A model generated the notes under the pieces. It searched no databases and was not told the DNA's origin. It saw nothing but the letters and a program-made list of their open reading frames with translations. A stretch of 64,000 bases of DNA from Arthrobacter sp. MSA 4-2 (GTDB taxonomy: Bacteria; Actinomycetota; Actinomycetes; Actinomycetales; Micrococcaceae): positions 62,001 through 126,000 of the forward strand of contig NZ_JAEKGC010000006.1 in NCBI RefSeq assembly GCF_016405885.1, read 5' to 3'. Numbering within the stretch: position 1 is the first letter of the stretch; each line of letters opens with the position of its first letter. The position numbers and the translations under genes were made by a program. Of the stretch, positions 1-64,000 are shown one piece after another.

Positions 1-2
1 TC

Positions 3-788
3 CTCAACAAGGTCGCGGATTCGGGCGTCCTGGACGACGACCCGCCCAGGCTGGCGCACACCTACCGGGTGGTATCCCAGTTGAAGTGGCTGGGCATCAA
101 CACCTACAACGAAACCCTCGGAGGCTGGGCCTACCTTTACCTTCCCTCCGGCAAGCCACCCTTCGGCCGGCTCCCGGTCCAGGACGCGAACCACAATGCG
201 TACACCTTCGAGTCGGCCATCACCCTGTACGGCAGGCAATGGCTCAATGACGGAATGGCACGCTGGCTCGCAAAGCCGCCCCCGTTTCCCGCATTCTTCG
301 ACCTCACCGGCCGGGTGAGGCAGCAGTCCCTGACACCGTCGGTCCATGCGCAGAACGCGCTCAAGGACGCCGCGTTCGTCAGCGGGAATGTCACCCTGAG
401 GACGCAGTACGCGCAGTTGGGCATGTGGTCGATGCGGTTGGCGAAGAGTGCAACACTGCATTCGATGCAATGGCGCCCGACCGCCTCAATCGGCAGCATC
501 GGCGTCTTCAACAGCAAAGGGACCCGCCTCACAACCACCGTGCGCAAAGGATCGACGGTCTACCTGCGCTCGACTGTCCTTTCCGGGACCGCTGTTCCAA
601 TCGTGAATCAGACGGTGAAACTGTCGATCGACGGCTCGTACAGCAGCAGAAAGACGACGGGCCACCAGGGGAACATCGCATTCACTGCCACTGTCACCCG
701 AAACTCCTGCTATTCCTTGACCGTGAGTAAGGAGTACACCGCATCGAAGACTCCCGTCACCAAGACCATATGTTTTCGGGTCACCTGA
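3..788 (+). CDS. C-terminal part of an unrecognised secreted/surface protein (5' end outside window)
   Basis: The reading frame is open back to the window edge and ends with TGA at 786-788, so only the last ~261 residues are seen. A GTG at 69 is an internal codon rather than a convincing start, since coding sequence continues upstream with no ribosome site. The first part is rich in Trp, Tyr and Pro and resembles no family I can name. The last ~95 residues alternate Thr/Ser/Val-rich strands and carry two Cys, like an Ig-like/Big C-terminal domain of a wall protein. Base composition is less GC-rich than the rest of the window. Its position before two exported enzymes fits an exported protein, but that is inference. 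Confidence 0.6.
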   Translation, partial: LNKVADSGVLDDDPPRLAHTYRVVSQLKWLGINTYNETLGGWAYLYLPSGKPPFGRLPVQDANHNAYTFESAITLYGRQWLNDGMARWLAKPPPFPAFFDLTGRVRQQSLTPSVHAQNALKDAAFVSGNVTLRTQYAQLGMWSMRLAKSATLHSMQWRPTASIGSIGVFNSKGTRLTTTVRKGSTVYLRSTVLSGTAVPIVNQTVKLSIDGSYSSRKTTGHQGNIAFTATVTRNSCYSLTVSKEYTASKTPVTKTICFRVT

Positions 789-996
789 CGGGCGGGCTCC
801 GGGAGGTCAAGAAAAGCTAAACTTTTTCTCTAAAGGGGTTGACAATGCCCGACACGCCCCATTCATCACACCAAAATGCCGTAATTAGCAAATAAGATTG
901 GCTTTCACACAAGAAACAATAGTCACAGGTGTAACGTCGTTGTAGTCTTCATGGGACCGCTCGCCCTGGCCTTTTGGTCTGGACTCTGGAGAACCC

Positions 997-3900
997 GTGA
1001 CTTTTGCCTCCCTCAATAGAATCTTGTGCTCCACGGCCCTTTCGATGGCAATCTGCATTGGCGCAGCTCCGCTGACGGCCACAGCACAGACTCAACCCGC
1101 TCCCGTGGCGACTCCTGCCACGGAGGAGCAGATCGCACCGGGCGTTGCTCCGGACCCTGCAGGTGAGGCTCCGACCGGACCTCCGTCGCCCGCGGCCACG
1201 CAGGATCCCGCGGTTCCCTTGGCACCGGCATCCGAGACCCCGGCTCCCGCAGACCCGCAGCCGACCGCGGAAACCACCGCACCTTCAGAGGATGAAGTCA
1301 CGTCATTCGTCCCCGACCTCGACTGGAACCCCCTGCTCGAGCCCGGGGCGAATCCCCGGCTTGGAGAAAACCATCCCGAGCCGCACGAGGCTGCCCAGGA
1401 GCACGGGCAGGAGGAAGGAAAGCTCGGGGCCGCCGCCTTCGGACCCCGCTACGGAAACTTCAAAGTGAAGCTCGTAACGGTGAAGCTAGCGGACAAGACC
1501 CTGGCGGATGTAAACGCAATCAACCTCGACGCCGCGCGGGCTTCAATCGCCGCTGCGGATTCATACTGGCGGTCGGCGTCCATGGGCCGGTTGTCCATCA
1601 CCACCGTTTCCGAAGTGAGGGGATTCGCTTCGAAGGCCAGGCACACCGATTCCTACGACCAGATCATGGCCACCGTAACGAGGGAGCTCAACTGGCAGTA
1701 CAACCCCTATGAAGCGCTGGTCCTCTTCATTCCGCACCGGGACCTGAATTCATATGGAAACTGGGGAATCCTGGGCGGCGGATTCACCGACAGCGCGACA
1801 AGCGGCCGCGTCATCATGCCCTACCCCTCGGCAACGACGAAGAACGTGGTTTCCCACGAATTCGGCCACGTGCTCGGCCTACATCACTCGAATTCCCTGA
1901 ACTGCACCAACGGGCGGGTCGACGTCGCTCGAATTGCGGGAGCGACGTGGGGCGATACTGCGTGCAGGTCCTGGGAATACGGCGACACCCTCGACATCAT
2001 GGGCTTCGCCCAGCTGCATACCCCAATGATCAACTCGTTCATGTACGAATTCGGCGGCTTTGGCCGCGGAGATGAAATAAGGAATGCCGGCATCGCGAGC
2101 GGGTCGAAACAGTACACCCTGAAGCCGTGGGCCGGGGGCGAAGCGCAACGGGCGGTCAAATTCACCGATCCAGGCAGCGGCGAGGTCTACTACATCGAAC
2201 TGCGCCTGCCCGTCGGCCGGGACGCCAACAGCGCCATCGGCGGCAACCGCGGAGTCAAGATCATTAAGAAGGACCACCTTGGGTGGAACGGCAATGCCTC
2301 GGTGGTGCTGACCCCCAACAGCAGGTGGGTCGGCTACTACAACGAAAACCACGCGTGGCAGGCCGGGTCCGTCTTCACGACGCACCGGGGCACCCGCGTG
2401 CACATCAATTCGATCGGAGCGACCAGCGCCTCCATCACCATCACCGCGCTGACTTCCACGGTGGCTCCTGCTCCTGCGCCGGTGGTGCTGGATAAAACCC
2501 TGGCGGCGGTCAATGCCGGGGATTTCAACCGTAACGGCACCCATGACCTGGTCTCCCGGCGCCCGGATGGGACCCTGTGGTTCCATGACGGCACCGGCAC
2601 CGGTTCGTTCCGGGCCCCGGTGAAGATCGGCTCGGGGTGGGGCATCTACAGCCAGCTCATCGGCGGCCAGGACTTCAACGCGGACGGACGCCCTGACCTG
2701 GTCGGACGCAAGACCGACGGCACGCTGTGGTTCTACGCCGGCACCGGGGTGGTCACGGCCACCGCCGAGGGCTATCGGGGCCCGGTCAAGAGCGGTGTGG
2801 GGTGGAACGCCTTTGACATCATGGTCTCCCCCGGGGACTTCACCGGGGACCGCCGCCCCGACCTGATCGCCCGCAAACCCGACGGCACCCTCTGGCTCTA
2901 CCGGGGCACCGGCATCAGCCCGGACATCGTGAACGGGGCGGTGCGCATCGGCACCGGCGGCTGGACGGGCTTCAACCTGCTCTCCGGCGCCGGGGACTAC
3001 ACCGGCGACGGACGCGCGGACCTGCTCGCCCGCAAACCCGACGGCGCCCTCTGGCTCTACCAGGGCACCGGAAACGTCAGCGCCACCAGCACCGGATACC
3101 TGCCCGGACGGGCCATCGCCACCGGCTGGGCCGGCTACTCCGACATCGTCGGAGCCAGCGACTTCAACCGCGACGGCAAGACCGACCTCGTGGGCTTCAG
3201 GGCCGACATGAGCCTGTGGTTCTTCGCCGGCACCGCCATGAAGGACAACGGCTACCGCCCCGGCACCCGGATCGGCTCCACCGGCTGGCAGAACTACAAC
3301 ACCATCGTGGGTCCCGGAGACTTCAACGCCAACGGCACCAAGGACCTCATCGCCCGCCGCAAGGACGGAACCCTGTGGTTCTACAACGGCACCGGCAGGG
3401 GCGCCTACGGCACGCCCATCCGGATCGGCAGCGCCGGCTGGAACACCTTCACCGACATCCTGGCCCCCGGAGACCTCAACGGCGACCGCCGCCCCGACCT
3501 GCTGGCCCGCCACCAGGACGGCTCGCTCTGGTTCTACGCCGGCACCGGAACCGTCAACACCACCAGCGAAGGCTACAAACCGGGCCAGAAAATCGGCCAG
3601 GGCGGATGGCAGGCCTTCTCCCAGCTGATGGCCCCCGGGGACTACAACAGCGACGGCAGGCCCGACCTGCTCGGACGCAAAACCGACGGGACCCTCTGGT
3701 TCTGGGCCGGCACCGGCACCATCAGCGCCACCAGCGAAGGCTACGGCAGCGCGGTCCAGATCGGACGCGGCGGCTGGCAGGGCTTCAACCACGTCATCAC
3801 CCCCGGAGACTTCACCGGCGACAAACGCAACGACCTGCTCGCCCGCAAACCCGACGGCACCCTCTGGCTCTACGCCGGCACCGGAGCCGCCTCACCCACC

Positions 3901-4098
3901 CAGGAAGGCTACAAACCCGCCGTCCCGATCGGCACCGGCTGGAACAACGCCACCACCATCACCGGTCCCGGCGACTTCAACGGCGACACCAAGGCCGACC
4001 TCCTGACCACCCGCGCCGACGGCTCCCTCTGGTTCTACGCCGGCACCCACGGAACCAACGCCGGCTACAACCCCGCAAAACCCGCCGGAAAACTCTAA
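997..4098 (+). CDS. Secreted zinc metalloprotease (metzincin, M11/M12-like) with ten FG-GAP/VCBS repeats
   Basis: The GTG start is preceded by CTGGAGAA. A signal peptide covers about residues 1-31, followed by a Pro/Ala/Glu-rich linker to ~105. The catalytic domain has the extended zinc motif HExxHxxGxxH (His287, Glu288, His291, His297) and a Met-turn at Met335 in a DIMG context, typical of metzincins; the spacing looks most like gametolysin-type (M11) or reprolysin-like enzymes. From ~500 to the end are ten repeats of the form D-[FYL]-N/T-x-[DN]-x-x-x-D-L followed by DG-[ST/A]-LW, which match calcium-binding FG-GAP/VCBS beta-propeller blades. The repeat region is duplicated in the next gene. 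The upstream 208 bp are AT-richer and contain a TTGACA at 839-844, but no good -10 is paired with it. Predicted role: extracellular proteolysis; substrate unknown. Confidence 0.88.
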   Translation: MTFASLNRILCSTALSMAICIGAAPLTATAQTQPAPVATPATEEQIAPGVAPDPAGEAPTGPPSPAATQDPAVPLAPASETPAPADPQPTAETTAPSEDEVTSFVPDLDWNPLLEPGANPRLGENHPEPHEAAQEHGQEEGKLGAAAFGPRYGNFKVKLVTVKLADKTLADVNAINLDAARASIAAADSYWRSASMGRLSITTVSEVRGFASKARHTDSYDQIMATVTRELNWQYNPYEALVLFIPHRDLNSYGNWGILGGGFTDSATSGRVIMPYPSATTKNVVSHEFGHVLGLHHSNSLNCTNGRVDVARIAGATWGDTACRSWEYGDTLDIMGFAQLHTPMINSFMYEFGGFGRGDEIRNAGIASGSKQYTLKPWAGGEAQRAVKFTDPGSGEVYYIELRLPVGRDANSAIGGNRGVKIIKKDHLGWNGNASVVLTPNSRWVGYYNENHAWQAGSVFTTHRGTRVHINSIGATSASITITALTSTVAPAPAPVVLDKTLAAVNAGDFNRNGTHDLVSRRPDGTLWFHDGTGTGSFRAPVKIGSGWGIYSQLIGGQDFNADGRPDLVGRKTDGTLWFYAGTGVVTATAEGYRGPVKSGVGWNAFDIMVSPGDFTGDRRPDLIARKPDGTLWLYRGTGISPDIVNGAVRIGTGGWTGFNLLSGAGDYTGDGRADLLARKPDGALWLYQGTGNVSATSTGYLPGRAIATGWAGYSDIVGASDFNRDGKTDLVGFRADMSLWFFAGTAMKDNGYRPGTRIGSTGWQNYNTIVGPGDFNANGTKDLIARRKDGTLWFYNGTGRGAYGTPIRIGSAGWNTFTDILAPGDLNGDRRPDLLARHQDGSLWFYAGTGTVNTTSEGYKPGQKIGQGGWQAFSQLMAPGDYNSDGRPDLLGRKTDGTLWFWAGTGTISATSEGYGSAVQIGRGGWQGFNHVITPGDFTGDKRNDLLARKPDGTLWLYAGTGAASPTQEGYKPAVPIGTGWNNATTITGPGDFNGDTKADLLTTRADGSLWFYAGTHGTNAGYNPAKPAGKL
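2464..4098 (+). repeat. Direct repeat copy 1 (FG-GAP module)
   Basis: First copy of a ~1635-bp direct repeat; the second is 5458-7092 (offset 2994 bp). It starts inside the Ala-Pro linker before the first blade and runs through the TAA stop. The base after the stop differs (C versus A), then about a dozen bases match again. I found no differences between the copies by eye, and three different reading frames translate identically across them. Confidence 0.93.
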
Positions 4099-4197
4099 CC
4101 CCACCCCCCACATACCCTCGACCGGCCCTGGGTCCTCCTCCACCTGGCGCAGACCACGGGTCCCGGTCGAGGACCTGCGCAACCTGGAGAATGCCCT

Positions 4198-7092
4198 GTG
4201 AAACTGAACCGTCCGGCCAGCGTGCTGGCCGCCTCCCTCCTCACCGCAGCACTGGTGGGAGGGACGACCCCCGCACTGGGCCTCGTCCTTCCCGAGGCGG
4301 AACCACAGGCGACGACATCTCCCGAACCGGCACCGGCCGACGGCACAGCGCCGGCGGCGCCCGCGGTCCCGCAGGAAAGCTCCACCACACCCGCTCCCTC
4401 TTCCCCGTCCGAAGGCCCAACCGCTCCCACCCAGCCTGCGCCTCAGACGCCGGGCCCCGACGAAACCTCCGGCGGGACTGACGGAGCGCCCACCGACGCC
4501 GCGGAAATGTCCCCCGAGGAACTGGCCCGGAACGCGTCCGCCCTTGCGGACCTCATCGGCCCCCTTGGAGCAAGTCTGGGCCAGGGAGTCGAACGCATCG
4601 CAGAGACCGGAGACCCCCAGGTACCCACCGACGAGGAGCTCACCCAGATTGCACAGGAGGAGCGGTCGACCTCCGGTAATGAGGCCACGCCGGGCGCGGT
4701 CCAGGCCGTTCCCGAAGCCGACCAGGCGGGGGCCATGAACCGGTCCACGGACACCGACTTCCCGATGGCAAGGACCGCCTTCCAGCCCCTGGTGAACTAC
4801 TGGAAACCCGCAGGAATCCTCGGGGTGGATGTGAGCAGCCACCAGGGCAACGTCGACTGGGCGGCCGCCTGGCGTCAGGGCTCCCGGTTCGCCTACACGA
4901 AGGCGACCGAGGCACTCGTCTACAAGAACCCCTATTTCGCCTCCCAGTACAAAGGGGCGGAAGTGTCGGGGATGGACCGGGGTGCCTACCACTTCGCCAT
5001 TCCGAACGTCTCGAGCGGTGCCGCGCAGGCTGATTACTTCATCCGCAACGGTGGAGGATGGTCCGCGGACGGAAAAACCCTGCCTCCGCTCCTGGATGTC
5101 GAGTACAACCCGTACCCGGAGCTCGGCAACACCTGCTACAACATGAGTCCGGCCCAGATGGTCAACTGGATCCGTGACTTCTCGAACACGATGTTGAGCC
5201 GTACCGGGCGCCTGCCGATGATCTACACCACCGCCGACTGGTGGAACCGCTGCACCGGATACAGCACCGCCTTTGCCAACCACCCCCTCCATGTCGCCTC
5301 CTACAACAACTGCTGCACCGGTCCCCTTCCGGCCGGGTGGCGGGTGGAGAGCCTGTGGCAGTACACCAGCGACGGACCAGTTGTCGGCGACTGGAACCGG
5401 TGGAACGGGACGGCGGCAGCCTTCGACCGGTTCGTCCGGGGCGGCTATACCGCCCCTGCTCCTGCTCCTGCGCCGGTGGTGCTGGATAAAACCCTGGCGG
5501 CGGTCAATGCCGGGGATTTCAACCGTAACGGCACCCATGACCTGGTCTCCCGGCGCCCGGATGGGACCCTGTGGTTCCATGACGGCACCGGCACCGGTTC
5601 GTTCCGGGCCCCGGTGAAGATCGGCTCGGGGTGGGGCATCTACAGCCAGCTCATCGGCGGCCAGGACTTCAACGCGGACGGACGCCCTGACCTGGTCGGA
5701 CGCAAGACCGACGGCACGCTGTGGTTCTACGCCGGCACCGGGGTGGTCACGGCCACCGCCGAGGGCTATCGGGGCCCGGTCAAGAGCGGTGTGGGGTGGA
5801 ACGCCTTTGACATCATGGTCTCCCCCGGGGACTTCACCGGGGACCGCCGCCCCGACCTGATCGCCCGCAAACCCGACGGCACCCTCTGGCTCTACCGGGG
5901 CACCGGCATCAGCCCGGACATCGTGAACGGGGCGGTGCGCATCGGCACCGGCGGCTGGACGGGCTTCAACCTGCTCTCCGGCGCCGGGGACTACACCGGC
6001 GACGGACGCGCGGACCTGCTCGCCCGCAAACCCGACGGCGCCCTCTGGCTCTACCAGGGCACCGGAAACGTCAGCGCCACCAGCACCGGATACCTGCCCG
6101 GACGGGCCATCGCCACCGGCTGGGCCGGCTACTCCGACATCGTCGGAGCCAGCGACTTCAACCGCGACGGCAAGACCGACCTCGTGGGCTTCAGGGCCGA
6201 CATGAGCCTGTGGTTCTTCGCCGGCACCGCCATGAAGGACAACGGCTACCGCCCCGGCACCCGGATCGGCTCCACCGGCTGGCAGAACTACAACACCATC
6301 GTGGGTCCCGGAGACTTCAACGCCAACGGCACCAAGGACCTCATCGCCCGCCGCAAGGACGGAACCCTGTGGTTCTACAACGGCACCGGCAGGGGCGCCT
6401 ACGGCACGCCCATCCGGATCGGCAGCGCCGGCTGGAACACCTTCACCGACATCCTGGCCCCCGGAGACCTCAACGGCGACCGCCGCCCCGACCTGCTGGC
6501 CCGCCACCAGGACGGCTCGCTCTGGTTCTACGCCGGCACCGGAACCGTCAACACCACCAGCGAAGGCTACAAACCGGGCCAGAAAATCGGCCAGGGCGGA
6601 TGGCAGGCCTTCTCCCAGCTGATGGCCCCCGGGGACTACAACAGCGACGGCAGGCCCGACCTGCTCGGACGCAAAACCGACGGGACCCTCTGGTTCTGGG
6701 CCGGCACCGGCACCATCAGCGCCACCAGCGAAGGCTACGGCAGCGCGGTCCAGATCGGACGCGGCGGCTGGCAGGGCTTCAACCACGTCATCACCCCCGG
6801 AGACTTCACCGGCGACAAACGCAACGACCTGCTCGCCCGCAAACCCGACGGCACCCTCTGGCTCTACGCCGGCACCGGAGCCGCCTCACCCACCCAGGAA
6901 GGCTACAAACCCGCCGTCCCGATCGGCACCGGCTGGAACAACGCCACCACCATCACCGGTCCCGGCGACTTCAACGGCGACACCAAGGCCGACCTCCTGA
7001 CCACCCGCGCCGACGGCTCCCTCTGGTTCTACGCCGGCACCCACGGAACCAACGCCGGCTACAACCCCGCAAAACCCGCCGGAAAACTCTAA
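4198..7092 (+). CDS. Secreted GH25 muramidase (lysozyme) with ten FG-GAP/VCBS repeats
   Basis: The GTG start follows CTGGAGAATGCCCT. Residues 1-~30 are a signal peptide, then a Pro/Thr-rich stretch to ~100 and a partly helical region to ~205. Residues ~206-418 are a glycoside hydrolase family 25 domain: GVDVSSHQG with Asp211, and the catalytic D-x-E pair Asp300/Glu302 in LLDVEY. GH25 enzymes cleave the MurNAc-GlcNAc bond of peptidoglycan. Residues ~422-964 are the FG-GAP/VCBS module identical to that of the upstream metalloprotease. The 99-bp gap to that gene may allow co-transcription. Likely job: remodelling or lysis of cell wall outside the membrane, with the propeller acting as a wall- or glycan-binding or calcium-stabilised scaffold (inference). 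Confidence 0.93.
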   Translation: MKLNRPASVLAASLLTAALVGGTTPALGLVLPEAEPQATTSPEPAPADGTAPAAPAVPQESSTTPAPSSPSEGPTAPTQPAPQTPGPDETSGGTDGAPTDAAEMSPEELARNASALADLIGPLGASLGQGVERIAETGDPQVPTDEELTQIAQEERSTSGNEATPGAVQAVPEADQAGAMNRSTDTDFPMARTAFQPLVNYWKPAGILGVDVSSHQGNVDWAAAWRQGSRFAYTKATEALVYKNPYFASQYKGAEVSGMDRGAYHFAIPNVSSGAAQADYFIRNGGGWSADGKTLPPLLDVEYNPYPELGNTCYNMSPAQMVNWIRDFSNTMLSRTGRLPMIYTTADWWNRCTGYSTAFANHPLHVASYNNCCTGPLPAGWRVESLWQYTSDGPVVGDWNRWNGTAAAFDRFVRGGYTAPAPAPAPVVLDKTLAAVNAGDFNRNGTHDLVSRRPDGTLWFHDGTGTGSFRAPVKIGSGWGIYSQLIGGQDFNADGRPDLVGRKTDGTLWFYAGTGVVTATAEGYRGPVKSGVGWNAFDIMVSPGDFTGDRRPDLIARKPDGTLWLYRGTGISPDIVNGAVRIGTGGWTGFNLLSGAGDYTGDGRADLLARKPDGALWLYQGTGNVSATSTGYLPGRAIATGWAGYSDIVGASDFNRDGKTDLVGFRADMSLWFFAGTAMKDNGYRPGTRIGSTGWQNYNTIVGPGDFNANGTKDLIARRKDGTLWFYNGTGRGAYGTPIRIGSAGWNTFTDILAPGDLNGDRRPDLLARHQDGSLWFYAGTGTVNTTSEGYKPGQKIGQGGWQAFSQLMAPGDYNSDGRPDLLGRKTDGTLWFWAGTGTISATSEGYGSAVQIGRGGWQGFNHVITPGDFTGDKRNDLLARKPDGTLWLYAGTGAASPTQEGYKPAVPIGTGWNNATTITGPGDFNGDTKADLLTTRADGSLWFYAGTHGTNAGYNPAKPAGKL
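5458..7092 (+). repeat. Direct repeat copy 2 (FG-GAP module)
   Basis: Second copy of the direct repeat found at 2464-4098. The join lies in a CCT-GCT-rich Ala-Pro linker, which is one Ala-Pro unit longer here, so the linker itself is a plausible recombination point. There are no transposase genes or terminal inverted repeats around the block. Confidence 0.93.
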
Positions 7093-7161
7093 ACCCACCC
7101 CCCACCGGTCCCCTGCTCCCCCGAAAGGACGATCGCTGCTTCGAGTATTGTGAGATGCAGA

Positions 7162-8949
7162 ATGAATAATCTCCTCAAAACCCTCCGGCCACTCCTCGCT
7201 ACGCTGCCCCCGGGGAGCCGCCGGTTCCTCATTGGCTACGGCATAGCTACGGCCTGCCTCTCACTGCTGGACATCATCTCCCTGGGACTCATCGCCGTCC
7301 TGCTCCCGTCCCTCGTGAGCGGGGCGGACGTACAGCTGCCGTTCCTCGGGAACGTGAGTGAGCAGAGCCAGCTGCTCACGCTCCTGGGAATCGCCTGCGC
7401 GCTGGTCGTTGCCAAGGGTGTCTTCGCAGTGATGATCCTTCGGTCGGCGACGGCGCGGTTCGCCAAGCATGAAGTCGCCATTGGTGACCGGCTCCTGGCC
7501 TCCTACCTCTCGTCGCCGTGGGAGCAGCGCCTTCAGAAGAACTCGAGCGAGCTGGTCCGGTCCGTCGACGTCGGCGTCGGCCTGTCGGTCTCGGGGGTGC
7601 TGATTCCCTCCATGACACTGTTCGGCGAGCTCGGGACCCTCCTCGCCGTCGGAGTGGTGCTGGTGGTGGCACAACCGCTCATCGCCGTCGTCAGCATCCT
7701 CTACCTCGGGCTCGTCGCCCTGCTGCTCGCCCGGGTCATCTCCCCGCTTTCGGTCCGGATGGGCCAGGAGAACCTCAAGTGGTCGGCCAAGACGGTGAAG
7801 ATCCTCACCGAAGCACTCGCGGCGCTGAAGGAGATCACCCTCGCCGACCGGGCCTCCGAAGTGCGCGCCCAGGTCCACGAAACCCGTAGCCACAGCTCGG
7901 TGGCCCGGGCGAACTCGGTCTTCCTGGCCCAGGTTCCCCGCTACGTGCTTGAATCCGCACTGATTGTCGGTTTCCTCCTGGTTGGAGGGGTCGGTTTTGC
8001 CACGGGCGGCGCCGAGGGTGCCGTCAGCGCTATCGGCCTGTTCGCCGTCGCCGGTTTCAGGCTTGTCCCGTCGCTGACCCGGCTGCAGGCGGTCCAGTCA
8101 CAGGTGAACTCAAATTCGGCCTTTGCGCAGCAGGTCGCCACAGACATCCGTGAAAGCGAGCAGCTGCTCGCGGAAAGCGCACAGGAGAATCCGCAGCAGG
8201 ACCTCAATGGGGAACGCGTCGACATCGTGCTGCGCGATGTCAGTTTCACCTACCCCGGCGCGGCCCAGCCCGCCCTGCGCGGCGTCAACGCGACCATCCC
8301 CGCAGGCAGCCACGTCGCCTTTGTCGGCTCGTCCGGTGCGGGCAAGTCGACCATCATCGATATCCTCCTCGGCCTCCTCCGTCCCACCTCCGGTCACGTG
8401 GAAGTGGACTCGGAGCGCATGGACCGGGTCCTGACCTCGTGGCGGAAACGGATCGGATATGTTCCCCAGGACGTCTCCCTGTTCGACGCATCGGTCGGCC
8501 AGAACGTCGCCCTGTCCTGGGACCCGGCGAACGTCGATCACGCCAAGGTTGAGGCGGCCCTGCGGCGGGCCCAGATGTACGACGTGGTGATGAACCGGGA
8601 GGGCGGACGGGACGCCCTGATCGCCGAGCGCGGGCTCGCCCTCTCCGGCGGACAGCGCCAACGGCTGGGCATCGCCAGGGCGCTCTACAACGAACCCGAC
8701 GTGCTCGTGATGGATGAGGCAACCAGCGCCCTCGATACGGCAACGGAGTCCGCGGTGACCACCGCGATCCGGGAGCTCCACGGCGAAGTCACCGTCATCA
8801 CGGTCGCCCACCGGCTTTCGACGATCCGCTCGGCGGACATCGTCTTCTTCATGCAGGATGGGCGGATCGTCGCGCAGGGCACCTTTGACGAGGTCGTGGC
8901 CGCGGTTCCGGACTTCGCACGTCAGGCGCAGCTCGCGGGTTTGAGCTAG
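7162..8949 (+). CDS. ABC transporter, fused permease-ATPase (MsbA/PglK-type flippase)
   Basis: A half-transporter of ~595 residues: about six membrane helices in residues ~20-310, then an ATPase with Walker A GSSGAGKS (~389), signature LSGGQ (~494) and Walker B VLVMDEATSALD (~513-524). I chose ATG 7162; GTG 7150 in the same frame would add four residues and neither has a strong ribosome site. This architecture is shared by lipid A, lipid-linked oligosaccharide and peptide exporters. At the edge of a polysaccharide locus, flipping of a lipid-linked glycan is the simplest inference. It is 69 bp after the muramidase and convergent with the next gene. Confidence 0.87.
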   Translation: MNNLLKTLRPLLATLPPGSRRFLIGYGIATACLSLLDIISLGLIAVLLPSLVSGADVQLPFLGNVSEQSQLLTLLGIACALVVAKGVFAVMILRSATARFAKHEVAIGDRLLASYLSSPWEQRLQKNSSELVRSVDVGVGLSVSGVLIPSMTLFGELGTLLAVGVVLVVAQPLIAVVSILYLGLVALLLARVISPLSVRMGQENLKWSAKTVKILTEALAALKEITLADRASEVRAQVHETRSHSSVARANSVFLAQVPRYVLESALIVGFLLVGGVGFATGGAEGAVSAIGLFAVAGFRLVPSLTRLQAVQSQVNSNSAFAQQVATDIRESEQLLAESAQENPQQDLNGERVDIVLRDVSFTYPGAAQPALRGVNATIPAGSHVAFVGSSGAGKSTIIDILLGLLRPTSGHVEVDSERMDRVLTSWRKRIGYVPQDVSLFDASVGQNVALSWDPANVDHAKVEAALRRAQMYDVVMNREGGRDALIAERGLALSGGQRQRLGIARALYNEPDVLVMDEATSALDTATESAVTTAIRELHGEVTVITVAHRLSTIRSADIVFFMQDGRIVAQGTFDEVVAAVPDFARQAQLAGLS

Positions 8950-8974
8950 GGGCCGGGACCGCGCCCGCTCCCCT

Positions 8975-9008
8975 GCGGGCCTGCCCGCCTGCGCTTCCGC
9001 CTGCGGAA
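8975..9008. terminator. Tandem short hairpins between convergent genes
   Basis: Two perfect inverted repeats with the same CT loop lie side by side: GCGGGC/GCCCGC (8975-8988) and TTCCGC/GCGGAA (8995-9008). A third, GCGTCC/GGACGC, is at 9062-9075. They sit in the 137-bp gap between converging genes and could end both transcripts, although no T-run follows. Confidence 0.4.
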
Positions 9009-9086
9009 TCCGCCGGGGGGACCGTCCGGGGCGCGGGCGTGCTCGACAGGGCCTAAACGCGGCGTCCCCGGACGCGGTTGGAGCCG

Positions 9087-10142
9087 CTACAGGGAGGCGG
9101 CAGCGTAGATCTCGCGAAGACGCTTCACGGCCGCTGCCGGGTCGTGGTGCTCGGCTATCCACTTCCGGCCCCCGGCTCCGCGCCGGCGCAGGGTTTCCTC
9201 ATCCGCCAGATCCGCGGCGATGAGCTTTGCCATGGCCGCCGGCGAATCCACGTCCTCGTGGCCCACCGGGATGTCCTCCGGATAGAAGCCCGGCGTCAAC
9301 GAAATGTAGAGCGGCACTCCCAGGGCCATCGCCTCCAGCTCGCTCGCTGCAAGGATGCCGGCGGCCTGCCCGACCGCGGCAGTGGATGCGTTCACGAAGT
9401 CGAGGTAGTCGCGGTGGCTCATCCTGGGAACAAGGTGGACCCCGGCCTTTTCCGCGTCGGCGGCCATCGGACCCCAGTCGAGTCCGTAGACATCGAACGC
9501 GCCGCCGCTTACCTGCACGAGCTGACGCGCAGTCTCCAGCTGGCCCGCCGCGTTCTTCGAGTCGTCCCAGCGGGAGACAAAAAACACCCGCGGCCTGCCC
9601 TGCGGGCGGGGAACCGGCGAAGGCAGCTTGGAAAGGTCGATCGAGACCGGCAGGTACTCGGCATCGGGCCGGTGCGGCAGGATGTGCTCGCGCAGGTCTG
9701 GGGTTGTGTACATCACCGCGGCCGCGTTGCGTACGCCCCGGAGAATTGTCTCCCTCCACCGCTCGTCGTACTGGAGGGTGCGGATGTCGGTGCCGTGCAG
9801 CGTGAGCACGTACTTCTTCGGGACGAACCTGGAGTGTTGGGTGACGCCGCCGGAGTGGATGTGAAGCAGGTCGGAGGAAACGGCCCGGCGCGCGAGGCCG
9901 AGGAGCCACGCCCCGCCCTGGGCTGCATACCGGGCTCGGCCCTTGACCCCCGTCAGCGGGTAGTCGGCGACGGCCCGCGGGTAGAAGCTCCAGGGCAGTT
10001 CCTGTTCGGAGGCCTTCGCGAGGATGCGCTCGGCGTAGAAGGCGCAGTCGTTGACGTGGACGACCTTCACCGCGGACAGATCCTGCCCCGCCGCCGGCTC
10101 CACCGGCTTAGTACCGTCCACTCGGGGCATCCTTTTCGTCAT
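9087..10142 (-). CDS. Glycosyltransferase, GT4-like (GT-B fold)
   Basis: 351 residues; the ATG at 10142 is preceded by GGGAGAAG and overlaps the end of the DUF2304 gene by 35 bp. The N-terminal half starts with the beta-strand VKVVHVNDC; the C-terminal half has the donor-binding Rossmann half with FFVSRWDDSKN and an E-rich segment (LAASELEAMALGVPLYIS) typical of retaining GT4 enzymes. It is the last gene of a GT2-DUF2304-GT4 minus-strand cluster. Sugar and acceptor cannot be read from sequence. Predicted cytosolic, membrane-associated assembly of surface glycan. Confidence 0.78.
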   Translation of the reverse strand: MTKRMPRVDGTKPVEPAAGQDLSAVKVVHVNDCAFYAERILAKASEQELPWSFYPRAVADYPLTGVKGRARYAAQGGAWLLGLARRAVSSDLLHIHSGGVTQHSRFVPKKYVLTLHGTDIRTLQYDERWRETILRGVRNAAAVMYTTPDLREHILPHRPDAEYLPVSIDLSKLPSPVPRPQGRPRVFFVSRWDDSKNAAGQLETARQLVQVSGGAFDVYGLDWGPMAADAEKAGVHLVPRMSHRDYLDFVNASTAAVGQAAGILAASELEAMALGVPLYISLTPGFYPEDIPVGHEDVDSPAAMAKLIAADLADEETLRRRGAGGRKWIAEHHDPAAAVKRLREIYAAASL

Positions 10143-10485
10143 TCTTCTCCCAAGGCCGCTCGGCCTCGTCCAGCGCGATGCGCCGCGAGAGCTTCGTCAG
10201 GGTGGTCTCCATGGAACGGAAGCGCTGGTGCGTCGTCGACATGTACACCAGGAAGGAGACGATCAGTGCGTAGAGCACCAGGTCCGTGCCGCGGCCTACC
10301 CCGACGATCCGTGCGAACTGCGTGAGGATCGTGGGGAAGAAGATGGACAGCACTGCGGCGACCGCGAAGAGGAGGATCATGATCCGGCGGATGGCCATGT
10401 GCTTGGCGTTTGAACCCCCGCGGATGAGCACGAGGGAGAAGCCCACGACGACGAGAACCAGGACAAGCTGAACCACAATTAGCAT
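10108..10485 (-). CDS. DUF2304 family small membrane protein
   Basis: 125 residues. Helices at about residues 3-22, 35-58 and 68-88 are followed by a charged cytosolic tail. DUF2304 proteins are usually encoded beside GT2 polyprenyl-phosphate glycosyltransferases and are thought to be their membrane partners; here the gene starts 5 bp after the GT2 stop, fitting that pattern. The 35-bp overlap with the downstream GT4 suggests translational coupling. The function of DUF2304 is not established. Confidence 0.8.
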   Translation of the reverse strand: MLIVVQLVLVLVVVGFSLVLIRGGSNAKHMAIRRIMILLFAVAAVLSIFFPTILTQFARIVGVGRGTDLVLYALIVSFLVYMSTTHQRFRSMETTLTKLSRRIALDEAERPWEKNDEKDAPSGRY

Positions 10486-10490
10486 TTGAA

Positions 10491-11156
10491 TTACCTAAAG
10501 AGCAGGTCCGCCACAATATTGACGGAGTTGAGGAGGGATTGCCCCTTGGATTTTGAATAGTCCGTGTAAATAATTTCGACAGGGTGCTCGGTCCACCGTG
10601 GGCGCATCGCGGAAATCATTTGAACCAATTCGGAGGCGTGCGCCATGCGGTTCTGGGTGATGTGGATGTTCTGGGCCACGCCGCGGTTGAAGGCCCGCAG
10701 ACCGTTGTGCGCATCCGTGAGGGGCATACCCGTGCTCCACCGCGTTTGAAGCGCCGCTGTCCGAAGCACCAGCCTCTTCAGCGCCCCGATCTGGGTGCGG
10801 CCATCAAGGAACCGGGATCCCAGAACGACGTCGGCTTCTCCGCTTTCGATGCGCTGCACCATGTCGGCGGCGTCGGAGACCCGATGCTGGCCGTCGGCGT
10901 CGAAGGTCACGACGCTCGTCATATCCGGATCCTGGAGGGCATACTCCAGGCCGGTCTGCAGGGCGGCCCCCTGTCCCAGGTTTACCGGGTGGTTCACCAC
11001 GACGGCTCCGGCGGCCCGGGCGGCGTCGGCCGAGGCATCGGTGCTGCCGTCGTTCACGCAGACGACGTGCGGGAACACCGGAAGCAGATCTTCGATTACT
11101 GAGCCGATGATGGAGGCCTCGTTGAACAGCGGGATCACAATCCAGGTACGACTCAC
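10491..11156 (-). CDS. GT2 glycosyltransferase (polyprenyl-phosphate sugar synthase-like)
   Basis: 221 residues with the GT-A start IPLFNEASIIGSVI, the VNDGSTDAS loop, and the metal-binding DADGQH motif, as in dolichyl-phosphate mannose/glucose synthases. It lacks C-terminal membrane helices, which the adjacent DUF2304 protein may supply. Its GTG start (11156) has no Shine-Dalgarno sequence; instead TGC-GATACT lies exactly six bases upstream, so the mRNA is probably leaderless. Confidence 0.85.
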   Translation of the reverse strand: MSRTWIVIPLFNEASIIGSVIEDLLPVFPHVVCVNDGSTDASADAARAAGAVVVNHPVNLGQGAALQTGLEYALQDPDMTSVVTFDADGQHRVSDAADMVQRIESGEADVVLGSRFLDGRTQIGALKRLVLRTAALQTRWSTGMPLTDAHNGLRAFNRGVAQNIHITQNRMAHASELVQMISAMRPRWTEHPVEIIYTDYSKSKGQSLLNSVNIVADLLFR

Positions 11157-11168
11157 AAGCCCAGTATC
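11157..11168 (-). promoter_or_regulatory. Extended -10 element for a leaderless GT2 transcript
   Basis: On the minus strand TGC-GATACT ends six bases before the GTG start codon at 11156. The hexamer matches TATACT in five of six places and carries the upstream TGn of extended -10 promoters. This spacing would place the first transcribed base at the start codon. Confidence 0.45.
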
Positions 11169-11506
11169 GCATAAGGGCTCCGCGGAGACACATCGACAGC
11201 CGGCCGGAGGGTCGGCCGCGAAGTGCGGCCAAGAAGGCGGAATTCATTGTCGAATTCGTCCTCGTTGACCATTGGACGGTGGCCGCCCGGGAATTGTGCA
11301 TTTCCATTTTTGGGCCCGCCGGCTCCGGATCGGCGCACAGCATGGGTGGCTCACAAGGGCCGGGGAAATAACCCCGACGGCATCCGGAACTGAACCGTCC
11401 GGGCCGCGCGGCGGGCGCCCTCCACCACCACCCACCGGCCAGGGCTCGGGGAAAGATCGGAGGCTCCTAGCGGGTCCGCGGTACCTGCCCGTGATACCGT
11501 CGACAG

Positions 11507-11527
11507 GTTCGCCGGAGCCCGGCGAAC
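11507..11527. promoter_or_regulatory. Perfect 9-bp-arm inverted repeat upstream of DUF6541 gene
   Basis: Arms GTTCGCCGG and CCGGCGAAC are separated by AGC. The element lies 57 bp before the start codon, so it is either an operator or a hairpin in the mRNA leader. It is followed by CATCTTTCTCT, only weakly terminator-like. Confidence 0.5.
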
Positions 11528-11583
11528 CATCTTTCTCTGCCCGCGCAGATCAGCGCGGCCGCACCTTAGCCGCAGGAGTGTAA

Positions 11584-13545
11584 ATGTCCTGGTGGGACTC
11601 CCTCCCGACCATCGCCGCAGCGATCGCTCTGCTTACCTTGCCGGGCCTGGCGCTGTCAGCGGCGCTCAACGTGCGCGGTCCGCTGTCGATCGGTCTTGCA
11701 CCGGCCTTCTCGGTGGCCCTGTCCGGAGTGTCCGCCGTGGTGCTGTCGTTGCTTGGCATCGGCTGGTCGCTGGGCAGCTTCCTTGTGGCCTGCCTGGTTT
11801 TCCTGGCCGCGGCAGTTCTCGTGAAGCGCTTTGTGTTCCAGTCCGGGTGGGCTGAATTCTCCTTCCGGATCGACCGGGCCACGGCGCTCGGGGGGGCGGT
11901 CGGGTTGGTCCTGGGCGGCATCGCCGCCTCGTACAACCTGGTCCGGGTCTTCGACCACCCAGACAATATTGCCCAGCGCTATGACAATGTGTACCACCTG
12001 AACGCCGTGCGATGGGTGCTCGAGCAGGGGGACGCGTCGACGCTGACGCTCGGCCGGATGCTCAACCCGACAGCGGAAATCGCCATCTATCCGGCCGCGT
12101 GGCATGGCTTTGCCGCCCTCGTCGCCGACGTTGCGGGGCAGCCCGTGCCTGTCGCTGCCAATGGTCTCAACCTGGTCGTGGCTTCGGTGCTGTGGCCCAT
12201 CGGCGTCATGCTGTTGGCCCGGGTGGTTTTCGGTCCTCGGATGGCGCTGATTGCGATCGCAGGCCTGTTCTCGGCGGGATTCCCCGCCTTCCCGCTGGGA
12301 CTCATCGACTTTGGTCCGCTCTATCCCAACCTCCTCTCCTACTCGGTGCTGCCGGCCGCGCTTGCCCTGGCGATGATGGTGCTGAGGATCCGCCCCCGCT
12401 CGGGCACGCAGTATGGCGTGGTTGTACTGGCCTTCCTTGCCTCCCTAGCGGCGCTGGCGCTCGCCCAGCCGAATGGCTTCACTGCGTTGTTGGCGCTGAC
12501 CCTGCCGATCGCCGTCTTCGCCTGGTGGAGGTGGACGGCAGCCCGGATCACGCGGCGCAGCGTCCGCGGGGCCCTTCTGCCCCTCTTCATCGCCGCCGGC
12601 TTCATAGCCGCGTTCGTGTACGTCTGGCAGGCGCTGCTCATCGGCTACAACACCTGGCTTCCTTTCACCCGGTATGCGAGTGCCATCGGACAGGCCGTCA
12701 CGAGCGCTCCCCACAACCGGAGCATTCCGATCGTCATCGCGGTCTGCACCGTAGCCGGGTTGGCGCGCCTCAGCAGAAGACGGTCCCTGTTCTGGCTGCT
12801 GGCGGTCTATGCGGTGGCTGTGGCGCTCTACGTCGTCTCCGCCGCGGAGCCCCGGGGCCCCCTGCGGATCCTGGCCACCGGCAGCTGGTACCAGGACCCG
12901 CAGCGCCTCGCCGCGCTTCTTCCGCTTCCCACCGTGCTGGTGGCGGCATTCGGCGCAAGCTGGATCCTCGCCTGGCTGTGGAGGAGCCTCCTGTGGTTCC
13001 CGCGGACGCCGTCCGCCGCCCAGAAGGTGGTGGTGGGCGCTGTGGTTGCGGTGGTGGCGGTCCTGGGAGGACTGCAGAGCCAGCGCGGCGCGATCGACGA
13101 GTTCGTGCTTGAAGCCCGAAGCCACCACACCTTCGAGGGAAACCCCACCATCCTGTCACTCGATGAACTGGCGCTGCTCGAACGGGTTGACGAAACGGTC
13201 CCTGAGGACGCCGTCATCGCCGTCAATCCGTGGAACGGCGGATCCCTTGCCTACGCGATCAGCGGCCGCAGTGTGACCCAGTACCATATGAGCCCCGGCG
13301 CGCTGCGCCCGGACCTCGCCGTCCTGGCGGAGGAACTCGACGACGCGGCAGCCGGCACGGAGGCCTGCACCATTGCCCGTGAGGAACGCGTGGAGTACGT
13401 GCTGGACTTCGGCGACTTCTACCTCCTCGACCGAGAAGAGGCCTATCTCTACCCCGCCTTCGACGACGCGGCCGGCGCCGCCAACCTCGAACTCGTCGAC
13501 AGCGAGGGCGACGCCCGGCTATACCGGGTGGCGAACTGCTCCTAG
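11584..13545 (+). CDS. Polytopic membrane protein, DUF6541-like (GT-C-like)
   Basis: 653 residues; the ATG has GCAGGAG upstream. At least ten hydrophobic helices fill residues 1-~490, with a loop at ~115-165 containing DNIAQRYDNVYH that is probably extracellular. A ~140-residue C-terminal soluble domain begins with a Glu-rich stretch. The plan (many helices, acidic first loop, C-terminal exterior domain) is that of GT-C membrane glycosyltransferases and of DUF6541 proteins found in actinobacterial surface-glycan loci. The activity is unknown. The gene is monocistronic, between a divergent GT cluster and a strong bidirectional terminator. Confidence 0.7.
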   Translation: MSWWDSLPTIAAAIALLTLPGLALSAALNVRGPLSIGLAPAFSVALSGVSAVVLSLLGIGWSLGSFLVACLVFLAAAVLVKRFVFQSGWAEFSFRIDRATALGGAVGLVLGGIAASYNLVRVFDHPDNIAQRYDNVYHLNAVRWVLEQGDASTLTLGRMLNPTAEIAIYPAAWHGFAALVADVAGQPVPVAANGLNLVVASVLWPIGVMLLARVVFGPRMALIAIAGLFSAGFPAFPLGLIDFGPLYPNLLSYSVLPAALALAMMVLRIRPRSGTQYGVVVLAFLASLAALALAQPNGFTALLALTLPIAVFAWWRWTAARITRRSVRGALLPLFIAAGFIAAFVYVWQALLIGYNTWLPFTRYASAIGQAVTSAPHNRSIPIVIAVCTVAGLARLSRRRSLFWLLAVYAVAVALYVVSAAEPRGPLRILATGSWYQDPQRLAALLPLPTVLVAAFGASWILAWLWRSLLWFPRTPSAAQKVVVGAVVAVVAVLGGLQSQRGAIDEFVLEARSHHTFEGNPTILSLDELALLERVDETVPEDAVIAVNPWNGGSLAYAISGRSVTQYHMSPGALRPDLAVLAEELDDAAAGTEACTIAREERVEYVLDFGDFYLLDREEAYLYPAFDDAAGAANLELVDSEGDARLYRVANCS

Positions 13546-13587
13546 CCCGTGCGGTGCCGCCGCCCGGTCCCCGATCGCATCGGGCGT

Positions 13588-13636
13588 GGAAACAAAGAAT
13601 GCGGAGGCCGCAGCGGCCTCCGCATTCTTTGTTTCC
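13588..13636. terminator. Strong bidirectional terminator with 23-bp perfect arms
   Basis: Arms at 13588-13610 and 13614-13636 are exact reverse complements around a CAG loop. Each stem has a GC-rich tip and an AAACAAAG/CTTTGTTT base, giving a U-rich 3' edge on both strands. It sits between the convergent DUF6541 and wzt genes and should end both transcripts. Confidence 0.9.
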
Positions 13637-13659
13637 GGGGTGGAACGCCGGCGTGAATT

Positions 13660-14388
13660 TCAGCTGGCGCGGATGTGGGCGATCGCGTCTCCCACTTCGC
13701 CGTCCATGACAACCCGGCCGCGCTCGAGGACGATCCCGCGGTCGCAGACCTTGCTCACCATGTCGAGATCGTGGCTGACCACGACGAGCGTCTTCCCGGC
13801 CTCGTTCAGCTCCTTGATCTTCGCCAGGCACTTCTTCTGGAACGGCTCATCGCCCACCGCGAGGATCTCGTCGATGAGGAAGATGTCCGGGTTGGTGTGC
13901 ACGGCCACGGCGAATGCCAGGCGCAGGTACATGCCCGAGGAGTAGAAGCGGACCTCGGTGTCGATGAACTCGCCGATCTCCGAGAACTCGACAATCGAAT
14001 CGAACTGTTCCCGGATCTCTTTTTCGCTCATCCCGAGGATCGAGCCGTTGAGAAAGACGTTGTCCCTCCCGCTCAGATCCGGGTGGAACCCGGCGCCCAC
14101 CTCAATGAGGCCGGCCACCCTGCCCCGGGTTCGAACGCTGCCGGAATCGGGCAGCATGACGCCCGAGATGTGCTTGAGCAGGGTTGATTTGCCCGAGCCG
14201 TTGAAGCCGAGGAGGGCGACGGTCTCGCCCTCCTCCACAGTGAAGGAAACCCCTTCGAGGGCGGAGAACTTCTTATAGAGATCGCCCCGCCTGCCCTTGA
14301 GCAGCCACAGGAAGGTCTCCTTCATGGAGCGCGTATGGCGCAGCACGAACCGTTTCTCGATGCTCTTGATGTCGATCGATATGGGCAT
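13660..14388 (-). CDS. wzt: Polysaccharide ABC exporter ATPase (Wzt/RfbE-type)
   Basis: 242 residues with Walker A GFNGSGKS (61-68), signature YSSGM (149-153), Walker B IFLIDE (169-174) and the H-loop VVSHD. It belongs to the TagH/RfbE branch of ATPases that energise glycan export, in the short form without a C-terminal carbohydrate-binding domain. In mycobacteria the homologous ATPase (Rv3781) works with the Wzm permease to export lipid-linked galactan. It starts 3 bp after the wzm stop and is the last gene of glf-glfT2-wzm-wzt. Confidence 0.93.
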   Translation of the reverse strand: MPISIDIKSIEKRFVLRHTRSMKETFLWLLKGRRGDLYKKFSALEGVSFTVEEGETVALLGFNGSGKSTLLKHISGVMLPDSGSVRTRGRVAGLIEVGAGFHPDLSGRDNVFLNGSILGMSEKEIREQFDSIVEFSEIGEFIDTEVRFYSSGMYLRLAFAVAVHTNPDIFLIDEILAVGDEPFQKKCLAKIKELNEAGKTLVVVSHDLDMVSKVCDRGIVLERGRVVMDGEVGDAIAHIRAS

Positions 14389-14391
14389 TGT

Positions 14392-15287
14392 CTACAACTC
14401 CTGGGCGAAGCGGCCCTCGAGCCGGCGGAAAAGAAGCTGCCCGAGGACGAGCGTGACGATGGAGAGCGCCAGGGCGATCGGGACCCAGAGCGACAGGAAG
14501 GAGGGCGGCAGCGCCTGCGTCTGGTCGGCGGTCGGCATCCAGAACGCGTAGTGGAAGGTCTCTACTCCGACGGTCAGCGGATTGAGCAGATAGATGTTCA
14601 GGGCGGTCTGACCCAGCTGGTCCCGCACCGTGGTCCAGGCGTAGAGCACCGGCGATGCCCAGGTCGCCACCATCAGCAGCAGGTCCACGAGGTTCTCGGC
14701 GTCCCGAAAATAGACGTTGACGGCACCGAAGATCAGGCCGAGACCCGTGGCCATCAGCGCCACAATGATAAACCCGACCACGGCGGCTGCAAGCTGCAGG
14801 ACGGACGGCGTCCACCCGGCGAACAGGCACGCCACGATCAGGATGATGATCTGCGGGAGGAAATGGATGGCGGACACCCAGATGGCGGACACCGGGAACA
14901 GCTCGCGCGGCAGGTAGATCTTCTTGATCAGTCCGCCGTTGAGAACGATCGACCTCGACGCATTGCCAAGTGCTTCCGAGAAGAAGTTGACGAGCACGAT
15001 CCCGGAAAAGAGGTAGATGGCGTAGTTCGGCAGCCCTCCGGGGTTGCGTGCGCTCTGCTCGAGGCCGAGGAAGATGCCCAGCGCGATGTAGAAGACGATG
15101 AACTGCACGCCCGGTTTGACGTAGGACCACAGCAGACCGATGACGGAGCCGCGGTAGCGGACCTTGATCTCCTTATCGACGAGCAGCTTCAGGAGGAACC
15201 TGCTGCTGATGACGTCCCGGAGTCCGGCACCGTGCCCGGGCGAGACCAGGCCGACGGTGCCGTCATCCGGCGTAGAGACTTTCGTCT

Positions 15288-15291
<4 letters not shown>
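14392..15291 (-). CDS. wzm: Polysaccharide ABC exporter permease (Wzm-type)
   Basis: 299 residues, about six membrane helices and the ABC-2 pattern LLVDKEIKVRYRGSVIGLLW near the N terminus. A much longer frame exists, but the GTG at 15291 is right: it overlaps the glfT2 stop as GTGA and has GGAGGG nine bases upstream. It forms the transmembrane path for a lipid-linked polysaccharide with Wzt. Its place directly after a galactofuranosyltransferase implies a galactofuranan as cargo, as for Rv3783 in mycobacteria. Confidence 0.93.
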
Positions 15292-19836
<4,545 letters not shown>

Positions 19837-19845
19837 GATTTTCCC

Positions 19846-20898
19846 ATGCGTATTCTTAGCGTCGTTGGCGCGCGCCCCCAGTTTGTGAAGCTTGCGCCGA
19901 TTGCCGCAGCGATGAAAGGCCGTGCGGAGCACCTCATCGTCCATACCGGCCAGCACTATGATGCGTTGATGTCGGACGTCTTCTTCAGTGATCTGGGAAT
20001 CCCCGAGCCGGACTTCAATCTGGGGGTCGGCTCCGGAAAACACGGTCAGCAGACGGGCGCCATGCTGACCGGGCTTGAAGAGATTTTCGAGCAGGTCCGC
20101 CCCGACTGGGTTCTCGTTTACGGCGACACGAACTCAACCCTCGCTGCGGCGGTCGCGGCCGTGAAGATGCACATTCCGCTGGCCCACCTTGAAGCAGGGC
20201 TGCGCTCGTTCAACCGCCGCATGCCGGAGGAGCACAACCGGGTGCTGACCGACCATGCCTCAGACCTGCTGCTCGCGCCGACCAAGGTCGCCGTCGACCA
20301 TCTCAGCCGTGAGGGTCTCGCCGAACGCACGGTGCTCGTGGGAGACGTCATGACCGATGTCCTGTTCCGGACACGTGCCGCTGTTGAAGCACGCGGCGAA
20401 GCGGTGCCCTTTGGGATGAGCCCCGGAAACTACTACGTCAGCACCATCCACCGTCCTGACAATACCGACGACCCCGACCGGCTGAAGCTGATCATTGAAT
20501 CCCTGGCCGCCCTGGATAAGCCGGTTCTCCTCCTGGCCCACCCGCGGCTCGTCGGCCTCGCCGAGCGCCATGGCCTCGAACTGGAGACCGGGTCCATCCG
20601 GGTCGCGTCGCCGCTGGCATACCCGCAGCTGGTGAATGCCGTCTCCCACAGCGCCGGCGTCGTCACCGACTCCGGCGGGCTGCAGAAGGAGGCCTTCCTG
20701 CTGCGGGTGCCGTGCACCACCATCCGCCCGGAGACCGAATGGGTGGAGACGGTGGACCTGGGCTGGAACGTCCTCGTGTCGGAGGACCTAGGTTCGCTCA
20801 CCTCGGTGGTGCAGCGCCCTGCGCCCCAGCCAACCGACGCCACCCCCTACGGTGAAGGGGCGGCGGCCGAGCAGGTGGTCAGCGCCCTTCTTCGATAG
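19846..20898 (+). CDS. wecB: Non-hydrolysing UDP-GlcNAc 2-epimerase family (WecB/WbpI)
   Basis: 350 residues with the family start VVGARPQFVKLAP, HTGQHYD, the YGDTNST loop, AHLEAGLRSF and the C-terminal TDSGGLQKEA. Members interconvert UDP-GlcNAc and UDP-ManNAc (WecB) or act on 2,3-diacetamido uronic acids (WbpI); sequence alone does not separate these. Because genes for WbpA-, WbpB-, WbpE- and WbpD-like enzymes lie just downstream on the other strand, the WbpI role is attractive. Its last 20 bp overlap the convergent GT4 gene. Confidence 0.92.
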   Translation: MRILSVVGARPQFVKLAPIAAAMKGRAEHLIVHTGQHYDALMSDVFFSDLGIPEPDFNLGVGSGKHGQQTGAMLTGLEEIFEQVRPDWVLVYGDTNSTLAAAVAAVKMHIPLAHLEAGLRSFNRRMPEEHNRVLTDHASDLLLAPTKVAVDHLSREGLAERTVLVGDVMTDVLFRTRAAVEARGEAVPFGMSPGNYYVSTIHRPDNTDDPDRLKLIIESLAALDKPVLLLAHPRLVGLAERHGLELETGSIRVASPLAYPQLVNAVSHSAGVVTDSGGLQKEAFLLRVPCTTIRPETEWVETVDLGWNVLVSEDLGSLTSVVQRPAPQPTDATPYGEGAAAEQVVSALLR

Positions 20899-22030
20899 CG
20901 CGCAGCACCTCGGCGGCGGCGTGACGCCCCGAGGTCCGCAGCGAAGCGTTGTCCTCGACCCACGCAGCCCGCGCCGCCCGGCCATGGTCCGGCTCCTCGA
21001 GAAGCCGGATCATGGCCTTGGCGACCTCGGTCGACGAGAAGCCGCTGGCGTACCCGAGGTCGCCTTCGGCCACCATTCGCGCCGATGCCCCCTTGCCGGC
21101 GTAGATCACCGGAGTCCCGCAGGCCGCCGCCGCATAGATTTTTGTCGGTTTGGCGAAGTCGTAGCCCTGGTCGGGAACGATGCTGACGAGTGAGCCCGCC
21201 GCTCCCCGAATCCATTTGGCCGCTTCGGCCGGCGGCACGACCCCGCCGAAGCGGATCCGGTCGTCGCCGATGCGGGCGGCCCTTTCCTTGAGTGCCGCCT
21301 CGGCCGATCCCTGGCCGAAGAAGTGAAGCCGCACATCGGGGAAGCGCAGCAGCACTTCCTCCATAGCATCGATGAAGATCTCCGCGCCCTGCCACTCCGA
21401 CATCGTCCCCGTATAGACGAAGTACCTGTAGCCCGGCTCGGCTGCGGGCCCGTCCGGGGAGAAGGTTTCGGTATCCACACCGTTGCCGACGACGACGACC
21501 CGGCTCGGGTCGACCGAAAACTGCCGCGTCTGGTCGGCGACGCCCTGTGAGATGGCAATGACCTTCAGCGCCTTCCGCAGCGCCACGCCCTCGATGGACC
21601 GCATGATGCTCACCACCGGCGCCGGAGCACTCGTTGCGGCCAGGGCATCGGTCCAGATATCCGCGGCGTAGTAGACGTAGCGGCGGCGGCGGAGCCATGA
21701 CGACAGCGCGACCATCAGACCGGTGGTCGGAGGCGGTTCGGAGACGACAATATCCGCCCGCGCGGCAAGGAGCCGGAAGAAGAGCGGAAGGTCGAAGCTC
21801 ATGTACTGGACGTAACCACGGACGTTTCCCCCGCTGTCGCGGAGCACCGGCCAGCGCTTGACTCCCTTGGCGGGGCGGGGGTCATCGGTGCCGCGCGGCG
21901 GACGCGTGGTGAGCACCGAGACGTCGGCGCCGGCGTCGTTGAGGCCCCTCGTGAGCGCCTGAAGCCGGAACGCGGCCGCTCCCACCTCGGGCGGATACAG
22001 CCGGGTGGCCAGCAGTACCTTCGACCTCAC
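20879..22030 (-). CDS. Glycosyltransferase GT4 (WbuB-like)
   Basis: 383 residues from the GTG at 22030, which overlaps the oxidoreductase stop as GTGA; the frame stays open far upstream inside that gene. The N terminus VLLATRLYPPEVGAAAFRL and the motifs FVYTGTMSEWQG and PTKIYAAAACGTPVI fit the WbuB/fucosaminyltransferase-like GT4 branch. It closes a seven-gene minus-strand operon that makes an aminouronic nucleotide sugar, so it may transfer that sugar. It converges on wecB with a 20-bp overlap. Confidence 0.83.
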   Translation of the reverse strand: MRSKVLLATRLYPPEVGAAAFRLQALTRGLNDAGADVSVLTTRPPRGTDDPRPAKGVKRWPVLRDSGGNVRGYVQYMSFDLPLFFRLLAARADIVVSEPPPTTGLMVALSSWLRRRRYVYYAADIWTDALAATSAPAPVVSIMRSIEGVALRKALKVIAISQGVADQTRQFSVDPSRVVVVGNGVDTETFSPDGPAAEPGYRYFVYTGTMSEWQGAEIFIDAMEEVLLRFPDVRLHFFGQGSAEAALKERAARIGDDRIRFGGVVPPAEAAKWIRGAAGSLVSIVPDQGYDFAKPTKIYAAAACGTPVIYAGKGASARMVAEGDLGYASGFSSTEVAKAMIRLLEEPDHGRAARAAWVEDNASLRTSGRHAAAEVLRAIEEGR

Positions 22031-23019
22031 AGGCCGATGCCGATCGTCGAATTGGTGTTGGCCGCCTGGATCATCGCCTCCGCCACGCGGAGTGTGTTGA
22101 GCCCCTCCCGCATGGTCACGGTGTTGTTCGAGATTCCCAGCACGGCGTCGCGGAACGCCTCGTGCTCCACGCGCAGCGGTTCGCGCTTCGTCAGCGCGAG
22201 GCGGGTGATGTTGCCTTCCGAGACGCCGCGGAAGTTCGAAACCGCCTCCCACTCGGTGGTAAAGGTACCGTTCTCGTAGAACGTGAGATCTGCGGTGAGC
22301 GTGTCGGCGACGAAGGCGCCCTTCTCCCCCGTGACGACGGTGAGCCGTTCCTTCATCGGGGAGAGCCAGTTCACGAGGTGGCTGGTGATCACACCGTTGG
22401 CCAGCTGGCCCGAGGCGGTGACCATGTCCTCGTGCGGTCGTCCGGAGCGGGTGCTCGTGCGGGCCGACACGGAGGTGAAGGGAGACTGGGCGAGCCACGA
22501 GGTGAGGTCGATGTCGTGGGTCCCGAGGTCTTTCACGACGCCGACGTCGGCGATGCGGGCAGGGAAGGGACCCTGCCTCCGGGTGGCGATCTGGTAGACC
22601 TCCCCCAGGTCGCCCGCTTCAATGCGCGCGCGCAGCGACTGCAGCGCAGGGTTGAACCTCTCGATGTGCCCGACGGCTCCGATCAGGCCGGCGTTCTCGA
22701 ATGCTTCCACGAGACGCTGGCCGGCTTCAACAGTGTCGGCAATCGGTTTCTCCACGAGGGTGTGGACGCCGGCGCCGGCCAGGGCCAGCCCGACCTTCTC
22801 GTGCAGGCCGGTCGGCACGGCGCACACCGCCATGTCGATGCCTTCGGCGATGAGTTCGTCGACCGAGGCGCAGACCGGGAGCTTTCCTGCGACCCCGTGC
22901 GGATCGCCGTACGCGTCGGCGACGGCGACCAGCTCGAGGCCCTCGACCTCCCGGATGACGCGGGCGTGGTGGCGCCCCATCATTCCCAGTCCGATCAGGC
23001 CGACCCGGAGATCCGCCAT
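22027..23019 (-). CDS. Gfo/Idh/MocA oxidoreductase (WbpB/WlbA-like 3-dehydrogenase)
   Basis: 330 residues from ATG 23019; a GTG at 23028 is possible. Rossmann motif GLIGLGMMGRHHARV at the N terminus, the EKP motif (VEKPIAD) and a GTHDIDL segment with the conserved His. WbpB/WlbA oxidises the 3-hydroxyl of UDP-GlcNAcA so that the next enzyme can aminate it. It follows the aminotransferase gene directly and precedes a GT4 with a GTGA overlap. Family call is firm; the substrate is inferred from neighbours. Confidence 0.82.
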   Translation of the reverse strand: MADLRVGLIGLGMMGRHHARVIREVEGLELVAVADAYGDPHGVAGKLPVCASVDELIAEGIDMAVCAVPTGLHEKVGLALAGAGVHTLVEKPIADTVEAGQRLVEAFENAGLIGAVGHIERFNPALQSLRARIEAGDLGEVYQIATRRQGPFPARIADVGVVKDLGTHDIDLTSWLAQSPFTSVSARTSTRSGRPHEDMVTASGQLANGVITSHLVNWLSPMKERLTVVTGEKGAFVADTLTADLTFYENGTFTTEWEAVSNFRGVSEGNITRLALTKREPLRVEHEAFRDAVLGISNNTVTMREGLNTLRVAEAMIQAANTNSTIGIGL

Positions 23020-23020
23020 G

Positions 23021-24108
<1,088 letters not shown>

Positions 24109-24112
<4 letters not shown>

Positions 24113-24705
24113 GCCTCTACCTCTACTGGTTTCAGTGTGTCGTTCGTTTCCTCGTACCGTTCCCCCGTCTCAGGGCAGACCCAGAGGGAACCTTCGGCCT
24201 TCAGCGGGTGCCCTGCCCTGCCCACCCAGCCGAGGCGCTTGGCCGGAACTCCGGCGACCAGGGCGTAGGGCGGGACGTCCTTCGTGACCACGGCGCCCGC
24301 GGCAACCGTTGCCCAGGCCCCGATGGTCACCGGAGCCACGCAGACTGCGCGTGCGCCGATGGCCGCACCCTTCTCGATGGTCACCCCGACGGGCACCCAG
24401 TCGTGGGCGCTCTTGAGGCTTCCATCCGGAGAAATGGACCGGGGGTAGGTGTCATTGGTGAGCACGACGGCCGGGCCGATGAACACGCCCTCGCCGAGCA
24501 CGGCGGGTTCGTACACCAGGGCGTAGTTCTGGATCTTGGTGTTGGCGCCGATTTCGACGCCGGTTCCGACGTACGCTCCCCGTCCCACGATGCAGTTCTC
24601 GCCCAGCCGGGCGTTTTCGCGCACCTGCGCCAGGTGCCAGATCTTTGACCCCTGCCCGATTACGGCGTCGGGCGAGACGTCCGCAGTTTCAGCGATATAG
24701 CTCAT
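24109..24705 (-). CDS. Left-handed beta-helix N-acetyltransferase (WbpD-like)
   Basis: 198 residues from ATG 24705, sharing ATGA with the upstream gene. Hexapeptide repeats (for example GQGSKI, GENCIVGRGAYVG, GANTKI, GARAVCVAPVTIG) build a left-handed beta-helix trimer. WbpD acetylates the 3-amino group of UDP-GlcNAc(3NH2)A. The C-terminal WVCPETGERYEE tail is also seen in other members. Cytosolic; role inferred from operon context. Confidence 0.87.
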
Positions 24706-26078
24706 GACACACTTTCTTTTTGAGGTTCGGCGGGCGCCACTGCTTCGTGCCTTCCCGTCCCAGCATCTCTGCGCCGCTCCACCATGGCGATGGCACACGC
24801 GAACAGGCAGATCCCAAGGGCGACAGGTACTGCCCGGTAGGTGAAGAACGCGTGGATCTGCGAATGGTTGCTCAGGGCCTCGTACCAGACCGGGACCACC
24901 AGGACCGGCAGGGCCAGGACCATCGCGACACCAATCCGGCGGACTCCCCCGCGACGCACCGCTACCAGCAGCGTGACGGCCCCCAGCAGGAGCACCGCCA
25001 GAAGAACCAGCCGGGAAGTCGGCACGTGATTCAACCAGTAGAGCGCATTCGCCTTGGTCGGGGCACCGAAAGCGGTGTCGAGCCAGGTCTCCTTACCCGC
25101 CGTCCGGTACTCAACGTTGCCCCGGACAAACGTCGTCACCTCGTTCCAACCAAGGAACAGGGCGGCAATGACCCATCGGGACGCCCACGTCAGGAAGAAG
25201 CTGAGCGGCCAGAGCACGGCCACTCCTACTCCTGCAGCGACGGTCCCGGTGAGCTTCCCGAACCGATGGTAGGTGACTGCCGCCGCCACAGCGGACGCCA
25301 GGGCCCAGGGGATTGCCGGAGTCGTGAGCAGGTCGACAAAACAGAACAGGGCTGCCCCGAGGATCGTCGATCCTGCGAGGCGCGCGCGGCCACCTCCCGC
25401 ACCCCATGCCACCAGGGCAGTGCTGAGGAAGATGAAGGACAGGGAAATTGCCTGGCTGAAGGACGTCGAGGGCGTGGACATGATGTTGGTGGCCAGCAGG
25501 ACCGGGGCCATCAACGCGATGGCTGCATATTTGCTCGTCCTGCGCGCGACCTGAGAGAACGCCAGTACCAGCGATCCCAGCAGCATCGCGCCCGCCACGA
25601 TCCTCACTCCGTCCATGCCGGCCAAGGCGAGAACAGGACGCGTGATGATGGTGTATCCGGCCCAGTACTTGTAGTAGTCCCCATTCACCGGATCACCTCC
25701 AGCGGCAAGCAGGCGGATGTCTTCCACGCCCCGCGCGCAGTTGGATATCCGCGGCATGTACACCGCGCGGTCGAAGGCGCTTTCCCCGGGGTTTGACCCG
25801 AGGCCTGTGCCGACCACGACGCACTCGGTGAATGCGTCTGAGGTTCCACCCATCCGGTCGGGAGTCGAAGCGGGTCCGTAGGTTCCCGCATTGATCGAAT
25901 GGATCAGGTGCGTGAGGATCGGCCGGTCGGGAACCGCCTGCCCAACGACCAGGAACAGGAAAAACACAATCTGAAGGGCGACGAATCCACCGACGAAGTA
26001 ACCGGACACCCGCAGGAGCGAGGGCCGGCGGCGCAGCCTCAACGACAACTCCGCCCGGGAGGTACTGCCGTTACCCAT
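24702..26078 (-). CDS. Polytopic membrane protein of unknown function (GT-C-like)
   Basis: 458 residues with about ten hydrophobic helices. A long loop after the first helix (residues ~50-135) is rich in Gly/Asp and two Cys and probably faces outside. I do not recognise a named family; its size and loop resemble integral GT-C glycosyltransferases or polymer-assembly proteins. Its start overlaps the GT2 stop by 8 bp and its stop overlaps the WbpD-like start, so it is part of the operon and likely handles the same glycan at the membrane. Confidence 0.7.
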   Translation of the reverse strand: MGNGSTSRAELSLRLRRRPSLLRVSGYFVGGFVALQIVFFLFLVVGQAVPDRPILTHLIHSINAGTYGPASTPDRMGGTSDAFTECVVVGTGLGSNPGESAFDRAVYMPRISNCARGVEDIRLLAAGGDPVNGDYYKYWAGYTIITRPVLALAGMDGVRIVAGAMLLGSLVLAFSQVARRTSKYAAIALMAPVLLATNIMSTPSTSFSQAISLSFIFLSTALVAWGAGGGRARLAGSTILGAALFCFVDLLTTPAIPWALASAVAAAVTYHRFGKLTGTVAAGVGVAVLWPLSFFLTWASRWVIAALFLGWNEVTTFVRGNVEYRTAGKETWLDTAFGAPTKANALYWLNHVPTSRLVLLAVLLLGAVTLLVAVRRGGVRRIGVAMVLALPVLVVPVWYEALSNHSQIHAFFTYRAVPVALGICLFACAIAMVERRRDAGTGRHEAVAPAEPQKESVS

Positions 26079-27000
26079 GCCCTACCACCTCCCAGGAGAG
26101 GTATGCGAGGCGGGAGCTCTCGTCGCGCATCTTCTTCAGCACATCCATCAACGTGCCGCTGATCATGGCGAGTACGGCGAGGATCACAAGCGAGGAGGCG
26201 AGCAGGGCCGTCGGGAGGCGCGGCACCAGTCCGGTGTCGACGAATTCGACGATGATCGGGAGGCCCAGGATGAGCGCGACCACGGCAAGCACACCGGAAA
26301 TCAGGCCGTAGGTGGGAACCGGCCGCTCGTGCAGGGCAAGTTTCAGCACTGTTCGAAGGATGCGCTGACCGTCATGGTAGGTCCGGAGTTTGCTTTCGGT
26401 GCCCTCCGCCCTGTCCCGAAAGGCGATGGGCAGTTCCGCCTGCGGAATGCGCGCGCTGATGCTGTGGACCGTCAGTTCGGTCTCGATCTCGAAGCCTCGG
26501 GACAGTGCGGGAAAGGACCGGACGAAGCGCTTCGAGAAGACCCGGTAGCCGCTGAGCATATCCTCGACCTTGTACCCGAAGATCAATCCGACAATGCCGT
26601 TGAAAAAGCGGTTCCCGAGCTCGTGTCCGGACCGGTACGCAGAGTCGCTCTCCTGCCGGCGCACGCCGGTCACCTGGTCGTAGGGACCGTCGAGCAGTTT
26701 GTTGATCAGCTCCGGGGCGGCCGCGGCGTCATAGGTGTCGTCGCCATCGATGAGCACATACACATCGGCGTCGATGTCGGCGAAAGCCCGCCGGATGACA
26801 TTGCCCTTGCCCTTCCGGTCCTCGAACCGCACCACGGCTCCCGCGGCCCGCGCCACCTCTGCGGTGTTGTCGTCGCTGCAGTTGTCGTAGACGTAGATTG
26901 TCGCCGTCGGAAGCGATGCCTGGAGGTCGGTGACAACCTTGCCGATCGCTCCCGCTTCATTGTGGCAGGGAACGATGGCCGCAATTTTCACGTTCGACAC
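26071..27000 (-). CDS. GT2 glycosyltransferase with C-terminal membrane helices
   Basis: 309 residues from GTG 27000. GT-A motifs IVPCHNEAGAIGKVV, YDNCSDDNT and LIDGDDTYD; then VEDMLSGYRVFSKRFV, typical of DPM1/GtrB-like enzymes that load sugars onto polyprenyl phosphate. Two C-terminal helices (~225-275) anchor it. It probably makes a lipid-linked sugar donor for an extracytoplasmic transferase such as the next gene product. It starts 5 bp after the dehydrogenase stop. Confidence 0.87.
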   Translation of the reverse strand: MSNVKIAAIVPCHNEAGAIGKVVTDLQASLPTATIYVYDNCSDDNTAEVARAAGAVVRFEDRKGKGNVIRRAFADIDADVYVLIDGDDTYDAAAAPELINKLLDGPYDQVTGVRRQESDSAYRSGHELGNRFFNGIVGLIFGYKVEDMLSGYRVFSKRFVRSFPALSRGFEIETELTVHSISARIPQAELPIAFRDRAEGTESKLRTYHDGQRILRTVLKLALHERPVPTYGLISGVLAVVALILGLPIIVEFVDTGLVPRLPTALLASSLVILAVLAMISGTLMDVLKKMRDESSRLAYLSWEVVGHG

Positions 27001-27005
27001 GGCGG

Positions 27006-28295
27006 TTAGGCCTTGCCGATAACGCGGTAAACCACACCGTCCCACTTTTCGGCGCTGCTGACCCGGCGGCCGTCAATGAACGCCTTCACGCCGGGAAGGT
27101 CGGAGGAGCTCAGCGAGGCGTATTCGGCGTGGTTGGCCTGGACGACGGCGGCGTCGATGGGCTCTCCGAAGTGGTAGGGCGTGAATCCCAGCTTCTCGAG
27201 TTCCTCGTCCGTGTACAGAGGGTCGTTGACGAGGGCCGTGGCCCCGCGGGCCTGCAGGGCGTCAACGGCGGCGAAGACCCCGGAGAAGGCCGTTTCCTTG
27301 ACTCCGCCGCGGTAGGCGGCGCCGAGGACAACCACCCGTGCTCCCTCGAGGGAGCCGTAGGCACCTTCGAGCAGGCCGATGGTGTAGTCGGGCATTCCGG
27401 CGTTGGCTTCCCGCGCAGCACGCACGACGGTGGCGGCTGGGTCGTTCCACAGGTACAGCCGGGGGTACACGGGAATGCAGTGGCCACCCACGGCGATGCC
27501 GGGCTGGTGGATGTGGCTGTAGGGCTGGGAGTTTGAGGCTTCGATGACCTGGTAGATGTCGATGCCCACCGTTGAGGCGTAGCGCGCGAACTGGTTGGCC
27601 AGCCCGATGTTGACGTCGCGGTAGGTCGTCTCGGCGAGCTTGGCCAGCTCGGATGCCTCGGCGGAGCCAAGGTCCCAGACGCCGTTGCCGCGCTGCAGGT
27701 CGGGGCGCTCATCGAAGTCCAGGACGGCCTCGTAGAACTCCACTGCGGCCTTTGCGCCTTCGGGAGAGAGCCCGCCAACGAGCTTGGGGTACTTCCGGAG
27801 GTCTTCGAAGACCCGGCCGGTCAGCACGCGCTCTGGGGAGAAGACGAGGTGGAAGTCCTTCCCTTCAACTAGGCCGGAACCCGACTCGAGCGCAGGCTTC
27901 CAGCGGCTGCGGGTGGTTCCCACCGGCAGCGTCGTCTCGTAGGAGACGAGGGTTCCCGGTGTGAGGTGTCGAGCGAGCTCGGCGGTCGCCCCGTCCATCC
28001 AGCCGAAGTCGGGGTTGGCATCCGCGTCAACGAAGAGCGGCACGACCAGGACGACGGCATCCGCCCCCGGGACGGCATCGGCGTAGCCGGTGGTCGCCCT
28101 CAGGCGGCCTGCGGGTACGAGCTCGGCCAGTTTTTCCTGAAGGTGGGCTTCTCCGGGGAACGGCTCCCGGCCGCTGTTGATCAGATCGACAACTGCGGCA
28201 TTGACGTCGACGCCAACAACTTCGTGGCCTTTGGACGCGAACTGGACCGCCAGGGGCAATCCGATCTTTCCGAGCGCGATAACAGCAATCTTCAC
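27006..28295 (-). CDS. Nucleotide-sugar 6-dehydrogenase (WbpA/WecC-type)
   Basis: 429 residues from GTG 28295. N-terminal NAD Rossmann motif (IALGKIGLPLAVQFA), ETTLPVGTT, and catalytic Cys273 in AVGGHCIPVYP. The family oxidises C6 of UDP-GlcNAc (WbpA) or UDP-ManNAc (WecC) to the uronic acid with two NAD. It is the first gene of the seven-gene operon 28295-20879. With WbpB/E/D-like enzymes downstream, the WbpA role is favoured; a WecB+WecC route to UDP-ManNAcA is the alternative. Confidence 0.9.
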   Translation of the reverse strand: MKIAVIALGKIGLPLAVQFASKGHEVVGVDVNAAVVDLINSGREPFPGEAHLQEKLAELVPAGRLRATTGYADAVPGADAVVLVVPLFVDADANPDFGWMDGATAELARHLTPGTLVSYETTLPVGTTRSRWKPALESGSGLVEGKDFHLVFSPERVLTGRVFEDLRKYPKLVGGLSPEGAKAAVEFYEAVLDFDERPDLQRGNGVWDLGSAEASELAKLAETTYRDVNIGLANQFARYASTVGIDIYQVIEASNSQPYSHIHQPGIAVGGHCIPVYPRLYLWNDPAATVVRAAREANAGMPDYTIGLLEGAYGSLEGARVVVLGAAYRGGVKETAFSGVFAAVDALQARGATALVNDPLYTDEELEKLGFTPYHFGEPIDAAVVQANHAEYASLSSSDLPGVKAFIDGRRVSSAEKWDGVVYRVIGKA

Positions 28296-28377
28296 AGCAG
28301 CATGACCTTTTTCTAGGATTTTGAGGGCTCACCCTTCGAGGGCATCGAGGCAAGCCTATAGGTTGTGCCCGCAATTA

Positions 28378-28391
28378 ACCGCCTTGGCGGT
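28378..28391. promoter_or_regulatory. 14-bp palindrome upstream of the dehydrogenase operon
   Basis: ACCGCC-TT-GGCGGT, perfect 6-bp arms, 83 bp before the dehydrogenase start in the divergent 262-bp gap. Possible operator; no known factor assigned. Confidence 0.35.
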
Positions 28392-28470
28392 ATCGGGCGC
28401 GCCACTGCACCAGCTCCGTCCGGCGTCCCCTTAACTCCGGTTGGCCCCGGGCGCCCGGGACCGTCCGGCC

Positions 28471-28486
28471 GCGTTGTCCACAACGC
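28471..28486. promoter_or_regulatory. Inverted repeat containing a DnaA-box consensus
   Basis: GCGTTGT-CC-ACAACGC is a perfect 7-bp-arm repeat. Inside it TTGTCCACA (28474-28482) equals the actinobacterial DnaA-box consensus. It lies 72 bp before the FHA-FtsK gene in the divergent promoter region. Confidence 0.45.
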
Positions 28487-28557
28487 CTGCCGCCCGCATT
28501 CCTGCCGCCGGGACGGTGCCTATCCTCGCCGGAGGAGCATTCATCTTTGGAGCGGGT

Positions 28558-31500
28558 ATGCAGCTTCACCTTTCCGTGGTGGCGGGCCCCGGCGCCCCTG
28601 CCGCCACCGCGTCACGCCTCCCGTGCGAGCTCGTTGTCGATCTGCGGCGGCCGATGTCCGGACAGGACCTGGCGGGGCACCTCACGTCACGCTTCGGGGA
28701 CACAAGCCTCTCGGTCGCGGGTATCCCCCTCGCCGCACTCGAGCCGGGCGTCCCTCCCCTGGTCAACGGGGCCGTCCTCGTTGCCGGAAGCGGCCGTGCC
28801 GGTCCGGGGCCATCGCCGGCACGTTCCGCCCTCGTGCTTCTCGTGCATTCCGGACCGGACGCCGGGCGCATCTTCCCCTTAGTGCGGGGTTCGTACTCGA
28901 TCGGCAGGTCGGGCTGCGATATTTCGCTGCGCGATCCGGCGCTGTCCCGGCGCCACGCGATGCTGGCTGTCGGAAAGGACCGCGTCCTGCTGCGCGATGC
29001 GGGCTCGGCGAACGGCACGTGGGTGGATGGACACCGGATCACGGAGGCGCCGGTCACCTCCTCCTCCTCGCTCGTTGTGGGCGGCTCGCGGTGCGGCCTC
29101 GCCCTCACAGGAGCCCGCCGCCCGGAATTCCGCCCGGGGGACCTCGGGGAACCCCTGGACATCACCGCCGAGCCCGTGTCGGAGCGCGAGCGCTTCCTCG
29201 CGCCGACGGTTTTGCTGCCGGTGGTGGGCGGGGCGGTTTTGGCCCTGGCCCTGCAGATGTGGCTCCTGCTCGCCTTCGCCGCGGTCGCCTCGCTGACCGG
29301 GTTGCTGTCGATCTGGGCCGTGCGACGACGCCGCCGGCGGTTCGAGGCCGCCGTCCGGAGCGCCGCCGAGGCCGATGCGAAGCGGCGCTGTTCGGCGGTG
29401 ATGGATGCCGGGGCGGTCGCCCTCCAGGCGTACGGGCGCGGCCCGGAAGAGCAGCGGACGGACCGGGGCACGGCCTCCCCGTCCGCGGCCGATGAGGCTT
29501 CCCGGACCGCGAATATCCGTTTGGGTGAGGCCGACCAGCAGGCGAACCTTCGACTCACCCGTCCGGGACCGGAATGGACGCCGCCCATTCTCCAGCGGAT
29601 GCCCGTGGTTCTCCCGTTCCGGCCGGCATCCGAACGCGCCCTTCCCACCCGGATCCACCTGCATGGCCCCCGGGAGGACGTGCTGGGCATGGGACGGCTC
29701 ATCCTGCTCCAGTTCTCAGCGGTACTCGGATCCGACGCGGGGGTGGTCTGCCGCGGCCTCCCGTCCGAACTGCCCACCGCGGCGCGGTTCCTGCCGGGGG
29801 TCCGCCTGGTGTCCACGCCCGCCGCACTGGAGGCGGTGATCGGCGAGGGGCCCGGCCCGGTGCTGATTGAGTTTTCGGCGGCACCCGGGCCCGTTCCGCC
29901 AGGTGAGTGGGCCGGGGCCGTTAACATCTCGGTGCGGCCGGGCCGGGCCACCGTGGTCCACGGCTCCGGCCGCCTCGGGTTCGTTCCGGATCGTGTGGGT
30001 GCCCCGGCCTTCGAAGCCTGTGCCCGCGCCCTGGGCACAGCCTCGTCCCGGACTCCACCGGGCGGGCGCCGGGTGCGACCTTCGCCTTCATTCGAGGACG
30101 GCCTGCACCTTCCGGCCCCGCCCTCCGCCAGGGAACTGGGCGAGCGGTGGGCCGACAGCGCGGGACAGGACAGCCTGGAAGCGCCGATTGGTGGTGCGCC
30201 GGGCGGTCCCCAGGTCTTCGATCTGGTGAGGCAGGGGCCCCACCTCCTGGTTGCCGGCACAACGGGTTCCGGAAAATCACAGCTGCTGCGTTCCCTGGTC
30301 CTCGGCATCGCGGCCCGCTATCCACCGCCGCGGGTCAACTTCCTCCTCCTTGACTTCAAGGGAGGCTCGGGCCTTGGCCCGCTGAGCGGGCTGCCCCACT
30401 GCGTCGGGTTCCTGACGGACCTGTCGGCGGAGTCGGTGGAACGGGCGCTTCGGTCGCTCCGGGCCGAGCTGCGCCGACGGGAGGAACTGTTCGCCGCCCA
30501 CTCCGTCCAGGACATCGCCGGACTGTCGGCGTCGACGACGGTTTCCCTCCCGCGGCTCGTGGTGGTGGTCGACGAATTCCGCAGGTTGAGCGATGACGTG
30601 CCCGGGGCTGCCGGGGACCTGATGAAGTGTGCGGCGCTGGGCCGGTCGCTCGGGGTCCACCTGGTCCTGGCGACCCAGCGGCCCACCGGCGCCGTCACGG
30701 GTGATCTCCGGACGAATATCACCGCGTCGATTGCACTGCGGGTCCAGAACGACATCGAATCCATTGATCTCATCGGTTCGATCCGGGCTGCGGCCATCCC
30801 GGTGGGCCTGCCCGGTCGGGGTTTCCTGAAGGTCGGGCCCGGGGAGCCCCGGGAGTTCCAGGTGGCGCCGGCGGCCGGGCCGCCCCCGGGACCAGGCCCC
30901 ATTCTGGAGCTGGCCGAGTGGCTTCAGGGGACGCGCACCGACATGCCGGATCCGGCGCCGGAGGGGGAGCCGGATGCGGTTCGGTTCCTCGTTCAAAGGA
31001 TTGCGGAAGCAGCCCGGATGATCGGCACTCCCGATCAGTACCGCCCGGCCCTCCCGCCGCTGCCGGCGGAGCTCCTCCCCGCGGGCCCCGGGGCGTCGGT
31101 GCCGGAGGCGCTCACCCTGGGACTGCTCGACCTTCCCGACCGGCAGTCCCAGCCTCTCCTGTGCTGGGCACCCGGCGGCTCGCACCTCGCCTTCATCGGT
31201 TCGGCCTCCTCCGGAGCCGCCGGAGCGCTGAGGCACACCCTTACGGAGTGCCTGCTGGTCCTGCCGGACACGCACCTCTATATCCTCGACGGCGACTTCA
31301 CGCTCGCCTCCGCCTCCGACGCACCCCAGACCGGAGCCTACGCCGCCGCCCACGAACCGGTCCGGGCAGAACGGATCCTCTCCCGCCTCGCGGCCGTGAT
31401 CCTCGAACGGCTCACGGCCCCCGCCGCACCCGGCACTCCCCCGATTCTCCTCGCGGTCTCGGGCTGGGGCCGGTGGGCGGGCACCTTCCGGTCCCGCCGG

Positions 31501-32460
31501 TTTTCCGCGGCCGAGGACCTGCTTCACGACGTCGTCCGCGACGGTCCCGCCGCCGGGGTGTCGCTGGTGATCACCGGTGAAAGGGAGCTGACCGCTGCCC
31601 GCTTCGTCGGGCAGGTACCGAACCGGGTCTACCTGCCTCTGGGAACGCCGCCGGAGGTGACCGCCGGCTGGCCCCGGCTGCCGCCGGTCGACCCGGTGCC
31701 GGGACGGGGCGTTGCCTTCGGTAGGTTTGGCCCGGCCCGGATCGGCCCGGTCCTGATCGACGACGGCGCCCCCGCCCAGCTGATTGTTCGGGCCCGGGCG
31801 GGGGCAGCGGCACCGCGGCCGCCGCAGCGGCGCCCCTTCCGGGTTGACCCGCTGCCGGTCGAGGTGCGGTCAACGGACCTCTCGGCGCCCACCGGGACCG
31901 GCACGGCCTGCCGGATTCCAATCGGGATCGGCGGCGACGAGCCGGAGACCGTCTTTCTTGAGCTTGAAGCCGGGGGCCTCTGGGCCGCGGTTGGACCGCC
32001 GGCCTCGGGCAGGTCGACCCTCCTGGCCCTGCTCGAAAACCAGGCCCCGCCCTGGCTGCACCGCCTGCGGCCCCGGGACGATCCGGTGACCTACTGGCGG
32101 GCCGCAGGGAGCCGCCCTCCCCTGGCGACGGACCCGGCGCGGTGCCTGTTGCTGATCGACGACGCGGAGACCCTGCCCGACGCCCTCCACCCGGTCCTTG
32201 AGGCATGCCTCGCGTCCGGGGCCCGGGCGGTGCTCGCGGCGAATCTCCAGTTCCTGCACAGCCAGCGGCCGTTCGCCCGGCTGGCCCGGGCCGCGGGACG
32301 CGGCGTCATCCTGGCGCCGCGGTCCGAATCCGACGGCGAGGTCTTTGGGGTCCGGCTGGAGCCCCCGGAGGGCATCGGCCCGCCCGGACGCGCGGTGGTT
32401 CTGGACTCGGGCCGGCAGTTGCCGGTGCAGCTCGCGCAGTTTCCCGAAGGCGGCCCCTGA
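28558..32460 (+). CDS. FHA-domain FtsK/SpoIIIE ATPase (EssC/EccC-like)
   Basis: 1300 residues from ATG 28558 (GGAG five bases upstream); an earlier in-frame start reaches into the promoter region. Order: ubiquitin-like or FHA-like N-terminal region (1-~90), FHA domain (~95-165; SIGRS, SRRHAML, GSANGTWVDG), two membrane helices (~214-255), FtsK ATPase 1 with intact GTTGSGKS (~567-574) and VVVVDEF Walker B, then ATPase 2 with the P-loop replaced by GSASSGAAG (~870) and ATPase 3 with GPPASGRST (~1146, Arg for Lys). The plan matches EssC of type VIIb secretion, including its FHA and multiple ATPase modules. No WXG100, EsaA, EssB or YukD-like gene is in the window, so substrate and partners are unknown. 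Convergent with the next gene (4-bp gap). Confidence 0.85.
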   Translation: MQLHLSVVAGPGAPAATASRLPCELVVDLRRPMSGQDLAGHLTSRFGDTSLSVAGIPLAALEPGVPPLVNGAVLVAGSGRAGPGPSPARSALVLLVHSGPDAGRIFPLVRGSYSIGRSGCDISLRDPALSRRHAMLAVGKDRVLLRDAGSANGTWVDGHRITEAPVTSSSSLVVGGSRCGLALTGARRPEFRPGDLGEPLDITAEPVSERERFLAPTVLLPVVGGAVLALALQMWLLLAFAAVASLTGLLSIWAVRRRRRRFEAAVRSAAEADAKRRCSAVMDAGAVALQAYGRGPEEQRTDRGTASPSAADEASRTANIRLGEADQQANLRLTRPGPEWTPPILQRMPVVLPFRPASERALPTRIHLHGPREDVLGMGRLILLQFSAVLGSDAGVVCRGLPSELPTAARFLPGVRLVSTPAALEAVIGEGPGPVLIEFSAAPGPVPPGEWAGAVNISVRPGRATVVHGSGRLGFVPDRVGAPAFEACARALGTASSRTPPGGRRVRPSPSFEDGLHLPAPPSARELGERWADSAGQDSLEAPIGGAPGGPQVFDLVRQGPHLLVAGTTGSGKSQLLRSLVLGIAARYPPPRVNFLLLDFKGGSGLGPLSGLPHCVGFLTDLSAESVERALRSLRAELRRREELFAAHSVQDIAGLSASTTVSLPRLVVVVDEFRRLSDDVPGAAGDLMKCAALGRSLGVHLVLATQRPTGAVTGDLRTNITASIALRVQNDIESIDLIGSIRAAAIPVGLPGRGFLKVGPGEPREFQVAPAAGPPPGPGPILELAEWLQGTRTDMPDPAPEGEPDAVRFLVQRIAEAARMIGTPDQYRPALPPLPAELLPAGPGASVPEALTLGLLDLPDRQSQPLLCWAPGGSHLAFIGSASSGAAGALRHTLTECLLVLPDTHLYILDGDFTLASASDAPQTGAYAAAHEPVRAERILSRLAAVILERLTAPAAPGTPPILLAVSGWGRWAGTFRSRRFSAAEDLLHDVVRDGPAAGVSLVITGERELTAARFVGQVPNRVYLPLGTPPEVTAGWPRLPPVDPVPGRGVAFGRFGPARIGPVLIDDGAPAQLIVRARAGAAAPRPPQRRPFRVDPLPVEVRSTDLSAPTGTGTACRIPIGIGGDEPETVFLELEAGGLWAAVGPPASGRSTLLALLENQAPPWLHRLRPRDDPVTYWRAAGSRPPLATDPARCLLLIDDAETLPDALHPVLEACLASGARAVLAANLQFLHSQRPFARLARAAGRGVILAPRSESDGEVFGVRLEPPEGIGPPGRAVVLDSGRQLPVQLAQFPEGGP

Positions 32461-32464
32461 TGCC

Positions 32465-32887
32465 CTACAGGGTCCGGGTTTCCCCGGTGGCCCGTGCCGT
32501 GTAGTTAAGGACGGGGCGGGTGAAGAGGGCGATCAGGACAACCGCACCCGGCACCAGCATCGCGAGGCCGATCACCACCGACCCGCTGGAGAAGAACGAC
32601 ACCGAAAGGATGACGAGGAAGAGCTGGATCACCAGGGCGGCCGAACGCGGCCACCGGAAACCCCGCCACAGTGCACGGGCCAGCACTACGAGCCAGATGG
32701 CAAGGAGGATCAGGAACACCGCCAGGAAGACCGTTCCCCCGACGGAGACCAGGTCGCCCATGGCCAGGGTGCTCAGGAAGAGGGCTCCGACGCCAAGGAA
32801 GCCCAGGGCCTCAAGCAGGAGGATTCCCGCGATCACGGCGACGCCTGCCGGGCGGAGGTGGGGAGCTGGCTCGGTGGGTCTTGACAC
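32465..32887 (-). CDS. Small four-helix membrane protein of unknown function
   Basis: 140 residues with four hydrophobic helices (about 14-38, 48-70, 80-100, 103-125), positive residues inside and a short polar tail. No family recognised. It lies between the EssC-like ATPase, with which it converges at a 4-bp gap, and whiB1, from which it diverges. Confidence 0.72.
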   Translation of the reverse strand: MSRPTEPAPHLRPAGVAVIAGILLLEALGFLGVGALFLSTLAMGDLVSVGGTVFLAVFLILLAIWLVVLARALWRGFRWPRSAALVIQLFLVILSVSFFSSGSVVIGLAMLVPGAVVLIALFTRPVLNYTARATGETRTL

Positions 32888-33042
32888 ACTGGCACCCTAC
32901 CGGAGATAGTTCCAGTACGGCCAAGACCGGACCCCTCCCGCACCCCTCTTGTGACCTAACCCTCATCGGTCTGCGCAACTCCCGGTGTATTAGCTCTTGT
33001 TTACCGTGACGTAACGTGACAGCCTTGATCTGAGATGAAGCG

Positions 33043-33063
33043 GGGGCCGCATACGGCCCCTTT
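33043..33063 (+). terminator. Attenuator-like hairpin in the whiB1 leader
   Basis: GGGGCCG-CATA-CGGCCCC followed by TTT lies about 62 bp before the whiB1 start. A 7-bp GC stem with a short T-run resembles a weak intrinsic terminator, so it may reduce read-through into whiB1 or end an upstream small transcript. Confidence 0.4.
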
Positions 33064-33077
33064 ACTATGAGGGCCCT

Positions 33078-33093
33078 CGTGAATGTTTTCACA
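33078..33093. promoter_or_regulatory. CRP/FNR-like palindrome upstream of whiB1
   Basis: CGTGA-ATGTTT-TCACA matches the CRP consensus TGTGA-N6-TCACA in nine of ten defined positions. It is centred about 39 bp before the whiB1 start codon. In Mycobacterium tuberculosis whiB1 is CRP-controlled, which makes a real site plausible. Confidence 0.5.
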
Positions 33094-33124
33094 AGGATGG
33101 GGGCTAAAGGAGAAAGTGGTCAGC

Positions 33125-33373
33125 ATGGATTGGCGTAGCCGCGCTGCGTGTCTGGACAAGGACCCGGAGTTGTTTTTCCCGGTCGGAAATACCGGGCCGG
33201 CGCTTCTTCAGATCGAAGAGGCCAAGAGCGTCTGCCGTCGCTGCCCCGTCATCGACACCTGCCTTCAGTGGGCGATCGAATCCGGACAGGACGCAGGCGT
33301 CTGGGGCGGAATGAGTGAAGACGAGCGCCGTGCGCTCAAGCGCCGGGCCGCGCGTGCCCGCCGCGCCTCGTAA
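33125..33373 (+). CDS. whiB1: WhiB1-type [4Fe-4S] transcription factor
   Basis: 82 residues from ATG 33125 with AAAGGAG upstream; upstream GTG/ATG starts in frame are less likely because WhiB1 proteins begin MDWR. Four cluster-binding Cys (9, 37, 40, 46) are followed by the GVWGGMSEDERR turn and a basic DNA-binding tail. WhiB1 binds a nitric-oxide-sensitive 4Fe-4S cluster, contacts the primary sigma factor and is essential in mycobacteria. Its neighbour pdtaS is the same as in M. tuberculosis (Rv3219/Rv3220c). Confidence 0.95.
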   Translation: MDWRSRAACLDKDPELFFPVGNTGPALLQIEEAKSVCRRCPVIDTCLQWAIESGQDAGVWGGMSEDERRALKRRAARARRAS

Positions 33374-33409
33374 CCAGCTGCAGGGCGGCCGACAAGCCGT
33401 AGCCAGCAC

Positions 33410-33447
33410 ATGCAGGAGGGCCGCCCGCGGGCGGCCCTCCTGCATTT
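33410..33447. terminator. Bidirectional terminator after whiB1
   Basis: A perfect 36-bp palindrome (33410-33445) of a GC-rich stem with ATGCAGGAGGG at its base, followed by TT. It lies between the convergent whiB1 and pdtaS genes. Confidence 0.82.
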
Positions 33448-33490
33448 AAGTCGGAACCGGCCGCCCGATCCGATCGACGTATCCGGCCAC

Positions 33491-34966
33491 TCAGGCGCAT
33501 CGGTCGTTGTGCAGGCCCATCTCGAGGTGCACCGTCGTGCCGCCGCCCTCCCGGGCACTCCACTCGATGGTCCCTCCGAGCTCGCTGTTCACCAGCGTCC
33601 GGACGATCTGCAGGCCGAGGCCCTGGGGAAAGTCTCCGGCGGGCAGGCCCACGCCGTCGTCGGCGATCGTCACGTCAAGGAGTTCCTCGCCGTCGCGGTC
33701 GGTGCGCCGGTTGGCTGCGAGCCACACGGTGCCGCTGCGGTCGGCGAGTCCGTGCTCGACGGCGTTGGTCACCAGCTCATTGATGACAAGGGCCAGCGGC
33801 GTCGCGAAGTCGCTGGGCAGCTCGCCGAAACAGCCGCTGCGTTCGGTGCGCACCGCGTGGGACGGCGAGGCGACCTCCGCCGAGAGCCGGAACTGCCGCT
33901 CGATGAGCTCATCGAAGTCAACGCTCTGTGCAAGGCCCTGGGACAGGGTCTCGTGCACCAGGGCGATGGTCGCAACCCGCCGCATGGCCTGCTCGAGGCC
34001 CTGCTTGCCCTCCTCGCTGACCATCCGCCGTGACTGCATCCGCAGCAGGGCGGCAACGGTCTGCAGGTTGTTCTTCACCCGGTGGTGAATCTCCCGGATG
34101 GTGGCGTCCTTGGAGACGAGTTCCATCTCCCGGCGGCGCAGTTCCGAGACATCCCGTACGAGCACCAGCGCCCCGAAGCGGTCCGCCTCGTCCCGCAGTG
34201 GGATCGCCCGCAGGGACAGGCTGACGCCGCGGGAACTGATTTCGGACCGCCAGGGCATGCGCCCGGTCACCACGAGCGGCAGGGTCTCATCGACCATCCG
34301 CCGGTCCTTCAGCAGCGGGGTCGTGATCTCGGCCAGCGACCGTCCCTCGAGGGTTTCCACGTCCCCGAGCCGCCGGAACGCCGAGACGCCGTTGGGGCTG
34401 GCATATTCGACGATTCCGTCGACGTCGAGCCGGATCAGTCCGTCACCGACGCGGGGGGCACCCCGCCGCGAGCCCGTCGGCGTCGCGAAGTCCGGCCAGA
34501 GGCCCAGGGTTCCCATCCGGAGCAGATCCTGCGCGCACTGCCGGTAGGTGAGCTCCAGCCGGGAGGGCATCCGCGGCGTGGACATGTCCATATGCGTCGT
34601 CACGATGGCCAGGGTCCGGCCGTTGCGCACCATGGGGACCGCCTCGACCCGCATGGCGGTCTCCACGCACTGTTCGTCCGGCGTGCATTCGATGCGCTGG
34701 CTCTCCCAGGCCCGGTTCACCAGCGGAAGCAGGTCCGCCCGGATCCGCTCCCCCACGAAGTCGCTGTGGAAGACGGTATGCGAGGTCGAGGGCCGGGCAT
34801 GCGCCAGCGCGACGTACCCCCCGTCGTCGAGTGGAAACCACAGGGCGAGGTCGGCGAACGCGAGGTCCGCCACCATTTGCCAGTCCCCCACCAGAAGGTG
34901 CAGCCACTCCGCGTCCCCCGGCGCGAAGCCCTGATAGTCGCGGATCGGGTCGGTGAAGATAGCCAT
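33491..34966 (-). CDS. pdtaS: Sensor histidine kinase PdtaS
   Basis: 491 residues, no membrane segments: an N-terminal GAF-like domain (~1-150), a PAS domain (~175-275) and an HWE/HisKA_2-type kinase core with EIHHRVKNNLQTV (His294/His295), NELVTNAVEHG N-box and DDGVGLP. It matches PdtaS, which phosphorylates the antiterminator PdtaR and has been linked to copper and nitric-oxide sensing in M. tuberculosis. PdtaR is not in this window. The gene starts 13 bp after gdh stops, so the two may be co-transcribed; it converges with whiB1. Confidence 0.92.
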   Translation of the reverse strand: MAIFTDPIRDYQGFAPGDAEWLHLLVGDWQMVADLAFADLALWFPLDDGGYVALAHARPSTSHTVFHSDFVGERIRADLLPLVNRAWESQRIECTPDEQCVETAMRVEAVPMVRNGRTLAIVTTHMDMSTPRMPSRLELTYRQCAQDLLRMGTLGLWPDFATPTGSRRGAPRVGDGLIRLDVDGIVEYASPNGVSAFRRLGDVETLEGRSLAEITTPLLKDRRMVDETLPLVVTGRMPWRSEISSRGVSLSLRAIPLRDEADRFGALVLVRDVSELRRREMELVSKDATIREIHHRVKNNLQTVAALLRMQSRRMVSEEGKQGLEQAMRRVATIALVHETLSQGLAQSVDFDELIERQFRLSAEVASPSHAVRTERSGCFGELPSDFATPLALVINELVTNAVEHGLADRSGTVWLAANRRTDRDGEELLDVTIADDGVGLPAGDFPQGLGLQIVRTLVNSELGGTIEWSAREGGGTTVHLEMGLHNDRCA

Positions 34967-34979
34967 GAATTCCTGTCAA

Positions 34980-37900
34980 TCAGCGGACGATGGAGCGCAG
35001 CAGTCGCAGCGCCACCGAGAGCGAAGAGATATCGTCCTGTTCGAGGCTGTTGACCTCGTCGAACATGTTCCGGGCGCGCGCCAGCTGGTCGGCGTGCTGC
35101 GCCTCCCACTCATGCAGGCGGGCCATCGGCTCGCCTCCGCGGAGCCGGTCCGAGGCCTTGAGCACCGCGACGGTGATGTCGGCGACGGTCGAGTAGAGAT
35201 CATCGCGCAGCGCCGCCCGGGCCAGCGCCTGCCACCTGTCCTTGCGGGGAAGGTGGGTGATGCGCTCGAGGAGGTTGTCCACGTCAAAGTAGTCGTAGAC
35301 GGCGTAGTACACGCGGGCGATGTCCTCAACCGGTTCGTCGACCCGCCGGGTGCTGAAGGCGATGTCGAGGAGGGCGAAGGACTCGAACTGTTCGGCCCAG
35401 GTGGTCACTATGGACTCGGGCAGCCCCCGCTCCTGCGCCACGGCCGTCCACTTCCGAACGCGCTCGAGGTCTCCGCCGCGCACGAAGGATGAGAGGCGGG
35501 ACCGCAGCGGGTCCATGAGGGGCTTGAACGCAGCGATGCTTTCTTCGACCGGGGTGGTGGCCTCGACGTGGTTCACGAACCAGCGGACGGCCCGGTCGAG
35601 CAGGCGCCGCAGGTCCAGGTGGACCTCGCACCAGTGCTCGGTCGGGAAGTCCGCGGGCAGTGCCTCGAGCGCGGTGACGATCGAGTCGAGCTCGTAGATC
35701 TCGCGCAGCGCAACGAAGGCCCGGGCGACAGCGGATTCGGAGACCGAGGTCTCCTCCATGACGCGGAAGGCGAAGGTGATGCCGCCCATGTTGACCATGT
35801 CGTTGGCGACGGTGGTCGCGATGATCTCCCGGCGCAGCGGGTGGGTGTCGAGCAGGTCCCCGAAGCGCTCCACCAGCTGGTGCGGGAAGTACCGGCGCAG
35901 GGTGCCGGAGAACCAGGGGTCATCAGGCAGGTCGCTGTTGGTCAGGGCCTTGGCCAGCTCGATCTTCGCGTAGGCCGCCAGGACCGACAGCTCCGGGGAG
36001 GTCAGGCCCTTCCCGGTCTCAAGCCGGGCCCGCAGCGCCTTCGTGGTGGGCAGGGCCTCGAGGCCCCGGTCCAGATCCGCGTGCGCCTCAAGCCAGTCCA
36101 TCAGCCGCTCGAAGCTCGGGCTCCACTCGATGATCCGCTGGCGGTCATTGAGCAGCAGCACGTTCTGGTCGATGTTGTCGCGCAGCACGAGCTCGCTGAC
36201 CTCATCGGTCATGGAGTGGAGGAACTCGGGGCGTTCCTCAGGCGTCATCCGGCCCAGCTTCACCATCCGGTCGACGAAGATCTTGATATTGACCTCGTGG
36301 TCGGAGCAGTCGACGCCGGCGGAGTTGTCGATCGCGTCGGTGTTGAGCACCACGCCGTTCAGCGCCGCCTCGATCCGTCCGCGCTGGGTCATGCCCAGGT
36401 TTCCGCCCTCGCCGACGACCTTGACCCGCAGGTCGCTGCCGTTGATCCGGATCGCGTCGTTGGCGCGGTCCCCGACCTCGGCGTTGGTTTCGGCTGAGGA
36501 CTTCACGTACGTGCCGATGCCGCCGTTGTAGAGCAGGTCGACCGGCGCGCTCAGGATGGCCTTCAGGAGTTCCGGCGGGCTGAGGGTGGTCACGGAGTCC
36601 TCCAGGCCGAGGACGGCCCGGACCTGGTCCGAGACCGGAACCGACTTGGACTGCCGGGGGTAGATACCTCCGCCTTCGCTGAGCAGGGAGGCGTCGTAGT
36701 CCTCCCAGCTGGAGCGCGGCAGCTCGAACAGCCGCCGGCGCTCGGCGTGGGAGGCCGCGGGGTCCGGGTTGGGATCGAGGAAGATGTGCCGGTGGTCGAA
36801 GGCGGCCACGAGCTTGATGTGTTCGGACAGGAGCATGCCGTTGCCGAACACGTCCCCGCTCATGTCGCCGACGCCCACCACGGTGAAGTCCTGGGTCTGC
36901 GTGTCGAGGTCGAATTCGCTGAAGTGCCGCTTGACGGACTCCCACGCGCCGCGGGCGGTGATGCCCATCGCCTTGTGGTCGTAGCCCACCGATCCGCCCG
37001 AGGCGAACGCGTCGCCGAGCCAGAAGCCGTATTCCGCCGACAGTCCGTTGGCGATGTCGGAGAAGGACGCGGTGCCTTTGTCCGCCGCGACGACCAGGTA
37101 GGAGTCGTCGCCGTCGTGGCGCACCACCCGCTCGGGCGTGACCACTGTTTCCCGTCCGTCGACGGTGACCAGGTTGTCGGTGATGTCCAGCAGCGCGCGG
37201 ATGAAGGTGCGGTAGCTCTCCGTTCCCTCGTTCAGCCAGGCCGCCCTGTCCACCGTGGGGTCGGGAAGCTGCTTGGGGAAGAATCCACCCTTGGCCCCGG
37301 TGGGCACGATGACGGCGTTCTTGACGGTCTGGGCCTTCACCAGGCCCAGCACCTCGGTGCGGAAGTCCTCGCGGCGGTCCGACCAGCGCAGCCCGCCGCG
37401 GGCGATTTCCCCGAAGCGCAGGTGGACACCCTCGACCTGGGGCGAGTACACCCAGATCTCGAACTTGGGCCGCGGGAAGGGCGCCCCCTCGATCGACGGG
37501 GTGTCGAGCTTGAAGCTGACGTGCCGCTTGTTCTGGAAGTAGTTCGTGCGCAGGGTCGCGTCGATGAGGTTGGCATAGGAGCGCAGGACGCGGTCGGCGT
37601 CGAGGGTCACGACGCGTTCGAGTCCCGCGGCGAGGTCGACCCGGGCGGCTTCGGCCGCGGCCTCCCGGTCGGAGGTCAGGTCGGGATCGAACCGTGCTTC
37701 GAACAGCGCGACGAGCGCCCGGGCCACGCCGGCGTTGCGCAGCAGCGTATCGGCGACGAAACCGTAGGAGTTCGCGTTGCCGATCTGGCGCATGTACTTG
37801 GCGTAGCTGCGCAGGATCAGCACCTGGCGCCAGCTGAAGTGCTCGCGCACCACCAGGCGGTCGAAGGTGTCCGATTCGCTGGCACCGACGACGGCGGCAG

Positions 37901-39797
37901 CGAACGCCTCCTTGAGCAGGTCGGCCGTTTCGAGCGGGCTGATGCCGGCCGGATACCTCAGGCCAAGGTCGTACAGGAAGTACTGCTGGCCGTCGGCGCG
38001 TTCGATTTCGAACGGCCTTTCGTCGAGGACCTCGAGGCCGAGGTTGTGGAGGAACGGCAGGATCTGGGTGAGGCTTTTCGGCTCCATGAGGTAGAGCTTG
38101 AGCCTCGCGTCCTCCTCGGCGCCGGGGCGCTGCGGGACGTAGACGTGCATGCCGGGGGCACCGGTGGAGCCGTCGAGGGCTTCGAAGCGGCTGACGTCCT
38201 CAAGGGCATCCTCAACCTCGTAGTCCACCCGGTACCCTGCCGGGAAGGCCTCCCCCCAGAGCTCGGACAGGCGCTCGGCTTCCTCCCGGTCGAAGCGGTC
38301 CCGGGCGACCTCGGCGATGCCTTCGGCCCAGGACCGGGCGGCCCGGACGAGCCGCTCCTCGAGCTCGGCGCTGTCGACCTGCTGGACCTCCCCGCCGCGG
38401 GCGAGCCGGATACGGAAGAACAGCCTCGCCAGGGCCGATTCGCTGACGCGGGCCTCGAAATCGATCGAGTCGGCGTGGAAGGTGGCGCGCAGCTCCTCCT
38501 CGATCCGGAGCCGGACGCTGGTCGTGTACCGGTCGCGGGGGAGGTAGACCAGGGCTGACATGAACCGCCCGTAGATGTCGGGGCGGAGGAACAGGCGGGT
38601 GCGGCGGCGTTCCTGGAGGCGCAGGATACCCATGGCCGTGCTGACGAGGTCCTCGACCTCGATCTGGAACAGCTCGTCCCGCGGATAGGTTTCGGCGATC
38701 GAGAGCAGATCCTTGCCAGAGTGCGAGTCGGAGGGGAATCCGCAGAGCCGGAGCATCTCGGTGACCTTGTCCCGGACGATCGGCACGTTCCGCACCGACC
38801 CCGTGTAGGCGCTGGTCGCGAAGAGCCCGATAAAGCGCCGCTCCCCGTTGACGTTGCCCTGCGCGTCGAAGCTCTTGACCCCGATGTAGTCGAGGTAGGC
38901 GGCGCGGTGGACGGTGGAGCGTGAGTTCGCCTTGGTGATCACCAGGGCGCGCTTCTCACGGGCCTTGGCGCGGCCCGCCGAGGTGAGGTGCTGGATCCGC
39001 CGGTCGGCGTCGGTGTCGCGGAGCAGGCCGAGGCCGCTGCCGTGGCGGACGCAGAGTGCGTCGAGGCCGTCCTCAACGACGAGGTCGTATTCCTTATAGC
39101 CGAGGAACGTGAAGTTCCCGTCGTCGAGCCACCTCAGCAGTTCCTGTGCCTGGCGGAGGTCCGGGATGGAGGAGCCGCCGGCAACCCCGTCCAGGGAATC
39201 CGCGATGTTCTGGACCTGGGCGCGCATGGCGGGCCAGTCGTGCACCGCGGCCCGCACGTCGGCCAGGACCTTGTGAAGGCCGTCGATGAGCTTGCCGCGG
39301 GCCTCCTCGTCGGGAATCCGGTTGATCTCGATGGACATCCACGATTCGATCGAGGAGGCCCCGGGGATCAGGTAGGAGATGTCGGGAAGCGCGGCCGTGT
39401 CTCCGCTTGAGGAGCCGGCGCTGGAGGGGACGCGCTGGAGAGCGTGCAGGGCGTGGGACGCTTCGTCGCGTGCCGCCACGAAGGTGGGATGGACCACCAG
39501 GCGGATGGCGCAGCCCTGGCGGACCAGTTCCGCGGTGACCGAATCGACAAGGAAAGGCATGTCATCGGTGACAATGGCGACGACGCTCGCCTCGCCCTGG
39601 TCGAAGACATCGACCACCGGCTCTCCGGCGGCCCGCACCTCGGCGAGCCGTCGGTGGGTCAGCGCGCGGTCACGCAGCACTGAACCGCTGTAGGCTTCGG
39701 CGTCCTCCCCTGCGAGGTGTTCATAGTAGTGCTCAATGAAATCCTCAAGCGACGTGTCTGAACTGGACTGATCCGTGACGCTGGATCCAGACGACAT
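34980..39797 (-). CDS. gdh: NAD-specific glutamate dehydrogenase, large (180-kDa) class
   Basis: 1605 residues, the size of the large NAD-GDH class (Streptomyces GDH, Rv2476c). ATG 39797 has GGAGG upstream. The long N-terminal half holds ACT-like regulatory segments (VAIVTDDMPFLVDSV), followed by the catalytic core with FRTEVLGLVKAQTVKNAV and VPTGAKGGFF, and a Rossmann segment VVGVGDMSGDVFGNG. It deaminates glutamate to 2-oxoglutarate and ammonia with NAD. In mycobacteria this gene is elsewhere, so its place between pdtaS and the CpaE-like gene is a local rearrangement. Confidence 0.96.
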   Translation of the reverse strand: MSSGSSVTDQSSSDTSLEDFIEHYYEHLAGEDAEAYSGSVLRDRALTHRRLAEVRAAGEPVVDVFDQGEASVVAIVTDDMPFLVDSVTAELVRQGCAIRLVVHPTFVAARDEASHALHALQRVPSSAGSSSGDTAALPDISYLIPGASSIESWMSIEINRIPDEEARGKLIDGLHKVLADVRAAVHDWPAMRAQVQNIADSLDGVAGGSSIPDLRQAQELLRWLDDGNFTFLGYKEYDLVVEDGLDALCVRHGSGLGLLRDTDADRRIQHLTSAGRAKAREKRALVITKANSRSTVHRAAYLDYIGVKSFDAQGNVNGERRFIGLFATSAYTGSVRNVPIVRDKVTEMLRLCGFPSDSHSGKDLLSIAETYPRDELFQIEVEDLVSTAMGILRLQERRRTRLFLRPDIYGRFMSALVYLPRDRYTTSVRLRIEEELRATFHADSIDFEARVSESALARLFFRIRLARGGEVQQVDSAELEERLVRAARSWAEGIAEVARDRFDREEAERLSELWGEAFPAGYRVDYEVEDALEDVSRFEALDGSTGAPGMHVYVPQRPGAEEDARLKLYLMEPKSLTQILPFLHNLGLEVLDERPFEIERADGQQYFLYDLGLRYPAGISPLETADLLKEAFAAAVVGASESDTFDRLVVREHFSWRQVLILRSYAKYMRQIGNANSYGFVADTLLRNAGVARALVALFEARFDPDLTSDREAAAEAARVDLAAGLERVVTLDADRVLRSYANLIDATLRTNYFQNKRHVSFKLDTPSIEGAPFPRPKFEIWVYSPQVEGVHLRFGEIARGGLRWSDRREDFRTEVLGLVKAQTVKNAVIVPTGAKGGFFPKQLPDPTVDRAAWLNEGTESYRTFIRALLDITDNLVTVDGRETVVTPERVVRHDGDDSYLVVAADKGTASFSDIANGLSAEYGFWLGDAFASGGSVGYDHKAMGITARGAWESVKRHFSEFDLDTQTQDFTVVGVGDMSGDVFGNGMLLSEHIKLVAAFDHRHIFLDPNPDPAASHAERRRLFELPRSSWEDYDASLLSEGGGIYPRQSKSVPVSDQVRAVLGLEDSVTTLSPPELLKAILSAPVDLLYNGGIGTYVKSSAETNAEVGDRANDAIRINGSDLRVKVVGEGGNLGMTQRGRIEAALNGVVLNTDAIDNSAGVDCSDHEVNIKIFVDRMVKLGRMTPEERPEFLHSMTDEVSELVLRDNIDQNVLLLNDRQRIIEWSPSFERLMDWLEAHADLDRGLEALPTTKALRARLETGKGLTSPELSVLAAYAKIELAKALTNSDLPDDPWFSGTLRRYFPHQLVERFGDLLDTHPLRREIIATTVANDMVNMGGITFAFRVMEETSVSESAVARAFVALREIYELDSIVTALEALPADFPTEHWCEVHLDLRRLLDRAVRWFVNHVEATTPVEESIAAFKPLMDPLRSRLSSFVRGGDLERVRKWTAVAQERGLPESIVTTWAEQFESFALLDIAFSTRRVDEPVEDIARVYYAVYDYFDVDNLLERITHLPRKDRWQALARAALRDDLYSTVADITVAVLKASDRLRGGEPMARLHEWEAQHADQLARARNMFDEVNSLEQDDISSLSVALRLLRSIVR

Positions 39798-39844
39798 GAA
39801 AAACGCCTCCGTAACGAGATGAAAGACCGCTCCCTTGCGGCCCC

Positions 39845-41191
39845 TTACCTTGGAAGCCTAACGGGCATCCATGAAAACTTCACTTCGTTGGAGCTCCATC
39901 CAATGCGGCGGCGTTGGCGTTGTTCAACCGTCACATCGACGAGTCCCGCAATCGCCCTCCGCAGGGCCGAGGACGGGGCGGTTTCGACGAGCGCCGAGCC
40001 CGCCAGCAGCGCCTCGTCCGCCGCCGGAAAATCGGCGGGGAGGAAGGCCGAGATGGCCGTGCCGGGCCCGAACCGCTCCCAGGCCTCCCTCAGCTGGTCC
40101 TCCGGCGAGCGCCCGACGGACCCGGGGCGGACCTTGTTGAGCACCACCCTCGGCTCGGCCGAGGGCACCGCCTCGGCGAGGACGGCCAGCGAGCGCACGA
40201 GGCGCGGGACGCCGACGGCATCGGCGGCACCGACCGCGAGAACGGAGTCGGCCAGCTCAAGGCAGCGCAGTGCCGCCCCGTTGCGGCGGGGAGCGGCGGT
40301 GTCGAAGCTGAGCTCCTCGTCCGCTTCGAGGCAGAATCCGCAGTCGACGATGGTCACGGCGGCGCTCGCGCGGGCGCACTCGAGGACCCGGGCCAGGGCC
40401 GCGGGACGCACCTCGGGCCACCGGTCCGGGCGGGTCAGGCCGGTGAGGACGCCAAGCCTGCCGCCGCCCACGGCGACGGTTGAGGCCACCCGGCGGAGTC
40501 CGTCCGGGTCGAGCGTCCCCTGGTCGGCGAGCCGGCAGGCCTGGGCCAGTCCGGCGGCCTCATCGAGCAGACCCAGGAACGCCGCAGTGCTGGCCCCATA
40601 GGTGTCGGCATCCACGAGCAGGACCGTGGACCCCGCCGCGGCAAGTTCCGCCGCCATATTCACGGCCACCGTGGTGCGGCCCGGGGCCCCTGTCGGCCCC
40701 CACACGGCGGTGACGGTGCCGCCGCCGGGTTCGTCGGAGGGCGGCTCGGCCGCTTGCTCTGGTGGCGGCAGGGCAGCGGCCGGGTCGGCGTAGGCGCTGG
40801 TGACCGCGCGCCCGCCCGGACTCCGTTCGGCGCCGGACAGACTTTCGACGGCCGCCGCCACGAGTTCGGCCAGCGGGCCCGGCGCGATGCCGGGAGGCGC
40901 CCGGCGCACCCCGGGCGCCCCGACCCCCGCGGCCGGTTCGTCCTCTCCCGCGAGCACCACGACGGCGATCCCGGTGTCGCGCAGCCGCTCCAGGAGTGAC
41001 ACCGTCAGCTCTCCGGTTCCCGGCGAGAGGATGGCTGCGCGGGCCAGTCCTGCCTGGCCGGCTGCCAGTAGTTCGGGCACCCCCTCGCAGCGGCGCACGA
41101 CGGTCACCGGGCCGTGGAGTTTCTCCAGCCCCGGAACGTACTCCCCCGCGGCCGGTCCCACTGTGACCACGGGGATGACCGGGCCGGTCAC
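39845..41191 (-). CDS. CpaE/MinD-like ATPase with non-canonical P-loop
   Basis: 448 residues from GTG 41191 (GTGA overlap with the SAF gene). Residues 1-~115 look like a receiver-like domain without a phosphoacceptor pattern, then a Pro-rich linker, then a MinD/ParA-type fold (~158-420) with LLVDADTYGAS. The nucleotide loop reads G-P-T-G-A-P-G-R-T-T (165-174): the usual P-loop Lys is Arg172 and the MinD signature Lys is absent. CpaE proteins localise Tad pilus assembly, but no Tad genes are seen. Downstream partner of the SAF protein; function unknown. Confidence 0.82.
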   Translation of the reverse strand: MTGPVIPVVTVGPAAGEYVPGLEKLHGPVTVVRRCEGVPELLAAGQAGLARAAILSPGTGELTVSLLERLRDTGIAVVVLAGEDEPAAGVGAPGVRRAPPGIAPGPLAELVAAAVESLSGAERSPGGRAVTSAYADPAAALPPPEQAAEPPSDEPGGGTVTAVWGPTGAPGRTTVAVNMAAELAAAGSTVLLVDADTYGASTAAFLGLLDEAAGLAQACRLADQGTLDPDGLRRVASTVAVGGGRLGVLTGLTRPDRWPEVRPAALARVLECARASAAVTIVDCGFCLEADEELSFDTAAPRRNGAALRCLELADSVLAVGAADAVGVPRLVRSLAVLAEAVPSAEPRVVLNKVRPGSVGRSPEDQLREAWERFGPGTAISAFLPADFPAADEALLAGSALVETAPSSALRRAIAGLVDVTVEQRQRRRIGWSSNEVKFSWMPVRLPR

Positions 41192-41856
41192 GGACCACCC
41201 CGCGGGTTCAGCACCACTGCGATCTTCGCACCGTTCGACAGGGCGTTCAGCAGGGCCGGCATTGCCTCGTCGGCCACCAGCACGTAGACCCGGGATGGGG
41301 AATCCGTTCCCAGGGCCGATTCGTTGACCGCGATCTCGGAGACCTCGGCGCCCTCTAGCAGGAGCCGGGGCTGCTCGAACCGGGCGCCCTGCCCGGTGGC
41401 CGCGTCCGGCAGGGCGACCCAGACATCAACCCGCACCCCGGGTTCCGTGCCGGTGGGGAGGGGGTCCTCGATGGGAAGGCCGACCGGTTTCCGGTTCAGC
41501 TCGTCCGGGCGGCCGACGGCGGCGGCAGGAACCAGTTCGCCCGGGCGGACGAACCGGGTCACCACCGCGTTCTTTGGAAGGCCGGAGGAGGCCCGAAGGT
41601 ACTTCTCCTCCGAGCCGCCCAGCCGGACGGCGACCGTGGTGAGGTCACCGGACTCCAGGCGGGTGCCGACAGGCAGTTCGGTACGGGCGGCGAGGACATC
41701 CGTGGTCCGGTCGAGGCTGCCCACCAGGGCCGTGACCCCTGCCGTGGAGGCCAGCACGAGCAGGAGACCGATGATGAGCCGTGGATCCCGCCAGGACGGC
41801 CTGCCGATCCGGGGCGCGGTGGGGTTCCGGTCCGTCCGGCTGGCGTTACCGCTCAT
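41188..41856 (-). CDS. SAF-domain membrane protein (CpaB/RcpC-like)
   Basis: 222 residues from ATG 41856, with GGAGGA upstream; a longer frame begins outside. One N-terminal membrane helix (~26-48), then a SAF domain (~52-115; AARTELPVGTRLESGDLTTV, VVTRFVRPGELV) and an unassigned beta-rich tail. SAF proteins of the CpaB type sit on the outer face of the membrane. Coupled by GTGA to the CpaE-like ATPase, so the pair probably works as one unit across the membrane. Confidence 0.82.
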   Translation of the reverse strand: MSGNASRTDRNPTAPRIGRPSWRDPRLIIGLLLVLASTAGVTALVGSLDRTTDVLAARTELPVGTRLESGDLTTVAVRLGGSEEKYLRASSGLPKNAVVTRFVRPGELVPAAAVGRPDELNRKPVGLPIEDPLPTGTEPGVRVDVWVALPDAATGQGARFEQPRLLLEGAEVSEIAVNESALGTDSPSRVYVLVADEAMPALLNALSNGAKIAVVLNPRGGP

Positions 41857-41976
41857 GGAGCTTCCTCCGCACGCTTCGGAGCACTCTTCGGCGCCGGCGG
41901 ATGGGCACCGGCGCTCCTGCCATTGTTGTGCAGGCGGCACACAAAATAAACAGAAGGTTTACGGCTCGCCCGAATC

Positions 41977-41985
41977 TGTGGACAA
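41977..41985. promoter_or_regulatory. DnaA-box consensus in the SAF/BldC-like divergent promoter
   Basis: TGTGGACAA is the reverse complement of TTGTCCACA, the actinobacterial DnaA-box consensus. It lies 121 bp from the SAF start and 115 bp from the BldC-like start. Single nonamers can occur by chance. Confidence 0.3.
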
Positions 41986-42099
41986 CCGGCACCTCCGGGG
42001 CCGCGGAGTGACAGAATTGAGGCACGTCCAGCCGGGTGCCCGCGGTTGGAACGAAAGCGTTCGTGGAGGCAAGGCCACGGCTGAGGAAGAGGTGTTCGT

Positions 42100-42327
42100 G
42101 TGGCTGAGAAGCGGTTCCTGACCCTCGCCGACGTTGCGGAGGTGCTCAATATCAGCTCCTCCCAGACCTACGCCCTGGTTCGGTCGGGGGAGCTTCCTGC
42201 GATCCAGGTGGGCGGGCGCGGTCAGTGGCGCGTCGAGGCAAGGGTCCTCGAGGACTACATCGCCGATGCCTATCGGAGATCCGCAGCCTCCCTGCGCGGA
42301 AGCGCCGACCCGGTCAACAACGCCTGA
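42100..42327 (+). CDS. BldC-like MerR/excisionase-type DNA-binding protein
   Basis: 75 residues, GTG start after GAGGAAGAGG. It is one winged helix-turn-helix: LTLADVAEVLNISSSQTYALVRSGELPAIQVGGRGQWRV, the pattern shared by BldC and Xis-type proteins. Size is close to Streptomyces BldC (68 aa), which binds direct repeats as head-to-tail multimers. No integrase is nearby, so a phage excisionase is unlikely. It diverges from the SAF/CpaE-like pair and converges with the next gene. Confidence 0.85.
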   Translation: MAEKRFLTLADVAEVLNISSSQTYALVRSGELPAIQVGGRGQWRVEARVLEDYIADAYRRSAASLRGSADPVNNA

Positions 42328-42339
42328 GCGTCGATGGTG

Positions 42340-42891
42340 TCAGGGTCGGGAGGCCACCGCGGCCACCGCGGCGAAGGGCAGCGCCACCACTGCCAGGACA
42401 TTGGCCGCCCTGCGGTGCTCGCCCGGCGGAACGAGTGCCACCTCGAGGAAATCGGCTCCGACCCGATCCAGCGTGCCCTCGGAAACCGTTGCCGGTGACC
42501 CTGCATAGACGCTGACCTGCGCCCGGTCGCGGGCCAGCGCCCGGTAGGCCGAGGCAAGGCCCAGGCGGGCGTGGATCCCTGCCGGGCGCGGGGCGACGGC
42601 ACGTCCAAGCCCTTCGATCCTCAGGATCGCGGCGAAGGGCACCAGGACGGACCGCTGCCCCTCCGCGAGCACGAGCCATTCGGCGCCGACATAGGCCAGC
42701 CTGCCGGAAAAGCCCTGCCCATTCCCGGTCCGGACCTTCAGCCCCTGGGCGATGGAGCCGGCCAGCCGGTCCGCGAGAGCCACCCGTGCCTGCTCCATCC
42801 TGAGGAGGTCTGCCGCCGCCGCTTCGTCCGAGGCCGCCCGCGCAGCCGCCAGCTGGGCCTCGAGATCAGCGAACAGGGCTTCCCACCGCAT
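42340..42891 (-). CDS. Conserved actinobacterial protein of unknown function
   Basis: 183 residues. Residues 1-~45 are Ala/Glu-rich and likely a helical pair; from ~45 two beta-rich repeats (SGRLAYVGAEWLVLAEGQRSVLVPFAAI and SEGTLDRVGADFLEVALVPPGE, partly) look like small beta-barrels of the Sm/PRC type. A short hydrophobic stretch closes the protein. No family I can name. Divergent from the LysM gene across a promoter with a phased repeat array. Confidence 0.7.
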   Translation of the reverse strand: MRWEALFADLEAQLAAARAASDEAAAADLLRMEQARVALADRLAGSIAQGLKVRTGNGQGFSGRLAYVGAEWLVLAEGQRSVLVPFAAILRIEGLGRAVAPRPAGIHARLGLASAYRALARDRAQVSVYAGSPATVSEGTLDRVGADFLEVALVPPGEHRRAANVLAVVALPFAAVAAVASRP

Positions 42892-42940
42892 GGTTCAACG
42901 GTAGGCAGGCGGGTAGAGGGGGTCAACGAATTCGAGTAGT

Positions 42941-42990
42941 CGCAAACGTATACAAGCGACATCAAACGCGCTCAAATTGATGCAAACGCA
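42941..42990. repeat. Five helically phased 10-bp direct repeats
   Basis: Successive decamers from 42941 read nnCAAACGnn, nnCAAGCGnn, nnCAAACGnn, nnCAAATTnn, nnCAAACGnn. CAA occurs at the same place in each, and CAAACG is exact at 42943, 42963 and 42983. The array fills half of the 111-bp gap between divergent genes and ends just before the LysM ribosome site. It looks like a site for a protein that binds head-to-tail, such as the BldC-like product encoded 0.6 kb away. Confidence 0.65.
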
Positions 42991-43002
42991 AGGGAGCTGA
43001 GT

Positions 43003-43794
43003 ATGGAAAGGCATTCGGCGGTCCTCTACCCGGCGGTCCTCCTCGGCCTCGGGGCGATCCTCGTCCTCTCGGGGGTGGGGCTTGCCTCCGGTGGCTCGCG
43101 GGCGCCGGAGACCGGTATCGGCGCCGCGGTAGCCTCTGTCGGCCTAGTCGTCCTGCTCTGGTGGTCCGGGGCCCTGGCGCTCGCACTCGGCGCGGAGTTC
43201 CTCGAAGGCAGGGGCCGCGCCGCCGCCGCCTCAAGGATGGCGGCCCTCACTCCGGGCTTCATGCGCCGGCTGTCCGCCGTGCTGCTCGGGGCGAATCTAC
43301 TGGCCGCTCCGTGCGCGGCCTCGGCGCCCGCGGCGGCGCAAATAACACCCGCGGTCCCGGCACCCGCCGTCGCGGAGCCCTCGGTCGCGGTGCCTCCGGT
43401 ATCGCTGCCCGCGGTCGCGGCGCCGGCTGTCACGGCGCTGACAGTTCCAGCCGACCGCGGCGAGGACCCTCAGCTGGGGCAGTCCCACCCGTCCGGCCGG
43501 GAACCGCGGGTCAGCCCGGACTGGAAACCGCTGCCGCTCCCCTACGATCCGGGCCTGCTGGCCCGGCCGCCAGGCCAGCAGGGCTCCGCACCGGAGGCGG
43601 ATAGCGCCGGGGTGGTTGTCCGCGGTGGTGACTCGCTGTGGTCGATAGCCGCGGCGCGGCTCGGTCCCCTCGCCTCGGACGCCGAGATCGCGGCAAGCTG
43701 GCCGCGCTGGTACGCGAGGAACGCCTCAATGATCGGCCCGGACCCGAACCTGCTGACACCGGGCCAGACACTGGCTGCACCGGACCCGCCCTGA
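43003..43794 (+). CDS. Membrane protein with C-terminal LysM domain
   Basis: 263 residues; ATG with AGGGAGC upstream. Hydrophobic helices at about 8-30, 38-62 and 86-108; a Pro/Ala/Val-rich spacer (~108-150); then a LysM domain in the last ~60 residues (VVVRGGDSLWSIAAARLG ... LLTPGQTL). LysM binds GlcNAc polymers, so the tail should reach the peptidoglycan. Followed 51 bp later by the Rv3235-family gene. Confidence 0.82.
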   Translation: MERHSAVLYPAVLLGLGAILVLSGVGLASGGSRAPETGIGAAVASVGLVVLLWWSGALALALGAEFLEGRGRAAAASRMAALTPGFMRRLSAVLLGANLLAAPCAASAPAAAQITPAVPAPAVAEPSVAVPPVSLPAVAAPAVTALTVPADRGEDPQLGQSHPSGREPRVSPDWKPLPLPYDPGLLARPPGQQGSAPEADSAGVVVRGGDSLWSIAAARLGPLASDAEIAASWPRWYARNASMIGPDPNLLTPGQTLAAPDPP

Positions 43795-43845
43795 GCGTCC
43801 CAGCCGGCAGCAGGACCGCCCATCCCACGCAGTGAAAGGACCGTC

Positions 43846-44337
43846 ATGGCCACTCTGACCCAGCAACGAATCCAGGCACGCCCGGCCCGTGCCGCCGCAC
43901 CGTGGGCCCTCCCGTCCTGCGCGGACCCGCCGGAGCAGCCGCCGCCGGAGGCACTGCTGCCGGAAGCGGAGGAGCGCGTCGGCGGCATCGCGCGCGCCGT
44001 GGCGCAGGGAGCCGTCGAGGTCCTCGGGGGCAGCCGCCCCGCCTCCCAGATGTCCCGGTGGCTCGATCCGGCCAGCTACGAGAAGCTGCACCTGCGCGCC
44101 TGCCTTCTGCAGAAGGTCGCGGCCTCAGAAGCCACCGGCTCCTGCCCGGGCGGCGCTCTGGCGGACCGGCGGGCCTACCGCTGCGTGACGGTCCGCAGCG
44201 CGCGGCTCTGCCGCGTCTCCGCGACCGCCTTCGAGGCCGCACTGGTCGTCCTGGACCGCAGGCGGGCCCGCGCCGTCGCCCTGCGGGTCGAACACCGCCG
44301 CGGCGACTGGAAGGTCACCGCCCTGGAGATCGGCTGA
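43846..44337 (+). CDS. Rv3235-family protein (DUF6459)
   Basis: 163 residues. The first ~50 are Pro/Ala-rich and disordered; the rest has the family pattern: a helix (EERVGGIARAVAQGAVEVLGGSRPASQMSRWL), then strands including CRVSATAFEAALVVLDRRRARAVALRVEHRRGDWKVTALEIG. Family members lie beside secA across actinobacteria, as here (12-bp convergent gap). The role is unknown; proximity to SecA and to a LysM membrane protein suggests an envelope function (inference). Confidence 0.85.
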   Translation: MATLTQQRIQARPARAAAPWALPSCADPPEQPPPEALLPEAEERVGGIARAVAQGAVEVLGGSRPASQMSRWLDPASYEKLHLRACLLQKVAASEATGSCPGGALADRRAYRCVTVRSARLCRVSATAFEAALVVLDRRRARAVALRVEHRRGDWKVTALEIG

Positions 44338-44349
44338 GCTACCTCTTGG

Positions 44350-47082
44350 CTACTTCTTCGGCCGCTTGGAGCCGTTCCGCTCGGCCCGTGCCTTCGTCTC
44401 GGCGACGGCCGTCTTCAACCGCTCCACGTGCGTCTCGACCTCGCCCTGCGCGTTCGGTGCGGAGAAGTTCAGGCTGGCGGGGCGCTGCGGCGCCTCAAGG
44501 CCCGCCGCCCGGATCGAGGGAACCTGGACCAGTCCGCGGCCGTCCTGGACGCCCAGCCCGTTCGACGCCGGCACCGCGGGGGCGGCGACCTCGACCTCGA
44601 GGTTGAACAGGTAGCCGATGGTCTCCTCGCGGATTGCCTCCATCATGGCCTGGAAAAGGATGAAGCCCTCACGCTGGTACTCCACGAGGGGGTCGCGCTG
44701 GGCCATGGCCCGCAGCCCGATGCCCTCCTTGAGGTAGTCCATCTCGTAGAGGTGCTCCTGCCACTTCCGGCCGATCACCGACAGGACCACGCGCCGCTCG
44801 AGTTCGCGCATCGTCTGCTCGCCGAGCGCCTCCTCCCGCGCCTGGTAGGCGAGCTTGGCGTCGGAAAGGATTTCCGAGTGGAGGAAGTCCCGGGTGATCT
44901 TCGACTTCCCACCGGCTTCCTCGATGACCTCATCGATGGTGAGGGTGATCGGGTAGAGCGTCTTGAGGTTGGTCCACAGCAGCTCGTAGTCCCAGTCGTC
45001 GCCGTGGCCCTGGGCGGTGGCCTCGTCGACCATGGCCGTCACCACGTCCTCGAGGAAGTAGCCGACCTTCTCCTTCAGGTCGCCGCCTTCGAGGATGCGC
45101 CGGCGGTCGCCGTAGATGGCCTCGCGCTGGCGGTTCAGGACGTCGTCGTACTTCAGGACGTTCTTGCGCTGTTCGGCGTTGCGCCCCTCGACCTGGCCCT
45201 GGGCGTTCTCGATGGCCTTGGAGACGAGCCGCGACTCGAGAGCGACGTCGTCGGGCATGCTCGAGCTGTTCATGATGCGCTCGGCGCCGCCGGAGTTGAA
45301 CAGCCGCATCAGGTCGTCGGTCAGCGAGAGGTAGAACCGCGAGCGGCCCGGGTCGCCCTGGCGGCCGGAGCGGCCGCGCAGCTGGTTGTCGATCCGGCGG
45401 GATTCGTGGCGCTCGGTGCCCAGCACGTAGAGCCCGCCGAGTTCGCGGACCTCATCCTGCTCGGCCTCCACGGCCTTCTTGGCGGCCTCGAGGGCCGCGG
45501 GCCACTGGGCCTCGTACTCCTCGGGGTTCTTCGCCGGGTCGAGCCCGCGCTTCTCGAGTGCGGCGACGGCGTTGAACTCGGCGTTGCCGCCGAGCATGAT
45601 GTCGGTGCCGCGGCCTGCCATGTTGGTGGCCACCGTGACGGCGCCCTTGCGTCCGGCCTGGGCGACGATGGCGGCCTCGCGGGCGTGGTTCTTAGCGTTG
45701 AGGACCTCGTGGCGGACCCCGGCCTTGGCCAGCTGCTTGGAGAGGTATTCGCTCTTCTCGACGCTGGTGGTGCCGACCAGGACCGGCTGGCCGGTCTCGT
45801 GGCGTTCGACGATGTCCTTCACGACGGCGTCGAACTTCGCCACCTCGTTCTTGTAGATCAGGTCGGCCAGGTCCTTGCGGGCCATCTCCTTGTTGGTGGG
45901 GATGGGCACGACGCCGAGCTTGTAGGTCGACATGAACTCCGCGGCCTCGGTCTCGGCTGTGCCGGTCATGCCGGAGAGCTTCTCGTAGAGCCGGAAGTAG
46001 TTCTGCAGCGTGACCGTGGCCAGCGTCTGGTTCTCCGCCTTGATCTCGACGCCTTCCTTGGCCTCGATCGCCTGGTGCATGCCTTCGTTGTACCGGCGGC
46101 CGGCGAGGATGCGGCCGGTGTGCTCGTCGACGATCATGACCTCGCCGTTGAGCACGACGTAGTCCTTGTCGCGCTTGAACAGTTCCTTGGCCTTGATGGC
46201 GTTGTTGAGGAAGCCGATCAGCGGGGTGTTCGCGGACTCGTAGAGGTTGGAGATGCCGAGGTAGTCCTCGACCTTCTCGATGCCGGACTCGAGCACGCCG
46301 ACGGTGCGCTTCTTCTCGTCGACCTCGTAGTCGGTATCGACGGAGAGCTTCTTCACGACCTTCGCGAACTCGTTGTACCAGCGGTTGACGTCGCCGGAGG
46401 CCTGCCCGGAGATGATCAGCGGCGTCCGGGCCTCGTCGATGAGGATGGAGTCGACCTCGTCGACAATGGCGAAGTTATGCCCGCGCTGGACGAGCTCGGA
46501 GGCGCTCCAGGCCATATTGTCGCGCAGGTAGTCGAAGCCGAATTCGTTGTTCGTACCGTAGGTGATGTCCGCGGCGTATTGTTCGCGGCGCGTCGCGGGG
46601 TCCTGCTTGGACAGGATGCACCCGCTGGTCATGCCCAGGAACCGGAACACGCGGCCCATCAGGTCCGACTGGTATTCGGCGAGGTAGTCGTTGACCGTAA
46701 CGATGTGGACGCCCTTGCCGCTGAGGGCATTGAGGTAGGCCGGGGCCGTGGCAACGAGGGTCTTGCCCTCGCCGGTCTTCATCTCGGCGATATTGCCAAG
46801 GTGCAGCGCGGCCCCGCCCATGAGCTGGACGTCGAAGTGGCGCAGGCCCAGGGTGCGGCGGGAGGCCTCCCTCACTGCGGCGAAGGCCTCGGGCAGGAGG
46901 TCGTCCAGGCTCTCGCCGTCCGCGTGGCGCTTTTTCAGCTTGTCGGTCTCCCCGCGCAGCTCAGCGTCGGACATCGCACGGAAGTCGTCCTCGATGATGT
47001 TGATCGCGTCGGCGTAGTTCCGGAGTTTCTTCAGTGTCTTCTTATCGCCGGTGCGGAGAACTCGTTCAAGAAGTGATGGCAC
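44350..47082 (-). CDS. secA: Preprotein translocase ATPase SecA
   Basis: 910 residues with Walker A KTGEGKT (102-108), [21 protein letters not shown], preprotein-binding region, [10 protein letters not shown] and the helical wing. This is the canonical SecA1. The C-terminal tail ([12 protein letters not shown]) lacks the zinc-binding SEC-C motif, as usual in actinobacteria. It drives Sec export, including the protease and muramidase of this window. Transcribed from the ~90-bp gap after the AlkZ-like gene or by read-through. Confidence 0.98.
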
Positions 47083-47172
47083 TGGTATCTGCTCCCAATC
47101 TAAGGCTGCCGAAAGATGGCGTGATCAGTCTACGGGAAGACGCTTGGTCTCCCGCTTTAGTTCCCGGACGGC

Positions 47173-48384
47173 TCAACGCCGCCCCAGCGCCGCGGAAAGC
47201 GGCGCCGCGAGGTCTCCCACGGGTTCGACGACGACCTGCTGCAGGCCGAGCCATTCGGCCATGGTACCCACTTCAGCTGCGAGTTCGTCGGCGGTGCCCG
47301 CGGGCGCGCCCGGTTCGGCATAGCTTCCGCGCACCAGCAGACGCCCGGTGGCCCGGTCGGCCTTGAGGTCCACCCGCGCCGCCATCGTCTCACCGAGCAG
47401 GAAGGGCAGGACGTAATACCCGTAGCGGCGTGCCGCCGCCGGAGTGTAGATCTCGAGCCGGTAGTGGAAGCCGAAGAGTTCCTCGAGCCGCGGGCGGTCA
47501 AAGACGAGGGAGTCGAAGGGGCTCAGCAGCGCCCTCCCGGCGGCGCGGCGCGGTATTGCGGCGTCGCGGTGGAGGTAGGCCGGCCGGTTCCAGGAGCCCA
47601 CCTGGGCACGGGTGAGGACTCCCCTCCCCTCGAGGATCCGCACCGCCTCCGCGGTGTCGCGGACGGGGGTGCGGAAGTAGTCGGCGAAACTGCGCACGGT
47701 CCCGATGCCCAGCGCGGCGGCGGCGCGTTCGGTCAGGACGAGGATCGCCTCGCGCGGGTCGGCCTCCTCGGCTGCGAGGTCGGAGGTGGGCAGCACCCGG
47801 GCCGAGGGGGCGTACCGGCGTTCGAAGGAGGAGGTCCGCCCGGCCGAGCTGATTTCCCCGCGGGCGAAGAGATCCTCGAGGACCCGTTTGACGGCGCTCC
47901 AGTTCCATCCCCAGTTATCGGTGCTGCGCTGCTCCGAGTGGCCGAGGCGTTCCTGCACCTGTCCGGCGGTCAGCGCCCGGCTTGAGGCAAGGAGCGTGAG
48001 GATCCGTTCCTCGAGGGATGAGCGGAGCACCGGGTCCATCCCCGACGCTCCGCTCCAGGTGCGCCGCTGCCAGGGGCGCAGGTGCGGAAACAGGGCAGGG
48101 TCGATGAAGCTGGCCTCGTGGGCCCAGTACTCGGTCAGCCGGCGCGGATGCCTTCCGGCGAACCGGTCGAGGACTGCCGGGTCGTAGGCGCCCAGCCGCG
48201 AGAAGACCGGAAGGTAGTGGGAGCGCACCAGGACGTTGACCGAATCGATCTGGAGCAGCTGGAGCTTATCGAGGATCCGGCCCACGGACCGCGTGGTGGG
48301 CGGGGCCGTGGGCCGGGTCTTGGCTAGTCCCTGGGCCAGCAGGGCTGCCCTGCGGGCCTGGGACAGGGTGAGGCGAACGGTCAT
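47173..48384 (-). CDS. Winged-helix protein, AlkZ/YcaQ crosslink-repair glycosylase family
   Basis: 403 residues from ATG 48384. Begins with LTLSQARRAALLAQGL and continues QIDSVNVLVRSHYLPVFSRLG, which match the HTH_42/YcaQ-AlkZ family; three winged-helix modules are expected. Family members (Streptomyces AlkZ, E. coli YcaQ) remove alkylated or cross-linked bases. The Q-x-D in LQLLQIDSV is the family's catalytic-loop motif. Same strand as hpf and secA; not obviously related in function. Confidence 0.85.
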   Translation of the reverse strand: MTVRLTLSQARRAALLAQGLAKTRPTAPPTTRSVGRILDKLQLLQIDSVNVLVRSHYLPVFSRLGAYDPAVLDRFAGRHPRRLTEYWAHEASFIDPALFPHLRPWQRRTWSGASGMDPVLRSSLEERILTLLASSRALTAGQVQERLGHSEQRSTDNWGWNWSAVKRVLEDLFARGEISSAGRTSSFERRYAPSARVLPTSDLAAEEADPREAILVLTERAAAALGIGTVRSFADYFRTPVRDTAEAVRILEGRGVLTRAQVGSWNRPAYLHRDAAIPRRAAGRALLSPFDSLVFDRPRLEELFGFHYRLEIYTPAAARRYGYYVLPFLLGETMAARVDLKADRATGRLLVRGSYAEPGAPAGTADELAAEVGTMAEWLGLQQVVVEPVGDLAAPLSAALGRR

Positions 48385-48418
48385 GGCCCTGCCGGGGGCA
48401 GGGGGTGAGCCGACGACG

Positions 48419-48458
48419 GGGCCCCGGACGCGCCGCCAATGGCGCGGGTCCGGGGCCC
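48419..48458 (-). terminator. Hairpin downstream of hpf
   Basis: Arms GGGCCCCGGAC (48419-48429) and GTCCGGGGCCC (48448-48458) form an 11-bp GC stem 17 bp past the hpf stop on the minus strand. No T-run follows, so it may act as a Rho-dependent or weak terminator. Confidence 0.5.
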
Positions 48459-48475
48459 GGAAGTGGGACGGGGTG

Positions 48476-49207
48476 TCACTGGGTTGCAGCGGCTTCCTTC
48501 GCCCGGTACGCCAGGAGCTCCTCCTGGGGGTCCTGCGTCCCTTCGGCGCACTTCGAATCGAGGGTGATGACTCCGTAGGTCCAGCCCTGGCGCCGGTAGA
48601 CGACCGAGGGGGCGCCGGTGGCAGAGTCGACAAAGAGGTAGAAGTCGTGGCCGACCAGTTCCATGTTGTCGACGGCGTCGTCGAGGGTGATCGGCTCTCC
48701 GGAGAAGACCTTCCGCCGGATGAGGACCGGTGAGTCCCCTGCCGGGACATCGTCCGGTGACTCGTAGGGGTCAGTCGAGGCGGCGGGTGCCGTCGTTCCG
48801 TTGGAGGAATCGTCCGCGAGGGCAGCGTAGATCGGCTGGGAAGTGCTGACCGGTTCGAGCCCGGCGGTGGCAGCGCCGACGGCGACGGGGGTGTGCCGTC
48901 CGTGGTGGACCTTGCGGCGGTCCCGCGCCCGGCGGAGGCGTTCCAGGAGCTTGTTGTAGGCGAGGTCGAAGGCGGCGAACTTGTCCGCTGCCGAGGCTTC
49001 GGCCCGGATAACCGGCCCCCGGGCCACCACCGTCAGTTCGACGGTGAGGGCGGTGTCGGCGTCCCTGGCACTTGTTTCCTTGGTGATCTTGGCATCCACC
49101 CGCTGGACCTTATCGCCGAGCTGTTCGATCTTGTCGATCTTCTCTGCGGCGTACTCGCGGAACCGGTCCGATACTGCAAGGTTCCGGCCGTTAATCACAA
49201 ATTCCAT
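48476..49207 (-). CDS. hpf: Ribosome hibernation promoting factor, long form
   Basis: 243 residues from ATG 49207, with GGAGGG upstream. N-terminal S30AE domain (~1-105; FVINGRNLAVSDRFREYAAEKIDKIEQL), a Pro/Ser/Asp linker, and a C-terminal dimerisation domain (~180-243; VFSGEPITLDDAVDNMELVGHDFYLF). Long HPF dimerises 70S ribosomes into inactive 100S particles in stationary phase or stress. Its position between comF and secA is the same as in mycobacteria. Confidence 0.96.
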   Translation of the reverse strand: MEFVINGRNLAVSDRFREYAAEKIDKIEQLGDKVQRVDAKITKETSARDADTALTVELTVVARGPVIRAEASAADKFAAFDLAYNKLLERLRRARDRRKVHHGRHTPVAVGAATAGLEPVSTSQPIYAALADDSSNGTTAPAASTDPYESPDDVPAGDSPVLIRRKVFSGEPITLDDAVDNMELVGHDFYLFVDSATGAPSVVYRRQGWTYGVITLDSKCAEGTQDPQEELLAYRAKEAAATQ

Positions 49208-49331
49208 GGTGCCCTCCAAATCGCTAAGGTGACACAACAGCGGCCGGTCAGGCTGCCCCGGTCCGCTGCCGATGGGTGCTTGTCTGCTTTTCAACACCCA
49301 TACCTCACGGTAGATCAAGGCACCCCGTAAT

Positions 49332-50291
49332 TCATCCCTCCCCGCGCCGATTTCTCCGGAATTCGCTGTAAGCCAACTCGGCTCCGGACGGCGGTGGCGT
49401 GGCCGCCAGGACGACGGCGCCGGCCACCGCCGCGCCCTCGGCCCGCAGCACCCGGACGACCTCCGCGAGGGTCGCTCCGGTGGTCAGGACGTCGTCCACG
49501 ACAAAGCACTGCACCCCCTCCAAACGGCCGCGGTACCGACGCCGAACCCGCATCGACCCGGCGACGTTCTCCTGCCGGCCGCGTCGTCCCAGCCCCTTCT
49601 GCCCGCCCTGCCGCGCCGGGGCAATCCACGGGATGCCGGCGGGCCGTCCGTCCAGACGCACTCCCGGATGGCGGTGCCTGACGGGCCGTGCAAGCAGGGA
49701 CCCTGCGGGGAGCTCACCGCGGCGGCGGAGCCCGTCCAGCAACAGGCCCAACGGGTCGTAGCCGCGGCGGCGCAGGGACCGCCCGCGGGTGGGGACGGGC
49801 ACGAGCAGGCAGGGACCCGCCGGCAGGTCCGCGCGGGCGGCGAGCAGGGCACCGCCGAGGGCCGCCGCGAGGGGGCGGGCCAGGTCGGTGTGGCCGGCGT
49901 TCTTGAACGCCAGCAGGACCCGGGCCACCACTCCCCCGTAGGTTCCCGCGGCGACCACCGGCAGGGGCTCAAACCCGCCTCCGGCATCGTCCGCGGCCGG
50001 TGGAGCGCCGGTAACGCTTTCCGGTCCGTCAGAATCGCGCAGCGGGAGGGAACCGGCGCCGGCCTCGGCCCGGAAGGGACGCACCGTGGCACGTCGGAAG
50101 GCCCGCCGGCACGGCCGGCACAGGGAGGTGTCATGGCGGCCGCATCCCACGCACGAAGTCGGCAGGATCAGTGCGCAGAAACCCCGAAGGGCGCGGCCGG
50201 CCGCGGCCGGGATGCCTCCGTACCTGCTGCCGTCGATGCTGCCGCCGGGCGCCCCGCCGTCGTCCGGGAGTGTGCGGATCGGGTGAGCCAT
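49332..50291 (-). CDS. comF: ComF-family phosphoribosyltransferase-like protein
   Basis: 319 residues from ATG 50291; the frame runs further up but would then read through a DnaA-box array. A zinc-type cluster CVGCGRHDTSLCRPC starts the ComF domain; the PRPP-binding loop is FVVDDVLTTGAT near the end. ComF/GntX proteins help natural transformation in some bacteria, but many are of unknown role. Genome order lpqB-comF-hpf-secA is conserved in Actinobacteria. Confidence 0.87.
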   Translation of the reverse strand: MAHPIRTLPDDGGAPGGSIDGSRYGGIPAAAGRALRGFCALILPTSCVGCGRHDTSLCRPCRRAFRRATVRPFRAEAGAGSLPLRDSDGPESVTGAPPAADDAGGGFEPLPVVAAGTYGGVVARVLLAFKNAGHTDLARPLAAALGGALLAARADLPAGPCLLVPVPTRGRSLRRRGYDPLGLLLDGLRRRGELPAGSLLARPVRHRHPGVRLDGRPAGIPWIAPARQGGQKGLGRRGRQENVAGSMRVRRRYRGRLEGVQCFVVDDVLTTGATLAEVVRVLRAEGAAVAGAVVLAATPPPSGAELAYSEFRRNRRGEG

Positions 50292-50340
50292 GCCTTCAGG
50301 GTGCCGCGGAGGCTGGGGATTCCGGGGCGCCGGCGTGCTG

Positions 50341-50383
50341 TGTGGATAAGGGTGCTGTGTGGATAAGGGTGCTGTGCGGATAA
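50341..50383. promoter_or_regulatory. Three tandem DnaA-box-like nonamers (17-bp spacing)
   Basis: TGTGGATAA occurs at 50341-50349 and 50358-50366 and TGCGGATAA at 50375-50383. The first two equal the reverse complement of the E. coli consensus TTATCCACA; the third has one mismatch. They are part of a 17-bp tandem repeat, TGTGGATAAGGGTGCTG. The array is in the 168-bp gap between lpqB and comF, 50 bp before the comF start. Confidence 0.6.
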
Positions 50384-50459
50384 GACCCGGGCGGGCACGG
50401 AGCATCCCGCCCTGCGGCACGCGGTGTGGCGTGCAACGGCGGGAATGGCCCTCCGGGCA

Positions 50460-52190
50460 TCAGCCGGGGAAGGCCGGGTCCCGCACCCCTTCGACGCTTC
50501 GGATCCAGCTCAGTCCCACTCGAGCGAAGAGGGCCTCGGCGGTCTGGATGTAGAAGTCCTCCTGCGGATCACTTCCGGCGCTGATGTTCAGCACGCCCTT
50601 GTGCGGCTTGAGGGCCTCGGTCTCCCCGCTGAGCTGGACGATCAGGGGCGTCACCTCGGCCGACTCCGAGACCGGGGAGGCGACGATGGTGCTCTCGCCC
50701 GCCCACTTGGCGGTGCCGATGTTCGCACCCGCGTTGAGGGCGATCGGGATCCCCAGGCTTTGCGGAATGCCCTGGGCGCTGCGCGTGATCCCGGCAAGCA
50801 GCACCTCGGAGGTCCCGGCCTCATCGACGACGAGCAGGGCGCGGGCGCCGTCCCTGGAGATCTGGAGCTCCCTGACCGTCCGGTCGGCGAGCCACGACGC
50901 GGAGACGACGACCGCGTTGCGCGTCAGCCCGCCCGGAGGCACCGCAACCACCTCGGTGCCGCGGCCGCTCGGGCCGCCTTCGACGCTGCGTGCGGTCCAC
51001 ACCCAGTTGCTGGTGTCGAAGCTGGGGGCGGTGAGGCCGGTGCCTTCGACGGCGGTGCGGACCTCGCTGCCCGGGGCGGTGGCCAGCAGCGCCGTGGAGC
51101 GGCCGTTGAGGAACGCGAAGTTGCTCCCCTCGAGGGACCGCGCCGGGTCCTTGGGGTTGTAGGCGGCAACCGAGGGCAGCCCGTCGACCGGGAGCACATC
51201 GAGGTTCCTTACGGTGCGCACCTCGTTGTCCGCGATGACCACCTGCTCATTGCCCACCGGAGGGTTGAAGTCGGGAATCACGAGGGCCGAGTCGGGGCTG
51301 CCGAGGTCGATCGGCTGGCCGGCACTCATCTCCACGGAGGTGACGTCGTTGAGCGTGGTGAGGTTCACCCGCAGCTGCTGCTCCATCTGCTGGAGGCGGA
51401 GGTCCGTCGCGTCCTGGAGGACATCGGCCGACAGTTCGACGGAGGCCACCCCGGAGGCGATCGGCACCGATTCCTGTGCGAGGGTGACTCCCTCGGGGAA
51501 GGCGCTCGTGACAGCACCCTGCAGGTAGGGGGCGGGGCCGGCGAGCAGGGCCTGCACCACCCGGGCGGCGATGCCGGGGCGGCGGACGAACCAGCGGACG
51601 TCGGGCACCCAGTACCGGTAGCCGCTGCTGTAGAAGTAGAGATGGTGCGCGGTGGCCAGCAGGGAGGCATTGCTTTCGGTGACCATGATCCCGTTGGGGA
51701 TTTCACTGATGCGCCACTGCCCGTTGATCTTCACCATTTCGGCGCGGACGCTTTCGGTGGTCGGGGTCGGCGGGTCGGTGCGGATGCCCCGGGCGTCAAT
51801 GATTCCGGTGATCTCGAGCTGCACCTGCAGCGCGCCCTCGGCTTCCCGCTGGATGATCCTCGGGTCGGCCCTGAAAATCACGATCCGTTCCTCGGGCTGC
51901 CACGTCCGCGCCAGCTCCGGGGTCAGGAATTCCCGGGCCACCTTGTACCCGTCCGCCGCGCCGGTGCCTGCCGTGATGAACTCCTGGAGCAGCACCTCGG
52001 GCGGCGCACCCGGCTGCGGGCCTTCGGGCGAGAAGACCTGGGACACGGTGTCCTCCTCGACCGCGGGCGCGGGAATGGTGGCCACCGGTCCGCTCCGGGG
52101 AATGGAGGAACAGCCGGAGAGGATCAGGAGCAGGGCAATGACCGCGGCGATGAAGGAGCCCCGCGTTCCGGCGGGCCTACTGGATTTCAC
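50460..52190 (-). CDS. lpqB: Lipoprotein LpqB (MtrB-associated, GerMN domain)
   Basis: 576 residues from GTG 52190 (AAGGAG upstream), overlapping the mtrB stop by 14 bp. Lipoprotein signal with lipobox LLILSGC; then a GerMN sporulation/germination-type domain in the middle and a beta-propeller-like LpqB C-terminal domain. LpqB binds the extracellular part of MtrB and modulates the MtrAB phosphorelay, linking it to cell-wall status. Co-transcribed with mtrAB. Confidence 0.96.
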   Translation of the reverse strand: MKSSRPAGTRGSFIAAVIALLLILSGCSSIPRSGPVATIPAPAVEEDTVSQVFSPEGPQPGAPPEVLLQEFITAGTGAADGYKVAREFLTPELARTWQPEERIVIFRADPRIIQREAEGALQVQLEITGIIDARGIRTDPPTPTTESVRAEMVKINGQWRISEIPNGIMVTESNASLLATAHHLYFYSSGYRYWVPDVRWFVRRPGIAARVVQALLAGPAPYLQGAVTSAFPEGVTLAQESVPIASGVASVELSADVLQDATDLRLQQMEQQLRVNLTTLNDVTSVEMSAGQPIDLGSPDSALVIPDFNPPVGNEQVVIADNEVRTVRNLDVLPVDGLPSVAAYNPKDPARSLEGSNFAFLNGRSTALLATAPGSEVRTAVEGTGLTAPSFDTSNWVWTARSVEGGPSGRGTEVVAVPPGGLTRNAVVVSASWLADRTVRELQISRDGARALLVVDEAGTSEVLLAGITRSAQGIPQSLGIPIALNAGANIGTAKWAGESTIVASPVSESAEVTPLIVQLSGETEALKPHKGVLNISAGSDPQEDFYIQTAEALFARVGLSWIRSVEGVRDPAFPG

Positions 52191-53979
52191 TTTTCTCCTT
52201 CAGCTGCGGGTCGGGGGTGCCGCTTCCGGCCGCGGGCGGGACGTCGGCGGGCACAGTGCCCGAAGGGCCGGCGGACGGCACACCGGCGGGCGGGAGGTCG
52301 GCGGGTGCGGCGCCCGAAGGCCCTGCGGCGAGCGGCAGCGGCAGCCGGTCGCGCGGCGGCAGGGGCAGCGGGGAGACCAACAGATCCCCACCGCGCTGCT
52401 TGGGCAGGGTGAGCCGGAAGCAGGATCCGTTCCCCGGCTCGCCCCAGGCCTGGAGCCAGGCCGAGTGCAGGCGTGCGTCCTCGACGGCGATGGACAGCCC
52501 CAGCCCGCTTCCGCCCGTGGTGCGGGCCCGGGCGGGGTCCGCCCGCCAAAAGCGGTCGAAGACCCTCGAGGCCTCATCCTCGGTCATGCCGATGCCGTAG
52601 TCGCGCACGGCGACCGCGACGGCGTCGGGGTTTGAGGCGATATAGATGTGGACGGGTTTCCCCTTGCCGTGCTCGAGCGCATTGACCACCAGGTTGCGCA
52701 GGATCCGCCCGATCCGGCGGGGGTCGGCGTCGACGATGCAGCTGCTCTCGGACGAGACGATGCGCAGGTCCGAGCCGAAGTTGTCGGCCAGCGGCTGGGC
52801 CCCGTCGACAACGTGCTTCACCACCAGGAAGAGGTCGGTGGGCTCGGACTCGAGCACCGCCGCACCGGCGTCGAAGCGGGAGATTTCGAGGAGGTCCGCC
52901 AGCAGCGACTGGAACCGTTCCACCTGGTCGTAGAGGATCTCCGCGGAACGCTTGTTCACGGGGTCGAAGTCGGTCCTCGCCTCGTGGAGTACCTCGGCAG
53001 CCATGCGGACCGTCGTCAGCGGGGTCCGCAGTTCGTGGGAGACGTCCGAGACGAAGCGCTGCTGCATCTGCGACAGCTGCGCCAGCTGGGTGATCTGGTC
53101 CTGGAGGCTGGTGGCCATGTGGTTGAAGGACGCCCCGAGCCGGGCCACCTCATCCTCGCCGCGGACCTCCATCCGCTCCTGCAGCTCGCCGGCGGCCAGC
53201 TTCTCCGACACGAGGGCGGCATGGCTGACCGGCCGGACGACGCTGCGCGTCACGAACCAGGCGATCGCCCCGATGATCCCCAGCAGCACCGTCCCGGCGA
53301 GCCACAACACGCGGTGGATGTAGTCGAGGGTCAGCTGCATGGAGGAGAGGTCGTAGATGATGTAGACGGCGTAGGTGGTGCTGTCCGGGGGCAGGGTGAC
53401 CTTGGTGGCAAAGGCGACACCCGGCGCCTGCAGTCCGCCGGTCGCTTCTGAGCGGGGAATCGTGATCGGGGCCCAGTACTGGTCCTCGCCCTCCGCGACG
53501 GCGGCGCTAAGCTCGGGCGGGATGAGGGCCGACTCCGTCATCGCCTTATGGCTGGCCAGGGCCGGAACCCAGTAGCCCTGCTGGCCGGGCAGCGGGCTGA
53601 GCAGCCACTGCCGTGGGGCGTCGGCGCCGGGGGCCCCGAGCCGGTCGAGGGTGTCACGGGCCAGCCGGTCCGTCGAGTCCCGGTCGGCGGCCGTGGTATC
53701 CCTAAAGATTTCCTTGATTTCGCGCAGGCCGTTGCTCGCCTCGCTCTGGAACTGCCCGAACCGCTCCTTGTACAGGCCGTTGGCGATCTGGTTGGACAGG
53801 AAGCCCCCCACCGCCACGAGGGCGAGGGAGGTCAGCAGCAGCGTCGCAACGACCGTGCGGAACTGCAGGGAACGGCGCCAGCGGCCGGCGATGAAGGACG
53901 CCGCCCGGCGGGCCTGCCGCAGCCCCCGTCCGGCGCCCTGGATCGCCGCTTCGACGGCGCGGGCTGCCCGGGTGTTCAC
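52177..53979 (-). CDS. mtrB: Sensor histidine kinase MtrB
   Basis: 600 residues: helix at ~42-63, extracellular sensor region (~64-222), helix at ~225-245, HAMP, phosphoacceptor His315 in VSDVSHELRTPLT, N-box NLVVNALEH and the G boxes. It phosphorylates MtrA and controls cell-division and wall-hydrolase genes. The ~75-residue C-terminal tail is Pro/Ala-rich with two near-repeats (PSGAAPADLPPAG / PSGTVPADVPPAA), longer than usual and likely disordered. One base separates it from mtrA. Confidence 0.96.
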   Translation of the reverse strand: MNTRAARAVEAAIQGAGRGLRQARRAASFIAGRWRRSLQFRTVVATLLLTSLALVAVGGFLSNQIANGLYKERFGQFQSEASNGLREIKEIFRDTTAADRDSTDRLARDTLDRLGAPGADAPRQWLLSPLPGQQGYWVPALASHKAMTESALIPPELSAAVAEGEDQYWAPITIPRSEATGGLQAPGVAFATKVTLPPDSTTYAVYIIYDLSSMQLTLDYIHRVLWLAGTVLLGIIGAIAWFVTRSVVRPVSHAALVSEKLAAGELQERMEVRGEDEVARLGASFNHMATSLQDQITQLAQLSQMQQRFVSDVSHELRTPLTTVRMAAEVLHEARTDFDPVNKRSAEILYDQVERFQSLLADLLEISRFDAGAAVLESEPTDLFLVVKHVVDGAQPLADNFGSDLRIVSSESSCIVDADPRRIGRILRNLVVNALEHGKGKPVHIYIASNPDAVAVAVRDYGIGMTEDEASRVFDRFWRADPARARTTGGSGLGLSIAVEDARLHSAWLQAWGEPGNGSCFRLTLPKQRGGDLLVSPLPLPPRDRLPLPLAAGPSGAAPADLPPAGVPSAGPSGTVPADVPPAAGSGTPDPQLKEKSEIQ

Positions 53980-53980
53980 C

Positions 53981-54658
53981 TCAGCCTTGACCTGCCTTAT
54001 ATCCGACGCCGCGGACCGTCAGGATAATCTCGGGTGCCTCGGGGTCGCGTTCGATCTTCGAGCGCAGCCGCTGCACATGGACGTTGACCAGCCGGGTGTC
54101 CGCGGCGTGGCGGTAGCCCCAGACCTGCTCAAGGAGCAGTTCCCGGGTGAAGACCTGCCACGGCTTGCGGGCCAGGGCCACGAGCAGATCGAATTCGAGC
54201 GGAGTCAGCGAGACCTTGTCATTGCCGCGGGTCACCGAGTGTCCGGCGACGTCGATGGAGACCTCGCCGATCCTCAGCGTCTCCGGCGCCCGCGTGTCAC
54301 CGGGCCGCAGCCGCGCCCGCACGCGCGCTACGAGTTCGGCCGGCTTGAAGGGCTTGGGCACGTAGTCGTCTGCACCGGATTCGAGGCCGCGTACGACGTC
54401 GGAGGTGTCGGACTTGGCTGTCAGCATCACGATGGGGACGTCGGATTCGGCCCGGATCTGCCGGCACACCTCGATGCCGTCGAGGCCCGGCAGCATGAGG
54501 TCGAGCAGCACGAGGTCCGGCTGGGCCGACCGGAACACCCCGAGCGCCGCGGCGCCGTCCGCGCAGAACACCGGGTCGAACCCGTCGTTGCGCAGCACAA
54601 TGCCGATCATCTCGGAAAGGGCTTCGTCGTCGTCAATCACCAGGATGCGTGCCTTCAT
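53981..54658 (-). CDS. mtrA: Response regulator MtrA (OmpR/PhoB type)
   Basis: 225 residues. Receiver with acidic pocket Asp9-Asp10, phosphoacceptor Asp53, Thr80 and Lys102; winged-helix output domain (~130-225) with VNVHVQRLRSKIE. MtrA is an essential regulator in many actinobacteria, affecting wall hydrolases, osmotic response and replication origin binding. First gene of mtrA-mtrB-lpqB; promoter lies in the 232-bp divergent gap, which contains GGACGT repeats. Confidence 0.97.
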   Translation of the reverse strand: MKARILVIDDDEALSEMIGIVLRNDGFDPVFCADGAAALGVFRSAQPDLVLLDLMLPGLDGIEVCRQIRAESDVPIVMLTAKSDTSDVVRGLESGADDYVPKPFKPAELVARVRARLRPGDTRAPETLRIGEVSIDVAGHSVTRGNDKVSLTPLEFDLLVALARKPWQVFTRELLLEQVWGYRHAADTRLVNVHVQRLRSKIERDPEAPEIILTVRGVGYKAGQG

Positions 54659-54736
54659 GCCTCAATAGTCTCCCATCCGGTCTCCAATGTCCCATTGGGC
54701 ACTTCCTCCGCGTGCCGCAGCGGATCGGGCGGCATC

Positions 54737-54771
54737 GGCGGGACGTTTGGTGGACGTGCGGCGGGACGTTT
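54737..54771. promoter_or_regulatory. Direct repeats in the mtrA divergent promoter
   Basis: GGCGGGACGTTT occurs at 54737-54748 and 54760-54771 (23-bp spacing), with a third GGACGT between them at 54752-54757, so GGACGT repeats every 11-12 bp. A candidate site for MtrA autoregulation or another factor. Confidence 0.45.
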
Positions 54772-54839
54772 TGTGCTCCGCCGGGCCCGGGGGAAACACC
54801 AGCGTGTCCGCCCTACTGCCCTCGGGAGGCACCGGTGAT

Positions 54840-54845
54840 TATAGT
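54840..54845 (+). promoter_or_regulatory. Candidate -10 for the 54891 operon
   Basis: TATAGT, five of six to consensus, 45 bp before the start codon in an otherwise GC-rich gap, with a nearby upstream TG. No -35 is recognisable. Confidence 0.4.
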
Positions 54846-54890
54846 TCAACGTGAACAGACCGCACCGGCGCCCGCTTCGAGAAGGACAGC

Positions 54891-56177
54891 ATGAGCAACG
54901 ATCCATCCGACGGGTCCCGCCGCGACCCCGCCTGGCACCCTCCCGCGGGGCCGGCGCCAGAGCAGTACCCCGGCTTCCCCCCGCCCTCCGGCGCGGCGCC
55001 GGACCAGCCGTTCCGCCCGCCGGGCCAGCAGGACCCGGGCTTTGCCGGGCCCGCCCCCGACGGCTCCGGCCAGAACAGCTGGGGTCAGAACAGCTGGGGC
55101 GGCGGGCACGGGCCGGGCGCGGCCGCCCCCAACCCGCAGGCTCCCCAGGGCTGGGGTTCGCTGCCGCCGCAGGCCTACGCCGCTCCCCCCAAGCCGGGGG
55201 TGATTCCGCTGCGCCCGCTGGGCCTTGGCGAAATCCTCGACGGCGCCTTCCAGGCCTGCCGCCGGAACCCGCTGGCCACCTTCGGCACGGCCATTCTCTT
55301 CCAGACCATAGTGGCCCTGGTGACCGTTTTGATGTCGGCCGGGGTGCTCAGCAGCCTCGAGCAGCTGGCGATGGGCACCGTCTCCCCCGACCAGCTGGGC
55401 GGCACCGTGGCCTCGGTGGTCTCCTTCGCCTCGGTGGTGACGATCATTTCGGGCGGGGCGCTGCTCATCCTCCAGGGTGTGCTTGTGATTCCGGTGGCGC
55501 GTGCGGTGCTGAACCAGAAGACCGGCTTCGCCCAGCTGTGGAAGCTCTCGGCGCGCCGTATCCTCCCCCTGCTGGGGCTGGGGGTGATGCTCACCCTCGC
55601 GGTGGTCGTGGGTCTTGGCCTGTTCGTGCTGATCGCCATCGGGCTGGCCGCGGCGCTTGAGGACGCCTCACTGTTCATCATCATCCCGCTGATCTTCGCC
55701 GTCTTCGCGGTCCTCATCTGGATCAGCATCAAACTGGCCCTCGCACCGGCGGCCCTCATGCTTGAAGGGACGGGACCAATAGCATCGGCCCGCCGGTCTT
55801 GGGTGCTGACCGGGCGCAACTGGTGGCGGACCTTCGGCATCATCCTGCTGACGAGCGTCATGGTTTCGATCATCACCTCGGTGGTGGCCACCCCTATCAC
55901 CTTTCTCGTGTCGGCGCTGTTCAGCTTCTCCGACGCCCCGGCGGCCGGCACGGCGGATGCGCTCGATTCCCTCCCCCTGCTGTTCCTGACCCAGGTCATC
56001 TCGGCCTTCTTCGCCGCCATCGGCTACGCCTTCCAGTCCGGCGTCACCTCCCTGCTGTACATCGACCTGCGCATCCGCCGGGAAGGCTTTGACGTGGTCC
56101 TCCTCGCCGAGACCGAACGGGCCGCGGGCCAGGGCGGCCCGGGGTACCGGCCGGGACCACTGGAGGGCCTGCGGTGA
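54891..56177 (+). CDS. Polytopic membrane protein (glycerophosphodiester phosphodiesterase membrane-domain family)
   Basis: 428 residues; AGAAGGA precedes the ATG. Residues 1-~105 are Pro/Gly/Gln-rich and disordered (NSWGQNSWGGG); the remainder contains about six long hydrophobic helices and IPLRPLGLGEILDGAFQACRRNPLATFG, the start typical of this actinobacterial family. No catalytic GDPD domain is fused. Function unknown; it heads a run of genes ending in MoxR/DUF58 and diverges from mtrA. Confidence 0.78.
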   Translation: MSNDPSDGSRRDPAWHPPAGPAPEQYPGFPPPSGAAPDQPFRPPGQQDPGFAGPAPDGSGQNSWGQNSWGGGHGPGAAAPNPQAPQGWGSLPPQAYAAPPKPGVIPLRPLGLGEILDGAFQACRRNPLATFGTAILFQTIVALVTVLMSAGVLSSLEQLAMGTVSPDQLGGTVASVVSFASVVTIISGGALLILQGVLVIPVARAVLNQKTGFAQLWKLSARRILPLLGLGVMLTLAVVVGLGLFVLIAIGLAAALEDASLFIIIPLIFAVFAVLIWISIKLALAPAALMLEGTGPIASARRSWVLTGRNWWRTFGIILLTSVMVSIITSVVATPITFLVSALFSFSDAPAAGTADALDSLPLLFLTQVISAFFAAIGYAFQSGVTSLLYIDLRIRREGFDVVLLAETERAAGQGGPGYRPGPLEGLR

Positions 56178-56220
56178 TGTTGTCGGGCCCGGCGCCCTGC
56201 CCCCGGACGTTCCCCCGGTG

Positions 56221-56865
56221 ATGCGGGAAACGCCGGTCGACCGCGACGAGGCCCGGGAGCTGCTTCGGGAGGAGCTGGCCAAACCGGCCTACCAGGAGGC
56301 CCAGCCCTCCCTGCTTGAACGGGCAGTCCAGGCCGCCTATGACTGGATTCTGGAAGCGCTGTCGGGCATCCGGTCGGTGGGGGCTGGGCCGGGTACGCTC
56401 CTGCTGGCCGCCGGAGCCGTGCTCATCATCGTCGTGGCCGTCGTGCTGATCCGGCCCCGCCTCAACGCCCGGGCGTACCGCGCCCAGCGGGCGGTGTTCT
56501 CCACCGGAGCCGCCCTTCCGGCCGCCGAGCACCGCCGCCGGGCGGCGGCCGCCGCCGGAGCGGGCCGGTGGAACGAGGCCCTGGCCGAACGCCTGCGCGC
56601 GGTCGTCCGGGACGCCGAGGAACGCGGAATCCTCGAGGAGCGGCTCAGCCGCACCGCCACCGAGGCCGCCGCCGACCTCGCACCGGCCTTCCCGGGCTCC
56701 TCCGGGGAGATCCGCTGGCTGGCCGAGAGGTTCAACGAAGTCCAGTACGGCCGGGGCGCGGCCTCGGAAGCCGATGAAGCCGACGCGGCGCGGGCCCAAG
56801 CGCTCGACGCCGCCCTGGCCGGGGGCGTCCCGGCGGGCGAGGGCGTCCCCGGGGCCGCTCGGTGA
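56221..56865 (+). CDS. DUF4129 domain membrane protein
   Basis: 214 residues from ATG 56221 (GTG 56218 possible); no clear ribosome site, so it may depend on translation of the preceding gene 43 bp upstream. VDRDEARELLREELAKPAYQEAQPS is the family start; one membrane helix at ~58-80 precedes a cytosolic DUF4129 domain with the RWNEALAERLRAVVRDAEERG segment. It belongs to the MoxR-linked set and ends in a GTGA overlap with the next gene. Confidence 0.83.
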   Translation: MRETPVDRDEARELLREELAKPAYQEAQPSLLERAVQAAYDWILEALSGIRSVGAGPGTLLLAAGAVLIIVVAVVLIRPRLNARAYRAQRAVFSTGAALPAAEHRRRAAAAAGAGRWNEALAERLRAVVRDAEERGILEERLSRTATEAAADLAPAFPGSSGEIRWLAERFNEVQYGRGAASEADEADAARAQALDAALAGGVPAGEGVPGAAR

Positions 56866-58160
56866 GCCGGCACGCCGCTCCCCGGCGGGCCTCGGCGCAA
56901 CCGCCGTCCGCACTGCCCGCCGACCTGCCCGTCGCCCTGACGGCGGCCGGCCCAACACCAGCGGACCCGTCTGCCGCTCCGGCCGCGGCGGGCCGTGGGA
57001 TCACCGGTGACGGCGGCAGCGCCGCCGCGACCGGCCGCCGGCGGCTGCGGCGGGCGCTGCCGGGGCTGCTGCTGGCCTTCGTCATTGCCGCCGTCGTGGT
57101 GCTCGGGCTGCTCACCCGCACCGACGCCGATACCACTCCGCTCTCGCCTGGCAATGCCACGCCGACGGGTGCCCGCGCCGTGGCCGAGGTTCTCGGCGAC
57201 CAGGGGGTCGAAGTGGTTCACGCCCGCACCCTGGTGGAGGCGGAAGCCGCCCGGGCCCGCTTCCCCGGGGCCACCCTTTTCTTCTCCGACCCCAACGGGT
57301 GGCTCAATGAGGAACAGCTTTCGTCACTGAACCGCTCGTTCCCGAGCAGGGTCCTCGCCGCACCCTCCGAGCCCCAACTGCTGGTGCTGGCCCCGGAGAT
57401 CCTGCCCGCAGGACCCGCCGAGGACGGGCGCGGAACGGTGCGCGCCGGCTGCGACGAGGAGGAGGCCCGGACCGCCGGGGAGATCACCGGCGGCGGCCAG
57501 CTCTACTCGGCGCCCGTCGAATGCTTCAGCTCCCCCTCCGCCGACGGCGGGAGGGGTGCCACGTATGCCGCCGTCGGTGGGACGGTCGTCCTGGGCAACC
57601 CGGGGATCCTCATGAACGGCACCATCGAGGAGGCCGGCAACGCCTCACTCGCGCTGTCCACCCTCGGCGCGGGAGAATCCCTCATCTGGTACCAGCCGAC
57701 CACCGCGGACCTCGCCGGCGCCACCGGCCCGCCCGCCAACCCGCTCGAGCTGCTTCCGGACTGGGTCAACACCCTGATGCTCTGGCTGCTCGGATGCGCC
57801 CTCCTGGCCATGCTGTGGCGGGGCCGGCGGTTGGGCCCGCTCGCCGTCGAACCCCTCCCGGTCGTCGTCAGCGCCGCCGAGACCGCGGAGGGCCGGGCCC
57901 GCCTCTACCAGGGCTCCCGGGCCGTGCGGCACGCGGCGGCGAACCTGCGGGCGGCCGCCCTCAGCCGGGCCGCGGTCCGGCTGCGCCTGCCGCCGTTCAG
58001 CGCCCGGGCCGCCGTCGTGCAGGCAGTGGCCCACAAGACCGGCCGCCGCCCCGAGGACGTCCATTCGCTCCTTGACGGCCCGCCTCCGTCCACGGAGAAG
58101 GACCTCGCGCGCTGGGCGCAACAACTTCTCGACCTCGAAAAGGAGATCAACAACTCATGA
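56862..58160 (+). CDS. DUF4350 domain membrane protein
   Basis: 432 residues with GTGA overlap. A Pro/Ala N-terminal region, helix at ~67-88, an extracytoplasmic domain with SPGNATPTGARAVAEVLGDQGVEV (DUF4350 start), a second helix at ~302-322 and a cytosolic C-terminal part. Found next to moxR in actinobacteria; biochemical role unknown. ATGA overlap with moxR gives a tight operon. Confidence 0.84.
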   Translation: MSRHAAPRRASAQPPSALPADLPVALTAAGPTPADPSAAPAAAGRGITGDGGSAAATGRRRLRRALPGLLLAFVIAAVVVLGLLTRTDADTTPLSPGNATPTGARAVAEVLGDQGVEVVHARTLVEAEAARARFPGATLFFSDPNGWLNEEQLSSLNRSFPSRVLAAPSEPQLLVLAPEILPAGPAEDGRGTVRAGCDEEEARTAGEITGGGQLYSAPVECFSSPSADGGRGATYAAVGGTVVLGNPGILMNGTIEEAGNASLALSTLGAGESLIWYQPTTADLAGATGPPANPLELLPDWVNTLMLWLLGCALLAMLWRGRRLGPLAVEPLPVVVSAAETAEGRARLYQGSRAVRHAAANLRAAALSRAAVRLRLPPFSARAAVVQAVAHKTGRRPEDVHSLLDGPPPSTEKDLARWAQQLLDLEKEINNS

Positions 58161-59209
58161 ACCCACAGAGTGGATGGCAGCAGGACGGCACCGGGGCGCA
58201 CGCGGCGCATCAGGGGGTCGACACCGTGACGGAGCAGGCTCCCGCTGAGCGGCAGGTCGACGACTCCCCCCGCCGCGCGCTCCTCGACGTGCGTGCCGAG
58301 GTCGGCAAGGCGGTCGTGGGGCAGGACGCGGCGGTGACCGGGCTGCTCATCGCCCTGCTCGCCAACGGGCACGTGCTCCTCGAGGGTGTGCCCGGGGTCG
58401 CCAAGACGCTGCTGATCCGCACCCTGTCGGCGGCGCTCAGCCTCGACACCAAGCGGGTCCAGTTCACCCCGGACCTGATGCCCGGCGACATCACCGGTTC
58501 GCTCATCTACGAAGCGCGCACCTCCGAGTTCACCTTCAGGGAGGGCCCGGTCTTCACCAACATCCTGCTCGCCGACGAGATCAACCGGACCCCGCCGAAG
58601 ACCCAGGCCTCGCTGCTGGAGGCGATGGAGGAGCGCCAGGTCTCGGTGGACGGGGTCTCCCGTGCCCTTCCCGACCCGTTCATCGTGGCGGCCACCCAGA
58701 ACCCGGTCGAGTACGAGGGCACCTACCCGCTGCCGGAGGCCCAGCTCGACCGCTTCCTGCTCAAGCTCGTCCTGCCGCTGCCCGGACGGGACGACGAGAT
58801 CGAAGTGATCCGCCGGCACAGCGAGGGCTTCGACCCGCGGAACCTCGGCGGCGCCGGCGTCCGCGCCGTTGCGGGGGCCTCCGACCTCGCCGCGGCGCGC
58901 CGCGCGGTCGGCAGGGTGTCGATCTCCCCGGAAGTGATTGCCTACATCGTCGACCTGGTCCGCGCCACCCGCGCGGCGCCGTCGTTCCAGCTGGGCGTCT
59001 CCCCGCGCGGGGCGACCGCGCTGCTGACGACGGCGCGGGCCTGGGCGTGGCTGTCCGGACGCAACTTCGTCACCCCGGACGACGTGAAGACCCTCGCCAT
59101 GCCCGCCCTGCGGCACCGCGTCGCCATGCGGCCGGAGGCCCAGATGGACGGCGTCGGCGTCGATGAGGTCCTCGGCGGGATCCTCGCCGTCGTTCCGGTT
59201 CCCCGGTGA
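58157..59209 (+). CDS. moxR: MoxR-type AAA+ ATPase
   Basis: 350 residues. Walker A GVPGVAKT (77-84), LADEINR Walker B, sensor 1 AATQNP, and the MoxR lid. MoxR ATPases act as chaperones with DUF58 and VWA partners in envelope-stress and metal-insertion roles. It shares ATGA with DUF4350 and is 60 bp before the DUF58 gene. Confidence 0.94.
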   Translation: MNPQSGWQQDGTGAHAAHQGVDTVTEQAPAERQVDDSPRRALLDVRAEVGKAVVGQDAAVTGLLIALLANGHVLLEGVPGVAKTLLIRTLSAALSLDTKRVQFTPDLMPGDITGSLIYEARTSEFTFREGPVFTNILLADEINRTPPKTQASLLEAMEERQVSVDGVSRALPDPFIVAATQNPVEYEGTYPLPEAQLDRFLLKLVLPLPGRDDEIEVIRRHSEGFDPRNLGGAGVRAVAGASDLAAARRAVGRVSISPEVIAYIVDLVRATRAAPSFQLGVSPRGATALLTTARAWAWLSGRNFVTPDDVKTLAMPALRHRVAMRPEAQMDGVGVDEVLGGILAVVPVPR

Positions 59210-59269
59210 ACCGCCGCCGCACCGCACCGCTCCGGGCGGCCGGCGGAGGCACCGGAGGGGAGGCCCGCG

Positions 59270-60562
59270 GTGGCGGTTAGCGGACGCCTGGTGCTGCTGG
59301 CCCTGCTCGGCGCGCTGCCCATCGTGCTGTTCCCCGGCGCGCTGCCCGCGCTGATCTGGGCGGGGCTGCTGGCCGCAGGTGTCGCCGTCGACCTGCTGCT
59401 TGCCGCTTCTCCCCGCCGGGTCGGAGTGCGCAGGGCCCTGCCCGCCACCGTGCGCCTGGGCGAGGGCTGCGTCGGCACGCTCCTGCTGTCCAACGACACC
59501 GGCCGCACGCTCCGGGCGACTGTCCGCGACCCCTGGCAGCCCTCGGCCCGGGCCGCCAACCCCGAACAGCGCCTGCGCGTGGCCGCCGGCCGGGTGCACC
59601 GCATGGAGGTGTCGCTGCTGCCGGCCCGCCGGGGGATCCTCACCACGGGCTCGGTCACTCTCCGCAGCCACGGACCGCTTGGCCTCGCCGCGCGCCAGCT
59701 GACCCTCCCGGCGCCGGCGGAACTGCGCGTGCTCCCGCCCTTCCTTTCCAAGCGCCACCTTCCCTCGAAGCTGCGCCGGCTCAGGGAGCTCGACGGGCGG
59801 GCCGCGGTACAGATCCGGGGCGCCGGGACGGAGTTCGATTCGCTGCGCGACTACGTGCGCGGCGACGACGTGCGCTCCATCGACTGGCGGGCGAGCGCGC
59901 GGCGGCGGGACACCGTGGTGCGCACCTGGCGGCCGGAGCGGGACCGCCGCGTGGTGATCGTCCTTGACACCTCGCGGACCTCCGCCGCGCGGATCGCCGA
60001 CGAACCGCGCCTCGACACCGGCATCGAAGCCGCCCTGCTGCTGGCCGTGCTCGCCCAGCACGGCGGCGACAAGGTGGACTTCCTCGCCTTCGACCGCCGC
60101 CTCCGGGCGCGGGTCGACTCCGGGGCAAAGGCGAACCTCCTCAACGCCTTGGTGCGGGCGATGGCGCCCCTGGAACCCGAACTGATCGAGGCGGACTTCT
60201 CCCGGATCCCGGCGCAGATCCGCTCGGTCTCCCCCCACCGGTCGCTGGTGGTGCTGCTGACCTCCCTCGACTCCGGCGCCGTCGAGGAAGGCCTACTGCC
60301 GGTGCTTCCCGGGCTCACCGCGCAGCACCTGGTGGTAATTGCCTCGGTGCGCGATCCGCGGCTCGAGGAGCTGCGGGCCGTGCGGGGCACGGCCGCCGAC
60401 GCGTACCGGGCCGCCGCGGCGGAGCGGGCGCTGCTGGACCGGGAGGCGGTCACGGCCCAGCTGAAGCAGCTGGGGGCCGAGGTGGTCGATGAGCATCCGC
60501 TGGAGCTTCCGCCCCGGCTCGCCGACACCTACATCCGGCTCAAGGCGGCGGGCCGGCTGTGA
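59270..60562 (+). CDS. DUF58 domain protein (MoxR partner)
   Basis: 430 residues; GTG start after GGAGGGGAGG. Two N-terminal hydrophobic segments (~8-45), then a beta-rich region and the DUF58 signature EFDSLRDYVRGDDVRSIDWRASARR, followed by a von Willebrand-like fold (VVIVLDTSRTS with partial MIDAS). DUF58 proteins form functional pairs with MoxR. Confidence 0.88.
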   Translation: MAVSGRLVLLALLGALPIVLFPGALPALIWAGLLAAGVAVDLLLAASPRRVGVRRALPATVRLGEGCVGTLLLSNDTGRTLRATVRDPWQPSARAANPEQRLRVAAGRVHRMEVSLLPARRGILTTGSVTLRSHGPLGLAARQLTLPAPAELRVLPPFLSKRHLPSKLRRLRELDGRAAVQIRGAGTEFDSLRDYVRGDDVRSIDWRASARRRDTVVRTWRPERDRRVVIVLDTSRTSAARIADEPRLDTGIEAALLLAVLAQHGGDKVDFLAFDRRLRARVDSGAKANLLNALVRAMAPLEPELIEADFSRIPAQIRSVSPHRSLVVLLTSLDSGAVEEGLLPVLPGLTAQHLVVIASVRDPRLEELRAVRGTAADAYRAAAAERALLDREAVTAQLKQLGAEVVDEHPLELPPRLADTYIRLKAAGRL

Positions 60563-60641
60563 ATGCCGCGGCCGCTGCCGGCAGTTCCCGCAGGCGGGGC
60601 ACCGCCCGCGGACCAGAGAGCAAGCAGGGAGGAACATCGCG

Positions 60642-61304
60642 GTGAAATCGATCTATCAGGAGGTTCTGGGCCGGGACTTTGACCGGCTCCAGCCGGAACT
60701 GCGCGAGTACTTCGGGCTTCACGCCGGCAGCGGAAAGTCCGGGGTGGGAACCGGCCGGTTCGACGTCGCCGGCTGCCCGGCCCGGTTCGCCCGGCCGGCG
60801 TTCCGGCTCACGGCCCTCGACAACGCCTTCTTCCCCGAATACGAGACGTCGGTGCCGTTCACGATCGCCAACTATCCCCATATCGACCCGTTCGGCCGGC
60901 CGGCGCTCACCGCACGGCGCGAGATCCGGTTCAGCACGGCGGTCCGGGTGTTCGAGGACACCACCTCGCTTCAGGACGGGCGGCTGACCGACTACCTGGG
61001 CTCGCGGCGGCGCATGGCGACTGCGCTGACCTGCTCGGTCACGGACGCCGGGCACATGCGCATGGTGTCAACCGCAACGCGCGTCTTCGCGGGGATCCGG
61101 ATCGCCCTGCCCGACGCCGTCGGCGCCAGCGCCACCATGGAGCAGTGGTGGGACGGCCAGCGCTTCCGCATCACGACCCGGGTGGTGCACCGCCAGCTCG
61201 GCACGCTGCTCGTGTACGCCGGCGGTTTCGACTATGAGCTGCAGGCGTTCGACGGCGTGCTCCCCGGGCCGGCCCAGCCGCGGCGGTGGGAGGAGCGGAC
61301 CTAG
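60642..61304 (+). CDS. DUF4166 domain protein
   Basis: 220 residues from GTG 60642 with GGGAGGA upstream; an earlier frame start lies inside the DUF58 gene. Contains FGLHAGSGKSGVGTGRFDVAGCPARFARPAFRL and the beta-strand-rich DUF4166 body. Function unknown. Its TAG stop shares the four bases CTAG (61301-61304) with the stop of the converging gene. Confidence 0.8.
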   Translation: MKSIYQEVLGRDFDRLQPELREYFGLHAGSGKSGVGTGRFDVAGCPARFARPAFRLTALDNAFFPEYETSVPFTIANYPHIDPFGRPALTARREIRFSTAVRVFEDTTSLQDGRLTDYLGSRRRMATALTCSVTDAGHMRMVSTATRVFAGIRIALPDAVGASATMEQWWDGQRFRITTRVVHRQLGTLLVYAGGFDYELQAFDGVLPGPAQPRRWEERT

Positions 61305-62377
61305 GCCTCCGCGGCGAGCTGGGTCAGGGCCTCAGCGGCGCCGCCCAGCCGCGTCAGGCTCTGCCGGGCGGCGGCGGGGGTGAGCCCGGCCAGCCCCTCC
61401 AGGGACGTCACTGTCAGGGCGCCCAGCGCCACGTCCGGGAGGCCGACCCGGCGCCACGGATCAACGACGGCGGCCACGAGGGCCGAGACCTGCGGCACCG
61501 TGGCGCCCGGGACCAGGACTCCGGCCCACAGGCGGCGCCCCGATTCCACGGCCTCGGCCAGCCGCTCCCACTGGGCGTCAGTTACTGCAGCAAAGGGCAG
61601 CCCGAGCGTGTCGGCGGGGCTTGAGAGGGCGGCGTCGAGCACGTCGTCGCCGCCGGGCACGCGGAGCACCAGCCGGTCCGCGCCGGCGGCGCGGACGGCC
61701 CGGTGCAGGCCCGCCCAGGCGTCGGTGGCCTCCTGGCGCGGCACAGCGCGCAGCGTCCGGTAGCCGCTGGCGGTCGGGATCCGGCCGGCGAGCACGGCGT
61801 CGGCCTCGGGCTCATCGAGCTGCACCTCGACGACGGCGCCGCGGGCCACCGCCGCGGTCCGCCGGACCAGGTCGGCGGCCCCCGCCGCCAGTGAAGCGTA
61901 GATCTCCCGGCGGGCGCCGGGGTCGAGCAGGGCCCGTTCCCCGGAGTGGAGGTGGACGTTGGACGCCACCGAGAGGGGGCCGCGCAGGTGCACCTTCACC
62001 TGTGCGGCGGGTGCCTCCTCGGCTCCGGCGATATCGCCAAGCGCATTGAGGTCCGACGACAGCGCGGACTCCGCCCTGCGCTGGTCCTTTCCCGGGCGGG
62101 CCACGAGGCGCCAGCCGTGGGGCTGAAGGTCGAAAGGGAGCTCAACGAGCATCCCGAGGGTGCGGCCGACGGCGTCGCTGCCGGGCCCGCGCTGCGGCAG
62201 GGCGGCAAGGAACGGCAGGTGCGGGCCGCCGAGTTCGCCGCGCACCGCACGGTGCGCCTCCAGCGGGTCGGTGCCGGGCCAGTCGCCGGGGGCCGTCGCG
62301 GCGGCCTGCACCGCCCCGGTGCCGGCCGGGCCGGCGGGGGTTCCGGTCGCGGGCGCGGCGGAGGGGTCAGGCGCCAC
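61301..62377 (-). CDS. MetE C-domain-like protein lacking cysteine (Rv3015c-like)
   Basis: 358 residues from GTG 62377 (GGAGGGCACCG upstream). It has a UROD/MetE-like TIM-barrel pattern (QVKVHLRGPLSVASNV, VEVQLDEPEADAVLAGR). Unlike real cobalamin-independent methionine synthases it contains no Cys at all, so the zinc site is missing. Mycobacteria encode a similar protein near mnmA. Overlaps chorismate mutase by 11 bp; likely a non-MetE function. Confidence 0.75.
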   Translation of the reverse strand: MAPDPSAAPATGTPAGPAGTGAVQAAATAPGDWPGTDPLEAHRAVRGELGGPHLPFLAALPQRGPGSDAVGRTLGMLVELPFDLQPHGWRLVARPGKDQRRAESALSSDLNALGDIAGAEEAPAAQVKVHLRGPLSVASNVHLHSGERALLDPGARREIYASLAAGAADLVRRTAAVARGAVVEVQLDEPEADAVLAGRIPTASGYRTLRAVPRQEATDAWAGLHRAVRAAGADRLVLRVPGGDDVLDAALSSPADTLGLPFAAVTDAQWERLAEAVESGRRLWAGVLVPGATVPQVSALVAAVVDPWRRVGLPDVALGALTVTSLEGLAGLTPAAARQSLTRLGGAAEALTQLAAEA

Positions 62378-62759
62378 CGGTGCCCTCCGGTGCGCGTCCG
62401 GACGCTTCCCCGTTGCGGGTCTCCGAAATTGCCTGGTGGTGGCGGATCACCTCGGAGATGATGAAGTTGAGGAACTTCTCGGCGAAGGCCGGGTCGAGGT
62501 GCGCCTCGGCAGCCAGGGCGCGCAGGCGCGCGATCTGGGCCGCCTCGCGGGCCGGGTCGCCTGCGGGGAGCCGGTGCTCGGCCTTGAGGTGGCCCACCCG
62601 CTGGGTGGCCTTGAAGCGTTCAGCCAGCAGGTACACGAGCGTCGCGTCGATATTGTCGATGCTGCTGCGCACCGACAGGAGTTCGGCCATCACCTCGGGC
62701 TTCACGGATCCCGCGAGGGAACTCGCCTCGGGGTCGAAACCACGTGTCTCTTCGCTCAT
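62367..62759 (-). CDS. Chorismate mutase (AroQ fold)
   Basis: 130 residues from ATG 62759. Helical AroQ pattern: ELLSVRSSIDNIDATLVYLLAERFKATQRVG with the catalytic Arg and Lys region (VGHLKAEHRLP), then IARLRALAAEAHLDPAFAEKFLNFIISEVIRHHQ. It converts chorismate to prephenate for Phe/Tyr synthesis. Overlap with the MetE-like gene suggests one transcript. Confidence 0.88.
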   Translation of the reverse strand: MSEETRGFDPEASSLAGSVKPEVMAELLSVRSSIDNIDATLVYLLAERFKATQRVGHLKAEHRLPAGDPAREAAQIARLRALAAEAHLDPAFAEKFLNFIISEVIRHHQAISETRNGEASGRAPEGTGGA

Positions 62760-62820
62760 GGATCCAGTCAATCAGACTTCCGGGGGCACCCTTAACTGTG
62801 TCTGCCCTGCGGCGGGAGGC

Positions 62821-63963
62821 TCAACCGGCGGCGCCGGCCGGCTCGGGGCGGAGGGCGGACCGGGCCGAATCGATGGTCGCCTGGCCCAGCACGCGGCTGC
62901 CCTGGTACAGCACGACGGTCTGCCCGGGGGCCACCCCGCGCATCGGTTCGACCAGGCGCACGACCAGTTCGGGGCGTCCGTCGGCACCGGCTTCGACGCG
63001 GGCGCGGGCGTCGACGGGGTCGCCGTGCGCGCGCACCTGGGCCATGCAGTCGAACTCCTCACCGGTGTCGACCTCGGCGATGGGCCTGCCGGCCCAGGAG
63101 ACCTTGATGCCGCGCATCTGGTCGATGGCGAGCATCTGCTCCGGACCGACCACCACGGTGTTTTCCTTGGGCCGGATCTCCAGGACGAAGCGCGGCTTGC
63201 CGTCGGGCGCGGGCCGGCCCAGCTTCAGGCCCTTGCGCTGGCCCACGGTGAACGCGTTGGCGCCGGGGTGGGTGCCGAGCTTCGTTCCGTCGACGTCGAG
63301 GATGTCGCCCTCGGTGAGGTCGATGCGTTCCTCGAGCCAGCCGCGGGTGTCGCCGTCGGGGATGAAGCAGATGTCGTGGCTGTCCGGCTTGTTGGCCACC
63401 GACAGTCCGCGGCGCTCGGCTTCGGCGCGCACCTCGGCCTTCGACGGGGTCTCCGCGAGGGGAAACATCGAGTGCTTGAGCTGCTCGTGGGTCAGCACGC
63501 CCAGCACGTAGGACTGGTCCTTCGCCCAGTCCGCGGCGCGGTGGAGTTCCCGGTTGCCGTCGGCGTCTTCAATGACCTTGGCGTAGTGCCCGGTGCAGAC
63601 GGCGTCGAAGCCCAGCGCCAAGGCCTTTTCGAGCAGGGCGGCGAACTTGATCCGCTCGTTGCAGCGCATGCAGGGGTTGGGGGTGCGCCCGGCGGCGTAC
63701 TCGGCGATGAAGTCGTCGACCACGTCCTCCTTGAAGCGCTCCGAGAAGTCCCAGACGTAGTAGGGGATGCCGAGGATGTCACAGGCGCGCCAGGCGTCCC
63801 GGGAGTCCTCGATGGTGCAGCAGCCCCGGCTGCCGGTGCGCAGGGTCCCGGGCATCCGGGACAGCGCAAGGTGCACCCCGACGACGTCGTGCCCCGCCTC
63901 CACGGCGCGGGCCGCGGCGACGGCCGAATCGACCCCGCCGCTCATAGCTGCAAGTACCTTCAT
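62821..63963 (-). CDS. mnmA: tRNA-specific 2-thiouridylase MnmA
   Basis: 380 residues. PP-loop SGGVDS (8-13), catalytic Cys101 in [12 protein letters not shown] and Cys199 in DSHDICF, plus a C-terminal beta-barrel. It thiolates U34 of tRNA-Lys/Glu/Gln using sulfur from a cysteine desulfurase, whose gene (often upstream) is outside this window. Start ATG 63963; it lies 61 bp upstream of chorismate mutase on the same strand. Confidence 0.97.
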
Positions 63964-64000
63964 AGGGAAAAACCTGTTCCTGCCGTTTGGATTGATGATG

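Follow-up and report, generated by a model that had tools for sequence, protein, structure and literature searches.

The mtrA-1 and mtrA-2 genes of methanogens lie next to each other and, as described in PMC4632066, have had one domain homogenised by gene conversion over the long term; the MtrA domain of this pair is the closest known case to the locus considered here. Among whole genes and operons, conversion between the rRNA genes of E. coli was reported to exceed mutation by at least two orders of magnitude, with 8.6e-6 conversions per recipient-donor pair and generation for the rRNA operons compared to about 1e-10 substitutions per base, and a much lower rate, 2e-8, was quoted for tuf in Salmonella (PMC8022953). 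From the E. coli rRNA rates, it follows that ordinary recombination can be fast enough for such homogenisation. Long-lasting concerted evolution was reported for 26 genes in a survey of prokaryotes, and 22 of these belong to stable complexes (PMC6053082).

Here, we analysed a window (the whole 64,000-nucleotide stretch of DNA under study, from Arthrobacter sp. MSA 4-2) in which two neighbouring genes for unrelated secreted enzymes end in the same 1.6-kb module. Judged by comparison of related genomes, the two copies are very probably one module that is kept identical through repeated gene conversion, and the pattern is one of domain-restricted concerted evolution. Literature searches, which covered few subscription titles, found no description of a protease and a GH25 enzyme that have a homogenised tail in common.

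Two enzyme genes ending in one module

A base-by-base comparison of the two tails (Table 1) found 1635 of 1635 bases to be identical. Both copies are in frame through to the stop codon, beyond which the match runs on for 13 bases with a single mismatch (4099 C, 7093 A) and then ends. The upstream end of the repeat falls in an Ala-Pro linker, and in each of the five 20-base steps adjoining it on either side, 2–7 of the 20 bases match. The identity extends to silent sites (pS 0 over 410 synonymous sites), which are beyond the reach of selection on the protein, and the DNA itself must therefore have been copied. The sequence-only reading had described a perfect 1.6-kb direct repeat, matching at third codon positions and preceded by unrelated catalytic domains, and all of this was borne out: the N-terminal parts of the two genes matched different Pfam families, metzincin-type (below cut-offs) for the first and GH25 (above cut-off) for the second.

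Table 1. Features of the locus, numbered from the first letter of the window.
Feature	Position	Strand	Evidence or remark
Secreted metzincin-like protease gene with C-terminal FG-GAP module	997..4098	+	ORF, 1033 aa from GTG
Protease catalytic region used for comparisons	1432..2460	+	Relatives in 35/38 genus genomes, E ≤ 0.001
Codons of HEFGHVLGLHH	1855-1887		Placed by eye
FG-GAP β-propeller module, copy A, C-terminal	2464..4098	+	1635/1635 bases equal to copy B; FG-GAP_3, 9 stretches
3′ margin of copy A, past the stop codon	4099..4111	+	One mismatch
Secreted GH25 muramidase gene (predicted) with the same C-terminal module	4198..7092	+	ORF, 964 aa from GTG
GH25 catalytic domain, residues 210-397	4825..5388	+	Pfam PF01183, 164.9 bits, cut-off 27
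FG-GAP β-propeller module, copy B, C-terminal	5458..7092	+	Base identity to copy A; Pfam
3′ margin of copy B	7093..7105	+	Repeat-limit comparison
ABC-type exporter gene, downstream (context)	7150..8949	+	ABC_tran
GlfT2-like galactofuranosyltransferase, neighbouring surface-polysaccharide cluster (context)	15288..17315	-	GlfT2 domains

The second gene is a clear predicted GH25 muramidase (Glyco_hydro_25, E=3.2e-48 in Pfam). The translation of the first contains the HExxHxxGxxH motif; all Pfam and NCBIfam protease profiles, among them Reprolysin, M43 and M10, scored below their cut-offs in the window protease, and M43 was above cut-off in a relative, G037. In the window tails, the Pfam profiles FG-GAP_3 and FG-GAP were both above cut-off, FG-GAP_3 with 149 bits against 26.9 in nine stretches. 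An AF2 model of the propeller consisted mostly of strands (pLDDT 79, pTM 0.51) and did not settle the number of blades. A sequence search of the PDB gave one relative at E ≤ 0.01, the secreted esterase 8w20.

Besides the two strong copies of the module, the window genome contains two weak relatives with 46% and 32% protein identity. The former is part of an open reading frame (L082:3082-4689) that lies about 10 kb ahead of the window; over 273 residues it resembles the module, and one TGA is present within the matched frame. Downstream of the pair, the region 7150-17315 resembles a surface-polysaccharide cluster, with an ABC exporter, glycosyltransferases, DUF2304, DUF6541, an ABC-2 transporter pair and the GlfT2-like galactofuranosyltransferase.

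The position of the tail is occupied by SLH domains, which are known wall anchors, in both genes of G037, and by LGFP repeats in other relatives. LGFP repeats have been described in cell-surface proteins (PMC2447325), and VCBS-like propellers are, according to PMC9218822, typically tied to carbohydrate recognition, and also to protein-protein interactions. By analogy with these domains, and given the carbohydrate link of the VCBS-like propellers, we regard the FG-GAP propeller as a putative wall-polysaccharide anchor.

The adjacent pair in related genomes

In a sample of 38 genomes of the genus (including G000, the window's own), GH25 relatives were found in 25 at E ≤ 0.001, and the protease and GH25 genes lie side by side in 13, again counting the window's own. 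In 10 of these 13, the two tails are 99.5–100% identical over 1439–1648 bp. In G019, they are 94.9% identical over 827 bp, with 42 mismatches and pN as high as pS, a pattern that may be assembly noise, and in the remaining two (G003 and G007) the genes are adjacent but carry unrelated tails. A genome from another genus, G234, has the pair adjacent in reversed gene order, with the last ≈800 bp of the tails 100% identical. When the 38 genomes were searched with the DNA of the window module, the two neighbouring copies in each of G009, G001 and G034 scored practically equally, at 83%, 78% and 70% identity, respectively (short pieces only for G034).

Of the 11 sharing genomes, nine (the window's own among them) had a within-genome tail pS of 0–0.01. 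The other two were G019, at 0.057, and G025, at 0.23; in the latter, the codon alignment is upset by a disrupted reading frame, although the DNA repeat is still 99.5% identical. Between genomes, pS was 0.14–0.50 for the tails and 0.31–0.70 for the catalytic domains, and tail DNA identity was 57–92% in 16 genome pairs of the same tail type (6 FG-GAP and 10 LGFP, with G025 and G032 left out). Tails within a genome were closer to each other than to their counterparts in other genomes, the hallmark of concerted evolution, and in trees built on the 3′-terminal 1380 or 800 bases of the tails the copies paired by genome in four of four FG-GAP and five of five LGFP genomes. Pooled over nine genomes (leaving out G003, G007, G019, G025 and G234), there were 7 mismatches in 13,808 bp, 5 of them no more than 25 bp from a repeat edge and possibly due to chance extension of the match.

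The repeat has sharp limits in the nine genomes in which they were compared, with 2–9 matches in 20 in the adjoining 20-base steps (one upstream flank, in G022, is N, there being 100 N just upstream of copy A). It starts directly after the catalytic domain in all nine, in agreement with the earlier suggestion that the linker serves as the fusion point. Homogenisation is confined to this one domain and the rest of both genes is divergent, as in the mtrA pair.

The shared tail is of the FG-GAP type in G000, G001, G009 and G034 and of the LGFP type in G004, G005, G006, G022, G025 and G019; that of G032 matched no family above cut-off. (Types were assigned by Pfam on one or both genes in G000, G004, G022, G032, G034 and G019, by motif counts in the remainder, and, where contigs were broken, by eye from the first 27–327 residues.) On the protease-domain tree, there were at least four changes between FG-GAP and LGFP. 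Between species, the choice among unrelated tail types varies at one locus.

Two further observations concern the interior of the tails. Compared to G009, the window module is a mosaic: after the first 100 bases, identity is about 90% up to approximately base 800 and about 77% beyond, and both copies are alike in this respect. The unclassified tail of G032 (L108:3586-5024) has an internal repeat of ≈795 bp with 97.6% identity, and homogenisation or duplication is therefore active inside the tail as well.

Several of the relatives' assemblies are drafts. Of the 24 protease genes in the clade with the adjacent pair, 13 are complete, that of G033 is shortened, and the other 10 are cut off within the tail where their contig runs out; in G016, the assembled protease tail finishes with 327 bases identical to those that open the GH25 tail on a different contig. 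Contig ends inside the tail are as expected for collapsed identical repeats. Seven of the 10 genomes with a protease contig broken in the tail (G010, G011, G014, G017, G018, G020 and G026) had no GH25 match, G016 and G021 had only GH25 fragments of 35 and 51 residues, and G023 had a match only elsewhere, by family profile (the profile search did not include G021). Assemblies can lose such genes, and real loss of GH25 is indistinguishable from a dropped small contig.

Recombination between the copies had been predicted to delete the muramidase gene. The metagenome-assembled G033 fits this prediction: at L078:7944-8612, the start of the module is fused to its end and runs straight into the downstream region, the flanks are 93–95% identical to the window, and no GH25 match was found in this genome. 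This may be a deletion by recombination between the copies, or an assembly collapse, which would look the same. In G008, the GH25 gene (L118:4007-5368) begins with a protease-like signal peptide, which scored 113 against the protease signal of G003 and 54 against the GH25 signal of the window, and no protease match was found. Perhaps a deletion has fused both genes at their 5′ ends.

Origin and upkeep of the shared tail

Where the two genes lie apart, the tails had diverged in all 17 genomes examined (pS 0.525–0.707). This set comprised 8 genomes of the genus and 9 from other genera, the latter mostly single-contig and chosen from the 70 of 295 that had a protease match. Both genes were on one contig in 13, with ≈300 kb or more between them, and on different contigs in four (G012, G024, G027 and G035); G036, G016 and G021 were left out of the comparison because one tail was cut by a contig end. 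Both genes carried the same tail type, by motif counts, in 9 of the 17. Recombination rates between cassettes in Salmonella were reported not to correlate with distance (PMC8262849), so distance alone should not explain the divergence of the separated genes. Nor is proximity alone sufficient, since six other adjacent paralogue pairs (L157, L159, L190, L191, L192 and L193), picked from search matches rather than by a survey, were only 73–79% identical, over 2.2–2.6 kb in five and 774 bp in one. (These were two proteases in G166, two GH25 genes in G074, and FG-GAP pairs in G031 (two), G012 and G030.) Selection for matched tails gains in likelihood from this. However, old paralogue pairs that had diverged past the reach of recombination would give the same picture as selection, and linkage is confounded with phylogeny, as the arrangement may have a single origin in the genus and another in G234.

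GC-biased conversion was considered and rejected. At fourfold sites, the GC difference between tail and catalytic domain was +2.5 points in 24 sharing genes from 12 genomes (with G019, G025 and G234 included) versus −0.8 in 40 others, some of them cut by contig ends, and the shift was inconsistent, with single genomes going both ways (G034 strongly negative).

Similarity of the protease domain tracked that of rpoB across the 13 genomes (rho 0.72, p 0.0004), whereas that of the GH25 domain did not (rho 0.05, p 0.38), and the two domains were uncorrelated with each other (rho 0.06, p 0.35). Among 21 pairs of genomes with the same tail type, which come from 10 genomes and are not independent, tail similarity followed the GH25 domain (rho 0.87, p 0.002) and rpoB (rho 0.49, p 0.014), and was not clearly related to the protease domain (rho 0.30, p 0.16). 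The correlation with rpoB indicates that descent contributes. A Mantel test of tail against GH25 over all 13 genomes was weak (rho 0.27, p 0.03), because differing tail types were given one fixed value. In one pair, G000 and G009, rpoB is 98.7% alike and the protease domain only 66%.

All 20 genomes searched had a GlfT2-like gene in the neighbourhood of GH25, even those with the protease at another place; the distance, worked out by hand, was no more than ≈24 kb in 19 of them and ≈40 kb in the last. GH25 therefore seems to be an old resident of the surface-polysaccharide locus, and the protease gene a newcomer. We also considered whether tail type co-varies with the polysaccharide genes. Tail type is not reflected in the identity of GlfT2 to its counterpart in the window; G009 has an FG-GAP tail like the window, yet its GlfT2-like protein is only 49% identical to the window's, so the idea of a matching wall ligand gains nothing.

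Given that the protease tracks rpoB, that GH25 does not, and that the tail tracks GH25, it is probably the muramidase gene, in the variable wall-polysaccharide locus, with which a new tail usually arrives, the tail of the protease then being overwritten by conversion. The module would be recopied by homologous recombination between the direct repeats, which lie 2.5–3.0 kb apart, presumably through the RecA pathway. The tail may fix the two enzymes to the cell wall of the species that makes them. Selection in favour of a common anchor, which we infer because the other adjacent paralogue pairs are not homogenised, would keep the pair matched. More tentatively, and with some doubt on our part, the locus could be viewed as a coordinated re-targeting device, in which GH25 would gain a wall-binding tail horizontally, conversion would rewrite the tail of the protease, and selection for a common address, rather than proximity, would keep the two identical.

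The sequence-only reading left open whether the module had been copied very recently or was maintained by gene conversion; of these, conversion was favoured and a one-off recent copy was not, considering that the tails are near-identical in 10 of 13 genomes and differ between species. Perfect identity in a single genome does look like a recent copy, and a recent duplication onto the second gene could have happened independently in each species. We consider this improbable. The two host genes are neighbours and have long been diverging across the genus, each of the 10 genomes would need its own recent copy at the same linker, and a copy that is overwritten time and again is in effect undergoing gene conversion. 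An artefact, in which scaffolding or gap filling doubled a single real copy, might be suspected of the window genome, a draft of 35 contigs, the more so as many relatives' contigs break in the module. However, the same arrangement is present at 99.5–100% identity in five relatives with assemblies of 1–8 contigs (G004, G005, G006, G025 and G032), four of which have a few differences between the copies, so that an assembly artefact is unlikely, and indeed very much so. Equally far-fetched, in our estimate, is a dedicated mobile or site-specific cassette (phage, plasmid, integron-like or shufflon) that spreads the module. It would account for the variation in tail type at a fixed linker, and a cassette moving across many enzymes had been envisaged from the sequence, an idea that did not survive: the window genome has just the two strong copies, no phage record matched the module, no plasmid record searched with the GH25 protein had one place covering 80% of the query, and no shared end motif was seen by eye at the boundaries compared.

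Horizontal transfer of the whole locus, in which module, GH25 and module are swapped as one piece, is a far more serious contender, to which we give nearly even chances, and it is compatible with conversion. It would give both genes a common tail type with no need for copying between them, it agrees with the joint similarity of GH25 and tail, and it would fit the comparison of G032 with G022, which are 84% alike until five bases before the module and have no match beyond. The switches in tail type are accounted for in this way, yet the near-absence of differences between the two copies in 10 of 13 genomes is not, and the donors would need homogenised copies too. Exchange of the whole block followed by homogenisation, and arrival led by GH25, are not separated by the present data.

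Comparison with known systems

If the conversion reading is correct, two unrelated enzymes share one evolving domain, and their accessory domains are switched on both genes together. This would provide a natural series for testing whether selection maintains gene conversion, and the locus would offer a route to finding matched wall-binding modules.

FG-GAP/VCBS β-propellers, as treated in PMC9218822, belong to the same repeat superfamily as the module; that work concerns amplification of blades inside one propeller, whereas here whole propellers are copied between enzymes. In the tpsA/tpsC cassettes of Neisseria meningitidis (PMC3848433), 3′-end domains are likewise exchanged between neighbouring copies, but the exchange described there is rare, draws on partial cassettes and alters one protein, while here two full genes are kept alike. 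The giant4 and giant5 genes of Apilactobacillus kunkeei are neighbouring, co-diverged genes for extracellular proteins with homogenising recombination (PMC12863079). The tracts reported for them run across both genes and make the strains resemble each other, whereas the likeness at the present locus is that of one module in two unrelated genes of one genome.

Like tuf, the rRNA operons and other prokaryotic genes evolving in concert, the tails are near-identical within a genome through homologous recombination (PMC6053082, PMC8262849, PMC8022953). Those cases, as described, are mostly whole genes or operons, unlike the 1.5-kb island in two non-homologous genes found here. The likeness to mtrA-1 and mtrA-2 is closer, in that the genes are adjacent, only one domain is homogenised and the remainder differs. 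However, the mtrA genes are described as descended from one gene, whereas the host enzymes here are unrelated, and the homogenised part is a C-terminal accessory module, the type of which varies between species in both genes together. It is this combination, of unrelated host enzymes with a module type that changes on both genes together, that is new here.
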